From NCBI GenBank assembly GCA_005884195.1, contig VBBP01000047.1, positions 1-50,174 of the forward strand: DNA of 50,174 nucleotides, given 5' to 3'. The translations under genes and the position numbers were made by a program. Position 1 is the first letter of the stretch. Every line of letters starts with the position of its first letter. The notes beneath the pieces were generated by a model that was not told where the DNA came from, made no database searches, and was given only the letters and a program-made list of their open reading frames with translations. Shown here piece by piece: positions 1-50,174 of this stretch. This stretch comes from Candidatus Bathyarchaeota archaeon. Lineage in GTDB: Archaea > Thermoproteota > Bathyarchaeia > 40CM-2-53-6.

Positions 1-186
1 CTATGGGTCCGGGGCGGGATAACCATAGAATCAGCGGATGGCATGCCTTACGAGATAAGAAGCAAGGTCACCCTTTGCCGCTGCGGGGTTTCAACCAACA
101 AGCCATTCTGCAACGGCAGTCATGCGACCATCAAGTTCAGGGACGAGCTTGTCGAGTTCGTCAGACAAAAGCCAGCCAAACAATAG
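1..186 (+). CDS. CDGSH-type iron-sulfur protein, C-terminal fragment
   Basis: The frame is open from the first base of the window to a TAG at 184-186, giving the last 61 residues of a protein that starts outside the window. It holds the 2Fe-2S signature C-x-C-x2-S-x3-P-x-C-x-G-S-H (CRCGVSTNKPFCNGSH, about residues 26-41), with Asn in place of the usual Asp of CDGSH. The preceding LWVRGGI...ESADG stretch resembles the linker found before this domain in prokaryotic CDGSH proteins. Three Cys and one His would bind a 2Fe-2S cluster. In this family the domain serves in redox or iron-sulfur handling; no specific pathway can be named. There is no methionine start in the visible part because the gene is cut by the window edge. 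Confidence 0.88.
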   Translation, partial: LWVRGGITIESADGMPYEIRSKVTLCRCGVSTNKPFCNGSHATIKFRDELVEFVRQKPAKQ

Positions 187-267
187 TCGAAGAGAAACTA
201 GGTTTCAACGGACGGGCCTTATTTCTGGAGGGCTTGTTGGATCAGAACATCAATCCCGGCAATGTTG

Positions 268-285
268 CCCGACCAATTCGTCGGG
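268..285 (+). other. Hairpin downstream of the CDGSH gene
   Basis: CCCGAC and GTCGGG form a perfect 6-bp stem around the six-base loop CAATTC, 82 bases after the CDGSH stop codon. No T-run follows directly, so it is a possible 3' UTR structure rather than a clear terminator. Confidence 0.35.
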
Positions 286-303
286 AATAGAATAGCAAAC
301 TCG

Positions 304-424
304 TTCTTGAAATCGGGTCCTGGAACCTGTATCTGAAACTAGTTTGAAACCGGTCTTGGAATCAGTATCCTAAGTCGTTCCTGAAACCGGTATTGAACTG
401 TTCCTAAACACATCCTGAAACCCC
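304..424 (+). repeat. Degenerate short tandem repeat (unit about 12 nt)
   Basis: About ten imperfect copies of a unit close to TCCTGAAACCGGT follow one another: TTCTTGAAATCGGG, TCCTGGAACCTGT, ATCTGAAACTAG, TTTGAAACCGG, TCTTGGAATCAGT, TCCTGAAACCGGT, TCCTAAACACA and TCCTGAAACCCC among them. The unit length drifts between 10 and 14, so it does not encode a protein repeat. It lies in the noncoding stretch 187-520 between the CDGSH gene and the converging gene at 521-829; I see nothing else in that stretch apart from the hairpin at 268-285. Confidence 0.5.
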
Positions 425-520
425 ACTATCCGATCCAACACCTGTTAAGCTTCATGGGGCTCCCGGGGTCGACTCAGGTCTCTCGCGCCCAAGAATCACT
501 CAAAAACAGAACTTTTCATG

Positions 521-829
521 TTAGACGTAGATGTTTGATTTGCCCAGTTTGTCGATGTCGAATCCTAGTCGTCCGACCATATACTTGAAAACGTCCCTTC
601 CAACCTCAGTCGCCTTGGCCGGGTCAACCTGGTCCTTCCGGAACCGTGACAATAGGCTAACAGAGATATCGGTCAACGCGGCAATAAGCGTAACAACTTC
701 CTCTACGGAGACCTGTTTCCGGTCCTCGAATACGTCCTTCTTGATGAACTCTAACACCATCCGTGCATACTTTGCCATGCCGTCCCCACCTTCCTCCATA
801 TCAGAAAGCGCGGCGCCCGAATCAGTCAT
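521..829 (-). CDS. Hypothetical protein, 102 aa
   Basis: Unrecognised soluble protein. It is mostly helical in appearance, with a charged N-terminal third and a central EEVVTLIAALTDISVSLLSRF stretch that could be an amphipathic helix; no cysteines or catalytic motifs are visible. The ATG at 829 is favoured because a TATA-like element (854-861 on the minus strand) sits about 28 nt upstream, which fits a leaderless transcript. An internal ATG at 778, preceded by a purine-rich GGTGGGG, is the alternative and would remove 17 residues. It is divergent from the membrane-protein gene at 885, with 55 bp between starts. No function is proposed. Confidence 0.65.
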   Translation of the reverse strand: MTDSGAALSDMEEGGDGMAKYARMVLEFIKKDVFEDRKQVSVEEVVTLIAALTDISVSLLSRFRKDQVDPAKATEVGRDVFKYMVGRLGFDIDKLGKSNIYV

Positions 830-853
830 AGAAAGACGGAGAGAGTCCCCCGT

Positions 854-861
854 CTAATAAG
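854..861 (-). promoter_or_regulatory. TATA-like element for the 521-829 gene
   Basis: CTTATTAG on the minus strand is centred about 28 nt before the ATG at 829, the spacing expected for a leaderless archaeal transcript. Confidence 0.4.
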
Positions 862-884
862 AGACACGACGAGAGGAGAAGGTT

Positions 885-1265
885 ATGCAGAGGCTCAGCC
901 CCGCGACAGCCGTCATCTCGATTCTCAGCTTCACCCTTGGAGTCTGGCTGGTCTTCGATGGAGCACGGAAACTAGTCACAGGATACTACACCGGGGAGCA
1001 GACAATAGGACTAGGACCTTGGGCGACACTAGTCTTGGCGATAGGCCTACGACCCTCAGACATGGCCTTCCCTTTCCTCTTCCTCGGGGTACTCTGGATC
1101 GTGAATGGATCTATTATCCTACTTGGATCCAGCACGAGGTACGAGCGCGTCATCGCAATCTCCATTGTCACACTCTTCTATGCTATTCCAGGGACCATCA
1201 TTAGCATAATCACCATATCGTTGTCCTTGAGGGAAAGACGCATCGCGAGACTTGCTGAGGACTAG
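885..1265 (+). CDS. Small integral membrane protein, 126 aa
   Basis: Unrecognised protein with about four hydrophobic segments (residues about 7-24, 43-56, 60-80 and 88-112) and an Arg-rich C-terminal tail (RERRIARLAED). The start is supported by GGAGAAGG placed 2-9 nt before the ATG. It is divergent from the gene at 521-829, and its stop codon overlaps by 4 bp the stop of the converging phosphoesterase gene. No family can be assigned from motifs; it is probably a cytoplasmic-membrane protein with a short cytosolic tail. Confidence 0.65.
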   Translation: MQRLSPATAVISILSFTLGVWLVFDGARKLVTGYYTGEQTIGLGPWATLVLAIGLRPSDMAFPFLFLGVLWIVNGSIILLGSSTRYERVIAISIVTLFYAIPGTIISIITISLSLRERRIARLAED

Positions 1266-2662
1266 CTACCGGACTGGTTCCTTGTTCGTTTCGCGTGTTT
1301 GAGTTTCGCCCGCGCTCTGATCGTTAGAAGGGTAAGCGAGGCAAGCAGCCCTATGATTCCGCCGATGATGATCAGCCATACGCTGTTCGAAAGTCCGAGA
1401 AATGTGTCCCCCGAGGCAGCCTTGACCGTGATTGTCTGAGAACTAGTGGCAGTCTGGGGAGGTGTAGACGAGTCCGTCACATTTTCAGTCACGGTGAAGG
1501 ATTGAGCGCTGGCGTAGATGTGAGTGACAGATGCTCCAGTCCCAGTTGCCCCATCACCAAAATTCCAGCTGAAACTGTACGGTGATGTCCCACTGGCTGT
1601 GCTCGCTGTAAAAGTGACTGTTGTATTCACCAGGGGATTGATTGGTGAGACGGCAAAGCTTGTCGATATTGGTTGTGTCGTTGCTGACCCAAAGAATTCG
1701 GTCATGGGATTCGCGCTTGCGTCATTCGAGGTGAGTGAACTCAGGCCCCAGACTGTTTCCAGGGTCTTGAGGTATGAATAGTGGCTGTAGGAACCGGTTC
1801 CGACGTATCCCGTTTTCACAACAGGACCAGACCAAGAACCATAGACGAAGTCATGGGGGTAGTTATCATTTCCTTCATCATACTGAATCCATAGAGCAGC
1901 TTTCTTCGTAGTGAAGAGAGTGCTGCCCAAAATCTGAGGCACTAGCGTCTTCAAGTAGTTGTCGCAAAAACTCATCGTCGAACTATGACAGTTGTTAGAA
2001 TCGTTAGGAGTCAACCAGATATAATTCGCTGGAGTAGGTGAATTCAGTTCAGCGAGAAACGCGGTATCTGAGGACGCAGCTGTTGAGAGAAGATGGCTGC
2101 ATCTTGCAGTATTCGTCTGTATATCAGTGAAAGTAATGAACGCATAATGGTCTCCCCCGCGGGGGGGCTGCGCGTTACAAGTTCCAGAGCCTGATCCGCC
2201 CTCATACCATGCATCCCATGTTCTTCCAGATGCTTCAATCCTATCGATGATGTTCAATGCGCTTGTTCTCCCAGGGCAATAACCGCAATCATTTGTGAAT
2301 CCATAGTCATCTCCTGCAATCAGTTGCACGTAGTTACCTTCACTTGGATGGTCTACTGCTGTATATCCACCTATAGAGCAGGATGAATCGCTTTGACAAG
2401 TTCCGGCTAGTCCGTACGTTGTCGCAAGCGAGGTTTGATAGGTTCCGCCGCCTCCGCAAGTGGTTATGACTTCGCAAAAGCCATTGTTCTCCATCAGTAT
2501 GGTGACTATGTAGTCGAACGATGCACCGGAAGGGGCGAGGATTAGGCTATGACTGTGAGACTGGTCAGTCGAAGTCGCCAGTGGAGCGACTAGGGAGCCT
2601 AGTAAGACAAGACTACAAATCAGCATTGCTTTGATTCCGGCAAAACAGGGTTTCTCGGTCAA
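1262..2662 (-). CDS. Secreted, membrane-anchored phosphoesterase with one PKD domain
   Basis: 466 aa. A signal peptide (about 1-32) is followed by a phosphoesterase domain (about 45-325) of the phospholipase C/acid phosphatase superfamily. Supporting motifs are the N-terminal MENNGF metal-site motif (E58, N59), DHYAF (D171, H172) and YDEGN (D262, E263). One PKD domain follows (about 332-414, containing WNFGDG), then a single transmembrane helix (about 426-448) and a basic cytosolic tail. Family members hydrolyse phosphate mono- or diesters outside the cell; the substrate here is unknown. The start is TTG, aligned with the paralogue at 2748-6404, with GAGG about 12 nt upstream. It lies directly downstream of that paralogue, which shares long stretches of near-identical DNA. 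The neighbouring phosphate permeases make organic-phosphate scavenging a reasonable inference. Confidence 0.85.
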   Translation of the reverse strand: MTEKPCFAGIKAMLICSLVLLGSLVAPLATSTDQSHSHSLILAPSGASFDYIVTILMENNGFCEVITTCGGGGTYQTSLATTYGLAGTCQSDSSCSIGGYTAVDHPSEGNYVQLIAGDDYGFTNDCGYCPGRTSALNIIDRIEASGRTWDAWYEGGSGSGTCNAQPPRGGDHYAFITFTDIQTNTARCSHLLSTAASSDTAFLAELNSPTPANYIWLTPNDSNNCHSSTMSFCDNYLKTLVPQILGSTLFTTKKAALWIQYDEGNDNYPHDFVYGSWSGPVVKTGYVGTGSYSHYSYLKTLETVWGLSSLTSNDASANPMTEFFGSATTQPISTSFAVSPINPLVNTTVTFTASTASGTSPYSFSWNFGDGATGTGASVTHIYASAQSFTVTENVTDSSTPPQTATSSQTITVKAASGDTFLGLSNSVWLIIIGGIIGLLASLTLLTIRARAKLKHAKRTRNQSGS

Positions 2663-2747
2663 TTGGTCTAGCTGCCTCTTCGAACTTTGACCTCAGCAGC
2701 TTTGTGCTGCCTTCCGGGATTTAATGGTCCCGGCTTTTTTCCGGTCT

Positions 2748-5700
2748 TCAATTTCGTAGGCGTCGTTTCGTTCGCTCTAGACTCGTCCGAGCCTTTATTG
2801 TGAGAGCGGCAAGGGCGCTGACAAGCCCGAGAAGTCCCCCGATTGCCAGGAGCGAGATTGTGGGAGAGACCTTTGGTATTATTCCGCATAGTGTGCAGCT
2901 TCCGTTCGAGCCTCCACTTGAGCCTCCGCTTCCACCGTTAGACCCTCCGGGAGCGGCTTGGTTTACTTGAATTCCTATTGGTTTGCTTGTTGGTGTGGAT
3001 GGATCGCTGCTGTCCGTGGCCGTGAAAACGATGGTATGGGATCCTGTCTGGCTTGAGCTGGGTTTCCAAGAGAAGGCCCCGGTTGTTGGGTTGAAGTTTG
3101 CGCCTGTTGGTAGGCCTGTTGCCGAGAGGGTTACACTTCCTCCTGTGTTGGCTGAGGTGCTTGTAATTGTGAAGTTGATCCAGGTTCCGGTTGGTGCGGT
3201 CTGATTGCTTGGGACCGTTAGTACGGGTGGGAGTAAGGCTTGCACATTAACGGTTATGGTCTGTGAGACACTAGCTTGCGGCGTCGCAGAGTCCGTAACT
3301 GTGACAGTAGCAGCGTAGGAACCCGCGGCATAATAGGTGTGGGTTACACTTTTTCCGCTTCCGGTTCCGCCATCACCGAACGCTACCGTGTAAGTGTACG
3401 GTGTTGTTCCGCCTGTGGCAGAGGTGCTGAAAGTTACTGCTTGCCCAGCTTCGGGGGAAGTTGAGGAGACGCTAAAGGTTGTTGAGAGTGGGAGGCTTGT
3501 GTATACGGTTATGGAGCGAGTGCTGGTCGCGGTCTTCGTTGGAGTGGAAGAATCTGTCGCGGTCTCTGTTACTGTGAACGGTCCGGCCGTTGTGTATCTA
3601 TGGGTAGTTGTGGCTCCGGTGCCTGTTGTCCCATCGCCGAAGTTCCAGCTGATAGCGTAGGGTAGCGCTCCGCCCGTCGTTACTGCCGTGAATGTGACTG
3701 GCGAGTTTACGAGCGGTGTGGCGGGGAGGAAAGTGAAGCTAGTCGACAATGGTGGGGTCGGCTGGACAGTCACTGTCTTGGAGCCGGTCGCACTCTGGGA
3801 AGGTGAAGACGAGTCGGTCGCGGTTTCAGTTACCGTAAAGGATTGAACACTGGCGAAGGTATGAACGATCGAGGCTCCTGTTCCCGATGATCCATCACCG
3901 AAATTCCAAGTTACAGAGTATGGAGCCGTTCCTCCTGTTGTAGTAGCAGTGAACGTCACGGGTGTGTTTACGATTGGACTTGTTGGTTGGAATGTGAAGC
4001 TGGTTGACGGTGGAGGTGGCATAGAGATCCCTACTGTCTTGGAACTGGTGGCTGTCTGGGCTGGTGTAGACGAATCTGTCGCAGTCTCTGTCACAGTGAA
4101 TGATTGAGCTGTCGTGTAAGTATGGGTGACTGTAGAGCCCGTACCAGTCGTGCCATCCCCGTAGTTCCAGCTAGTAGTGTAGGGTGACGTTCCGCCCAAG
4201 GTTGTGGCGGTGAAAGTTACCGGCGTGTTCACTATAGGGTTGCTGGGTGAGACCGTGAAGCTTGTCGACAGTGGGATGGAGCCTACGTTGAGGTTGACTG
4301 TGTACCAGTCAACGTTGACCGAGTTTACGAGGTAGCCTTCCGTTCCGATTTCAACTCCTTTCAGGGTACATTGAGTGTTTGCCGGAAGTCCCCACGCAGC
4401 AAGATCGCCCTGGCAAAGCTGCGTAACACCGGCTGTGAGTATTCCTGACTGTCCCGGATTTATTTGTAAGGTGACAATGTCCCAGCCGAAAGAGTCTCCG
4501 GGGTCGTAGGTGGCTGTGCTTCCGAGAGGGCTATCAACTCCGTTAATATTCTCGACGCGCGACTGCGTATCCAACCAAGAGTAGGTTGTGCCTCCTGACG
4601 TTGACGAGGGAACCTGATAGTAGAGCGCAACGTAGAGGTGGTATCTAGAGCCAGAGAGAAGGTCTCTGCTCAGAAAGTTGAACGATACTGTAACGCTTGT
4701 TATCCCAGAGGGAAGGGCAGCACCAACTGTCGAGCCCCACGGGAAACTGCCTCTTTGAGCGGTGCAGTAGCCGTAGCTGTTTGGCCCGCCCCCGGATGTT
4801 GACTGTCGCGTCTGCAGGACCCCGTTGGAGATCGTCTCTGTGCCTCCTGGACAGTTGTTGATGTACCAAGTGTTGCCGAAGTTCCCTGTGAGCGATGATG
4901 ATACGACTACGGTGTGAGTGGCCGACGCGGTTTGCTTTGGTGAGGACGAATCCGTCACCGTCTCCACCACCGTGAACGATTGGGCCGCAGTATAGGTGTG
5001 AGTCGCCGTCGCGCCTGTTGCGATTGCGCCGTCGCCGAAGTCCCAGCTACCAGCGTACGGTAGCGTTCCACCTGTCGTTACCGCAGTGAACGACACGAGA
5101 GAGTTCACCACCGGAGTCGCGGGAAGAAACGTAAAGCTTGCCGACAACGGTAATGACGTGACGACTGTTACTGTCTGAGAGCTGGTCGAGGTCTGGGACG
5201 GAGATGCAGAGTCTGTCGCAGTCTCTGTAACGCTGAAGGATCCCGGGCTGGCATAGGTGTGGGCGACTGAAGCTCCTGACCCAGATCCGCCGTCTCCAAA
5301 ATTCCAGTTGAGGCTGTACGGTGGTGTCCCACCACTTGTGGTCGCTGTGAAAATGACTGGTACGTTAACCACCGGAGTACTAGGTGAGATAGTGAAACTT
5401 GTGGACAATGTCGGAGGTGTTACTGAGCCGAAGAACTCTGTCATAGGGGCCGCGTTTGCGTCATTCGAGGTGAGTGAACTCAGGCCCCAGACTGTTTCCA
5501 GGGTCTTGAGGTATGAATAGTGGCTGTAGGAACCGGTTCCAACGTATCCTGTTTTCACAACTGGACCTGACCAAGAACCATAAATGAAGTCATGTGGGTA
5601 GCTGTCATTTCCCTCATCATACTGAATCCACAAGGCTGCCTTCTTAGTCGTAAAGAGGGTGCTGGTCAGAATCTTTGGTACAAGTGTTTTCAGGTAGTTG

Positions 5701-6404
5701 TCACAGAAGCTCATCGCTGTGTCGTGGCAGTTGTTTGAATCGGTAGGAGTCAACCAGATATAATTCGCTGGCGTAGCTGAGTTCAATTCGGCGAGAAACT
5801 GTGTATCTGTTGATGCTGTTGTTGAGAGAAGATGGCTACATCTTGCAGTATTCGTTTGTATGTCGGTGAAAGTAATAAACGCATAGTGGTCTCCTCCACG
5901 CGGTGGGTTTGCATTACAGGTTCCAGAGCCTGATCCGCCCTCATACCATGCATCCCATGTTCTTCCTGATGCCTCAATCCTATCGATGATGTTCAATGCG
6001 CTTGTTCGACCAGGGCAATAACCGCAATCATTTGTGAATCCATAGTCGTTCCCTGCAATCAGTTGCACGTAGTTACCTTCACTCGGATGGTCTACTGCTG
6101 TATATCCGCCAGTAGAACAGGATGAATCGCTCTGGCATGTTCCAGCTAATCCATACGCTGCAGCAAGTGATGTTTGATAGGGTCCACCGCCACCGCAAGT
6201 GGTGATGACTTCACAGTAGCCGTTGTTCTCCATTAGTATGGTGACTACGTAGTCGAAAGTTGCGCCCGATGGGGCGAGGATGACGCTATGATTGTGAGAC
6301 TGATTGGGGGAAGCTGCTATTGGGGCGGCTGCGAGTGATCCTAGCAAGACAAAGCTGCAAATCAGGATTATCTTGATTCTGACAAACGAGGGTTTCTTCG
6401 ACAA
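2748..6404 (-). CDS. Large surface phosphoesterase with six PKD domains
   Basis: About 1218 aa from the TTG at 6404; a second TTG four codons upstream (6416) is possible. The 6404 choice matches the start of the paralogue and leaves GGAGG 12 nt upstream. In numbering from 6416: signal peptide (about 10-35), phosphoesterase domain (about 45-335; E63, N64, D176, H177, D267, E268), two PKD domains (338-418, 424-505), a unique beta-rich block with Cys and Trp (about 508-712), four more PKD domains (716-797, 804-884, 890-971, 976-1057), a putative Ig-like domain (1062-1152), a Gly/Ser linker (1157-1171) and a C-terminal membrane helix (about 1185-1207) with a basic tail. The enzyme head would be held away from the cell on a stalk of beta-sandwich domains. 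Substrate unknown. Confidence 0.85.
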   Translation of the reverse strand: MSKKPSFVRIKIILICSFVLLGSLAAAPIAASPNQSHNHSVILAPSGATFDYVVTILMENNGYCEVITTCGGGGPYQTSLAAAYGLAGTCQSDSSCSTGGYTAVDHPSEGNYVQLIAGNDYGFTNDCGYCPGRTSALNIIDRIEASGRTWDAWYEGGSGSGTCNANPPRGGDHYAFITFTDIQTNTARCSHLLSTTASTDTQFLAELNSATPANYIWLTPTDSNNCHDTAMSFCDNYLKTLVPKILTSTLFTTKKAALWIQYDEGNDSYPHDFIYGSWSGPVVKTGYVGTGSYSHYSYLKTLETVWGLSSLTSNDANAAPMTEFFGSVTPPTLSTSFTISPSTPVVNVPVIFTATTSGGTPPYSLNWNFGDGGSGSGASVAHTYASPGSFSVTETATDSASPSQTSTSSQTVTVVTSLPLSASFTFLPATPVVNSLVSFTAVTTGGTLPYAGSWDFGDGAIATGATATHTYTAAQSFTVVETVTDSSSPKQTASATHTVVVSSSLTGNFGNTWYINNCPGGTETISNGVLQTRQSTSGGGPNSYGYCTAQRGSFPWGSTVGAALPSGITSVTVSFNFLSRDLLSGSRYHLYVALYYQVPSSTSGGTTYSWLDTQSRVENINGVDSPLGSTATYDPGDSFGWDIVTLQINPGQSGILTAGVTQLCQGDLAAWGLPANTQCTLKGVEIGTEGYLVNSVNVDWYTVNLNVGSIPLSTSFTVSPSNPIVNTPVTFTATTLGGTSPYTTSWNYGDGTTGTGSTVTHTYTTAQSFTVTETATDSSTPAQTATSSKTVGISMPPPPSTSFTFQPTSPIVNTPVTFTATTTGGTAPYSVTWNFGDGSSGTGASIVHTFASVQSFTVTETATDSSSPSQSATGSKTVTVQPTPPLSTSFTFLPATPLVNSPVTFTAVTTGGALPYAISWNFGDGTTGTGATTTHRYTTAGPFTVTETATDSSTPTKTATSTRSITVYTSLPLSTTFSVSSTSPEAGQAVTFSTSATGGTTPYTYTVAFGDGGTGSGKSVTHTYYAAGSYAATVTVTDSATPQASVSQTITVNVQALLPPVLTVPSNQTAPTGTWINFTITSTSANTGGSVTLSATGLPTGANFNPTTGAFSWKPSSSQTGSHTIVFTATDSSDPSTPTSKPIGIQVNQAAPGGSNGGSGGSSGGSNGSCTLCGIIPKVSPTISLLAIGGLLGLVSALAALTIKARTSLERTKRRLRN

Positions 6405-6416
6405 CTTTCCTAACAA

Positions 6417-7168
6417 CCTCCTCGAGGTTTGAACCCGGCAGCGTGATGCTGCGGGTGCGGACCTAACACTACCACTCTTGTTTTCATTCTCAATTTTCTT
6501 TCACGCCCTCGGGCGGAATCAGGGTGGCCCGAGCGGAACCATCTACTCGCTTCGCCGACGCAGAACCAGACTCTTTGTTGTGAGCGAGTTCTTCGGCAAG
6601 AAACTATATAGTACAAGTTTTCGGTATAGGCGCTACCGAACTTCGCGTCCGGGAACCAAGTTCAAGTGCCCAGTTACCACAGCACACTTGTGTGGACTCG
6701 AATTTCTCACCCTCGCTCCAAACACGAACGATACCGGTGAGACTCGAGCATGTCCGGGGGCTCCGCTCTCCATTGGAAACACCAACACCGCCGGTCTCTG
6801 GGACGGCCCCTAGACTAAAGGACCGAAGAGACTACAGGGCTCGAGTAGAAACCGCGTCTTTCTACTCGTGTCTCGACTCCGAAGAGTTCTGTTTCAATGG
6901 GGGCCGCTCCTGCGCGCGAGGCAGAGTCTACCGTGTATCGGAGGAAGAGTTTCAGGAAAAAGAACTCGTCCTTAGCGTCTGAAGAGCCTCGAGGCTCAGC
7001 GGTTGGAGATACGACTAACGACTCCATCGCTCCAAGCCGCCCATCATTCCGGTTTAATTTATAACGCGTGTGGTACAGGGATCCGTCTCAAGCTAGATAT
7101 CTCTGGCTTGCAGTGTGCAGCCCGATACTTTCCCGCTGGGACGGGCACTCGCTCAGTTCTGGCTGCGA
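6417..7168. other. 750-bp noncoding stretch with strong hairpins
   Basis: No convincing gene is present; short open frames have no protein-like composition. Three clear inverted repeats occur: TTCGGTA/TACCGAA with a 7-nt loop (6620-6640), CGAGTAGAAA/TTTCTACTCG with a 7-nt loop (6842-6868, perfect 10-bp stem) and the 14-nt palindrome GAGCCTCGAGGCTC (6984-6997). An AT-rich TATA-like CTATATAG (6604-6611) lies about 25-30 nt before the first hairpin. A structured RNA transcribed on the plus strand is possible. I checked for conserved motifs of RNase P RNA, SRP RNA and tRNA and did not see them. Confidence 0.4.
6438..6452 (-). other. Small inverted repeat upstream of the large phosphoesterase gene
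   Basis: GCAGC and GCTGC pair around the loop GTGAT, 33-48 nt upstream of the TTG at 6404. The paralogous gene has an equivalent GCAGC/GCTGC pair (loop TTTGT) at 2696-2710, 33-48 nt upstream of its TTG at 2662. The flanking bases (TCGA-GTTTGA versus TCGA-ACTTTGA) also resemble each other, so the two promoters or leaders appear to derive from one ancestor. Confidence 0.4.
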
Positions 7169-8161
7169 CTAACCCCAGAACCTTGTTCCAAGGATTGAGG
7201 CGACAATAGCCAATAGTCCTGCAGCGGGTAGAGTCACCATCCAGGCTAGCGCCATTCCCCGCAACGCCGACCCCAAGAACTGCCTGCCCTTCTTCCCATG
7301 ATGCCCTGCTGCCGCACCCTCGGATACATGAGTTGTCGAAAAAGCATCGCCAAAGTATGATCCGGCAGAGACGAGTACCGCCGTTGCCGCGTGCGCCTTC
7401 AACCTGTGCCCACGATGGAGCGGAGTATGTCCGATCAATGTCTTGGCCACCCGATCCCCCCACACCAGCGAGCCCGCTACGACCGCTACACCTACGACAA
7501 TATAGGGCAGCAAAACGCCTTCCTCTGACGTGCCCAGTAATAGGAAAGCGCCAAGAGCAGCCATCTTAGGGGCATCATTCACACCTCTCGCGAAGGCGAC
7601 ACCTGCGGCAGAACCCCAGTCGGCCATTCCGAGGCGTCTTGAGGAGGCTTCATCAACCTCGGTGTCTCGTTTGTGAAATAACCGGCTGATAATGTAGACG
7701 CCGAAGAGAGCAACAAATGGCCCCGCGGCCAGGGGAAGGAGGATCCTCCAGATGAGGAAGGTCCATTCTAGGCTGGATGCACCAAGCAGGTAGATGGCCT
7801 GTACTATGATCGCTCCGACGATTGCGTGGGTCGTTGACACCTGAATCCTGAGAAGAGTTGCAATAAGTATCCATGAAGCTGCACCTACTAGAGCAGCGAG
7901 TATGAAGGAAAACCCCGGCGTTGTTTGGAAGAAGCTCTGTGGAGTGAACGCAGAGAATAGTCTGACCGAGATTATGATTGCTAAGATACTGCCAAGGCCA
8001 CTGAACAGGCCTCCCCAGATGAGGGGCGCGTATTTCGGCTTGAAGGCGGCAGTGTCCGGATCCATCATGAGGGCCGCGACGCTCTTACCTACATCGTTCG
8101 CTCCATTGCCAAAGGCTAGGACGAACAATACTGCGAGCCCAATCTCGACGGTCACCAACAA
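7169..8161 (-). CDS. PiT-family inorganic phosphate permease
   Basis: 330 aa, about the usual length for archaeal PHO4/PiT proteins, with about ten membrane segments in two inverted halves. The N-terminal signature GANDVGKSVAA (about 20-30) and its internal counterpart GVNDAPK (about 192-198) are the two conserved phosphate-site repeats, and the paired STTH motifs (QVSTTHAIVG and AFSTTHVSEG) also match. It would take up phosphate (as metal-phosphate complex) with an ion gradient. It is the last gene of an apparent operon after DUF47 (9196-9897) and a second, divergent PiT-like protein (8259-9185), with 97 bp separating it from the latter. Confidence 0.93.
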   Translation of the reverse strand: MLVTVEIGLAVLFVLAFGNGANDVGKSVAALMMDPDTAAFKPKYAPLIWGGLFSGLGSILAIIISVRLFSAFTPQSFFQTTPGFSFILAALVGAASWILIATLLRIQVSTTHAIVGAIIVQAIYLLGASSLEWTFLIWRILLPLAAGPFVALFGVYIISRLFHKRDTEVDEASSRRLGMADWGSAAGVAFARGVNDAPKMAALGAFLLLGTSEEGVLLPYIVVGVAVVAGSLVWGDRVAKTLIGHTPLHRGHRLKAHAATAVLVSAGSYFGDAFSTTHVSEGAAAGHHGKKGRQFLGSALRGMALAWMVTLPAAGLLAIVASILGTRFWG

Positions 8162-8258
8162 TGCACGAACACATGCGAGACTTAGTATTGACCGAAGGCA
8201 GGCCCCCGGACGATATTTGCCGAGTGGTACCAGCGCTCCTCGGAGGGGCCTAGTCCCA

Positions 8259-9185
8259 TCAGCCGAGAATCAGAGTTAACCCGTATCCGAGAGCAAAACC
8301 TAGGGTTGGCGAGATAACCCAGCTTGCGATGATGAGGGATATGTTTCTAGAGTTCATGACCCGCATCTTGCTTGCTAGGCCGGACCCTATGATTCCAGAG
8401 GAAACTGTCTCGGTAGTGGACAGTGGAACCCCAAGCTGGTTGGCTAGTTCGACGGTTCCCGCGCCGAGTAGCTGGGAGTAGAATGCGTTGGGGTATCTGA
8501 GGCTGTAGATGCCCTCAGTTAGTCTGCGCAGAGCTCCTCGACCAAGAACAAACGCTCCAAGAACGCTTCCAGTGGCGACTGCAACCGTTGCGATCTGAGG
8601 CTGGTTGAAGGGAACTCCGGCAATGAGTCCTAGAGCGTTGCTACCTGTGACGTATGCGGAGAGGAAAGCCATCACTACTAATCCCGCTTTGAGAAGTGAG
8701 AGTTTCATCCATAGGTTTCTAGTGCTATACCGGTCATCGAGCTTGACGAATAACATGCCGAGAGCTGTCGCCACTATTGGCGCGCTCACCCAGAAAATCA
8801 GGATGAGAATAAGATAGTCGGTCTGCTGCAGTGTCCCGATAGCGAAGCTTACGCCCAGAATTGTCCCGGTCAGCGCTTTTGAAAGTGAGAGGGGGACTCT
8901 TGCGAGTTCTCCGCCGATGAAGATGAGAAGTGTGGCTAGGAGTATCGAGAAGATCTCCGTGCTGGTTTCAGTCGGGAGGAAGGCTTCTCTGACTTTGAAG
9001 AGTTTGGGACCTTCGATGGATAATCCCAGTAAATAGCCTGCAATTGCGATCATGATTCCTGATCGTCGATTGACCATTCCACTGCCGATAATCGTCCCGC
9101 AACATGCGGAGATGTTGTTCCCGCTCACAACTGCTCCCAAGAGCCCCGCTAGGACTAGGGATAGGGCGTCTAGGGAGGGGTTCAT
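8259..9185 (-). CDS. Divergent PiT-family permease
   Basis: 308 aa with about ten membrane segments. It keeps degenerate forms of the PiT repeats: SGNNISACCGTIIGSG (about 21-36) in the first half and TGSNALGLIAG (about 180-190) in the second, plus GVPLSTTETVSSGIIGSGLA (about 254-273) corresponding to the STTH region with Glu in place of His. This suggests a phosphate or related oxyanion permease with altered selectivity or coupling. The gene follows DUF47 with a 10-bp gap, so the two are almost certainly co-transcribed. The pairing of two unlike PiT proteins with one DUF47 subunit is notable: they could be separate carriers or a two-subunit arrangement. Confidence 0.85.
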   Translation of the reverse strand: MNPSLDALSLVLAGLLGAVVSGNNISACCGTIIGSGMVNRRSGIMIAIAGYLLGLSIEGPKLFKVREAFLPTETSTEIFSILLATLLIFIGGELARVPLSLSKALTGTILGVSFAIGTLQQTDYLILILIFWVSAPIVATALGMLFVKLDDRYSTRNLWMKLSLLKAGLVVMAFLSAYVTGSNALGLIAGVPFNQPQIATVAVATGSVLGAFVLGRGALRRLTEGIYSLRYPNAFYSQLLGAGTVELANQLGVPLSTTETVSSGIIGSGLASKMRVMNSRNISLIIASWVISPTLGFALGYGLTLILG

Positions 9186-9195
9186 GCTCTGTTTC

Positions 9196-9897
9196 CTAAG
9201 CGCCCAGACCCTTCATTATCACAATTACCAGGTCCGATGCGTCCTCGCAACGGTCGAGGATATCGTCCGCTTCGATCGTTGTTTCGAGGTAGTTGTGAAA
9301 TGAGGCGTAGTCGAGCGCTTCCCATGATCCATAGATCTCATCTAGCATATTGTCCTTGATATCGTCTCCCTGTTCTTCGAGCAGTTCAATCCGCTTAGCC
9401 AGTTCAAGTGATTGTCTCATGTCCGAGCCTGCAATGTTGAAGAGTTTCCTGAGGCCTTGGAGCTGGACGAGTCCGATCTCTATCAGACGAACTTGGTCCT
9501 TGCGGATGATTGCGTCGAATTCTTTGGCTTCGCGCAAGGGCCTCTTGGTCACTCTTCTGATCTGCCGTGACAAGGCGTGAGCTCTGTCAAGAACTCCGTC
9601 AACAGAGTCAGCTAATCTCTCGAACTCTCTCATGAGAAGCGCAGATATGGAGCCTTTCCCGAACATCTCCTCGAGCGACTGAACTATCTTGTCTCCCTGT
9701 TTCTCCAAAAGACTGATCCTATTAGTGCATGTTTCGATGTCGGAGAGTCCGTTGGGTGAGTTAGTAAGTATCTTGACTAGAAGGTGAAGCGACTCCTCCC
9801 CCAGCCTGGCAAGCTCGTCGATCCGGGTGAAAGCGTCCCTCTCACCGAGCTGGAAGAAGCCTTTGACTCGACGAATCATTTGGTTCATCGCACTCAT
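9196..9897 (-). CDS. DUF47/PhoU-like Pit accessory protein
   Basis: 233 aa, all helical, resembling the DUF47 family of PhoU-like proteins that accompany PiT permeases. Two repeats carry the acidic metal-binding pattern: LLEKQGDKIV (about 63-72) and LLEEQGDDIKDNM (about 173-185), with further E/D-rich helices (FERLADSVD; ADDILDRCED). It is cytosolic and probably regulates the adjacent permease. The first ATG is at 9897, but a second ATG three codons downstream is better placed relative to GGAGA, so the true start may be 9888. It is the first gene of the phosphate-uptake operon. Confidence 0.9.
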   Translation of the reverse strand: MSAMNQMIRRVKGFFQLGERDAFTRIDELARLGEESLHLLVKILTNSPNGLSDIETCTNRISLLEKQGDKIVQSLEEMFGKGSISALLMREFERLADSVDGVLDRAHALSRQIRRVTKRPLREAKEFDAIIRKDQVRLIEIGLVQLQGLRKLFNIAGSDMRQSLELAKRIELLEEQGDDIKDNMLDEIYGSWEALDYASFHNYLETTIEADDILDRCEDASDLVIVIMKGLGA

Positions 9898-10009
9898 TCT
9901 CCAGGTAAAGAGAGATCGTAGCCTCTAACGGTTCTGACAGTTCAGCCCCGGAGGGCTAGAAAAGAGTGCCGTATCCCTCATCTTGACATGGCACTCGTCA
10001 CCGATCGGC

Positions 10010-11308
10010 TTAGAGACGAAGAAGTAGAATCAGATTCGCAATGGCTAAGTCGATTATGGTCAACGGAATCGATCTCTTTGCGAATCGGGTGAAGCTCAAC
10101 CGTTGTCTCGGTTTGTTTAGAATGTTCAGTGCGACAATGTTGGAAGCGGTACCCAAGGGAGTGGCCATTCCTCCTATTCCGGTCCCGACGGCAAGCGCCC
10201 ACGCAAGGGGTGCTATGGGCACGCCGGGGGTGTTGGCCATAGCCGCAATAACAGGGATGAAAACCGTGGCCAATGGTACATTATCTACGACTTGCGAGAT
10301 TAGTGCCGTGACCCAGAGCACCAAAGTCACTGATAACGCGACGTTTCCCCCAGAGACTTGTGTCATCTCGCTCCCGAGCATCGAAAGAACTCCGGTCTTT
10401 CCGAGCGCAGCGACAAGTATGAAGAGTCCCCCAAAAAAGAAGAAAATCTGCCAGTCTATCCGAGCAAGGACATGCTGGACCTCGTTGGACCGGGACGACT
10501 CGTAGACCAGTATTAGGAAGGCGGGGAGAAGGGTGGCAAGGGCAGCTGAGACACCGAGAAAAGTATGGACCACGAGGAAGCTGACCGCCAGTAATAGGGA
10601 TACGAGGCTGACCCTGAGGAGTCCGCGATCCTTGACTGCCTCTGATGGGCTTCTCAGGTCAAGAACTGGTCTCTGCCGATGTCTTCTCATAGCGTCCCGG
10701 TGGAGGAAGTTTCGGTTCTTCAGGTAGAGTAAGCCGCCGTTTACTGCAAGAGCGGCGAGGGCGATGGGTGCCGTGTTCTGGAGGAACTGGTTGAAGTTTA
10801 GTCCGAGAGAAGATCCGATTATCACGTTTGTTGGATCACCCACCATGGTCGCTATGCCGCCTATGTTTGCGGCAAGAACCTCGGCAATGACGAAGGGGAC
10901 CGGGTCGATTTCCAGTCCTTCAAACACTTCTACGGTGAGTGGAACAATGAAGAGCGCAACGGTCACGATATCGAGCAAGGAAGCCATTCCCGCCGTCATT
11001 AGTGGCAGGAGAATGTACATGCGAATAGGATGGGCATCTACTGATCTAGCAAGATGTAGTCCCATCCACTCAAAGAATCCTGCTTCGCGGAGCGAAGAGG
11101 CTATGATGAACATTCCCAGCAAGACGCCTAGAGCCTGCCAGTTGATTGCGGAGAAAAGGTCCGTTTCGGTGAGAACTCCCGTACCTACCATCAGCGTCGC
11201 ACCGAGCACCGCCGCAGAGGGCTTGTGGAACCTGTCCGAGAGAATGAGAATGTAGGTGCCAATGAAGACTCCAATGACAATGACGCCGAGTGGTGTGGAG
11301 AGAACCAA
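10010..11308 (-). CDS. ArsB/NhaD (SLC13-like) ion permease
   Basis: 432 aa, about 11 membrane segments, of the ion transporter superfamily that contains ArsB, NhaD and the eukaryotic P protein. Diagnostic motifs are GGIATMVGDPTNVIIGS in the first half (about 147-163) and VVDNVPLATVFIP followed by GIGGMATPLGTASN in the second, the two re-entrant hairpins that form the transport site. It could export arsenite or exchange sodium, or carry dicarboxylate or oxyanions; the sequence does not decide. The TTG start at 11308 is supported by a T-rich TATA-like element about 30 nt upstream (about 11334-11345), implying a leaderless mRNA. A 112-bp gap separates it from the DUF47 gene. Confidence 0.88.
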   Translation of the reverse strand: MVLSTPLGVIVIGVFIGTYILILSDRFHKPSAAVLGATLMVGTGVLTETDLFSAINWQALGVLLGMFIIASSLREAGFFEWMGLHLARSVDAHPIRMYILLPLMTAGMASLLDIVTVALFIVPLTVEVFEGLEIDPVPFVIAEVLAANIGGIATMVGDPTNVIIGSSLGLNFNQFLQNTAPIALAALAVNGGLLYLKNRNFLHRDAMRRHRQRPVLDLRSPSEAVKDRGLLRVSLVSLLLAVSFLVVHTFLGVSAALATLLPAFLILVYESSRSNEVQHVLARIDWQIFFFFGGLFILVAALGKTGVLSMLGSEMTQVSGGNVALSVTLVLWVTALISQVVDNVPLATVFIPVIAAMANTPGVPIAPLAWALAVGTGIGGMATPLGTASNIVALNILNKPRQRLSFTRFAKRSIPLTIIDLAIANLILLLRL

Positions 11309-11454
11309 ATTCCCGCGCGGCTAGGGCCTGTTTCATAAAAAAAGCCTCGCCGAGAAGGAGTGGACTGTCTTGGTGGCTAGTTTTCTTCCGCTCGGAATCG
11401 GGGTAGGCCGATGAAGATCACTCTGTTTCCGTTCAGCAGGGATTTTTCGTGGCC

Positions 11455-11901
11455 TCATCGCTCCAGTACGGTTTTGTTGATACGCTTGAGCTCGGCCAGA
11501 ACATATTCGAAAGCTTTGTCTGGCAGAATCGAATAGGAGAGCGTGATTCTTTCTTCAGCGACCGACCGAGCGATCTGTTCTATGATCTTATCATCCGCTC
11601 GAGCAACCTCTTCGGCGAGTAGGCGAAAATCCAGCCCAAGGGACGCGAGCGTTGACTGCAGAATGGTCTTCAGCTCTTCAGGTCGCGCGGTCCTGATCCT
11701 CCTCCTCTGCTCGGAAGGGTCTAAGGCTTCAAAGAATTTCTGGTCGAGATGGTAGTATTTTTCTACGTAGTTTTTCTTGACGATAGTTTCGATCACACAC
11801 AACCTTTCGTCAAATCTTGAAAGATTCGTCCAGAATCTTCCATGACCTTCTCGCATCAACCCACCTTCGGCTATAATGTCTGCTCGGTCGAGAAAGGACA
11901 A
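11455..11901 (-). CDS. Hypothetical protein, up to 148 aa
   Basis: Unrecognised, probably cytosolic and helical. The central part is rich in charged residues (EQRRRIRTARPEELKTIL) and the C-terminal half looks like amphipathic helices (RLLAEEVARADDKIIEQIARSVAEE). No catalytic motif is visible. The longest form starts at TTG 11901; an ATG at 11856 preceded by GGTGGG gives a 133-residue form and is equally plausible. Flanking gaps of 145 and 205 bp suggest it is transcribed alone. Confidence 0.55.
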   Translation of the reverse strand: MSFLDRADIIAEGGLMREGHGRFWTNLSRFDERLCVIETIVKKNYVEKYYHLDQKFFEALDPSEQRRRIRTARPEELKTILQSTLASLGLDFRLLAEEVARADDKIIEQIARSVAEERITLSYSILPDKAFEYVLAELKRINKTVLER

Positions 11902-12106
11902 CGCGAAAGATGCATTAACCTAGTTAGTCTCGGTTCGTCAAGCGAGATGTACTCCCGACAAAACACTTTCTCTAACCTTTTTGTCTTGCAGAACTTTTCT
12001 TTTTCGCTAACTGTTCTCTTCTGCTAACTATTTCTCGACCCCTCGGGGTGGTCGATTTTCTCACGCCTCGCCCTTCACAAAAAAAGTCGAGACAGGGTCC
12101 TCATCC

Positions 12107-12514
12107 TCAATTATGCCCGCTCCGCTCAGCCTGCTCGCCAGACCTGGCGGACCGGAACTCAGCTAGGTCGTTCCGAGCAAGGTCATCAAACGCTTTCTCC
12201 GCTGCATCGTTTGGTGGACGCATATGTTTCTCAAAGTTCCCCGACTTTAGGTTCTTGACCAGATGACTGAACTCGTGTGCCAGTGTTAGAAGGGGTTCGC
12301 GTGAGGCTTTGAAGACGGTGATTAGAAACTGGATCTGGCCATTTTTTTCGCGATACGAGAGCAGTCCCTCATAGTATCCCGCTCTAGTGCCTTTTAGCGG
12401 AGGAGGAGGTCCGGAACTGTACTCGACAAACAACCGGCTCCTATCAACACGGTACTTCTCGCATAGGAATACTAGGAAATCGGCGAAATGGTCCGGGTAT
12501 TCTGTTCCTTCCAC
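12107..12514 (-). CDS. Small putative zinc metallopeptidase-like protein
   Basis: 135 aa. The motif LTLAHEFSHLVKNL (H80, E81, H84) is the HExxH zinc-binding helix of gluzincin-type peptidases, and E106 in DAAEKAFDDLA is placed as a possible third ligand 25 residues after the first histidine. The size and layout resemble IrrE/ImmA-type or minimal zincin domains without a DNA-binding part. No signal peptide is seen, so it is likely cytosolic. The GTG start at 12514 has a stop codon three codons upstream, so it cannot extend further. Whether it cleaves a protein is inference. Confidence 0.6.
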   Translation of the reverse strand: MEGTEYPDHFADFLVFLCEKYRVDRSRLFVEYSSGPPPPLKGTRAGYYEGLLSYREKNGQIQFLITVFKASREPLLTLAHEFSHLVKNLKSGNFEKHMRPPNDAAEKAFDDLARNDLAEFRSARSGEQAERSGHN

Positions 12515-13154
12515 AATCGCTCACACCAATGCAAGACCGTTTGGAACCTGCAACTCCAATCTGTGGATGAGGCAAGCGCCCTATACTAGTTTCCGCCTCG
12601 CGAGAACCATCTCAACCAGAACGATCTCCACGGACACCAAAAATCCCAGGTTTGTTAGAAGAGAAAATCGCCCATTTCAAGCCCGGATATCGAATCTGGG
12701 ACCCCCCAAGGAACTCTCCCCGAAAATCGTTCGGAATCGTCCCCATCTCCGTCTTGTCATCCGAACCAGAATTGCGCCCCGATCACCCGGACTCGCCTGT
12801 TATCAGTGCCAGGCAGGAAATGGTTTCCCGAAGAATAGGGGTCTTAGCGACTCCTCTTCACTACGCAAGGATGGTTGACGGAAACCCAGAGAATGTAAAA
12901 ATCGGCTATTATCAGCCATAATCCCGATTCCAAGCCCACGATTTCCAGAACACGACTTTCCAGGCCTAACCACAGGGGAAAACACAGAGGTCGAAAAAGG
13001 CCAGACAAGCCCATAATACGCCCGTCTCGAAGAAAAAACCCGGAACATAGCCCCGACAGAAACAACCATCAGAAAAAATTCAGGCAGATTGCACAACAGC
13101 TCCCACAACGCGAGAGTGGTTCCCGGGCGAGCATCACAAACGGTTTTGAGCATA
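12515..13154. other. 640-bp noncoding stretch
   Basis: Several overlapping open frames exist on both strands, but none has protein-like composition or a ribosome binding site. The notable content is a dispersed repeat (12775-12841) also found near 26.1 kb. Confidence 0.4.
12775..12841 (+). repeat. Dispersed repeat, copy A
   Basis: This 67-nt stretch matches 26116-26183 on the opposite strand at about 70 percent identity. The best core is TATCAGTGCCAGGCAGGAAA here and TATCAATGCCAGACAGGAAA there. Weaker similarity seems to continue upstream for some tens of bases (CGAAA..TTCGG...CCGA.CC patterns). Both copies are intergenic. Confidence 0.5.
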
Positions 13155-13164
13155 GTTTTTTATC
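13155..13164 (+). promoter_or_regulatory. TATA box of the superoxide dismutase gene
   Basis: A T-rich GTTTTTTATC is centred about 28 nt before the ATG at 13188, consistent with a leaderless or very short-leader mRNA and helping to fix that start over longer upstream options. Confidence 0.55.
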
Positions 13165-13187
13165 AACACTACAACAGCCGATGCCTC

Positions 13188-13796
13188 ATGCCCCATCACA
13201 GATACAAGCTATCCGACCTTCCCTACGCGTACAACGCCCTTGTCCCGACCATATCTGAAGAGATAATGCGGTTACACCATGACAAACACCACCTCGCCTA
13301 CGTGAACGGCGCAAACGCCGCCCTAGACAAGCTCCAGAAAGCCCGCGAGACCGGCTTCGCCGGCGTCGACGTCAAAGCAATCGAACGAGACCTCGCCTTC
13401 CACGGCAGCGGCCACACCATGCACAGCACCTTCTGGCCCAACATGAAACCGAACGGCGGAGGAAAACCAGGCGGAAAGATAGCCGACCAGATCAACACCG
13501 ACTTCGGCAAGTTCGACTCCTTCAAAGAACAGTTCAGCACCGCCGCCAAACAAGTGGAAGGAAGCGGCTGGTCCATCTTAGCCTACGAACCGTGGACACA
13601 ACAACTAATCACGCTCCAAGCCGAGAAACACAATGACCTAACAGTCCAAGGAGTAGTCCCCCTTCTCGTTCTCGACGTCTGGGAACACGCTTACTACTTG
13701 CAATACCGAAATGATCGAGCCGCATATGTCGATGCTTGGTGGAACGTCGTCAACTGGGACGATGTTGAGAAGAGACTAGAAAAGGCCAGACGTTAG
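13188..13796 (+). CDS. sod: Superoxide dismutase (Fe/Mn family)
   Basis: 202 aa, typical length. The metal ligands are H30 (first His of HHDKHH), H79 (in MHSTFW), D163 and H167 (in DVWEHAYY). His148 (AEKHND) occupies the outer-sphere position where many archaeal iron enzymes have His rather than Gln, and Gly75 replaces the Gln of bacterial FeSOD, so an iron or cambialistic enzyme is likely. It converts superoxide to oxygen and hydrogen peroxide in the cytosol. The start is chosen at 13188 because an open frame 33 codons longer has no family resemblance and the TATA box at 13155-13164 fits. The last 21 bp overlap the converging MBL-fold gene. Confidence 0.96.
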   Translation: MPHHRYKLSDLPYAYNALVPTISEEIMRLHHDKHHLAYVNGANAALDKLQKARETGFAGVDVKAIERDLAFHGSGHTMHSTFWPNMKPNGGGKPGGKIADQINTDFGKFDSFKEQFSTAAKQVEGSGWSILAYEPWTQQLITLQAEKHNDLTVQGVVPLLVLDVWEHAYYLQYRNDRAAYVDAWWNVVNWDDVEKRLEKARR

Positions 13797-14552
13797 CTCC
13801 TCCAGGTCCTCCTCCTCTTCCTTTTTCTTCGCCATAACAACAGGCTTCACCATCCTCTTCTCGATCTTTACCCTTGGCGCGGGCAGAGGTTTCCCGTGCC
13901 CCGGGCAGATAATCTCTGGATCCAAATCCAACACGCGCTTTACGCTCGCCTGGGTCTGAGGAATACTCTCCATCAGCAAAGGTTCCACAAGCTGGCCCCG
14001 CCGAGTACGCAATAGATCACCGACGATAGCCACACTTGGCTGATTGAGAAAAAGGGTAACCGATCCTTTAGTGTGTCCCGGCGTCCATACTACAGATCCG
14101 TCTAAACCCACTCCATCCAAGACCGACTCCTCGTCTGCAGCGAGATCCACGTGCGCGGTCTGGAACTTGATAATCCGGAACAACTTGAGCGACCAATATT
14201 CCAGCGTCGTTAGCTTCCTCACAATTCTTCCATAGAAACTCCAAGCACTCGGAACCGATATCACCAGGGTCCCGGCCGCATAGGGCTTCTCAAACGGATG
14301 GGACGCCAGCTTCGCCCCTGTCTGCTTCTTCAACGCCGCCGCACTGCCAATATGGTCCAAGTGCCGGTGCGTCAACAATACAAGCTTCAAGTCTGAGGGG
14401 GTCCTTCCTAGCCTGGCGATAGCTTTGAGAATCCTCTTCTCGCTACCTGGCAATCCAGTGTCCACTAACACTAGACCCTTGGAAGCCTCAACGAGGTATG
14501 TATTGGCCGCTCTTGCCGGAATCCTGTAAACTCCCTCAGCGACCTTGTGCAA
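13776..14552 (-). CDS. MBL-fold metallo-hydrolase
   Basis: 258 aa with the complete metallo-beta-lactamase signature: THRHLDHIGS (H62, H64, D66, H67), TPGHTKGS, VGDLL and PGHGKP. Residues 1-230 form the hydrolase domain of the glyoxalase II/RNase Z-like group and would bind two zinc or iron ions. The C-terminal 30 residues are a Lys/Glu-rich tail (AKKKEEEEDLEE). That tail is encoded over the region overlapping the superoxide dismutase 3' end. The start is TTG at 14552, preceded by AAGGATG about 10 nt upstream. Substrate not determinable. Confidence 0.9.
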   Translation of the reverse strand: MHKVAEGVYRIPARAANTYLVEASKGLVLVDTGLPGSEKRILKAIARLGRTPSDLKLVLLTHRHLDHIGSAAALKKQTGAKLASHPFEKPYAAGTLVISVPSAWSFYGRIVRKLTTLEYWSLKLFRIIKFQTAHVDLAADEESVLDGVGLDGSVVWTPGHTKGSVTLFLNQPSVAIVGDLLRTRRGQLVEPLLMESIPQTQASVKRVLDLDPEIICPGHGKPLPAPRVKIEKRMVKPVVMAKKKEEEEDLEELTSGLF

Positions 14553-14727
14553 TTATGGTAGCATCCTTTCCTTAAAGCTCAGAAACACTGTCTTTTCTCT
14601 AGAGTCTTTTCGGCACAACGTCTTATCCAGCTTTCACGCTTGAACTCTCATAAGCCGATTTAAGAGTGGTGAACCGATGGAAGAAGATCCACAGTCCATC
14701 ATGCAGAGTTGAAAGAAATGGATATGA

Positions 14728-15744
14728 CTAGCGAGCGTTGAGTTTCTCTATTTCTCCGACCTGATCCAGAATCTCCGTTAGCGAGCATGGTTCAAGATCA
14801 GGCCTCCTCATATACGCAGCCGCAGTAGCGTTCGCGAAGACCAGCCGATCCTTGTGGCCCAACCCGATGCCTTGCGCAAATATGTCAGCAGCGTTCCACG
14901 CATCTCCCGCCCCAGTGACCTTTACCGGAGCTGTGCCTGCACAGAGGACTCGTTCTCTCTGCCCATCGATGAAGGTTGCTGAGAAGCTGGGAGTGTGAAG
15001 ATCGACCCTACTTCCGAGCATGCTGAAGACGCTAGCCGCCTGGAATAATGGATTGTCCTCCTCTCCTTCAAACCCGCTCCCCGCCTCGCCAACCGCGGAG
15101 GCCAGTTGGGTCAGCTCGTTCTCGTTGACACTAAGAACGTCAACGAGCCCGTTTGAGAGAACCCGATCGTTGAGCCTCGGAATCTCGCTCGCCCTCAACG
15201 TAGGATCTCCAGGGTCAAAGAAAGTCACCCCTCTCCCCTCATTCCTAGCGATCTGAAAGACCTCCTCAGCAAGTTCGGTTCCATTCAGGTTCTGGTTCCA
15301 GTTGAAAACACAGACAAAATCAGCCTGCCGGATCAGTTCCCTATCCTTTTCTGCCAGTTTCTGAGGGCCGAAACTCGAGAGAGACCCGGGATCACTTGCC
15401 ATAATGTTGACCCGTCTCCCTGAGTGCTCAGCCTCGAAAGCGAGGGTCCTCGAAAGCGATCCTGTACTCGTAACATGAGACAGATCCACGTCCTTCAGAA
15501 ATTGAGCGAGAGCCATCCTCCCAAACTCGTCCGTCTCGATCACAGGAACAACGTTGACGCCTAGTTTTGAGAGCTGGGCCGAAAAGTTGGAGGCGTTTCC
15601 GCCTCTACCAACCAGGTGCTTCCAGCCAAGGAGATTCCCGCCGCCTCTCTCCGCCACATCAACCATGGCCCCAGCCATCTGGTCAAGCTCGCCAGGAAAA
15701 GCGAGAACATAGTCCAGAAAGAAGTCCGGCATCGCAACAACCAT
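14728..15744 (-). CDS. PfkB-family carbohydrate/nucleoside kinase
   Basis: 338 aa. The ribokinase-fold signatures are GRGGNASNFSAQLSKLG (about 46-62), with the conserved Gly-Gly-Asn substrate loop, and VTGAGDAWNAA (about 273-284), the anion hole with the catalytic Asp. It would phosphorylate a sugar or nucleoside using ATP. The acceptor cannot be told from sequence: archaeal PfkB proteins include fructose-, ribose- and nucleoside kinases. Start ATG at 15744. It is divergent from the membrane-protein gene at 15872, with 127 bp shared as promoter region. Confidence 0.88.
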   Translation of the reverse strand: MVVAMPDFFLDYVLAFPGELDQMAGAMVDVAERGGGNLLGWKHLVGRGGNASNFSAQLSKLGVNVVPVIETDEFGRMALAQFLKDVDLSHVTSTGSLSRTLAFEAEHSGRRVNIMASDPGSLSSFGPQKLAEKDRELIRQADFVCVFNWNQNLNGTELAEEVFQIARNEGRGVTFFDPGDPTLRASEIPRLNDRVLSNGLVDVLSVNENELTQLASAVGEAGSGFEGEEDNPLFQAASVFSMLGSRVDLHTPSFSATFIDGQRERVLCAGTAPVKVTGAGDAWNAADIFAQGIGLGHKDRLVFANATAAAYMRRPDLEPCSLTEILDQVGEIEKLNAR

Positions 15745-15871
15745 GAACCCCGGTTTTGCTACGAGCTTCTCTTTCAGCGCAAACGTGAGCCGAGACAGCT
15801 ATCAGCCACCGAGCAGACGGCATTTTCCTACTATTAGTTGATAAGGCTGGTCCCGGAATAGGACACGGAAG

Positions 15872-16438
15872 ATGTCGCAGCGAGGTGAACGTCCTATCAC
15901 GGGACGTAAGATCCGACAGCTCGGATCACGAATCTATCACGTCGCAAGGTTCGACCGGGAGATGTTACGCGAACTCAAAGAGGACAAGAACGCAACTGGG
16001 CAGGCGGTCGCCGTCCTCCTTTTGGTTGGCCTATCCTACGGATTTGGATTCAGCATCTTCAACGGGTTTCAGAAATCTACTCTATCACCAAATTTTGTCA
16101 TCTCACAGACTTTAGCCAACATGATCGTAACAGACTTCGCCATTTTCGTATGGTCAGCAACCGTCTTCCTGGTTGGTACAAAGTTGTTCCAAGGCAAAAC
16201 AAGCTATTGGCAGCTCGCCAGACCTTTATTCTTCTCCACAGCACCAGGCATCCTATTCCTCTTGATCGCGATACCCTTCTCCCCAGTCATAGTAGCCATA
16301 GCCGTAATTGCCTCTTCATGGATCATCTCCGCGGAGTTCGTTGCCTTGAAGAGTGCGATGGGTTTCAACATTCAACGTGCGCTGCTGACGTCGGTTGTAG
16401 GGTTGCTAATCCTCGCTTTCATCCAGATGACAATCTAG
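15872..16438 (+). CDS. Yip1-like membrane protein
   Basis: 188 aa with a basic, soluble N-terminal 40 residues and about five membrane helices. The LARPLFFSTAPGILFLL segment (about 115-131) matches the pattern of prokaryotic Yip1-domain proteins. A near-duplicate follows at 16601-17161, sharing GSR..-AR-D.E..REL..D..AT.Q at the N-terminus and the RP-FFS-APG motif. A TATA-like TTGATAAGG (about 15838-15846) lies 26-34 nt upstream of the ATG. The function of archaeal Yip1-like proteins is unknown. Confidence 0.72.
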   Translation: MSQRGERPITGRKIRQLGSRIYHVARFDREMLRELKEDKNATGQAVAVLLLVGLSYGFGFSIFNGFQKSTLSPNFVISQTLANMIVTDFAIFVWSATVFLVGTKLFQGKTSYWQLARPLFFSTAPGILFLLIAIPFSPVIVAIAVIASSWIISAEFVALKSAMGFNIQRALLTSVVGLLILAFIQMTI

Positions 16439-16600
16439 ATGTGCGACATTTTTGTTAGAGCCTGTTTCTAGCAGTTCTGACAAGGTATCAGTTAATCTTG
16501 CAGAATACCTCCTCTCAAGACATTACGAGGGGCGACAGGGATAATTTCCCGTGACTTGATAAGTGCCGACAGTGGGAAACTGGAAAGAGAGACCAACAAA

Positions 16601-17161
16601 ATGACCGGGCCATTCAATACCACACAAGACTTCAATCTCAAGAAAATGGGATCCCGGATGCTGAGAGCCGCAAGGTTAGACGGAGAGACCTTCAGAGAAC
16701 TCAGAGATGATCCAAGCGCCACCGCCCAGTCCGTTCTCGTTGTGGCAATAATCGGGCTATGTTACGGTGCCGGCTTTGGTTTTTTCCTCGCTGGAACATC
16801 TCTACTTGACGTTCTCACGATTACAATGATAGGTTTATTCTCGGCCCTCGTCATCGCGTTTGTCTGGTCAGGCACTACCTTCCTGATCGTTACTAGACTC
16901 TTCCGGAGAACAATCGGTTATTGGGGCCTATCCCGCCCATTTTTCTTCTCGTGGGCTCCAGGACTTCTTTTCATCTTGATGTCCAGTCCAATAACAATTC
17001 TCTTTGAGATCATCCGGGCCGTTGGCGCCGCATGGATAGGAATAGCTAGCGTGTTCGCGGTTAAGGACGCTGCGGGACTCAGCACTCAACAGAGCATGTT
17101 GACCTTCATCATATGCGTCCTACTCCTAGTTCCTATCGTATCAATACTCCCGTTCAGCTAG
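16601..17161 (+). CDS. Yip1-like membrane protein, tandem paralogue
   Basis: 186 aa from the ATG at 16601, five predicted membrane helices, LSRPFFFSWAPGLLFIL motif. A TTG at 16556 would add 15 residues, but the ATG is preferred. It gives the same N-terminal length as the neighbouring paralogue, and GATAATTT (16541-16548) is then a TATA box with a leader of about 30 nt carrying GGAAAGAGAG. The two proteins are clearly homologous but well diverged, so the duplication is not recent. They may form a hetero-oligomer. Confidence 0.72.
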   Translation: MTGPFNTTQDFNLKKMGSRMLRAARLDGETFRELRDDPSATAQSVLVVAIIGLCYGAGFGFFLAGTSLLDVLTITMIGLFSALVIAFVWSGTTFLIVTRLFRRTIGYWGLSRPFFFSWAPGLLFILMSSPITILFEIIRAVGAAWIGIASVFAVKDAAGLSTQQSMLTFIICVLLLVPIVSILPFS

Positions 17162-17273
17162 CAAACAGTCTCAGCCATCTTCAACTCGGCTCTCTAGGCT
17201 TCGCGAGAGAGATTAAGATAGCCAAATGCACTTTATGCTTGGAAAGAGGTTGAGGGACTAGGCATCAGCGCGA

Positions 17274-17453
17274 TTACTTCGGGGGAGATGTCTTCGATGC
17301 CAACGACTTTTGCTTGGTGAAAATTTCCATTGCTGGGTCCTTCGTCATATCATGATCCTTGTAAAGATGATCTTGCAACTCGTAATACGTTGGGAATGTG
17401 GTCTCGATACCTTTCACTGAACAGACGAAGCAGAGGATCTTATCCTGAACCAA
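17274..17453 (-). CDS. Small C2H2 zinc-finger protein, 59 aa
   Basis: Below common ORF cut-offs. Translation from TTG at 17453 gives a protein with C8-x2-C11-x17-H29-x4-H34, in the context ILCFVCS...YELQDHLYKDHD, which is a good C2H2 finger. A basic Ser/Lys-rich tail follows. GGAGGG lies 9 nt before the TTG, and a TATA-like CTTTTATCC is further upstream on the same strand. A stop codon precedes the start in frame, so the gene is closed at both ends. Single-finger proteins of this size in archaea bind nucleic acid or protein partners; none can be named here. Confidence 0.68.
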   Translation of the reverse strand: MVQDKILCFVCSVKGIETTFPTYYELQDHLYKDHDMTKDPAMEIFTKQKSLASKTSPPK

Positions 17454-17565
17454 TTCTGGATACCCTCCATTTTAGAGAATCGTAATAGCTTGGATAAAAG
17501 GAGACTTCTCAATATTTGAATGAGAAGTTAACTACATAGTCCCTTCTTCGGCGTGGTAGAGAAAG

Positions 17566-18831
17566 TTGGGGGAAAAGTCTGGCGGGTTCATCAAAGACCC
17601 TATTCATGGCTATGTCAGAATCAGCCAGACTGAAAGATCAGTTATCGATACTGAGCCTGTTCAAAGACTCAAGCGCATCCGCCAACTGGCTGGCTCAGAA
17701 TTTGTCTACCCCGCCGCGAATCACACGAGATTCGAGCATGTCATCGGTGCCATGCACTTATCAGGCACCCTGGCTGAGGCCCTTCCAATAGACCTCCCTC
17801 GACATGAACGAGAGCAATTGCGCTTGGCCGCGTTACTTCATGACATTGGGCACGGCCCCTTTTCGCATGTCTTTGAGCCCCTCTTGGCGAAATATCTGGG
17901 TAAGCGTCACGAGGACTTTGTTCCATGGCTCGTAAGGGAGACGGACATAGCTGAAAGGCTCGAAGAGGCGGGCTTCGATGCCAGTATTTTGTGCCTATTG
18001 GCTGTCGGAAAATTGGCGAGTAGAGAACGGCCGTACCTAGACCAGATAATTAGCGGCAGCGTTGACGTTGACAAATTGGATTATGTCGTTAGAGACTCGT
18101 TTCACACAGGGGCAGGATACGGCTCATTCGATGTTCATCGCCTCCTGTACGCGATGGATGTTATTGATGATAGCTTGTCTATCGACGATTCAGCGGTCGC
18201 GACGCTTGAGAGCTTCCTGCTTGCACGTTTTGAATCGTTTCGAACGATATATTTCCACAAGGCCTCTCGGGCAGTTCAGATTATGATGGTGAGGGCCTTG
18301 GAAGTGGCAAGAGATGAGCTCCATTTGTTGGATTTTGATGGGCCTGAGGATTATCTCAAGCTTGATGATTACAAAGTATGGACAGGGCTGAAGGAGTGCA
18401 GGAAGTCAGAGAAGATAATGCAGGACCTGGAACATAGAAGGCTTCTAAAATGCGCATATGAACGCACCCTTTTTTCCGGTGAAGAGCTGAGGTCCAACAT
18501 CATTTCGGACGAACGCGTTCGCGGGGACATCGAAAAACAGATAGCTAGGAAAGCTAAGACTGCGTGGGAAGACGTCGTCATCGACGTACCGACCTTACCA
18601 TCAGTTCCGTACCACGACACTGCCAATTTGCCATCCGTGGACATACCCGTCTTTAGTCATTCTCCTAGTGGAAGAAAAGAGAGAGTCCCTTTATTGGAGA
18701 TTTCCAGGATAGCAGGCGTTCTCCAGACATTCATGAACCTCGTGAGAGTCTACACGAAGGAATCATACCGTTCTAGAGTCGAATCTGCAGCCCGCCAGAT
18801 CCTCGGAGAAGTCTCTACGTCGGAAAAATAA
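17566..18831 (+). CDS. HD-domain phosphohydrolase (SAMHD1/dGTPase-like)
   Basis: 421 aa. Opening DPIHGYVRIS and TRFEHVIGAMHL (H58) are typical, followed by the HD dyad in LLHDIGHGPFSH (H92, D93) and SVDVDKLDYVVRD (Asp about 167-169) as the distal metal ligand. This is the layout of dNTP triphosphohydrolases such as SAMHD1 and archaeal or bacterial relatives. It probably hydrolyses nucleoside triphosphates in the cytosol; activity on dNTPs is inference. The TTG start at 17566 is close to the conserved N-terminus, and ACTACATAG about 30 nt upstream may be the TATA box. Confidence 0.9.
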   Translation: MGEKSGGFIKDPIHGYVRISQTERSVIDTEPVQRLKRIRQLAGSEFVYPAANHTRFEHVIGAMHLSGTLAEALPIDLPRHEREQLRLAALLHDIGHGPFSHVFEPLLAKYLGKRHEDFVPWLVRETDIAERLEEAGFDASILCLLAVGKLASRERPYLDQIISGSVDVDKLDYVVRDSFHTGAGYGSFDVHRLLYAMDVIDDSLSIDDSAVATLESFLLARFESFRTIYFHKASRAVQIMMVRALEVARDELHLLDFDGPEDYLKLDDYKVWTGLKECRKSEKIMQDLEHRRLLKCAYERTLFSGEELRSNIISDERVRGDIEKQIARKAKTAWEDVVIDVPTLPSVPYHDTANLPSVDIPVFSHSPSGRKERVPLLEISRIAGVLQTFMNLVRVYTKESYRSRVESAARQILGEVSTSEK

Positions 18832-18946
18832 CCAACTGATTCTAATCCTCCAACGCCTCAATCCTGTCACTTCCTTGGAATTCTACAAGTTACATCAGCA
18901 CTTTATTTCAACCCCTGAGCTGACATTGATATCCCGAGAAACCGTG

Positions 18947-19138
18947 GTGTCCATACTGCCTAAGTTCATGCAAACTCTTGACGACATGATTTACCGCGAA
19001 CTGGAAAAGATTGCGAAACGAAGGGGAATAACCATCCAAGAACTGATCCGGGCGGTTATAGTACCCGAGTGGATCAATGGACTCAACGGCGTCGAGGGCA
19101 AGGATTCCGGCTCAAACAAGCTCAACAATTGGCGCTAG
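18947..19138 (+). CDS. Small ribbon-helix-helix-like protein
   Basis: 63 aa from GTG at 18947. The core PKFMQTLDDMIYRELEKIAKRRG and ITIQELIRAVIVPEWI has the strand-helix-helix layout of MetJ/Arc-type DNA-binding proteins: a short strand, helix (about 12-24), turn, helix (about 28-41). The open frame extends upstream to a TTG at 18875, but those residues are unlike the family. A TATA-like TTTATTTC at about 18901 would place transcription start near 18930, after that TTG. An ATG at 18968 is another option. It is probably a homodimeric regulator of unknown target. Confidence 0.6.
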   Translation: MSILPKFMQTLDDMIYRELEKIAKRRGITIQELIRAVIVPEWINGLNGVEGKDSGSNKLNNWR

Positions 19139-19306
19139 TTTTTCCCATCTATTCTAGAGCCAAGGCTCTAGGCTAGACCGCACGCGACAGACAACACGCC
19201 AAAATCTCTTCTTTCCTATTAAAGAATCGCGGAAGACAACTAGGAGGTTGCGTTGTTACATAGAGGATAACGTCGGCCTATCCTTTGCTTTTCTGGAGTG
19301 AGTAAG

Positions 19307-19384
19307 ATGTCGAAGAAGCCAACATACTCGACTACTGTTCAGAATATTCTCTCAATAATTGCTCGTAGGATGACGTTCCGATGA
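19307..19384 (+). CDS. Microprotein, 25 aa, coupled to the next frame
   Basis: ATG at 19307 is preceded by GGAG with an 8-nt spacer. The 25-residue basic peptide ends in RRMTFR and its stop overlaps the next ATG (ATGA at 19381-19384). It may be a short coding gene or a leader whose translation feeds the next frame. No homology can be claimed. Confidence 0.35.
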   Translation: MSKKPTYSTTVQNILSIIARRMTFR

Positions 19385-19473
19385 GTGTTGAGAGATTGGA
19401 TGACGCTGTGGCAGCGATTACCTTCACTGTCACGGTGATCACAATCGCTGTGGGTTTTCTCTTCAATCTTTAG
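19381..19473 (+). CDS. Single-span membrane microprotein, 30 aa
   Basis: A start overlapping the stop of the preceding 25-codon frame (ATGA) encodes a 30-residue peptide with an acidic N-terminus (MSVERLDD) and one hydrophobic helix (about 10-29). Such coupled arrangements usually mark real translation, but the length is too short for certainty. The end overlaps the converging gene at 19463-19816 by 11 bp. Confidence 0.35.
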   Translation: MSVERLDDAVAAITFTVTVITIAVGFLFNL

Positions 19474-19816
19474 AGGAAGCTGAGTCAGCACTTGTGCCAG
19501 ACCTAGCCTTGTCAAGAAGGCTCGCGTAGAGGCGGAGCGCCTCGCCTTCTGAGAGCTTCGTGTTTATCGATACTATGCTCATCTTGTTGAAGGTTGCAGC
19601 CACTCTCTCTGACAGGGCCCTCGCTGCGATCAGGTATTTTCCGCCGAGGAGAACAGATGAGGTCCCTGGTCCTCCTTCGCGCAAGCTAGGAGTTGAGACT
19701 GCCAGGGTGCCAATCTTGAATATATCGTCATAAAAGAACGCCAAAACTGCGTTTTCTACCAGAAGAAGGCTCACCTTGTGGATTGCGCCATCCCTTTCCA
19801 GACTTGCTTCGAGCAA
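19463..19816 (-). CDS. PAC3-like putative proteasome assembly chaperone
   Basis: 117 aa, unannotated in appearance. The order of features fits the PAC3/PAC4 fold: an N-terminal strand pair, KIGTLAVSTPS (about 34-44), SSVLLGGKYLIAARALSERVA (about 53-73) and a C-terminal helix (SEGEALRLYASLLDKA). The MGTL...LLG...A..L pattern recalls eukaryotic PAC3. It lies 105 bp downstream of a PAC2-family gene on the same strand, which strengthens the idea. A TATA-like ATTTATACC precedes it in that gap, so it may also have its own promoter. The TTG start has GGAG only 2 nt upstream. The assignment is inference from fold pattern and context. Confidence 0.5.
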   Translation of the reverse strand: MLEASLERDGAIHKVSLLLVENAVLAFFYDDIFKIGTLAVSTPSLREGGPGTSSVLLGGKYLIAARALSERVAATFNKMSIVSINTKLSEGEALRLYASLLDKARSGTSADSASSKD

Positions 19817-19920
19817 ATCTCCTTCAACTGATTCCGTTGTATTATCCTGGTATAAATGGAAGAAACCCGGAAGGTCTTTCCAGACCGTCCCGAACAGTGG
19901 GAAGAGAGAGGTCTTCTCGG

Positions 19921-20709
19921 TTAGGTAATGTAGCGGTCCTTGCCTTCTTCAGGCTTTTCCTCGCCTTCCTTGGACTCTTCAGCTTCTGCGTGTCTGAAAC
20001 GTTCCATCTTCTTGCGCATGTCCTCAATCTCCGAATCAAGCTCTTTCAGATCCACTGGAATACTGACCAGTCCGGTCAGCATTTGGATCACGGCCCTTGC
20101 TGCTTCCAAATCCGGGTAGGCTCCTGTCGTCGCGCCTAGTAGGCCTGCGCACTGCATGCTGCGTTGTCGGCCGATGCCAAGTATTACTCCGGCAGCTCCT
20201 GTGACTGCGCCTCCTTTTGCAAGTTTTGCTCCCATCTTTCTCAAACGTTCTCCGAGCGCGGCTTCTCCGACGACAGCATAGACGGCTCCTACGTCGTTTC
20301 CGGAGCGGGTGCCATATCCACCCATTGTGTAGACTGCCTTGCATCCGAATCGTTGGGCAAAGTCGAGGACAATGCTTGCGACTTCGTACTGTCCAGTTAC
20401 GCTTGGCTGGGCGTCTCCGGTGAGGAGGATGACGTTGGGATCTTGCTCGCCGTAGCCGTAGAATTCGTATCGTGGTAGAGAGTATGTTCCGTCTTCTGAG
20501 ATGTTGATGCCTAGGTTGCCGTCAGGGAAGAGGAGGTAGCTTGAGTATAGCTCACCCATTTTCTTGGGCTTTAGTTTCTCGATAAAATAGTCGACTGCAA
20601 CCTTTCCTACATAGCCGAGTCCGGGCAGGCCCTGAATCAGGACGGGTTCTTTTAGTTGGATCTGTGTTAGCTCGTGTATCCTGGTGTCCCCGAGCGTCTG
20701 AGAAGCCAT
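19921..20709 (-). CDS. PAC2-family proteasome assembly chaperone
   Basis: 262 aa. The PAC2 family signature is clear: LIQGLPGLGYVGKVAVDYFIEKL (about 29-51), GDAQPSVTGQYEVASIVLDFA (about 97-117), TMGGYGT (about 127-133) and GLLGATTGAYPD (about 185-196). Archaeal members (PbaB-type) form oligomers and assist 20S proteasome assembly. The C-terminal 50 residues are a charged coiled-coil-like tail ending in DRYIT, without the penultimate Tyr of a canonical HbYX motif. The ATG start has an AT-rich element (about 20740-20755) upstream. It lies beside the PAC3-like gene. Confidence 0.88.
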   Translation of the reverse strand: MASQTLGDTRIHELTQIQLKEPVLIQGLPGLGYVGKVAVDYFIEKLKPKKMGELYSSYLLFPDGNLGINISEDGTYSLPRYEFYGYGEQDPNVILLTGDAQPSVTGQYEVASIVLDFAQRFGCKAVYTMGGYGTRSGNDVGAVYAVVGEAALGERLRKMGAKLAKGGAVTGAAGVILGIGRQRSMQCAGLLGATTGAYPDLEAARAVIQMLTGLVSIPVDLKELDSEIEDMRKKMERFRHAEAEESKEGEEKPEEGKDRYIT

Positions 20710-20829
20710 GAAGGAACGCTTTCGGGGTCTCGCGGGCTCTGTGGCTTATAGTTATTTCGTAAAGCTCGTCCAATGGGGCGATTCGAGCCTCGAACCTTCG
20801 GTCATTTCTTCGAGGAAAAAAACAGTAGG

Positions 20830-21297
20830 CTAGTGCTCGCCCTTCATCGCAGATCCTGTTGGGACCACAGCCTTTAGCTGGGTACTTGCTCGAAGAAGTT
20901 CTCCGGTGACAGCATAGTAGGCTCGGCTTCCCAATGGTAGGAATTTCAGAGCTTTTGATAGTTGTTTGATGTATATTTTGAGTTCTTGTGGGTCGTGCCC
21001 TTGCCGGGTCTGAACGTCAGTTGTTTCAAACTCGTCTCCCGGAGACTTGATCGTGAGTTTTTCTTTCCTTCGCGGCACGTCTAACTCATCTTGGCCTCCT
21101 TTCACGGTTATCAAACGTAATGAGTGTTCTGTATCTGAAACACTGGTTGTTAGCGGAATGTTTCGAAATCCTGGCAGAGTAGAGAGAAGGAGGTTTACAA
21201 TTCCTCGATGGGTTCGATGATAACATTTTGGAGAGGGAGAGTTAAAATAGCTTGGATCGTGGTTGAACTTTACTTCAAACGAGAGTGTGGCTTTCAT
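20830..21297 (-). CDS. Hypothetical protein, about 155 aa
   Basis: Unrecognised, basic and probably soluble. It contains YHRTHRGIVNLLLSTLPGFRNIP near the N-terminus and a C-terminal helical part (ELKIYIKQLSKALKFLPLGSRAYYAVTGELLRAS). The frame is open upstream to 21444, but that part is antisense to the methyltransferase coding sequence and reads as low-complexity, so the ATG at 21297 is chosen. This ATG overlaps the ATG of the divergent methyltransferase in the tetranucleotide CATG (21295-21298). The gene ends 120 bp before the PAC2 start. Confidence 0.6.
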   Translation of the reverse strand: MKATLSFEVKFNHDPSYFNSPSPKCYHRTHRGIVNLLLSTLPGFRNIPLTTSVSDTEHSLRLITVKGGQDELDVPRRKEKLTIKSPGDEFETTDVQTRQGHDPQELKIYIKQLSKALKFLPLGSRAYYAVTGELLRASTQLKAVVPTGSAMKGEH

Positions 21298-21766
21298 GAG
21301 TTGTGCACCATTTGTATCGTCTCCGCACGATGTTGTCAAAAAGATGCTCGAGGTTGCAAGAGCGAGCAAGGACGACGTTCTCTGCGACCTGGGGTGTGGC
21401 GACGGTCGCATTTTGACCACGGCTGTGAAAGATTTTGGGATCAAGTCTGCTGTCGGTTATGAGATTAGAGAGGACTTGTTCAAGCAGGCATCCGGGGAGG
21501 TTGAGAAACTGAAGTTAATGGAGAAGGTGCACATTTTCAACAAGGACCTGTTTCAGGCCGACCTAAAGGACGCGACCCTGATCACACTGTATCTTACCAC
21601 GTACGCTAACGAACGGCTGAAGCCTAAGCTGAGATCCGAGGCGCGGCCTGGCTCGAGGATTGTTAGCCATGATTTTATGATCAATGGCTGGAAGCCTTCG
21701 AGGAAGGAGAACTATAACGAGCACACGATTTATGTGTACTCGATTCCTGACGCTTACTCGATCTAG
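21296..21766 (+). CDS. aKMT-like protein lysine methyltransferase
   Basis: 156 aa class I SAM-dependent methyltransferase. APFVSSPHDVVKKMLEVA is followed by the SAM motif DVLCDLGCGDGRILT (about 26-40), then GYEIRED, and ends with RIVSHDFMINGWKP and a beta strand (HTIYVYSI). The size and layout match archaeal aKMT and the related FAM173/ATPSCKMT family, which methylate lysines on many chromatin and other proteins. The start at 21296 (ATG) is chosen because family members begin just before this APYVPTP-like stretch. TTAAAATAG (21241-21249) is a likely TATA box leaving a short leader. It converges on the Clp1-like gene with an 8-bp gap. Confidence 0.85.
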   Translation: MSCAPFVSSPHDVVKKMLEVARASKDDVLCDLGCGDGRILTTAVKDFGIKSAVGYEIREDLFKQASGEVEKLKLMEKVHIFNKDLFQADLKDATLITLYLTTYANERLKPKLRSEARPGSRIVSHDFMINGWKPSRKENYNEHTIYVYSIPDAYSI

Positions 21767-21774
21767 GGCTCCTA

Positions 21775-22851
21775 TCAGATCTCATCGAATCTTGTAGAGA
21801 GAACGACCGCTCCTAGCTCAACAGTCCTCGGCGTTTCCTCGGTGCTTGTTGTGATACGGACGATGCCGTTTCCGATTCGCTCGATCCTTCCGATCGACAA
21901 TAATTCTCCGTTCTCGTCGAGTAGTCCGGTTATTGTTCCTCTGTATGGTGTGATTTGGTCGAGTCGTTGCTGTTGGGGGGCGTTGAACATTCTGAGCTTG
22001 ATCGTGTTAAGTCTTAGATCCATATGTTTGGGGTTCTTGAGAAATCGTCTGTATCCTTCTTCCCTGGCCTTCTTCCTTTCTTCTCTTGTTCTTGTCAGGG
22101 CAAAGCTTGAGGCTTCGAGCGGCAGGGTTGGACGATTTAGTAATTCGAGAATATGGTCGAGTTCATGGTCGAGGCTTAGAGCAAGGACAAGGTCTGGTCG
22201 TAAGCTGTCTAGGAGCTGGCGCTTGTGCTCGACCGCCTCATCTTCTCTCACCCAGCCATCGGTGTTCAAGATGATGATCCCGCTTCCGGTTGAGATTTTG
22301 TCTCGGAGATGTGTAATAGATTGTACGAGCTTGTCTGGGGTTGAGGAGGGGCTGGTGTCTCCTATGAAATAGGATCTTTCAGGTCTCAGCTCTTGGAGAT
22401 TGATGATGTGCTTGGTTACAGTTGAGGAACTGGTGGTCGTTGGTGGGCCGATGTCTGCCTGCCCAACATCACCATCGATGATACTGGTCTGACCTCCATG
22501 ACCTAGGCAGGTGTTGGCGAGGTACGTGCAGAGTGTGGATTTTCCAGAGTCGACATCTCCCAGAATAACGGCTAGTCCTCGCGAATGTCTAAGTGCCTCA
22601 GCTGCGTCTCGCCAGCTCGGCGGAATGGTGGAGCCGTTGACTTGTCTGTAAGAGCCGGGCTCTCCTATTCTGATTTGAAAAACAGCGTTCATCTCTGTTT
22701 CTATAGCTATTCTTCGATATTTTGCAATGACTAGGGAATTCCCGATTTGGATTGGGGCTCCAAGCGAGGTGGCTGTTCCTTCGCGCAGGACTATGGACGC
22801 CGGACCGTCAACGAGAAGGGGTTTCTCCTTTGAGAGTCTGACTTCTGGCAA
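21775..22851 (-). CDS. Clp1/Grc3-family polynucleotide 5'-kinase
   Basis: 358 aa. The order is an N-terminal beta domain (about 1-90), P-loop GDVDSGKST (98-106), the Clp1-type Walker B DGDVGQADIGPP (126-137), FIGDTSPSS, and LNTDGWV (about 194-200). A C-terminal beta-rich domain follows (about 285-358). The family transfers ATP phosphate to 5'-OH ends of RNA or DNA and serves in RNA processing and repair. The C-terminal TPYRGTITGLLDENGELLSIGRI region is characteristic. It is divergent from the RadB-like gene, with about 70 bp between starts. Confidence 0.9.
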   Translation of the reverse strand: MPEVRLSKEKPLLVDGPASIVLREGTATSLGAPIQIGNSLVIAKYRRIAIETEMNAVFQIRIGEPGSYRQVNGSTIPPSWRDAAEALRHSRGLAVILGDVDSGKSTLCTYLANTCLGHGGQTSIIDGDVGQADIGPPTTTSSSTVTKHIINLQELRPERSYFIGDTSPSSTPDKLVQSITHLRDKISTGSGIIILNTDGWVREDEAVEHKRQLLDSLRPDLVLALSLDHELDHILELLNRPTLPLEASSFALTRTREERKKAREEGYRRFLKNPKHMDLRLNTIKLRMFNAPQQQRLDQITPYRGTITGLLDENGELLSIGRIERIGNGIVRITTSTEETPRTVELGAVVLSTRFDEI

Positions 22852-22923
22852 GTGTCTTCCTCCTAGGCAGAGTTATTCAGTCTGGGCAAGTGTCGGTCTC
22901 TCCAGACTAGTTGGTTCTTGGTG

Positions 22924-23604
22924 ATGGAAAGATTGAGCACTGGGACGAGCGGTCTGGATCGGTTGTTGAAGGGGGGTCTTGCTCTTAGAGAGGTCAACCT
23001 GGTCTATGGGGAGGCGTCGACGGGGAAGACGGTCTTGGCGATGCAATCCGCGCTGGAGGCCTCGGCGAGAGGCTTCAAGGTTTTCTTTGTCGACGCTGAT
23101 CTCTCGTTTTCAGTTCAGAGGCTCGAGTCCCTGGATCGAGGGGAAGAGCTTGCTGAGAACATCGTCGTGTTTCAGCCTGAGGATTTTCGGGAGCAGAGCC
23201 GCATAACGGAGAGCTTGGAAGTGATGCTGTCTAAGACTCCGGCGCTGTTGATTGTTGACTCTGTGACGGGTCTCTATCGTGCTGATCTTGAGAAGCCTGG
23301 GACGGTTTTTGTCCAGAATCGCGAGCTGAACAGGCAGTTGGCGTATCTTTCCGATCTCTCCTCAAGGTTCGAGCTCACAGTCTTGTTGACTGGACAAGTT
23401 CACAGCGAGCCGAGCGGTGGGAGCTGGCTTATCGCTCCTGTCGCTACAAGGACGCTGAGACACTGGTCCTATCTGATCTTGAGGTTGCGCCCGACTCCGA
23501 GACGTGATGTGAGAGAGTGCCTTCTAGAGAAGATAGATGGGAGGGACGTAAGGAGCGCTCGGGCGTTGTTCAGGATTGGCGAGACCGGTTTGGAGGATGT
23601 GTAG
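22924..23604 (+). CDS. RadA/RadB-family recombinase paralogue
   Basis: About 226 aa from the ATG at 22924; a TTG two codons earlier is possible. It is a minimal RecA-fold ATPase. Near the N-terminus are LSTGTSGLDRLLKGGL and Walker A GEASTGKT; ALLIVDSVTGLYR is Walker B, followed by NRELNRQLAYLSDLS and VLLTGQVHSE. The short length without the N-terminal DNA-binding domain of RadA matches RadB and other RadA paralogues that modulate homologous recombination. Its position with a CarS gene downstream is 59 bp away, probably co-transcribed. Confidence 0.85.
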   Translation: MERLSTGTSGLDRLLKGGLALREVNLVYGEASTGKTVLAMQSALEASARGFKVFFVDADLSFSVQRLESLDRGEELAENIVVFQPEDFREQSRITESLEVMLSKTPALLIVDSVTGLYRADLEKPGTVFVQNRELNRQLAYLSDLSSRFELTVLLTGQVHSEPSGGSWLIAPVATRTLRHWSYLILRLRPTPRRDVRECLLEKIDGRDVRSARALFRIGETGLEDV

Positions 23605-23663
23605 CGTTTGGTTCATTACGGTGCCTGGTTGACGGAGCGGGCTGAGATCTAGGGCGATCCAGT

Positions 23664-24149
23664 CTGGGAATTGTTCTATCCGCGCTACTTTTCATTGGGC
23701 CCTCATACGTGGCGAACGCTGCGCCTCTTCTCTTCGGTGGCGGGGCTCCGCTGGATGCGGGAAAGAACTTTCTGGATGGTCAGAGGATCTTTGGTGCACA
23801 CAAGACAGTCCGCGGATTGTTTGCTGGGATCATCGCGGGGTCGGCGATTGGACTTGCAGAATCACCAGTCGACAGTCATCTCTTGCTCGGGGGCTTTTTG
23901 ATCGCGTTGGGAGCCGTTCTTGGGGATCTGCTGGGCGCGTTTTTCAAGAGGCGTGTCGGGGTAGAGCCAGGGAACCCGCTGCCGGTTGTGGACCAACTGG
24001 ATTTCGTGTTCGGAGGCCTGATCCTCGGACAACTGGTCTTTCAGTTGAGTTGGTGGTCGGTCTTGGTTGTGGTATTGGTGACTCCGCCGATTCATCTAGG
24101 AACGAATTATGGAGCGTACTTGCTGGGGATCAAGAGGACGCGCTGGTAG
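23664..24149 (+). CDS. carS: CDP-archaeol synthase, probable non-canonical start
   Basis: Integral membrane enzyme that makes CDP-archaeol from CTP and unsaturated archaetidic acid, a step in archaeal lipid synthesis. Motifs are APLLFGGGAPLDAGKNFLDGQRIFGAHKTVRG and, later, FFKRRVGVEPGNPLPVVDQLDF. The first ATG, GTG or TTG in frame is a GTG at 23709, which would cut off the conserved first membrane helix. The frame is open upstream and encodes exactly that helix, GIVLSALLFIGPSYVANAAP. No ATG, GTG or TTG lies between the upstream stop (23643) and 23709. A CTG at 23664 with AGGG nine nt upstream is the best candidate, giving 161 aa, a normal length. The 3' end overlaps the antisense tnpB frame. 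Confidence 0.82.
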   Translation: MGIVLSALLFIGPSYVANAAPLLFGGGAPLDAGKNFLDGQRIFGAHKTVRGLFAGIIAGSAIGLAESPVDSHLLLGGFLIALGAVLGDLLGAFFKRRVGVEPGNPLPVVDQLDFVFGGLILGQLVFQLSWWSVLVVVLVTPPIHLGTNYGAYLLGIKRTRW

Positions 24150-25355
24150 GCGCGTTCTCGTCTCTGCAGGTTCTGTTAAGTCTTCGTTGGATCGGTTGGA
24201 CCTAACTTGCCTCCATCGACTTTGAGGGTTAGGGTCGCGTTCTCCCGGTTCCCGTTCCTCTACCATTGCTTCACCTGGAGGCCCGTTGGGGCTGAACCTC
24301 AGCCCTCCCGCGGCAAGGTTTCTAGCCGCGTTCTCGTCCCTGTCTAGCACGGTTCCGCAGTGTGGACACCATAGTCTTCGTTGGGTGCTCTCTAGGGTCT
24401 TGTACCCGCATATTGAGCACCGTTTGGATGTGTCTCTAGCAGGAACGTAGATTACTCGGACGCCTTCCCATCGTGCCTTGTACTCTATCTGTCGTTGTAG
24501 CTCTCCATAGCTCCAGCTGTTCATCCTCGCCCGATAGTTTCTGCTTTGGGAATTGCCTTTGCGATAGAGTCTTCTTATCCCAGTCAGCCTCTCGAGGACA
24601 ATCCCTTGCCGTTTTGATTTCGCTTCCTCAACTATGCTCTTGGACACGTTGTGGAGTAGTGGTTGTACACGGTTCCGCTGCTTCTCTCCATACTTGGAGA
24701 AGACTCGTGTTCTTGTTCTGATGTCGTTCCTCTTGAATCTGCTCTTGACATATCGATAATCAGCCTTGATCCGGGTCGCTTTCGAGAGGTCGAATGTTTT
24801 GACCGTCCCGTCTGTTGATGCAATTGTGATGTTGTCTAGGTTAAGGTCTATCCCCACGTATCCTTCCGGCTCGGTCTCGACCGTCTCTTTGGAGTAGCTT
24901 ATGGTTAGCAGGTCTGGGGTCAGCGTGACGGAGTGGACGCTGAGCCCTGAGAGGACCTGGAGCGTGTGATTGTTCAGCCTAACATAGCTATACTGTCGCG
25001 GTCTGACCGGCAGTCTGAGGAGACCATTCTGTATCTTGAACCCGTAACAGGTGGTCAGCATCAGCTTCCTAGCATACGGAAACCTTGTCCGAGGATTCTT
25101 CTTCCTGGTCTTCCGATAGTTGCGAAGTATTCCGGTAGCTGCGCTGATCGCGCAGAGCCGGTAGTAGCCGAGGATGCCACGGCTTAGACGATGGTACGAT
25201 CTCAACGAGAGAGTCTTGAGACTGGAAACGTTCTCTTCCATTCCAACAGCGATACAGACGTTCACCATACGCCTGAACTCGTTCAGTAGCCGTAGTAGAT
25301 CGGCTGAGGCCTCATGCTTCTGTCTGACCGTCTTCACCACCCGCACCCTGGACAC
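24096..25355 (-). CDS. tnpB: TnpB, IS200/IS605-family RNA-guided nuclease
   Basis: 419 aa. The RuvC catalytic residues appear intact: D170 in GIDLNLDN, E255 in VLERLTGI, and D338 in LDRDENAARN. The zinc ribbon has C313, C316, C330 and C333. The N-terminal half carries the usual helical and beta wedge regions. TnpB proteins are transposon-encoded RNA-guided DNA endonucleases whose guide (omega RNA) comes from the 3' end of the transcript. No tnpA is present. The GTG start at 25355 is followed by the usual basic N-terminus. The last 17 residues (LPARPLDPQQ...) are read antisense through the end of carS, so the frame lacks a stop within the element. Confidence 0.93.
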   Translation of the reverse strand: MSRVRVVKTVRQKHEASADLLRLLNEFRRMVNVCIAVGMEENVSSLKTLSLRSYHRLSRGILGYYRLCAISAATGILRNYRKTRKKNPRTRFPYARKLMLTTCYGFKIQNGLLRLPVRPRQYSYVRLNNHTLQVLSGLSVHSVTLTPDLLTISYSKETVETEPEGYVGIDLNLDNITIASTDGTVKTFDLSKATRIKADYRYVKSRFKRNDIRTRTRVFSKYGEKQRNRVQPLLHNVSKSIVEEAKSKRQGIVLERLTGIRRLYRKGNSQSRNYRARMNSWSYGELQRQIEYKARWEGVRVIYVPARDTSKRCSICGYKTLESTQRRLWCPHCGTVLDRDENAARNLAAGGLRFSPNGPPGEAMVEEREPGERDPNPQSRWRQVRSNRSNEDLTEPAETRTRLPARPLDPQQVRSIIRS

Positions 25356-25380
25356 AACCCAGACTAGTGAACGCGTTCTC
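24150..25380 (-). mobile_element. IS605-type element (tnpB only), ends approximate
   Basis: The body is tnpB. The right end must lie between the carS stop (24149) and about 24240, and the left end just beyond 25355. Terminal hairpins and target sites were not resolved by eye, so both ends are estimates. The transcript 3' region (about 24150-24330, minus strand), rich in G and A with repeated GAACGGGAACCGGGAGAACG-like sequence, is where an omega RNA scaffold would be expected. Confidence 0.5.
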
Positions 25381-25538
25381 TAGCCAGATATTCCAAAGAA
25401 TACAGCGAACATAACCCAACACCACAGCTAACCGTAACCCATGAAGAGCTAAGCAACAGCTCAACCCGACAAAGAGCTAACAGGGCCTCTCTGCACAAGT
25501 CTAAAATCCTTAGCTTCTAGTGAAGTCGCTTCCTAGGA

Positions 25539-26060
25539 ATGTCAGCTCCACCTAGCAAGAAGAAGAGCAGAAAGGGCCTTATTGCACTTGCAGTGATCGT
25601 AATTGCCGGTATTGTTCTGGTGATTCCTCCAGCGTTGGCGGGGGGACTGATGGTTCCGGTCTCTAAGGTAGTGTTCAGCGAGACTACGGGCTCGCTTTCT
25701 GCAACGCAGGCGACGGCGAACGTATCGCTGATTACAGCGTACGAGTACTATTTTTCGGTCAGGTCGGGAGGAATGTTCAGAACGAGCGATACAAATGTGA
25801 ACTCAAACGGCAACACGACCATCAAGATAGATCTGAAACTCACTAGTCCCTCAGGGGCGACAGTTGACCTAGGAAACACGAATGTTAACGGTGGAATAGG
25901 AACGCGGACTCACACAATCTACTTGTCGATTGATCAGGGTGTCCGGGTCTCAGGATCTTACACGCTCAATATCGATATCACCGCAAGCGTGACCGTCGGA
26001 GGAATCTTGGAGGTAGGCATAACACCCGTCGTCATAGCTACTACCTTCACAGTATCATAG
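25539..26060 (+). CDS. Membrane-anchored extracytoplasmic protein, 173 aa
   Basis: A Lys-rich N-terminus (SKKKSRKG) precedes one hydrophobic helix (about 13-34), then a Thr/Ser/Asn-rich beta-type domain exposed outside the cell. No cysteines or catalytic residues stand out, so it may be structural or surface-layer associated. TAAAAT (25502-25507) is a TATA box about 32 nt before the ATG, and AGGA directly touches the start, so the mRNA leader is very short. No family recognised. Confidence 0.65.
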   Translation: MSAPPSKKKSRKGLIALAVIVIAGIVLVIPPALAGGLMVPVSKVVFSETTGSLSATQATANVSLITAYEYYFSVRSGGMFRTSDTNVNSNGNTTIKIDLKLTSPSGATVDLGNTNVNGGIGTRTHTIYLSIDQGVRVSGSYTLNIDITASVTVGGILEVGITPVVIATTFTVS

Positions 26061-26115
26061 AGCGACTTCTATCTCGGACAAACCACTCTCGCGTCGCGAG
26101 ACGCTTGAAACATAT

Positions 26116-26183
26116 CCCTTTTCCCTTGTTGAGACAATTTCCTGTCTGGCATTGATACTGGGGTAGACAGGCTGATCAGGGCG
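26116..26183 (-). repeat. Dispersed repeat, copy B
   Basis: Matches copy A (12775-12841) in inverse orientation at about 70 percent identity, with the core TATCAATGCCAGACAGGAAA. It lies in the 296-bp gap between two converging genes (26060 and 26357). Open frames across the gap have no protein-like features and I see no other element there. Confidence 0.5.
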
Positions 26184-26356
26184 TGATTTCGGCGTCGGTC
26201 GGAGGGCAAGAAGAGGGGTTTTGTTAGCCCTCTCCCGAACCTTTCGAGGGAAGTCTAGGACCCCCATTCCCGTTTTCGCAATCAGGGCTGATTCTGGGCG
26301 ACTCTTGTAATTCTCCGAAGGATCGCGGGAGTCTTATCGCCGATCAGCTGACGATG

Positions 26357-27154
26357 CTAGGTGGCAGTCGGGGTCTGTCTGGGCGGAGCTGGCATGCTGG
26401 GAGGAAATGATGCCGGTACCGCAGGAGGGGCAGGAGGGGCGAACATACGATTCATCGCCATAGCAGTCTTGCTCTCTCGAACCTTAGCCAGAATACCGGG
26501 TTCTACTCGTCGATAGAACAGGGTCGGCGCGAGGATGCAGGACGGCAGCAGGGAAGCGAGCAGGGTAGTGGTGAGCGAGATTGCCCTGTCAAGGCTTCCC
26601 CCCAGAGATATGGCGAAGGTCAGAAACGCACCCAGACTTCCAACCGACGCCAACCAGTTCGACATCCATGCCCCAGGAGCCGTGACAGTGACCCTCTTCG
26701 GATTATGACACCTCAACCCGGAGTCTTCGAGAACCCAGAAGAGAACATGGACGGAGGACGGGACCGCAAGTATGAAGATGGCAACGTAGACGAACTCGTT
26801 GCTGACAATCGCGACGTTCGCCGGACTAACCGAGGTTATCTGCGGAACAATCGTAGCGGACAAGACGAATACGAAAAGAAGAACCCGGAAATCCCTCATA
26901 ATCCGGCGCGAAAAACCTGGGGGTCCCACCGGCCTCTCAAAATAGTACATATGACCAGACGACTCGCGGAAATATCGAATAATCCCGATAACCAGGAACA
27001 CGAGACGATCAACAACTAGGCTCCAGATGAGAACCGGGATACCAACGTATACGGCGATTATTGTGATGAGCCAGCCTAGTCCCTTGTAGGTGCCCGCGGC
27101 GAGAAGAGGCACCAAGGAAAGAATGCCGAGAACGTACTCCTTACGGTAGGTCAA
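26357..27154 (-). CDS. Polytopic membrane protein with proline-rich tail
   Basis: 265 aa. Six or seven hydrophobic segments cover residues about 8-220, with a cytosolic-looking basic loop (PPGFSRRIMRDFR, about 78-90). The C-terminal tail (about 236-265) is rich in Pro and Ala (APPAPPAVPASFPPSMPAPP), a type of tail that often mediates protein contacts. Unrecognised; no transporter signature. Start ATG at 27154, 98 bp from tldE. Confidence 0.68.
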   Translation of the reverse strand: MTYRKEYVLGILSLVPLLAAGTYKGLGWLITIIAVYVGIPVLIWSLVVDRLVFLVIGIIRYFRESSGHMYYFERPVGPPGFSRRIMRDFRVLLFVFVLSATIVPQITSVSPANVAIVSNEFVYVAIFILAVPSSVHVLFWVLEDSGLRCHNPKRVTVTAPGAWMSNWLASVGSLGAFLTFAISLGGSLDRAISLTTTLLASLLPSCILAPTLFYRRVEPGILAKVRESKTAMAMNRMFAPPAPPAVPASFPPSMPAPPRQTPTAT

Positions 27155-27252
27155 GAATCCACGTGGAATGGCTTCTAAGGGCGAAGTATCAGTTTTCTAG
27201 AACCAACAGGCGGCGTCCCCGGGAAGTCCCTCGAGGCTAAGCTGGAGTGTTG

Positions 27253-28653
27253 CTAGAAGGGAGAGACGCTTGTGAAGTTAAAGTCCCTCGCCAGAATACC
27301 AGGTTGCAGGATTCTGAACTGCCGGAACTCGGAGAAGTTCCGCACCGGCTCAGAGACCGCGTCGACTTTGCTGAACAGTTCCAGGAGGCTCTGGTTGAAC
27401 CGCAAGTTCTTCACCGGTCTCTTGATCTCACCATTCTCAACCAGGAACGTTCCATCCCTTGTCATACCAGTCACTATCTTGGTCTTTGGCTCCGTTTCTC
27501 GCACGTACCAGAACCTAGTAATCAACAGCCCTTTGTCAAGTTCTCCGATTAGCTCTTCCGAGGTCTTGGTGGTTCCTCTGCCGCGAATTACAAGGTTGGT
27601 CGGTAGTTCACCAAGAGGATTTGGCAATGGTAGCTCGTGGCCTGTCGCTACTGCCCCGTAACGGCGCTGGGATATTCGGGAGGAGGCGAGGTTTCGAAAG
27701 ACGCCGTTCTCGATAAGCGAGACTTTGCTCTTCTGGCAGCCTTCGCCGTCGAAGGGCGGGCCCGCCTGGCTTGGATGATACACGTCATCATCGATGCTGA
27801 TGTTATCGCCGAGGATTTTCTCACCAAGCCTACCTGACAAGTAGCTTCTTCCTTCCTTGTACTGTCGCATTCCAAGATCAGGACTGTAACCCGTGGACGC
27901 GGATACAGCGAAGAAGAGCAACATCTCGCTCCACGCATATGGGTCGACAACGACGTCGAACTTTCCAGGAGCTATTTCCGCCTGGCTCTTGTTCAACCTA
28001 GCTCTTTCAAGGGCTGTCTGGGAGACCCTGTTCGGGTCCAGTTCGCCGATGTCGCCAAAGGTTGACAGAGCGAATCCGGTCTGGTTCCCGTTATCCGCGT
28101 CCATTGTCAACGAGAAATATCCGCCTGATCCTCGGTAGGATGCTTCAAGCCCTGAAGTGTTCAGCATCATCACATGCTCAACGCTCGTTCCAAGAACTCC
28201 TGATGCAAGAAGGTGGTTTTTCTTGGCTAGATCCATGGCAGACCCGATGTAGCTCGCTTTCAACTCGGCCGGAGCTTCAACAGTCTTTTCACTATACCGA
28301 TCGACTGGACTGTACTTCTGGGGGCCGGGCATCGGCAGATAGTCCGGGTCTTCCGGCGAATTGCGCGCCTGGCTGATTGCCTTCTCTACGCTCTTCTCGA
28401 TCGACGCCTTATCCAAGGTCCCTGTTGTGACTCTTCCCTGCTTCTTCTCGGACGCGACCCTCACCGACAGGTTTCTGCTCGTGCTGTATTGTGACTGAGC
28501 AAGCTCGTTATTCCCGAATCGCAGGTACTCGTCGACCCGCGACACCAGTATTATCTCGGCCTCAGCCTTTCCCGCCACACTTTTCGCAGTGCTGAAGATC
28601 TGGTGAGCTTTCTCTCGGAGAGAAACAGGCTGATGTTCCATCTTTTGTGACAT
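27253..28653 (-). CDS. tldE: TldE/PmbA, metalloprotease partner subunit
   Basis: 466 aa, full length. It belongs to the TldD/PmbA family but lacks the HExxxH zinc motif, as expected for TldE. Conserved parts include the N-terminal EYLRFGNNELAQSQYSTSRNLSVRV region and the C-terminal MTRDGTFLVENGEIKRPVKNLRFNQSLLELF stretch. TldE forms a heterodimer with TldD that degrades unfolded peptides; in bacteria the pair processes microcin B17 and CcdA. It starts 2 bp after the end of tldD, so the two are an operon. Confidence 0.94.
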   Translation of the reverse strand: MSQKMEHQPVSLREKAHQIFSTAKSVAGKAEAEIILVSRVDEYLRFGNNELAQSQYSTSRNLSVRVASEKKQGRVTTGTLDKASIEKSVEKAISQARNSPEDPDYLPMPGPQKYSPVDRYSEKTVEAPAELKASYIGSAMDLAKKNHLLASGVLGTSVEHVMMLNTSGLEASYRGSGGYFSLTMDADNGNQTGFALSTFGDIGELDPNRVSQTALERARLNKSQAEIAPGKFDVVVDPYAWSEMLLFFAVSASTGYSPDLGMRQYKEGRSYLSGRLGEKILGDNISIDDDVYHPSQAGPPFDGEGCQKSKVSLIENGVFRNLASSRISQRRYGAVATGHELPLPNPLGELPTNLVIRGRGTTKTSEELIGELDKGLLITRFWYVRETEPKTKIVTGMTRDGTFLVENGEIKRPVKNLRFNQSLLELFSKVDAVSEPVRNFSEFRQFRILQPGILARDFNFTSVSPF

Positions 28654-28655
28654 GG

Positions 28656-30137
28656 CTAGGATGCTCCGAAGACACGGATATTCCTGAACCTGCTAGGTGA
28701 GGCTCCATGTCCCGTGATCATTGTCTGGCCGGGCTGGCCCTTTCCGCAATTCGGCGTACCCCATAACACCCAACTCTTCTTGTTGGCGATGGCGTCGCAA
28801 GAGTTCCAGAATTCGGGTGTTATGCCGGCGTAAGTGGGTCCTCTGACCATTTCGCCTATGCTCCCGTTCTTTATCCTGTATCCTTTTTCGGTGTTGAACT
28901 GGAAGTTGTACCTCTTCTGGTCGATGCTCCAGCCATAGTTTGTGACCATAAGGTATCCGTCGCGAGTGTCCTCGATCATCTCATCATAGTCCCAGGTGCC
29001 GGGTTCAAGACTGACGTTGGTCATTCTGATTATTGGGAGCTTGTAGTATTCGGCTCGCATGCACCCGTTGCTTCGGGTCTCTCCCACTCGAGGAGCGGTT
29101 TCGCGGGACATGAGATACCCTACAAATTTTCCATTCTTGACTGCGTATTTTCGCTGGGCTTTGACTCCCTCGTCATCGTAACCGAAGGTTCCAAGTCCGT
29201 TTCCATGATCGAGGGTTGCATCCATTACGATGTTCACATGCTCTGAACCGTATTGCAGCTTTCCAAGCTGGTCCGGTTGGAGAAAGCTCCTACCGGCGAA
29301 GTTCGCCTCGTAACCAAGAACCCTGTCGAGCTCGATTGGATGACCGCAGGACTCGTGAACCTGCAGCGCGACTTGGTCACCACTCAGAATAATATCAGAC
29401 TTCCCCTCCTGTATCGTGGGCGCGCGCGTGAGCGCTAAGGCATCTTTTGTAATCTCCAACGCTTGCGCCGGAAGATCCATCTCGTCGATGAGCTCGTACC
29501 CACCACCAGTAGACTGCTGGATTGATCGTCTCTGGACTCCTGTGGGTCCTTTTGCGGCAACGATCGCGGATACGCCTGCGTAGGAGAGAACTTGGAAGAT
29601 CTTCGATCCTTCAGAGTTCGCGAAATATTTCTCGATAATTGCAAAATTCATCTGGCCTCGTCTGGCGACAATATCTTTCTCCTTCATCCTCTTGGTCGTA
29701 TCTTGGAGAAGTTCGTACTTTGTCTCAGTGGGAACGCGGAACGGGTCTTTCTTGACGGGTGACTCCCACTTGTCTACATGAACCGGTTCGGAAGCCCGGG
29801 TGACTTTTATCCCGAGTTTGGACGCGCCTCTAGCGAGGGCTAGCGCCTTCTTGGTAGTCCCTCGAATGTTATCATGTTCAAGCTCATCAGTATCCGCAAA
29901 CCCCCATCCCAAATCCTTGTAGAGGACGCGTATTCCGACGCCGATCGTGCTGGCTTCTTCGCTGGCTGGGTTTTCGTTGACGACGCTGACATCTTCGGTT
30001 CGAGTGTTGACTAGCCTTAGTTCTGCATAGGTGGCATTTTCTCGCTTTGCAAGATCAAGGGATATCCTGGCCAGTTCTTCCCCTAGGTCCTTTGTAGAAA
30101 TCACGGAATCGCATTGGAAACGGTCATGCTTAAGCAT
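28656..30137 (-). CDS. tldD: TldD, catalytic zinc metalloprotease subunit
   Basis: 493 aa. The active-site motif HESCGH (H261, E262, H266) is the HExxxH zinc site of TldD, and the conserved Cys in PNCGKGQPGQ (about 464-473) is probably the further ligand. The N-terminal domain (about 20-240) forms the beta-rich half that pairs with TldE. The complex is cytosolic and cleaves peptides threaded into its chamber. Start ATG at 30137. The tldD-tldE order with a 2-bp gap fits stoichiometric expression. Confidence 0.95.
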   Translation of the reverse strand: MLKHDRFQCDSVISTKDLGEELARISLDLAKRENATYAELRLVNTRTEDVSVVNENPASEEASTIGVGIRVLYKDLGWGFADTDELEHDNIRGTTKKALALARGASKLGIKVTRASEPVHVDKWESPVKKDPFRVPTETKYELLQDTTKRMKEKDIVARRGQMNFAIIEKYFANSEGSKIFQVLSYAGVSAIVAAKGPTGVQRRSIQQSTGGGYELIDEMDLPAQALEITKDALALTRAPTIQEGKSDIILSGDQVALQVHESCGHPIELDRVLGYEANFAGRSFLQPDQLGKLQYGSEHVNIVMDATLDHGNGLGTFGYDDEGVKAQRKYAVKNGKFVGYLMSRETAPRVGETRSNGCMRAEYYKLPIIRMTNVSLEPGTWDYDEMIEDTRDGYLMVTNYGWSIDQKRYNFQFNTEKGYRIKNGSIGEMVRGPTYAGITPEFWNSCDAIANKKSWVLWGTPNCGKGQPGQTMITGHGASPSRFRNIRVFGAS

Positions 30138-30213
30138 TTACCGTCATGGATTGATAGTGGAGACGGGCGATTAACGAATCCTGCCCAATGAGGCTCAAGA
30201 TGACTCGTTATGC

Positions 30214-31716
30214 CTAGTTGAACTGGCTGATCTTCCGCTGGAAATACGCGTTCTGGAGAAGGGCTGACGTCTCGATCCAGCCGCCCTTCGGTATCTCAAG
30301 TATGCCGCTGACATGATTCATGGTGTTGTCCATGGAGTCGAACGTTTCGAACGGTGTCTTGAGGAGCGCTCGAAGGCTCTCTCTAACATTCCAAACCCCG
30401 ACTGGCATTATGTAGCCCGGATGTATTTCCCTCAACATTATCGCCCCGGCTTGCCTTCCGATGGAGTCGAGATATTCGGAAACTGCGAGTCTTGCTGAGT
30501 AGTAGCAACCGCCGGGCTTGGCGTAGGTCTTCCGTCCTCGGAATCCTTCCGAATCACCAAGCATCACTGGCCGATATCCTTGAGCAGAGACAAAGCTGCT
30601 CTTCTCCACGTCCTCGTCCATGTTCACATCAGGAAAACTAGTTGCGAGAAGCTCAGGTTCGAACCAGGCCTCAATCCACTCGAACTTCCAGTGTTCAGGA
30701 GTTAGGATTCCGACGTAGATGTTGTCTAGGTAGGTGTACTTGTAGACGCGGTATTCGTCGATGAGGGGATGATATCTTACCCGGGCCATTAGCCTGAGAC
30801 TGAGGTTGCTGTCGACTGCAGTAATGCTCCATCGTGTCGGGACAAGCTTTCGCCTCTTGCTCTCGCCAAACATCCCGAGGCTGAACGCTCTCTGAATTCG
30901 GGTCACCAAGACGCCATTTCTGTAGAGCTGGAGAACTGCGTCATCGGCTGCGAGATCGCTATCATAGAACGCCTTCTCGATCCTGTTGTCAACGGATGAG
31001 TTACCGGCATGAAACGAGGTGAGGGGTGCAATGGGACCGAAGGGCTGGGAATCCTCGCGCATGTCCAATATTTTTCTGGGTGGCCGAGCGAGGACAAGTT
31101 CTGTGTCCACCGGTTTTGTCATCATGGCCACGTCCTGCAGGGTTTCGATCAGTCTGCTTCCCTTCTGAGCGTCTGCGACGTTCGCCTTGCTGTAGCCTCG
31201 AAGCAGACTGTACCTGAAGTCTACAATCTCATCGAAGCCTTTGCCCATCCACCACTCAGGAGTGTCAAGAATCTCGGTGTCGCCGGAGATCGATGGTACC
31301 ATGGGTCCGACGGAGACGTTTGGATATCCGAATCTGCCTACGAAGACTCCCGGGGGACTGGACCCTGCGATCGATTTCAAGTCGAATTCGGGATGGTGCG
31401 CTGCTAGCGAGTCTGCTTTGACGTGTATGGCGCACTTCTTCTCTCCGGATAGCCTCCTAACCCTCCTGCACATTGAACAGGATGTCTCGAGGGACGAGAT
31501 GATGTCGTCACGTCGCGACACTCCTCTGCCCAATGAACGGAACATGTCTGTCAAGGTTGACCATTTCTCTATAATTTCTGGAGATGGAACCGAGCTTCTA
31601 TCTACTTTCTCCGATAAACATGCTCCTCCCGCGACGCCGTCCAGAAATCCAGCGTCTAGACTTTCAACAGTAGCAGAGACCCGTCTTCTCGGCTCCCCGG
31701 CTTGGTTCGCATTCAA
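30214..31716 (-). CDS. nreA: NreA-like DNA repair protein
   Basis: 500 aa, matching archaeal Nre proteins. A putative zinc finger lies near C80, C83 and C95 (SCSMCRRVRRLSGEKKC). It is followed by the conserved GSSPPGVFVGRFGYPNVSVGPMVP, WWMGKGFDEIVDFRYSLLRGYSK and SFVSAQGYRPVMLGD stretches. The C-terminus QRKISQFN (about 493-500) resembles a PCNA-interacting peptide, known for NreA. The family acts in repair of DNA damage, including mitomycin C lesions in haloarchaea. The long N-terminal extension before the zinc finger and the TTG start at 31716 are uncertain; the functional start may be later. Confidence 0.88.
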   Translation of the reverse strand: MNANQAGEPRRRVSATVESLDAGFLDGVAGGACLSEKVDRSSVPSPEIIEKWSTLTDMFRSLGRGVSRRDDIISSLETSCSMCRRVRRLSGEKKCAIHVKADSLAAHHPEFDLKSIAGSSPPGVFVGRFGYPNVSVGPMVPSISGDTEILDTPEWWMGKGFDEIVDFRYSLLRGYSKANVADAQKGSRLIETLQDVAMMTKPVDTELVLARPPRKILDMREDSQPFGPIAPLTSFHAGNSSVDNRIEKAFYDSDLAADDAVLQLYRNGVLVTRIQRAFSLGMFGESKRRKLVPTRWSITAVDSNLSLRLMARVRYHPLIDEYRVYKYTYLDNIYVGILTPEHWKFEWIEAWFEPELLATSFPDVNMDEDVEKSSFVSAQGYRPVMLGDSEGFRGRKTYAKPGGCYYSARLAVSEYLDSIGRQAGAIMLREIHPGYIMPVGVWNVRESLRALLKTPFETFDSMDNTMNHVSGILEIPKGGWIETSALLQNAYFQRKISQFN

Positions 31717-31773
31717 GCGGATTACGAGGGGAATGGAATAGTTCCTCTAGTCCGTGCGCACTCGTAGAGGTGA

Positions 31774-31923
31774 GTGCATCAAATTGGAAAGATGTTTGTG
31801 ATCTGGTTCGGAAGAGGTCTTCCTCTGGCTCGCGGTTCCATTGGATCTCTCTACCATTGCCCAGATTGTCACTATGGATCAGTTGTCATAGAAACCGATC
31901 CCCAGCAACCGTTCGAAGAATAG
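31774..31923 (+). CDS. Zinc-ribbon-like microprotein, 43-49 aa
   Basis: A short frame, from GTG 31774 or ATG 31792 to TAG 31923, contains LYHCPDCHYGSVVIETDPQQPFEE, a Cys-x2-Cys knuckle with the Tyr/Gly spacing common in archaeal zinc-ribbon peptides. Only one CxxC pair is present, so two other ligands would have to come from a partner or a dimer. GAGGTGA directly precedes the GTG. Nothing further is seen in the rest of the gap up to 32041. Confidence 0.42.
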   Translation: MHQIGKMFVIWFGRGLPLARGSIGSLYHCPDCHYGSVVIETDPQQPFEE

Positions 31924-32041
31924 TTCATTTCATTCTGGGACAGCCTAGAGGAAGGCAGCTTTTGGAGCGAGACCGGAATAGCAGACAACATGCTTTTCCA
32001 GACATGATCGCTCTGGGCCAGAGCCTGAACTGGCCTCTTCC

Positions 32042-32458
32042 CTATTTTCTAAGCTGTTTCCCGATCATTATGAGATCAGGATGTGCGTCGTATCCGATGG
32101 CTTTGAAGAACTCAGATGATCGCTCGTTCCACTTGTAAACTTGAGCGTTCACCTTCTTCGCCCCCTTAGCGACGAGACGTTTTTCGACTTCTCGAACGAG
32201 CCCTAGTGCGATGCCCTTCCGTTGGTGTTCAGGCCTTACCGCGAGGTGATAGATCCAGCCTCGTCTTCCGTCCCAGCCACCTGTCACGCTGCCCAAGATC
32301 TCATCATCTTGCTCAGCGACTAGGAACAGATCTGCATCTCGTTCGAGTTTCAGCTTGACGTCTTCAAGTTCGTCTCCGGGACGAAGGATCAGCCCCGCGG
32401 TTTGCCAGAGATCGCGTACTAATGGATAGTCTTCTATCCTGAATTCCCGGATCTTCAT
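32042..32458 (-). CDS. GNAT-family N-acetyltransferase
   Basis: 138 aa. The acetyl-CoA binding loop is present as VRPEHQRKGIALGLVREVEKRL (about 75-96), preceded by the beta strands ILGSVTGGWDGRRGWIYHLAV, and followed by WNERSSEFFKAIGY (about 108-121), a typical GNAT motif B. The substrate is unknown. Its start overlaps the stop of the PadR gene by 4 bp (32455-32458), so it is translationally coupled to that regulator. Confidence 0.9.
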   Translation of the reverse strand: MKIREFRIEDYPLVRDLWQTAGLILRPGDELEDVKLKLERDADLFLVAEQDDEILGSVTGGWDGRRGWIYHLAVRPEHQRKGIALGLVREVEKRLVAKGAKKVNAQVYKWNERSSEFFKAIGYDAHPDLIMIGKQLRK

Positions 32459-33027
32459 TGCTTCCTAAGAGCCCGCTTCGTCCAGTCGAGTTGTCTTTCG
32501 AGATTAAGGGCGTATTCTTTCAACATGAACTGGATTTCTTTGCGTGGGATCTTATCCTTCTTCGATTCGAGTATTCCGCGGAGAAACGCGAATTGTCCAG
32601 TTGTCATATGTGTGAACATTGTTGGAATATTTTTCGGATCGACCAGTTCCATGAGTATAGATCTCATTGCACCCCAATTTTGACCAGTTTTCATAAACAT
32701 TTCACTTGATCGCTGTAGGAGTGCGCGTCCTTCGGGGGTGATATTGTAGATGTGTTGTTGCTTTCCGGTCTTCTTGTGGGATTCTGCTTTGATGTAACCT
32801 CCATTTACGAGCTCTTTGAGAATTGGATAGATGGAGCCGGCTCCGGGCCTCCAGACGCCCTCTGTTTTGCTCTCGATCTCCTGCAGGAGATCGTATCCGT
32901 GAGCTGGTTTCTCTGCTATCCGATGCAGAACATAGTGTCGTAGGAAACCTCTGGGAATTCCTTGTGGGCGTGCAAGAGCGCTGTGAATCGGTGGGCGTAG
33001 AATCAATATTTTCCTAGAACCAGTCAT
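32455..33027 (-). CDS. PadR-family transcriptional regulator
   Basis: 190 aa. The winged-helix domain (about 25-115) contains HGYDLLQEIESKTEG and WRPGAGSIYPILKELVNGGYIKAE, the standard PadR signature, then KKTGKQQHIYNITPEGR. A helical C-terminal dimerisation part follows. It is divergent from an ABC exporter (33152-34930) and most likely represses it, a common PadR arrangement, through the palindrome at 33110-33125. Its own TATA box (GGTTTATTAG, about 33057-33066, minus strand) lies about 35 nt before the ATG at 33027. Confidence 0.92.
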   Translation of the reverse strand: MTGSRKILILRPPIHSALARPQGIPRGFLRHYVLHRIAEKPAHGYDLLQEIESKTEGVWRPGAGSIYPILKELVNGGYIKAESHKKTGKQQHIYNITPEGRALLQRSSEMFMKTGQNWGAMRSILMELVDPKNIPTMFTHMTTGQFAFLRGILESKKDKIPRKEIQFMLKEYALNLERQLDWTKRALRKQ

Positions 33028-33096
33028 ACACGCCGCGAAAGTGTGGGATGCTTTTTGCTAATAAACCCGCTTCATGAAAGTTGGGTGGAAGAACTC

Positions 33097-33106
33097 TTTA
33101 TATAAA
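33097..33106 (+). promoter_or_regulatory. TATA box of the ABC exporter operon
   Basis: TTTATATAAA, itself a palindrome, would set transcription start near 33127, giving a leader of about 25 nt that carries GAGG 9 nt before the TTG at 33152. Confidence 0.6.
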
Positions 33107-33109
33107 CCC

Positions 33110-33125
33110 ATATCGGATGCGATAT
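33110..33125. promoter_or_regulatory. Palindromic operator-like site, probable PadR target
   Basis: ATATCG-GATG-CGATAT is a perfect 6-bp inverted repeat with a 4-nt spacer. It lies between the TATA box and the predicted transcription start of the exporter operon, where a bound dimer would block polymerase recruitment. A further CGAT half-site follows at about 33134-33137. Binding by the PadR protein is inference. Confidence 0.55.
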
Positions 33126-33151
33126 ATCTAATACGATAGAGGCTTAGAAAG

Positions 33152-34159
33152 TTGCCAGCAGTTCAAGTCGAGAATCTTGTAAAGACGTACGGAGACGGTA
33201 CTCAAGCTGTCAAAGGAATATCCTTCAAGGTTGATGATGGCGAATTCTTTGGATTTCTTGGACCGAACGGTGCCGGAAAGAGCACCACGATCAAGATCCT
33301 TACTACTCTTCTGCGGAAGACATCCGGCTTGGCGAATGTAGCTGGGCTTGAAATAGAGCACGATGCTCAAAAAGTTCGCAAGCTGATTGGTGTTCAGATG
33401 CAAGATACGGTGATCGATGAGGACCTGACTGGTCGAGAGAACCTGGAACTTCAAGGGCACTTACAGCAAATGCACGGAGAGGAGTTGAAGGAGCGAGTAA
33501 ACGAGCTGCTCAAGGTCGTTGACTTAGGGGACGCGGCGGACAAACGGTCAGCCTACTACTCAGGTGGAATGAAAAAGAGGCTCGATCTCGCCTCCACTCT
33601 AGTTCACAGACCGAAGATTCTCTTTCTCGACGAGCCTACGACCGGCTTAGACCCACAGTCAAGAGCGCAAGTATGGTCATATCTTAAGGGGTTAAACCAG
33701 ACTGGAATGACGATATTCATCACAACACAGTATTTGGAGGAAGTCGACCGGTTGTGCCGCCGACTTGCTATCTTGGACCACGGCGAGATTGTTGCACAAG
33801 GCTCGCCCTCAGAGCTAAAGTCGGAGATCGGCGCTGATCGTATCACTTTGGCACTTGCGAACGGCAATCCGGGAACAGGATCTCTCAAGGACATGGCCAA
33901 ACAAGTGCTCGGCGGCTTAGGAGGAATCAAGGAAATTGTCGATTCTGACGAAGGAATCGTGGTCTACGCGAAGAATGGGGGCTTCTTGGTCCCTGACATC
34001 GTACGGGCGTTTGACACTGCTGAGATCAAGCTCTCTTCGATCGGTGTTTCTAGTCCGACCCTTGACGACGTGTTTCTCAAACACACGGGAAGAAGAATCC
34101 GGCCCGAGGAGATCGACAAGTCGAGGGCGTCCGGTATGTTCGGCCGGAGAAGGAGGTAG
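33152..34159 (+). CDS. ABC transporter ATP-binding protein (DrrA-like)
   Basis: 335 aa. Walker A GPNGAGKST (37-45), Q-loop around VQMQDT, signature YSGGMKKR (135-142), Walker B ILFLDE (156-161) and a D-loop in TTGLDP. The C-terminal extension of about 110 residues after the nucleotide-binding domain is typical of the DrrA/NatA-type exporters. It powers export with the permease encoded at 34169. TTG start with GAGG 9 nt upstream. Likely controlled by the divergent PadR. Confidence 0.94.
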   Translation: MPAVQVENLVKTYGDGTQAVKGISFKVDDGEFFGFLGPNGAGKSTTIKILTTLLRKTSGLANVAGLEIEHDAQKVRKLIGVQMQDTVIDEDLTGRENLELQGHLQQMHGEELKERVNELLKVVDLGDAADKRSAYYSGGMKKRLDLASTLVHRPKILFLDEPTTGLDPQSRAQVWSYLKGLNQTGMTIFITTQYLEEVDRLCRRLAILDHGEIVAQGSPSELKSEIGADRITLALANGNPGTGSLKDMAKQVLGGLGGIKEIVDSDEGIVVYAKNGGFLVPDIVRAFDTAEIKLSSIGVSSPTLDDVFLKHTGRRIRPEEIDKSRASGMFGRRRR

Positions 34160-34168
34160 ACCCGGAAG

Positions 34169-34930
34169 ATGAGTCTCGCCTCTGACTCCTACTACATGTT
34201 CCTGCGCTGGATGAAGAAGCTCGTACGAAACCCGATTCTGCTCTTCTTCTCGCTCTTTCAACCGATAATCTTCCTCGTCCTGTTTACACAACTGTTCAGC
34301 TCGTTCGGTCTACTCCTAGGAGGAATAAACTACACTATATTTGCCACCGCGGGTATTGTTCTTCAGAATGCTTTTTCGAGCGCGTTCCAGTCTGGCACGG
34401 CCGTCGTGGATGATATCAAGTCCGGTTTCCTCACCAAGATGCTCGCCACTCCCGCCAGTCGCGCCTCCATTCTCCTAGGCCGACTTCTGAGTGATGCGTT
34501 CCGGGTCTTTGCGCAGTCTCTCATCATACTAGTACTAGCCTATGGTCTGGGGGTTTTTCCCGTCACAGGCTTCATTGGATACGTTCTGATCCTGTTTACA
34601 GTTGCATTCTTCGGCCTAGCTTGGTCAGGAATATCGCTTGCTCTCGGACTCAGGACCAAGAGCGCTGAGACCGTCTTCGGTATAGCCGGAACCTTGACCT
34701 TCCCTCTTCTGTTCATGAGTACAGCGCTGATGGACAAGAGACTGATGCCGGAATGGATGAAGAGTGTGTCCGCGTACAATCCGATTAGCTTTGCAGTGAA
34801 CGCGATTCGCGATCTAATAATGATCGGATACAACTGGAACTCTTTTCTCCTCTCCTTCGGAGTGATATCATTGATTGCAATTCTGACCTTGGGTGCAACG
34901 ATTTACGAGTTCAGAAAAGTAGTCAGCTAA
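34169..34930 (+). CDS. ABC-2 type permease (DrrB-like)
   Basis: 253 aa with six membrane helices and the conserved ABC-2 core: PIIFLVLFTQLFSSF near the N-terminus, the KSGFLTKMLATPASRASILLGRLLSDA coupling region (about 89-115) and the last two-helix hairpin ending FRKVVS. It forms the membrane part of the drug/lipid-type exporter with the preceding ATPase. The ATG follows the ATPase stop by 9 bp, with AAGGAGG overlapping the ATPase end, so the genes are co-transcribed. Exported substrate unknown. Confidence 0.93.
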   Translation: MSLASDSYYMFLRWMKKLVRNPILLFFSLFQPIIFLVLFTQLFSSFGLLLGGINYTIFATAGIVLQNAFSSAFQSGTAVVDDIKSGFLTKMLATPASRASILLGRLLSDAFRVFAQSLIILVLAYGLGVFPVTGFIGYVLILFTVAFFGLAWSGISLALGLRTKSAETVFGIAGTLTFPLLFMSTALMDKRLMPEWMKSVSAYNPISFAVNAIRDLIMIGYNWNSFLLSFGVISLIAILTLGATIYEFRKVVS

Positions 34931-34971
34931 ACAGAATCTCGTGCCCAGGATGAGCTCCGCAGTGACTCGCC

Positions 34972-35442
34972 CTAGACACTAAAGTCTGCTACGATCGGAT
35001 CTAGGAGCTTGAGCATTTGCTGGGTTTCCAGTTCGACAAGCTTGTCCGGATCTCCTCCACCGGCGATGCTTCTCGCATTTCGCTGGACGGTTGGGTCGAG
35101 TAGGATTCGGGTAATCTTGTTGAACGGTGGCACTCCGCCGACCGGATAGCCTGAGTGTTCCAAGACCTCCTCGGGCTGGGCCAAACGCACATCTTTGAGC
35201 TTGAGCAGTGTTTTGATTTTCTTGTAGCTGATCCTGTTTTTCGCAGGGAGTATTGCTAGGATAGGTTTCTTGTCTGAGCCTATGAGGACGATAGATTTGA
35301 CGATCCTGTCCACTGGAACTTTTCTCGCAGCTTCTTCGAGGGTTCTGACCGGCTCGTTGAATTCTATGAAGTGGTGCCAGATGCCTTTGGAGACTAGTGT
35401 GGTTCGGAGAGTCTCTGAATAGTTCGGCTTGGTCTGACTCAA
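34972..35442 (-). CDS. YbaK/ProX-type aminoacyl-tRNA deacylase
   Basis: 156 aa from TTG 35442. The domain has SIVLIGSDKKPILAILPAKNRISYKKI and SGYPVGGVPPFN, the core of YbaK/EbsC/ProXp proteins that hydrolyse mischarged tRNA (for example Cys- or Ala-tRNA-Pro). The open frame extends to 35649, but that part lies in the coding sequence of the upstream kinase. The TTG overlaps the kinase stop codon as TTGA (35439-35442), so it is translationally coupled and the start is well supported. Confidence 0.88.
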   Translation of the reverse strand: MSQTKPNYSETLRTTLVSKGIWHHFIEFNEPVRTLEEAARKVPVDRIVKSIVLIGSDKKPILAILPAKNRISYKKIKTLLKLKDVRLAQPEEVLEHSGYPVGGVPPFNKITRILLDPTVQRNARSIAGGGDPDKLVELETQQMLKLLDPIVADFSV

Positions 35443-36035
35443 CTTTGGTCTTCCAGTTGTCGGAGTGTGAATAGAAACTCTGTCGCCTCTCTTGGTGATC
35501 TCAACCTCACGACTGTCAGGTGCGAGTTTTCTGGTTTGCTGAGGAGAATGGGGTATTGTCTTCTTCGTCTTCGATAGGTTCTGATTGCCCACAAGAACAC
35601 AGAATCCCGGGTGAACAGTCCTCGAATGTGCTCTTGATTGCCGTTCCACAGTTTCTCGTGGGTGCGGACTCTCCTAAGAGTCCGCCTCGTTAGCCTGGCG
35701 ATGATGGTTCTGAATGGATAGTCGAGCCAGACAACGGTGTCCGCGTGGCTCCAGACAATGTCGCGTACCTGGTGGTAGTTTCCGTCTGCGACCCAGGAGT
35801 CGCCTTGTAGTGATTGTTTGACGCGCTCTCGGAAGAGATCGTTTGGCGCTTCTATCCAGTTGGGTTCCCAGTGGAGAGCGTCTAGCTCTATGTGTGGAGC
35901 GCTGAGGAGTTTGGACGTTTTGCGGGCGAACGTGGTCTTGCCGGAGCCGATTGTTCCGACGACCGAGATTCGCCGATGCTGATCGCTTCTAGGAATCTGC
36001 TTAAATTCACTGGAGGGCGAGTCGAATGTGAGCAC
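35439..36035 (-). CDS. P-loop kinase, adenylate-kinase/topology-modulation-like
   Basis: 198 aa. P-loop VVGTIGSGKTTFA (about 25-37), then LDALHWEPNWIEAPNDLFRERV and WVADGNYHQVRDIVW, and DTVVWLDYPFRTIIARLTRRTLRR. This is the layout of the small adenylate-kinase-related P-loop proteins annotated as FlaR or 'DNA topology modulation protein'. It probably phosphorylates a small nucleotide or related metabolite in the cytosol. Start GTG at 36035; the start region faces the plus-strand gene at 36067. It is coupled to the YbaK-type gene. Confidence 0.85.
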   Translation of the reverse strand: MLTFDSPSSEFKQIPRSDQHRRISVVGTIGSGKTTFARKTSKLLSAPHIELDALHWEPNWIEAPNDLFRERVKQSLQGDSWVADGNYHQVRDIVWSHADTVVWLDYPFRTIIARLTRRTLRRVRTHEKLWNGNQEHIRGLFTRDSVFLWAIRTYRRRRRQYPILLSKPENSHLTVVRLRSPREATEFLFTLRQLEDQS

Positions 36036-36066
36036 CTTTCATTTCCATGGAGGAGAGGGACAGAAC

Positions 36067-36414
36067 GTGTCGTCAATCGAGGATCCTCTGCTAAAAGAAG
36101 TATTGGCCGCTTTCAAGGAGGACGCGGCCCGGATGGCTGACGACCTGCTTAGGACGATCACGACACAGGCTTTGATTGCCGCCTTCGCCCTTTTGCTCGC
36201 TATATCCTCATTGCTGAGGTTGCTCTTCTTCGTATATTTCCAGCCGGGCGGATTCGGGTTTCCGATGCGTCCAGCACTAGACGCGTCGGCGGTAGTGGAG
36301 ACCGCTCTGACGGTTGTCTTGTTCCTGCTTTCGGTAATCTCCATTTACAGCCTATTAGGTCTACGAAGAAGATATTCCAGACTGTTGGCCATGGCTGAGA
36401 AGCTCGGCCGATGA
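36067..36414 (+). CDS. Small membrane protein, 115 aa
   Basis: An N-terminal helical charged part (about 1-35, SSIEDPLLKEVLAAFKEDAARM) is followed by two hydrophobic helices (about 37-60 and 77-100) and a basic C-terminus. A GTG at 36067 with GGAGGAGAGG 8 nt upstream is preferred to the upstream GTG at 36028. CTTAAATTC near 36000 may be its TATA box. Unrecognised; probably an inner-membrane protein in one transcript with the next gene 3 bp downstream. Confidence 0.62.
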   Translation: MSSIEDPLLKEVLAAFKEDAARMADDLLRTITTQALIAAFALLLAISSLLRLLFFVYFQPGGFGFPMRPALDASAVVETALTVVLFLLSVISIYSLLGLRRRYSRLLAMAEKLGR

Positions 36415-36417
36415 AAA

Positions 36418-36729
36418 GTGCCCCTCTCACCGGAAACAAGGAAAGAAGCAGAGAAGCGACTGACAGTGCTGAAGATGATAGAAGTCTTCGCGGACAAGTG
36501 TCCCAAGAGCACCTTGCTGAACGGGCCGTTCGGGGGAGACGACAAAGCGTTTGACCGGCTTTTGGGACCCAGCGGCATCCTCACTAGAACATCACTGATC
36601 CTCGCCAGCACAGATGGCAGAGTTACTCATTATTCTAGAACAGACGCTGGCAAGGTCTACCAGCAAGTCCTAGACATGCAACTGAACTTTCTAGACCCTT
36701 ACACAGGCGGAGAGGTCTGGAAGAAATAA
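36418..36729 (+). CDS. Hypothetical soluble protein, 103 aa
   Basis: Unrecognised. N-terminal helical segment (SPETRKEAEKRLTVLKMIEVFADKCP) and a C-terminal part with RVTHYSRTDAGKVYQQVLDMQLNF that suggests a small alpha/beta domain. The GTG start follows the previous stop by 3 bp, so it is co-transcribed with the membrane protein at 36067. Function not inferable. Confidence 0.55.
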   Translation: MPLSPETRKEAEKRLTVLKMIEVFADKCPKSTLLNGPFGGDDKAFDRLLGPSGILTRTSLILASTDGRVTHYSRTDAGKVYQQVLDMQLNFLDPYTGGEVWKK

Positions 36730-36844
36730 CTGGACAGATTTTCAGAGCATAACAAGGTAGAAACTCATAAACAGAATCCGCTGCAGTGGGACCCATGCCA
36801 ACTGAACTAGAGGCGGTCGCAAATCTCACTGAGGGCGAGGACAA

Positions 36845-37135
36845 GTGGCTCCAGCTGTGGAGCTGGTGGCCCTGGGGATTCTGTATCTTGTAGTGGCAGC
36901 GGGCTTATGGCGCGGGAGAAAATGGGCTTGGACGCTTGCTCTAGCTTCCTACGCTGTCGGCATTATTGTCACTCACGTACAAAACATCATCTCACCAATA
37001 TCAAATTGGCCGGGAGACGCAGACGCGATAATCTTCGGTGCGATAATCGTTTACTATTTCACAAGACGACACGTCAGGGCATTCTTCGATAAGGATGAGA
37101 CTATTACTCCAAGAGGCGAATCCTCTGGAGGCTAA
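36845..37135 (+). CDS. Small three-span membrane protein, 96 aa
   Basis: Hydrophobic segments at about 5-22, 28-46 and 62-75, with GLWRGRKWAWTLALASYAVGII between the first two, resembling small archaeal and bacterial membrane proteins of the DUF2127-like kind. The GTG start at 36845 has an in-frame stop 15 nt upstream, so a longer protein is not possible without a frameshift. A separate 32-residue open frame from ATG 36795 overlaps in another register; it is Trp-rich and probably not a gene. Confidence 0.6.
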   Translation: MAPAVELVALGILYLVVAAGLWRGRKWAWTLALASYAVGIIVTHVQNIISPISNWPGDADAIIFGAIIVYYFTRRHVRAFFDKDETITPRGESSGG

Positions 37136-37257
37136 CTCGAGCAATGATCAGCCGATTAGCTTCAGCGTCGAGAAACTAGGCGCTTCAAGAATCGAGGCTA
37201 GGCATAGTCTTCGCTAGGGGCATGAAAGAAAAATAGGAGGGGACTAAAGTTGCCGAT

Positions 37258-39468
37258 TTATGGAGTGACGCGAATCCAGTAGGGCACTTGGAGTGTGACG
37301 GTGCCGCCTGAGAGGACGATGTCTCCGTAGTAGTCTTTCGCCGTAGTTGACGAGGTTATCGTCAGAGTTACTTTGAAGGCTCCAGTTCCGGCGGAGCTTA
37401 TTGTGAGAGAGGTTGTGGAAGTGGTGACTGTGATCCCGGTGACGGCTGGAGCGACTGCGATCGTGTAGGTGACTGAGCTGAAGGCGACTGAGGTGACGGA
37501 GACTTGTGAAACCAACTTCACGGAGCCGGCTCGGACTGATCCGAAGCCTAAGCTGGTGAACTTGCCTGTGCTGATAGTTGCGGTCAGCTGCGATGCGGCA
37601 GCAAGGTCGATCCGTCCCGCGCCCCTATCCATCGGGTTCGGGAGCGGAGTATTGTTTGAGGAGCTGCCTACCGGTCTGTGGGCCGTATTGACCAGAGCGG
37701 ATTTGATCTGTAGTGGTGACCAGTTGGGGTGTAGTTGCTTGAGGAGCGCTGCCGCTCCGGCGACATGAGGTGTGGCCATGCTGGTGCCTTGGAAGAAGGC
37801 GAAGCAGGGAGGCTGAGCGCAGGATGTCATCAAGATCGAACTGTACACGTTTACACCTGGGGCTACGATGTCTGGTTTGACCTCGGCTAGAACCGTGGAG
37901 CCTATCATTGGTGGGCCTCTCGATGAGAAGCCGGCGAGGATGTCTGCGCTGGGTCCGTCTGTGAAGAACTCCTGACTGGCAGTTCCGTCAATGCTGACGG
38001 TCTTTGTGGAGGCGCCTGCCATCGCTAGTCCTTTGTCTCTGGAAACCATTGCGGCGGGTATGGTGGGCTGGTTGGGGGTTCCGTCCTGACCCATGGCTGT
38101 CGGATCTCCTGCTACGTTGGTGTATACGAGGACGCCCATTGCTCCGGCGCTTTGGGCATTGCGGATCTTGGTGCTGAATGTGCATGTTCCGCGGGCTATG
38201 AGGGCGATCTGTCCGGTTAGGTTTCCTGTGAGGGCGGTGCAACCGTTGGTCGGGCTGGTTGTGGCGTATGTGGCGTTTACTTGTCCGAAATCGTTGAATT
38301 GACCGAGAGCGGCTCCGAATGTTCCGAGGCTTGGGACTGTTAGGGGTATTCCTACGAAGTGTGGGTTGGTGCTTGCTCCAACAGTGATTACCTTGCTAGC
38401 GATTCCTGGCGATTCTATTGTTCCGGGTCCGGGTCCAGCGTTTCCTGCGGCTATGGCTACTACGACTCCAGCGTCTACGGCGTTGTTGACAGCGTCGACG
38501 AGTGGGTCGTTGGGTGTGGGTGTTCCTCCGAGGCTAAGGTTGAGAACGTCCATTCCGTCCTTTACAGCCGCTTCAACGGCCATCGCAATGTCTTGAGAGC
38601 TTGCGTCTGTGACATTTCCTGGGAAGACGTTGTAGCTTCCGAGAAAGGCTTTGGGCGCAATTCCACTGAGGGTGCATCCAACGAAGGGAGCGCAGGTGTT
38701 GGCGACGCCTGCAGCTATGCCTGAGACGTGGCTTCCGTGGTCTTGGGCCGCATGACCGTCAAAGACCGCGCAGACTGCCTGAGTGCAGAACATCTTTGCG
38801 ACTAGGACCTTGTTGCTAGTGAAGAGGCAAGATGTGTCAGCCTTGTGGACGGCTGAGTCGAGTGCGTCACATTTCGGATAGCCCTTCGGAACTACCAGGG
38901 AGTTGTCGGTCAGGAAGGGATGGCTTGCATCGATTCCAGTGTCGATGATTCCAATCTTGATTCCGGCGCCAGCGTTGCTTTGGCCACCGACAGCATTCCA
39001 GAGGACAGGAGCTCCGATGAGCGTGGGCGACCGATTCATGTCTAGATGATACATGGTGGACAGTGCGACGTTGGTGACTCCTGGAATGGAGAGGAGATGG
39101 TCGAGGTTGTGTCCGTTAAGTTTGACTGCCATGCCGTTGAGCACGACGGAGTATTCGTAGATAACCTGAACCTCAGGGGCGTTTCGAGCCAGCCAGGATC
39201 TAGCCTGGTCCTTCTGGAGGGAGAGGTAGTTGGAATAGGACTGGGCAGCTTGTGAGTTCAGATCTAGCTTTTCTGCGGAGGCGGCAGTTGCTGGAAGACC
39301 TGGAATATGTCCCTGGTAGGTGGCAAGGGGAGCATCTGCGAACGTGATGATAGCATAGCTTGCATTAGAGTTCTGACGGGAACTGTTCCCGGCGGCTTGG
39401 GCGAAAATGACGGGTCCGAATGAGATGAGGGTGACGAGCAGTAATGAGAAGAGGATTTTGGCGTTCAA
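37258..39468 (-). CDS. Secreted subtilisin-like serine protease with PA domain
   Basis: 736 aa. Signal peptide (about 1-26), I9-type prodomain (about 38-145), then the S8 catalytic domain with D176 (GIIDTGID), H244 (DHGSHVSG), oxyanion N343 (AAGNAG) and S563 (GTSMATPHVAG). A protease-associated (PA) domain is inserted at about 400-495 (IALIARGTCTFSTKIRNAQSAGAMGVLVY). The last 110 residues are a Thr/Ser-rich beta domain. It is a secreted endopeptidase that would mature by removal of the prodomain. Several cysteines (for example C200, C214, C228, C233, C259, C265) suggest extracellular disulfides. Start TTG 39468; transcribed alone. Confidence 0.95.
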   Translation of the reverse strand: MNAKILFSLLLVTLISFGPVIFAQAAGNSSRQNSNASYAIITFADAPLATYQGHIPGLPATAASAEKLDLNSQAAQSYSNYLSLQKDQARSWLARNAPEVQVIYEYSVVLNGMAVKLNGHNLDHLLSIPGVTNVALSTMYHLDMNRSPTLIGAPVLWNAVGGQSNAGAGIKIGIIDTGIDASHPFLTDNSLVVPKGYPKCDALDSAVHKADTSCLFTSNKVLVAKMFCTQAVCAVFDGHAAQDHGSHVSGIAAGVANTCAPFVGCTLSGIAPKAFLGSYNVFPGNVTDASSQDIAMAVEAAVKDGMDVLNLSLGGTPTPNDPLVDAVNNAVDAGVVVAIAAGNAGPGPGTIESPGIASKVITVGASTNPHFVGIPLTVPSLGTFGAALGQFNDFGQVNATYATTSPTNGCTALTGNLTGQIALIARGTCTFSTKIRNAQSAGAMGVLVYTNVAGDPTAMGQDGTPNQPTIPAAMVSRDKGLAMAGASTKTVSIDGTASQEFFTDGPSADILAGFSSRGPPMIGSTVLAEVKPDIVAPGVNVYSSILMTSCAQPPCFAFFQGTSMATPHVAGAAALLKQLHPNWSPLQIKSALVNTAHRPVGSSSNNTPLPNPMDRGAGRIDLAAASQLTATISTGKFTSLGFGSVRAGSVKLVSQVSVTSVAFSSVTYTIAVAPAVTGITVTTSTTSLTISSAGTGAFKVTLTITSSTTAKDYYGDIVLSGGTVTLQVPYWIRVTP

Positions 39469-39670
39469 GAATTTTCAAGGGCTCTCTCAAGACTGAAATG
39501 TTCTTAACAGTTGCTGTCACTAGGCAGACATGTTCAGCCGTGGAAATCTCGGTACTGCCGAAACTATTCCCGGTTCCTGTGGCGCTGTTGTCCTATGGGC
39601 TTAAATCCAGTTCGGGATTCGTTCTCGGAAGCAACTTAGGATCATACGAAATGTAGGGGTATGATTTTGC

Positions 39671-40414
39671 GTGTTCACCGTTGAGGAGCGTGATCGTGTC
39701 CGCGATCTTCTGGTGGAAATGGGCCGGACGGACCGTCGATTGGTCGCAGGCGCATTGATCGGATCCACTGCGGCAGGCGGTGGGGATCGATGGTCCGACC
39801 TAGACCTCACCTTTGGGCTGGCTGACAATGTAATCCTAGACGAGGTCCTGACCGATTGGACAACGCGTCTCAAAAACCAGTTCGGGGCTGTTCACCTGTT
39901 CGATCTTCCATATCTGTCGACGATGTACAGAGTCTTCCTGCTGCCCGACAACCTGCAGGTGGATTTGTCGTTCACTCCTGGGAACAAGTTTCTCGGTCAT
40001 GGCCTCAAGTACGACTTGCTGTTCGGGAACGCTCTTGAAAGGGAACAGTCCAAGCCCTTCTCCCCTGAACATGTCTTCGGACTTGCTGTCGTCTATTTAC
40101 TCCACGGGCGTGCCTGCATTGCCCGGGGAAGGATGTGGGAGGCTGAGTACTGTATCAGTGCAGCCCGTGACCAGGCACTCTCGCTCGCTTGTCATCATCG
40201 CGGTCTAAAGACAAGCTACGGTAGGGGTTTTGATGATTTGCCTTCAGAAACCCTGAAGCCCTTCGCCGAGACTCTCGCCGGTTCGCTTGAAAGAATTCAG
40301 CTCCTAAGGGCACTGAGCAAAACTATCGATGAGCTTCTGCATAATTCGCAGGAAGTTCGTGAGCTTGCATCGAGACTTGAATTGGGGCTACACGAGCTTG
40401 CGTTGAGTCAATAA
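39671..40414 (+). CDS. Nucleotidyltransferase (aminoglycoside-type fold)
   Basis: 247 aa with the pol-beta-like NTase signature GSTAAGGGDRWSDLDL (G31, S32, D43, D45) and a third acidic residue at D98 (QVDLSF), then a helical C-terminal domain. This is the arrangement of nucleotidyltransferases that modify antibiotics such as kanamycin or lincosamides, but many relatives act on unknown substrates, so resistance is not implied. Start GTG at 39671. Confidence 0.85.
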   Translation: MFTVEERDRVRDLLVEMGRTDRRLVAGALIGSTAAGGGDRWSDLDLTFGLADNVILDEVLTDWTTRLKNQFGAVHLFDLPYLSTMYRVFLLPDNLQVDLSFTPGNKFLGHGLKYDLLFGNALEREQSKPFSPEHVFGLAVVYLLHGRACIARGRMWEAEYCISAARDQALSLACHHRGLKTSYGRGFDDLPSETLKPFAETLAGSLERIQLLRALSKTIDELLHNSQEVRELASRLELGLHELALSQ

Positions 40415-40478
40415 GAGGCGGCTGGGGCGCGAAAGAAATAGTCAACCGCCTCGATTTGCCGCTTTAGTCGAAGTTAGT

Positions 40479-40488
40479 CTTATGTAAC
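40479..40488 (+). promoter_or_regulatory. TATA box of the VOC gene
   Basis: CTTATGTAAC is centred 27 nt before the ATG at 40511, consistent with a leaderless transcript. Confidence 0.5.
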
Positions 40489-40510
40489 AGAAATTTGTTC
40501 CTTCGTTGTA

Positions 40511-40909
40511 ATGATCGATCACGTTAACGCGGTAGTGCTTCCTGTACGCGATGTCGAGAAATGCGCGTCGTTCTACCGCGACAAATTGGGATTCAAGCTG
40601 AACCACAAAGACGACGAAAGCGCTTTCTTGGCGATTGGTGGCACGGGCGGACTTGTGCTCGGTCTGGTCTCGGTCAATGAAGTCGCCAGGTTGATTTCAG
40701 AGGAACAAGTTCGACCGCGAGAGGAAACGATCCACCGAACGTATTATGCGGTCTTCGTTGAGGACGTGGACCGAGAATACGAACAACTAAAACAGAAGGG
40801 CGTCCACTTCGTGAAGCCCCCTACGACTCAGCCTTGGGGCCAGCGGATAGCATACTTCGAGGATCCCGAAGGAAACCTCTGGGAAATCTCACACTTCCCC
40901 AAGAAGTAG
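40511..40909 (+). CDS. VOC-family (glyoxalase/dioxygenase-like) protein
   Basis: 132 aa, two beta-alpha-beta-beta-beta modules. N-terminal module MIDHVNAVVLPVRDVEKCASFYRDKLGFKL carries the usual first metal His (H4), and the C-terminal module ends AYFEDPEGNLWEISHF with a conserved Glu. The family includes glyoxalases, antibiotic-binding proteins and extradiol dioxygenases; activity cannot be assigned. Start ATG with no leader, supported by the TATA box at 40479. Confidence 0.88.
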   Translation: MIDHVNAVVLPVRDVEKCASFYRDKLGFKLNHKDDESAFLAIGGTGGLVLGLVSVNEVARLISEEQVRPREETIHRTYYAVFVEDVDREYEQLKQKGVHFVKPPTTQPWGQRIAYFEDPEGNLWEISHFPKK

Positions 40910-41052
40910 GGACCTTAGCGAGATCGGCAGACCAATTACGCATTATGATTAGCCGGACCGGTGGGATTCGCCTGGCCCCGCGGTACTTGTGAACCATCCC
41001 TCCTTTTCCACGATATGCGCGAGTCTCTCCAGGGCTATCGTAGGCCGGTTTT

Positions 41053-41060
41053 TTTAAATA
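41053..41060 (+). promoter_or_regulatory. TATA box of the secreted protein gene
   Basis: TTTAAATA within a T-rich tract would direct transcription from near 41083, about 48 nt before the TTG at 41132, leaving room for the GGGAGG ribosome binding site. Confidence 0.5.
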
Positions 41061-41131
41061 CCCATCCTCAGACGAAACGGGCTTGCTCTGGAGAAGCCTC
41101 CGGATTACGGGACAGGCGGGAGGTGAGTTGT

Positions 41132-41656
41132 TTGAATAGAAAAGAAGGAGTCATCGTGACGATCGTAGTCCTCGCCGCTTTCACCACCGGGGTGTTCGCA
41201 TCTACTTCAGCATCGCAGGTCCTCAACGTGTTCGTCACAAACTTCCCCAAGACCCATGTTGGACAAGACCCTGCGTCAGTCGTCACGCTTCGTTGTCAAG
41301 GCTCCCCGGTGATAGCTCGCCAACTGTTCTGCACCCGATCGCATTCCGATGGAACGCTACCCGAGAACTTCACGGTTCCAGTGGGTACGGTGCTGGTCGT
41401 GACCGATGTCTCTTGGAGAATAGATAGGGGCAGGGAATATGCGGGGAACTCGACGATTTTCACCCTCGAGCTTAGACAACAGTTAAGTAACCACAGAAGC
41501 TTGGTTTTCATCTCTTACCAAGTAGCCGACGTCGATGGCGTCGCGTTCAAGGATGAGCATCTGACGACAGGTTTTGTCGTCTCGCCCGGAGTTACGATGG
41601 AGGCACCATCCGACGCGCTTGCCATACTGTATGGATATCTGGTGAACACTGGATAA
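41132..41656 (+). CDS. Secreted hypothetical protein, 174 aa
   Basis: From TTG 41132 the product starts NRKEGVIVTIVVLAAFTTGVFA, a good signal peptide, followed by a beta-rich domain with two cysteines (near CQGSPVIARQLFC) that could form a disulfide. The frame is open further upstream to 40961, but GGGAGGTGA just before this start and the TATA box at 41053 support the shorter form. No family recognised. It opens a run of poorly known membrane and secreted genes extending to about 47.3 kb. Confidence 0.65.
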   Translation: MNRKEGVIVTIVVLAAFTTGVFASTSASQVLNVFVTNFPKTHVGQDPASVVTLRCQGSPVIARQLFCTRSHSDGTLPENFTVPVGTVLVVTDVSWRIDRGREYAGNSTIFTLELRQQLSNHRSLVFISYQVADVDGVAFKDEHLTTGFVVSPGVTMEAPSDALAILYGYLVNTG

Positions 41657-41959
41657 TTCCTGAAGTGCTAGATGTCGTCGTGGAAAACTGTTCACATCCC
41701 CCTTTTTCCTATGTCCGATAATTTTGACTACTTGCTTTTTGTCAACGGTGAGTCAAGGGTTCGATTCCACTACCGAGGGAAGGAGCTGGCATGATGTCAA
41801 GACGGACAAAAAGTAGATGACTTGCTGAGGCGTACCCTTCTGAGAGCTAGTCCACTAGGACGTCGAACGGTACACTAGTGCCGGATAACCAAGCGGGGAC
41901 CGGTGGGATCTGAACTCGTGCGGGAATAAAACGGGGTCTGCTCGCGGACTTGGCATCGA
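41657..41959. other. 303-bp intergenic stretch
   Basis: No protein-like frame. Contains GGGTTCGATTCCACT at about 41757, which superficially resembles a tRNA T-arm but lacks a paired stem and the rest of a cloverleaf. No other element seen. Confidence 0.35.
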
Positions 41960-42193
41960 CTAACGCTTCCTGCCCGGACTAGGCTTGGGTCGAATTAGGA
42001 CGGTGCTCTGCCCCTTGTCCCACTTGATCTCGACAACATTCCCTTCCTTGGCCGTGAACGCTGAGTCTTGAATCGTGGTAGATGGGATGGTCACATACAG
42101 GGTCTGGGCCTTGCCATGTCTGAACACCTTAGCCTCGCCGGCCAGTAATCCTAACGAGACATAAATCGGGCGGGGCTCCCCCGTCGAAGACAT
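41960..42193 (-). CDS. AbrB-like DNA-binding protein, 77 aa
   Basis: The segment VFRHGKAQTLYVTIPS through FTAKEGNVVEIKWDKGQSTVLIRP has the swapped-hairpin (SpoVT/AbrB) pattern: basic start, YVTIPS strand, helix, KEGN/D turn, V-E-I strand and a final strand. It would be a dimeric DNA-binding regulator. The frame is open to 42505 on the minus strand, but that part lies antisense in the membrane-protein gene. The ATG at 42193 is one option; a GTG at about 42120 preceded by GAGG is another. The ATG shares the CATG at 42191-42194 with the divergent gene. Confidence 0.68.
   Translation of the reverse strand: MSSTGEPRPIYVSLGLLAGEAKVFRHGKAQTLYVTIPSTTIQDSAFTAKEGNVVEIKWDKGQSTVLIRPKPSPGRKR
42160..42167 (+). 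promoter_or_regulatory. TATA box of the 42192 membrane gene
   Basis: CATAAATC is centred about 29 nt before the ATG at 42192, so the mRNA is probably leaderless. Confidence 0.55.
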
Positions 42194-42986
42194 GCCAACC
42201 CCGTTGGGACTGGCGTTGCTCTTCGCAGAGTCCTTTGTCGTATACTCCCTCCTCCGATATCCTGATGAGAAGTCAACAAAGAAGCTCGCGCAGCGAGTCG
42301 ACCTCCAGAAACATGAGGTCAACCCTCTGCTAACCTTGTTGGCTAGAAAATGGTCGCTCAACGCAGCCTTCCGAGTTACCTGGGTGCTGACAGCTTCGAT
42401 AATTGCCGCCGCTGACACGTTCCTGGGAATTACAATAAGCCCGGGAATACCCGCTGTCGCGTTTTTCTTTGGGACTGTACATATTCTTGCAGCCGCATCG
42501 AACATCCAACTAGACTATCGGACGAAAAACACGAGTAGAGAAGAGATAGACGCGGAAACATACAGGTTCGCGCGAAGTCTCAGTGCCCTCGATTGGAAGG
42601 GACGATGGACTCTCCTCCTCGAGAGATACGCCTTCACCTTTCTAGTGACAATAATTTCTCTAGCAGCCATTTTCCTCTACCTTCTTTCTAGTGCGATAGA
42701 CCCAACTAGCGAGTTCTCAAATGTCGGAGCAGTAATGTCGAACGCGTCTTCCGTGGAGATAGGCGCGATACTCCTCTTCTTCCCTTCCATATTCCTCGGC
42801 ACCATAGCATGGTCGCGACGATTGACGAAGTTTTACCGCTCGGGAAAACTAGTTGGTCCTACTGGCCCGGGAGGACAATACATCGAGATCCCGGTTTCGA
42901 TCGCCGAAGAAGCACTGAATATCGCGAAATCGAAGCAAGCCTCAACAATAAGGCTCCAGCTCAACGCCACACCCTCGACTCCGTAG
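42192..42986 (+). CDS. Multi-span membrane protein, 264 aa
   Basis: About five hydrophobic helices (near residues 2-20, 60-85, 88-105, 150-172 and 192-212), a central cytosolic helical part (NTSREEIDAETYRFARSLSALDWKG, about 113-137) and a C-terminal soluble tail (GPTGPGGQYIEIPVSIAEEALNIAKS). Unrecognised. The ATG is favoured by the TATA box at 42160-42167. The first codon overlaps that of the divergent AbrB-like gene by 2 bp. Located in the accessory-looking run, so co-regulation with the AbrB-like protein is a plausible inference. Confidence 0.7.
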   Translation: MPTPLGLALLFAESFVVYSLLRYPDEKSTKKLAQRVDLQKHEVNPLLTLLARKWSLNAAFRVTWVLTASIIAAADTFLGITISPGIPAVAFFFGTVHILAAASNIQLDYRTKNTSREEIDAETYRFARSLSALDWKGRWTLLLERYAFTFLVTIISLAAIFLYLLSSAIDPTSEFSNVGAVMSNASSVEIGAILLFFPSIFLGTIAWSRRLTKFYRSGKLVGPTGPGGQYIEIPVSIAEEALNIAKSKQASTIRLQLNATPSTP

Positions 42987-43048
42987 GCATGTGGGGGACT
43001 GGCAAACTCTAGCCGACCTAGCCCAGCTACATGGTAGGCCAAGGCGTA

Positions 43049-43072
43049 GAATATTCCTGAGAGAATATATTC
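43049..43072. promoter_or_regulatory. Paired palindromes upstream of the 43156 gene
   Basis: GAATATTC (43049-43056) and GAATATATTC (43063-43072) are perfect palindromes separated by CTGAGA. The second also looks like a TATA box. A third GGAATATTC occurs just inside the gene (about 43176). These could be operator sites for a dimeric regulator; no factor is known. Confidence 0.38.
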
Positions 43073-43155
43073 CAACGGGAATGGACAGGTGATTTTCCGC
43101 ATGGGCAAGAGTCAATAGTCTCCGGCTTTCACATTTTTCCTCGCGGCGATTCCTC

Positions 43156-44913
43156 TTGTGGAGCCTCACTCCTCGGAATATTCTCCGCGGAATTCTGCTT
43201 GCGGTCCTCCCTTGGGCGCCGGCGTATCTCTTTGAGAGAGCTGATTTCTGGTTTGCACAAACCAACAATGGGTACTGGTACTACCAGTTTTCCTCGACCA
43301 GACTCGAAGCTAACGTTGTGTCCTTCGCCCTTGGAGGAATACTTGTCGCGTATCTTCTTCGCCCACGCTGGGCCGTGATCCAAGTCTTCTTGAACGCTTC
43401 ACTCATCTACGTTCTATTCTATCTGGCGTGTCCAACGTACATGGCTGGACCAATTTGGAGATCTGAGTGCTATTCTCTTGGACCCGACGGTCTAGCCGGG
43501 GTCCGTCTCTGTGCGATGATGTTTTCGTTCGGAGCACTGCCAGCGATAGTCCGAGCGTCACACAAGGAGGACAAACTGAACAAGCGGCTGCGTTCATGGA
43601 TCGCGATATTCGGCGCCTTCATCACGTCCATAGTCACGACATGGTTTCCACTGACAGCATGGTTCTCAGGCGTCACCTACCTTTCTCCCCTCGTCCCGTT
43701 TCAGGCAGCACTCCTCTTCGGAGTCGCAGAAATGGCTGCTGGGATGCAAGCCGCTAAAATAAGCAGGTCCATCCTTGTCGCCGCCGCCACTGGCGTCACG
43801 TCCGCGCTTCTTCTATCCGGGTTTCTCTGGCCCCTCCTCTGTTCATCCTGCGACAGGAGCCTACTGTTTCTGATCGTTCCAGCCTGGGGATTTTTCGCTC
43901 TCGTGGGCGGTGTCCTGGAGCTCGGTCTTCCTAGGAAACTTAGGGTTGGCCCCTTGAGACATTTCAATCCTAGACTGGAAGACATCCGACGGGTTGGACT
44001 AGCCGCTGTCCTTCTCTTCTCCCTGTGGACCCTCGTAGCCTTTGACTTCTGGGACCCGAACGTCCTATACGCTACCGACATCTCTCCTGGCCCAGGACAG
44101 TTAACACTCGGTGCCCCCACGTACCCGTACGTTGCAGGCTACTACAACTCGACCCAGTACAGGATCTGCTGCGTTCAGATCGGAGTGAGCTTCACAAAAG
44201 TGGACCTGAATGCGCTAGCCCCAAACAACTTCTTGACGGCTGGTATGGGAGTCCAGTCTCCTAACTGTTGCATTGATGGCTGGGATTTCGGCTGGAGAGC
44301 CGATCTCTTCATCCTTGCCAATGGAACGCGAGTCGTTTCCGGCTCGACATGGGAGACCTGCGATGGAAACGCGAACTGCGGAGGAGTAATGTGGCAACAC
44401 CTCAGATACCATGCTCAGCAAACCATCAATCCCGCAAACCTCTCGACATCAGTCTACCTCCGAATGATGTGGCAGTACGACCAGCCGAACTGGCACGCTG
44501 ACTGGTACTACAATTACACTGGGCAACCATGGACGAAGTTCGGCAGCTTCGTCCCGGACTTCCGGGAAGGACACTACTTCGATATCGGAGTAGTCGGAGT
44601 CGGAAACTATCCCTTCGCCTACGCCTTCTTCTACCAGTTCGGAGTGGCAAGCAAAACCCCCGTCCCAGGCTGGACTGTACAACTGCTATACCCATCCTTC
44701 GTCCATCCTGATGGATCATGGCGGCTAATGGAACGTGCCAACATCATCCAGGGATGGCACTCGTATTGGAAGGCCAACTACCGGTGGGGAGGAGAGCCAT
44801 ACAACGGAGTCTCCGCCCAGGCTAACGCAAGCGACAAGACTGTCTCCATAGGTATCCTACAACTAACATACTCTGGAACAGGAACGCTACCAGAGAAGAC
44901 CGTGCTCTGGTAA
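43156..44913 (+). CDS. Polytopic membrane protein with large extracellular domain
   Basis: 585 aa. The first 305 residues contain about eight or nine membrane helices. The remaining 280 residues, after LWTLVAFDFW, form an extracytoplasmic beta-rich domain with paired cysteines (ICC, NCC, CDGNANC) and many aromatic residues (WHADWYYNYTGQPWTKF, FFYQFGV), like lectin-type concanavalin folds. No transporter signature is seen in the membrane part. A TTG start at 43156 begins MWSLTPRN; no alternative is better. It may be a surface receptor or anchored adhesin. Function unknown. Confidence 0.72.
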   Translation: MWSLTPRNILRGILLAVLPWAPAYLFERADFWFAQTNNGYWYYQFSSTRLEANVVSFALGGILVAYLLRPRWAVIQVFLNASLIYVLFYLACPTYMAGPIWRSECYSLGPDGLAGVRLCAMMFSFGALPAIVRASHKEDKLNKRLRSWIAIFGAFITSIVTTWFPLTAWFSGVTYLSPLVPFQAALLFGVAEMAAGMQAAKISRSILVAAATGVTSALLLSGFLWPLLCSSCDRSLLFLIVPAWGFFALVGGVLELGLPRKLRVGPLRHFNPRLEDIRRVGLAAVLLFSLWTLVAFDFWDPNVLYATDISPGPGQLTLGAPTYPYVAGYYNSTQYRICCVQIGVSFTKVDLNALAPNNFLTAGMGVQSPNCCIDGWDFGWRADLFILANGTRVVSGSTWETCDGNANCGGVMWQHLRYHAQQTINPANLSTSVYLRMMWQYDQPNWHADWYYNYTGQPWTKFGSFVPDFREGHYFDIGVVGVGNYPFAYAFFYQFGVASKTPVPGWTVQLLYPSFVHPDGSWRLMERANIIQGWHSYWKANYRWGGEPYNGVSAQANASDKTVSIGILQLTYSGTGTLPEKTVLW

Positions 44914-45004
44914 TGATAAGGACCCTAGACCTCGTCGTGCTTCATTTTTCCGAAACAGTTTATGACATCACCTATCCGGACTTCCTTGGGACTCTAGGAG
45001 GGGG

Positions 45005-45865
45005 TTGCCAACGGCACGGCTAATCAGCTATGTGAAAAATCAAGTCGAGCAAGGCCAGTCCGGAGGTCATGACTGGTTCGCCGTGCATGATATCGCAAGT
45101 CTGAAAGGAGTTTCCAGTGGAAGGGGACTTGTCTATTCTTGGATACAAGGAGTCGATGAGGCGGCTACGTCGAACTGTCAATTCGAGTTGTCGCAGCCCA
45201 CCTCTGCAGAATACCCCACCATAGGGCAAGGTCAGATTACTGTAGAATTCGACCAAAAGGACAAATTTCCCTGCACGGGCATTGTTACGTCGAATGGCGA
45301 AGGATACCTGATCGCTCCCGCCCTTAGGCTCGATGTGGGCAAAGGACGCGAGATTGTTCTGATGCTGCTCTCGCCCCCGGCCAGGCCTCACAATGTATCA
45401 GTCGAGAAGAATGTTCTCACCATCCCAGATCGCGAGGCAACAGTAACCGTTACAACTGGGAATGGCGAGGTACGCTGTCAGGGGACTTTCCCAGCCCAAT
45501 CGAAAGAGGCAAAGATCATCTTGAACAGAAAACCTAGACTCCCCGTATACAAGGCAGGATTCAACGAGACTCTAGGCAAGCTCAAAGGGCGTGGGCAGAT
45601 GAACGTTGTCTGGAAACCCGTAGCTAGGAGCTTTGAAGAACTCGTTCTAGTCTTTGACCCGTCTAGTATCTGCTCCTTGCAAGCGAACTCGCTATCCTTT
45701 GACAAGATACCAGCCCATCTCACGGGGCCCGACTCTAAGGGCGCTGGAGACAAGGGCGACTATGTAATAGGAGATGGCATCGGCGTGAGCTATACGATCC
45801 GACTATTGGTCCATCGCGGCCTTGGAAGACATTCCTCAGAAAGGACAAGACTCTACGTAACTTGA
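45005..45865 (+). CDS. Hypothetical soluble protein, 286 aa
   Basis: Unrecognised, no signal peptide or membrane helix. Mixed alpha/beta composition, with strands such as GQITVEFDQ, ATVTVTTGNGEVRCQGTF, and a C-terminal YVIGDGIGVSYTIRLLVHRG. Two or three cysteines only. TTG start 45005 is preceded by GGAGGGGG; TTTATGAC at about 44957 may be the TATA box, allowing a short leader. Situated after the large membrane protein gene (91-bp gap). Confidence 0.58.
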   Translation: MPTARLISYVKNQVEQGQSGGHDWFAVHDIASLKGVSSGRGLVYSWIQGVDEAATSNCQFELSQPTSAEYPTIGQGQITVEFDQKDKFPCTGIVTSNGEGYLIAPALRLDVGKGREIVLMLLSPPARPHNVSVEKNVLTIPDREATVTVTTGNGEVRCQGTFPAQSKEAKIILNRKPRLPVYKAGFNETLGKLKGRGQMNVVWKPVARSFEELVLVFDPSSICSLQANSLSFDKIPAHLTGPDSKGAGDKGDYVIGDGIGVSYTIRLLVHRGLGRHSSERTRLYVT

Positions 45866-45957
45866 AGAGATTGAGATAATCTCGGCCAATTCTAAACGAG
45901 ACTGACTTTCTAGGGTCAGTTCAGCCGCCTTCGGCGGGGAAGTAGCGATTGCGTAAT

Positions 45958-46092
45958 ATGTTTGCGACCGCAACTCGAACTTGGGCGCTGGCTAATGTCA
46001 AGAGACACTTCTTTACAGGACCCGTGCGACGAGAGGTCCTTCTGATTGCGCTTGGATTATTCTTGGTTGCCTTATCGTATCTTGTTCCTTGA
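45958..46092 (+). CDS. Single-span membrane microprotein, 44 aa
   Basis: ATG at 45958 to TGA at 46092 encodes a basic N-terminal half (FATATRTWALANVKRHFFTGPVRREV with several Arg/Lys) and one C-terminal hydrophobic helix (LLIALGLFLVALSYLV). The positive-inside layout is that expected for a membrane microprotein. Two small GC-rich hairpins (ACTGAC/GTCAGT at 45901-45920 and CCGCC/GGCGG at 45925-45937) lie just upstream. Real but unconfirmed. Confidence 0.45.
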   Translation: MFATATRTWALANVKRHFFTGPVRREVLLIALGLFLVALSYLVP

Positions 46093-46127
46093 TAGCCTCG
46101 GGGCTTTCGACTAGGTCACTCGTCCAC

Positions 46128-47276
46128 CTAAGCCTGCCCTGGATCGTTCTTAACCGGAAAAATTGGCCAAGGTGGCGGCTTGACTACTGGGACGAAAGGG
46201 GCGGTTGACAACAGCTTCTTCTTGAATGCTCGATAAAAGATCAATTGAGCGGGAATACTCGCAAGGAACAATCCATAGCTCGGCCAGATGATATTCCAGT
46301 CATAATAGAAAGTGTTCCTCCAAAGTTCTTGAGCTGAGCTGAGGACGGAGAAGGCTATTGCTAGGACGGAAAATGTCCAGGATTCAAAGATGACAAGAGG
46401 AACCCATATCATCTTTTGAGGGACCATTCTTCCCGCGAGAAAGAGGATTGCCCAAACTACAGGGGTAATCAGGAGATAGACGTTCATGCGGTTGAGGAGA
46501 GAGATTGTCCCCGGACACTGGATGGCTAAACAAAGGAGCTGGTTGGAGTAGAATCCTATGATGAGAGTAAAGATTGCGACTCCTGAGGCTGCAGTAGGTA
46601 CGAGGATCCTGAGTCTGGCGGATCTCTTTGTATCTTTCAAGGTCCGGGACCACGGTATCGTTCCGACAAACCCCACGAACCAGACCAAAGGTGCGAAGTT
46701 CTGTAGGTTTCGGAAGGCAGCTGCTGAGAAAGATTCCAGTTGCGACTGCACCTGATCTGTCAAGGTTATCGTCTTCGAGGCTTCCGGGATAGGCTGGTCA
46801 GGATTCTTGAAACTCCAAGAGAGGACATAATCTGCTGACACCGGTACATGCTTCCCCAGTAAATCGAGTTGGTTCCAGGACAATGGGGTCCAACGGCCTC
46901 CGCTAGGATCTACGGTCATTACATTTGTCGTGTTCTCGTAGCCGTTAATGTCCGGGTCGCAGTCGGACCATGTTTCGTTGTGAATCAAGGATCCAAGCAT
47001 GTCGCGGACGACGAAGCTGAACCAGCATTCTCCAGAGAAATGGACAGCGATGCGTTGAGGGGTCGGGTTGTACAGAATGAGCTGGGCATAGACCATCTCG
47101 TTAAACTTGTACGAAGACTTCTCAGTTACCAGGCCCGTTTGGAAAACCGAGCTTGCGGTCTGTGCCTTTACTGGAGAAGGGAGCAATAGTGCCAGAACGG
47201 CAAGTACGGCCAAGAGATGTATGGCCCGGAGTCTCAATCCAGAGTGCCCAACACGAAACTCAACGGGTCCAAGCAA
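46128..47276 (-). CDS. Membrane protein with N-terminal BsuPI-like extracellular domain
   Basis: 382 aa. Signal peptide (about 15-39), then a beta-sandwich domain (about 42-175; EKSSYKFNEMVYAQLILYNPTPQRIAV...HNETWSD) resembling the intracellular proteinase inhibitor BsuPI fold, followed by about five membrane helices (about 190-355) and a Pro-rich tail. Archaeal proteins of this type have unknown roles. The TTG start at 47276 is the longest; an internal TTG 13 codons later also gives a good signal peptide. GGATAATGG on the minus strand (about 47294-47302) is a possible TATA box. Confidence 0.7.
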   Translation of the reverse strand: MLGPVEFRVGHSGLRLRAIHLLAVLAVLALLLPSPVKAQTASSVFQTGLVTEKSSYKFNEMVYAQLILYNPTPQRIAVHFSGECWFSFVVRDMLGSLIHNETWSDCDPDINGYENTTNVMTVDPSGGRWTPLSWNQLDLLGKHVPVSADYVLSWSFKNPDQPIPEASKTITLTDQVQSQLESFSAAAFRNLQNFAPLVWFVGFVGTIPWSRTLKDTKRSARLRILVPTAASGVAIFTLIIGFYSNQLLCLAIQCPGTISLLNRMNVYLLITPVVWAILFLAGRMVPQKMIWVPLVIFESWTFSVLAIAFSVLSSAQELWRNTFYYDWNIIWPSYGLFLASIPAQLIFYRAFKKKLLSTAPFVPVVKPPPWPIFPVKNDPGQA

Positions 47277-47345
47277 AAAACATAGAGGTCGGCCATTATC
47301 CGCTTAGGATGGGATCTTTACGGCTTTGGCTGATGGAAAGCTTGG

Positions 47346-47352
47346 TATAAAG
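47346..47352 (+). promoter_or_regulatory. TATA box upstream of a VapB-like remnant
   Basis: TATAAAG sits about 24-27 nt before the ATG at 47373, the spacing of a leaderless transcript. Confidence 0.45.
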
Positions 47353-47372
47353 ACCAGTATACATATCTGCGT

Positions 47373-47450
47373 ATGACTAGCAAGAACCTTGCAATTAGAG
47401 AGGAGGCGCGTTTGGTAGGTTTGGCTGACTTCGGATGCGATGAAATGTGA
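47373..47450 (+). pseudogene. Truncated VapB-type antitoxin remnant
   Basis: Encodes MTSKNLAIREEARLVGLADF, ending after 25 codons. The first eleven residues match the start of VapB-type antitoxins (typically M-S/T-K-N/T-I-x-I-R-E-D/E), then the sequence stops being antitoxin-like. No toxin (VapC/PIN) gene follows. With an intact TATA box but no downstream domain it is probably a relic. The assignment rests on a short motif. Confidence 0.35.
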
Positions 47451-47623
47451 CCCAGTTGAAGGTAGAGGTCGGGTGCTTCCCTCTGCAGTTTCTCCCTAAC
47501 TGACCTCGCGAATGAAATCAGACTGATTTTGGTCGGCAGCTTTGTTCCCGAATGGACCTGGAAAAAATACTCTGACTCACTCGGCTCGGATGGCTCTCAC
47601 AACTTCACCGTATCCGACAACGG

Positions 47624-48520
47624 TCAGGCTGACGATGAAGGGGACTTGACCCTGATCTTCTTGTGCCCGCGGGCTTTCGAGGGGACCCACTCGCCATCCT
47701 TGGTCCGCTTGTAGCTTTCATTGTAGTATTGTCCAAAGTCGCTGGGGTTGAGGAGGGCGTCTGCTGGTACTAGAGCGCCCCAACCTCGCCCTCTCATGAA
47801 GATCTCATTGAAATCCGGATTGTGGATTAGATCCTTTGAGTTGTCGGGACGGTCGTGCCACACTTCCATGTCGAGTATACGCAGGGCTTCTCCCTGATCC
47901 GCGATCAGTTGGGAAGCATCATCCGGCCCCGTTGGCTTTCCTATCAGGTCCCCCCGATGGACGGCGATTTCTTTGTCGTTGAATCTGAGGGTTCCCGACC
48001 CTTCGAGAATCAGATAGTATTCGTCGACTTCGCTGTGGCTGTGTAATCGAGCGGACGACTCGCCATTTTCGATCACTTCGACCCTAAAGGCAGTCCGGCC
48101 GGGACCGAGCAATGGCATGAGGAACCGTGTATAGTATCCTTCCCGTTTCCTCGTTAGCGAACGTTCAGACCCGTCCAGCCTAGTATCATCAAGAACGTTC
48201 ACGACAGGCTTTCTCCAGAGGTTCTCTGAAAGCACCCCGTCCTTCTTCAGGTAAACTTCGTTTGACCAGAAAGATACGAGACGTAACAAGAAATCCATTC
48301 CCTGCTCGCTTAGAGAAGGTATCGTCAGAGTTAGCTCACTGCTGGAGTTCCGGTTCAGGTTTCCTGCTTTCTTGCCAAGCTCGTCCCAGAGCCAATTTGT
48401 AAACGGTATTAGTCTTCCGCCGTGTCCTTCAGGGATCGTTGGCTTCTCAAAGAATAGAGTCCAGGCCAAGTCTACTCTTATCGCCTTTTCACGGATGGCT
48501 TCCTCGAGGATCAGCTTCAT
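47624..48520 (-). CDS. Cupin-domain protein, 298 aa
   Basis: The cupin core is at about 155-200: ARLHSHSEVDEYYLILEGSGTLRFNDKEIAVHRGDLIGKPTG, with the HxH...E...(later Pro-Thr-Gly) metal-site pattern. It is preceded by an N-terminal domain of about 140 residues (RLIPFTNWLWDELGKKAGN...) that I do not recognise and followed by a charged tail ending in KKIRVKSPSSSA. Cupins act as metal-dependent isomerases or dioxygenases, or as sensors; the activity here is unknown. Start ATG at 48520. Confidence 0.8.
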   Translation of the reverse strand: MKLILEEAIREKAIRVDLAWTLFFEKPTIPEGHGGRLIPFTNWLWDELGKKAGNLNRNSSSELTLTIPSLSEQGMDFLLRLVSFWSNEVYLKKDGVLSENLWRKPVVNVLDDTRLDGSERSLTRKREGYYTRFLMPLLGPGRTAFRVEVIENGESSARLHSHSEVDEYYLILEGSGTLRFNDKEIAVHRGDLIGKPTGPDDASQLIADQGEALRILDMEVWHDRPDNSKDLIHNPDFNEIFMRGRGWGALVPADALLNPSDFGQYYNESYKRTKDGEWVPSKARGHKKIRVKSPSSSA

Positions 48521-48622
48521 GAATGGACATGTCGTCTAGGTCTTGAAGAGGGTTTTCCTCATGAGGGCCAACGAAGCCCGTAACTACCCCGATCGAGGCC
48601 GTGAGGAGTTAGGCGTTTAGCC

Positions 48623-50174
48623 ATGTCAGAATCCGAAGGCACTGACATCATACCTGCACCGAGCAGCATCGTGCGCGCACCTTCAGAAATCACCACGGTA
48701 AATTCAAGCCTGGCCAAATCGGCCATCCCGAGCGCGGATAAGCTGGCGAAGGTTACCTACTGGAAGCTCGACCTCGACACTATCCTGGATGGATTGATTC
48801 CTGATCCGCTTCCAGAGTCGAGCGGTAAGGACAATGCCATTCACCATTTGAACATCATAATATTCGGAAAACCAAACACAGGTAAGTGCTTGACCGGCGA
48901 TGATGTGGTGCCGACAACTGATGGTTCCATCGTGCGTGTCGACAATCTTCATCCGGGACTCGAGGTGTTTTCGGTTGACGAGAACTTCAGACTCGTCAAG
49001 GACAAAATAGTCGCGGTGGCATCCAATGGCGTAAAGGATGTTTTCAGAGTCAAACTAAGCGATGGCCGACAAATCAAGTTGACCTCGAACCATCCATTGC
49101 TAACGGCTTATGGCTGGAAACAGTTGTCCGATCTGCACGAGGGAATGCCAGTAGCTGTTCCAAGATTCCTTCCAGTTCAAGGCAAGCACCTCAACCATGA
49201 TGCGGCCAAAGTTCTAGGCTATCTAATCGCGGAGGAAGGTCTTACCGGCATCACTCCAAGGTTCACGAACGCGGATCAGACGATTATCGTTGATATGGGA
49301 AGGGCATTAGCACCGTTCGGGTTACAATTGAGCGAGCCTATACAACAAATCAACTACAATGTCGTGCAGATCAAGCCGGGCCAGCCATTTAGGACCGACG
49401 ACCCGCGCCATCAGCCGTATGGATACTACAAGCGGTTCGCCGATGAGTTTGGTCTTCAGAGGGTTGACTCACGCGGAAAGAGAATCCCTCAACCAGTTTT
49501 GCGTGCAGACAACGAGTCTCTCGCAGTTTTTCTGAGTGCTTTGTTCGCTGGAGACGGGTGGGTGGACATGCGTGGTAACATAGGTTATGGGACAATATCT
49601 CCCGTTCTTGCGCATCAGGTTCAACACTGCCTTCTCAGATTCGGGATATTGAGTAAGCTTCGTAGAGGCGTGCGAGCTCTAGCATGGGACCGCGAGCGGC
49701 GGATTGTCTCGTACGAGGTATGGGTCCCGTTAGAATATCGACAGAAATTCGAGCAACACATTGCACTACCCGAAAGAAAGGTCCTAGAAGGCGCAGACGC
49801 GGTGTCCCAGCATGAGCCTCGGCAGGTCCGTAGATGGAGCCAGGATGACTTTCCACTTCCTATCGCGTATTTGGGGTCAGGACGCGATCGGCCAGGTGCA
49901 TGGTCTGGCGGAGCATATGCGAGCATGAAAGAGGCTCAGGAGTTCGCCCGAAAGTACGAGCGTCCGTACACTCTGAAAATCGCTGAGGGCGAATGCTTCT
50001 GGCCGCGAATCAGATCCATTGAGTATGTCGGCCCCGCTCAGACTTTTGATGTTCAAGTCGAAAAGACTGGAAATTTGGTCGTCAACGACATTTTTGTCCA
50101 TAATACTACTTTGTCGGAGTCGATTGCTCAAGCGTTAGCAAAAAGATACGGGCAGGAGAACGTGAAGGCCCTTC
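48623..50174 (+). CDS. P-loop ATPase with intein, 5' part
   Basis: The frame runs from ATG 48623 to the right edge without a stop, 517 codons visible. The N-extein has 88 residues: a Ser/Pro-rich start (about 1-45), then VTYWKLDLDTILDGLIPDPLPES and a beta strand leading into FGKPNTGK, the first half of a Walker A motif. The intein (residues 89-494) follows, and the C-extein resumes with TTLSESIAQALAKRYGQENV, completing G-K-T-T. So splicing is needed to form a nucleotide-binding ATPase. The rest of the ATPase is beyond the window, so its family cannot be named; AAA- or MoxR-like proteins are possible. No ribosome binding site is obvious. Confidence 0.85.
   Translation, partial: MSESEGTDIIPAPSSIVRAPSEITTVNSSLAKSAIPSADKLAKVTYWKLDLDTILDGLIPDPLPESSGKDNAIHHLNIIIFGKPNTGKCLTGDDVVPTTDGSIVRVDNLHPGLEVFSVDENFRLVKDKIVAVASNGVKDVFRVKLSDGRQIKLTSNHPLLTAYGWKQLSDLHEGMPVAVPRFLPVQGKHLNHDAAKVLGYLIAEEGLTGITPRFTNADQTIIVDMGRALAPFGLQLSEPIQQINYNVVQIKPGQPFRTDDPRHQPYGYYKRFADEFGLQRVDSRGKRIPQPVLRADNESLAVFLSALFAGDGWVDMRGNIGYGTISPVLAHQVQHCLLRFGILSKLRRGVRALAWDRERRIVSYEVWVPLEYRQKFEQHIALPERKVLEGADAVSQHEPRQVRRWSQDDFPLPIAYLGSGRDRPGAWSGGAYASMKEAQEFARKYERPYTLKIAEGECFWPRIRSIEYVGPAQTFDVQVEKTGNLVVNDIFVHNTTLSESIAQALAKRYGQENVKAL
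48887..50104 (+). other. Intein with LAGLIDADG homing endonuclease, in Walker A
   Basis: 406 aa, starting with Cys (CLTGDD, block A) and ending VHN followed by Thr (+1). Block B has TSNHPLLTAYGWKQL with the T-x2-H pattern. Two dodecapeptide motifs of the homing endonuclease are LGYLIAEEGL (about 20 codons after block B) and LSALFAGDGWV. Block F-like AQTFDVQVEK and the C-terminal NDIFVHN (block G) are present, with the penultimate His and final Asn needed for cyclisation. All splice-site residues look intact (C1, H405, N406, T+1), so both splicing and endonuclease activity are expected. The endonuclease would cut an intein-less copy of the same ATPase gene. Confidence 0.9.

Follow-up and report, generated by a model that had tools for sequence, protein, structure and literature searches.

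The locus at the right-hand end of this DNA raises the question of what splits the Walker A loop of an ATPase gene and whether the insert is still on the move. The window, meaning the whole stretch of 50,174 nucleotides that was analyzed, comes from a soil Bathyarchaeia MAG (G000), and its last open reading frame, with an ATG at 48623, stays open up to the window end at 50174. This frame contains a real, intact, evidently mobile intein, which is of the known P-loop class and sits in a new host gene. Its features, all on the + strand, are as follows (a slash within a motif marks an insertion point throughout).

48623-48886 (+): N-extein, 88 aa, with Walker A GKPNTGK at its end; from the ORF and a gapless alignment to intein-free orthologues
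48887-50104 (+): class 1 intein, 406 aa, with LAGLIDADG homing endonuclease; from PF14890, PF14528, TIGR01445, TIGR01443 and exact empty sites
48887-48889 (+): Cys1, block A splice nucleophile; from the sequence, invariant across four inteins
49082-49093 (+): block B TSNH, Thr66-His69; from the sequence, His69 invariant across four inteins
49208-49240 (+): LAGLIDADG motif 1, KVLGYLIAEEG, with acidic Glu116; from the four-intein alignment
49529-49567 (+): LAGLIDADG motif 2, FLSALFAGDGWVD, with acidic Asp223; from the PF14528 match (residues 212-292) and the alignment
50099-50104 (+): block G His405-Asn406, the next codon being Thr+1, the Walker A Thr; from the sequence
50105-50174 (+): start of the C-extein, TTLSESIAQAL...; from the overlap of contigs C9 and C37 and from G013 gene order on one contig

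The first-pass annotation had placed an intein at 48887-50104, between GKPNTGK and TTLSESI, and the ORF, the domain matches and exact empty sites in relatives all bear this out. The intein starts at residue 89 of the ORF, begins with CLTGDD and ends with DIFVHN ahead of TTLSESI. Its insertion point, where the Walker A Lys is parted from the Thr (GKPNTGK/T), is the site that the literature terms the classic P-loop insertion (PMC5050341). Both Pfam matches, to PF14890 (Intein_splicing; 64.5 bits, cutoff 35.8) and PF14528 (LAGLIDADG_3; 49.3 bits, cutoff 22.5), are well clear of their thresholds, and the NCBIfam models intein_Nterm and intein_Cterm are also matched above curated cutoffs. Cys1, the terminal Asn406 and Thr+1 are all present, and by its sequence the element is a class 1 homing-endonuclease intein at a P-loop K/T site. 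The claim that every block residue is visible was right for Cys1, Thr66 and His69 (the TxxH of block B, here TSNH at 66-69), Asp388 of block F, His405 and Asn406, but not for the usual block F His, which is replaced by Gly395. Gly occupies this place, 11 residues before the terminal Asn, in all three carriers described below and in the intein of locus L086, as well as in a ribonucleotide-reductase intein of the same genus. The block F His is not strictly required in every intein; its replacement could slow splicing. The two LAGLIDADG motifs are visible as claimed, with Glu116 and Asp223 kept in all four inteins of the alignment (the three carriers plus the L086 intein).

The element is thus very probably a P-loop homing intein in a tail-anchored AAA-type ATPase that splices and homes into empty alleles; the anatomy, empty sites, divergence and selection on which this reading draws are direct observations. 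During splicing, Cys1 would attack the Lys-Cys bond, Thr+1, which is the Walker A Thr itself, would receive the N-extein, and cyclization of Asn406 would yield an ATPase of 363 aa in which the GKPNTGKT loop is continuous. Until then, to judge from the position of the insertion, the precursor would be unable to bind nucleotide. The endonuclease would cut intein-free alleles at the P-loop codons, and repair would copy the intein in.

Intein-bearing and intein-free alleles exist side by side in the genus. The intein is present in G000 and in two further soil Bathyarchaeota MAGs, BA_22 (G013) and BA_23 (G014), and exact empty sites, with GKPNTGK[TS]TL unbroken, are found in five same-genus genomes (G003, G004, G005, G008 and G016). 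Intein-free soil Bathyarchaeota MAGs are BA_2, BA_12, 13_1_40CM_3_52_10 and 13_2_20CM_2_53_6. Joining 48886 to 50105 restores the unbroken sequence of the five orthologues, in which the junction is exact.

The intein is also less diverged than the gene around it. Between G013 and G014, dS is 0.21 in the intein (bootstrap 0.15-0.27) versus 1.12 in the extein (0.86-1.51); the corresponding values are 0.51 versus 1.05 for G000-G014 and 0.54 versus 0.83 for G000-G013. The extein tree pairs G000 with G013 as sisters, whereas it places G014 with the intein-free G004 and G005, and a single carrier clade is rejected (p-AU 0.007 for protein, 0.033 for DNA). Since the intein is less diverged than the extein and its carriers do not form one clade, it has moved between lineages independently of the host gene. 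Endonuclease cutting followed by repair copying is the proposed reason why this movement would be more recent than the divergence of the surrounding gene. Silent divergence between G013 and G014 is 0.22 and 0.31 in the two 15-codon stretches that flank the site, below most outer windows; this is the pattern expected from co-conversion, although these values are noisy and equally low divergence is seen in one outer window. Cdc48 exteins of the same genomes have a dS of only 0.39-0.46, so either the silent sites of the ATPase gene change fast or the gene has itself been exchanged. Exchange of the whole gene could therefore account for part of the contrast between intein and extein, but the within-gene contrast still stands. 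Two further patterns were seen among inteins of these genomes. Silent divergence in intein residues 181-315 (window 49427-49831) is below that of most of the remaining intein in all three pairs (0.03-0.09 versus 0.14-0.32 elsewhere for G013-G014), which may reflect internal gene conversion or constraint. The Cdc48 intein of G013, G014 and G000 (L142, L143 and L144, respectively) also looks recently mobile, with a G000-G013 dS of 0.06 versus 0.40 in its extein.

Purifying selection acts on the endonuclease domain and, strongly, on the splicing region: dN/dS is 0.11-0.13 for the intein as a whole, 0.13-0.22 for the endonuclease region and 0.06-0.08 for the splicing region. Together, selection and divergence suggest that the intein splices and homed recently, and the idea of a live, mobile element is well supported by the dS contrast, the extein tree and the empty sites. 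The strong selection on the splicing region would also suit a regulatory switch, in which conditional splicing (in response to redox, temperature or DNA) holds the ATPase off until a signal arrives and this benefit, not homing, retains the intein. Conditional splicing has been published for P-loop or ATPase-domain inteins, namely M. smegmatis DnaBi1 (PMC6195587) and P. horikoshii RadA (PMC5790916). Such a switch is nonetheless unlikely here: the intein is distributed patchily within a single genus and five orthologues lack it, which speaks against a required switch, and the purifying selection seen on the endonuclease is in line with homing. Still less probable is a decaying, vertically inherited relic that spliced once, has a dead endonuclease and left empty sites through loss. 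The sister relationship and conserved gene order of G000 and G013 agree with vertical descent; however, the intein dS lies well under that of the extein, G014 falls among intein-free genomes, and the endonuclease keeps both acidic residues along with its low dN/dS.

The host gene can be followed past the edge of the window, which stops inside the C-extein, 70 bp beyond the intein end. The remainder lies on contig C37 of the same assembly (L003 386-1213), giving a C-extein of 275 aa, a spliced protein of 363 aa and an unspliced protein of 769 aa in G000. The end of the window contig (C9) overlaps the start of C37 over 455 bases with five mismatches, two of which alter the intein (Gly to Asp and Thr to Ala); two intein alleles therefore probably coexist in the sampled population. 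In G013, the full precursor (773 codons) is on a single contig, flanked as in G000 by the left neighbors of the window gene (a cupin and others) and the right neighbor on C37 (glutamate-synthase-like), and the join of C9 to C37 is thus correct. Although the contig break and the overlap mismatches could hint at an assembly or binning artefact that wrongly joined the intein or its flanks, this is dismissed as next to impossible, because uninterrupted precursors occur in G013 and G014, which come from other samples, and G013 keeps the gene order of the window on both sides.

Other features of the window were noted in passing. What looks like the remains of a small membrane protein, with the ending LVGSFVPEWTWKKYS, lies at 47466-47711 (+); longer versions are found close to the ATPase gene of G014, G016 and G004. 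By eye only, an ORF at 24096-25355 (-) resembles an IS200/IS605 TnpB, with a C-terminal zinc ribbon (CSICGY...CPHCG), and 1262-6416 (-) encodes two neighboring secreted proteins that closely resemble each other, the larger of which has several PKD-like repeats.

The first-pass annotation called the exteins unrecognized, which was overstated. The host protein matches Pfam AAA (PF00004) at 25.3 bits (cutoff 21.2); the match spans just residues 78-153, and none of the libraries searched gave a named subfamily. At least eight genomes of the genus have an orthologue, and distant relatives (25-30%) turn up sporadically in Bathyarchaeia outside the genus and in further parts of the phylum. Besides Walker A, the protein has a Walker-B-like motif, LLFADDMT, and ends in a hydrophobic helix resembling a membrane anchor. 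Structure predictions for an intein-free orthologue and for the intein were too poor for use (pLDDT 49.8 and 32.7); Foldseek, queried with the host model, returned nothing but generic AAA/F1 P-loop matches whose TM-scores did not exceed about 0.3, and no fold is claimed for this reason. A host-family profile run against PDB sequences found mainly the P-loops of many ATPases.

Several relatives of the host have neighbors that hint at a viral origin. Some distant relatives adjoin integrase-like or ParB-like genes, as in G451 and G498, and a terminase-like gene lies near the host gene in G003 and G016. The context in G000 and G013 is ordinary-looking chromosome (cupin, glutamate-synthase-like), and a scan of viral contigs with host and intein returned no matches. 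A membrane-anchored ATPase of mobile-element descent is the best guess for the host, held with low confidence. The terminase-large-subunit-like genes near the intein-free ATPase (L062:9379-10833, - strand, in G016; L061:12450-13922, + strand, in G003) match PHROGs at 1e-35 to 1e-37, and G003 has an integrase-like ORF at its contig start as well, a possible provirus remnant. In G014, the end helix of a downstream surface-type protein (L060:14055-14996, +), SGVLAILYLVYYYVWTLIPK, is nearly identical to the C-terminal membrane tail of the ATPase, possibly through tail duplication.

The proposal of a new insertion context was correct as to the host gene but not as to the kind of site, the K/T P-loop position being textbook already. 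The locus adds an uncatalogued host to a well-studied intein class. In the literature searched, inteins and Bathyarchaeota or Bathyarchaeia were co-mentioned in a single paper, on Thermococcales viruses; inteins of Bathyarchaeia thus seem little described. With natural alleles that carry or lack the intein, and an intein younger than the gene around it, this soil genus offers a ready system for testing homing, and also for asking whether inteins of the P-loop class can pass from one ATPase to an unrelated one.

The nearest other intein found lies in another Bathyarchaeia family (G255, locus L086), is 32-35% identical over its full length (E 4.5e-46) and shares the K/T site, the C-terminal block TGNLVVND[IV]FVHN and the endonuclease motifs. 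Its host, however, is an unrelated ATPase (GMTQLSGK/TTTLEA) without a Pfam match, orthologues of which have an empty site in G256, G251, G253 and G252. Other inteins of the genus, in genes reading as Cdc48, RNR, MCM and endonuclease IV, match the window intein weakly (about 30-43% over short stretches). One speculative and rather doubtful extension is that this lineage is a P-loop specialist whose endonuclease would read codons common to unrelated ATPases (GGNAAR/ACNAC), would thereby cross between non-homologous Bathyarchaeia ATPases, and here would gate a membrane-anchored, perhaps mobile-element-derived ATPase.

That P-loops are a known target, as the annotation stated, agrees with both this intein and its phage relatives. 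Five of six phage inteins inspected among its weaker relatives follow a Walker-A-type Lys (TerL GRRIGK/T, RecA GKPGGGK/S, two helicases TNGGK/T and a DnaB-like GGLK/S), and one phage protein does not. Compared by site, the mycobacteriophage intein TerL1-a is alike, as it too separates the invariant Walker A Lys from the nucleophilic Thr (PMC5050341). However, the six phage inteins are only ~22-25% identical and their host proteins are unrelated, and the window intein resides on an archaeal chromosome. The best solved-structure and NCBIfam matches (4.5e-12 and 3.5e-39) are to mycobacterial and cyanobacterial DnaB inteins (PDB 6frg and 1mi8; NCBIfam PRK07773). M. smegmatis DnaBi1 is likewise located in the DnaB P-loop (PMC6195587), but is a class 3 mini-intein without an endonuclease, whereas the window intein has both Cys1, as in class 1, and an endonuclease.
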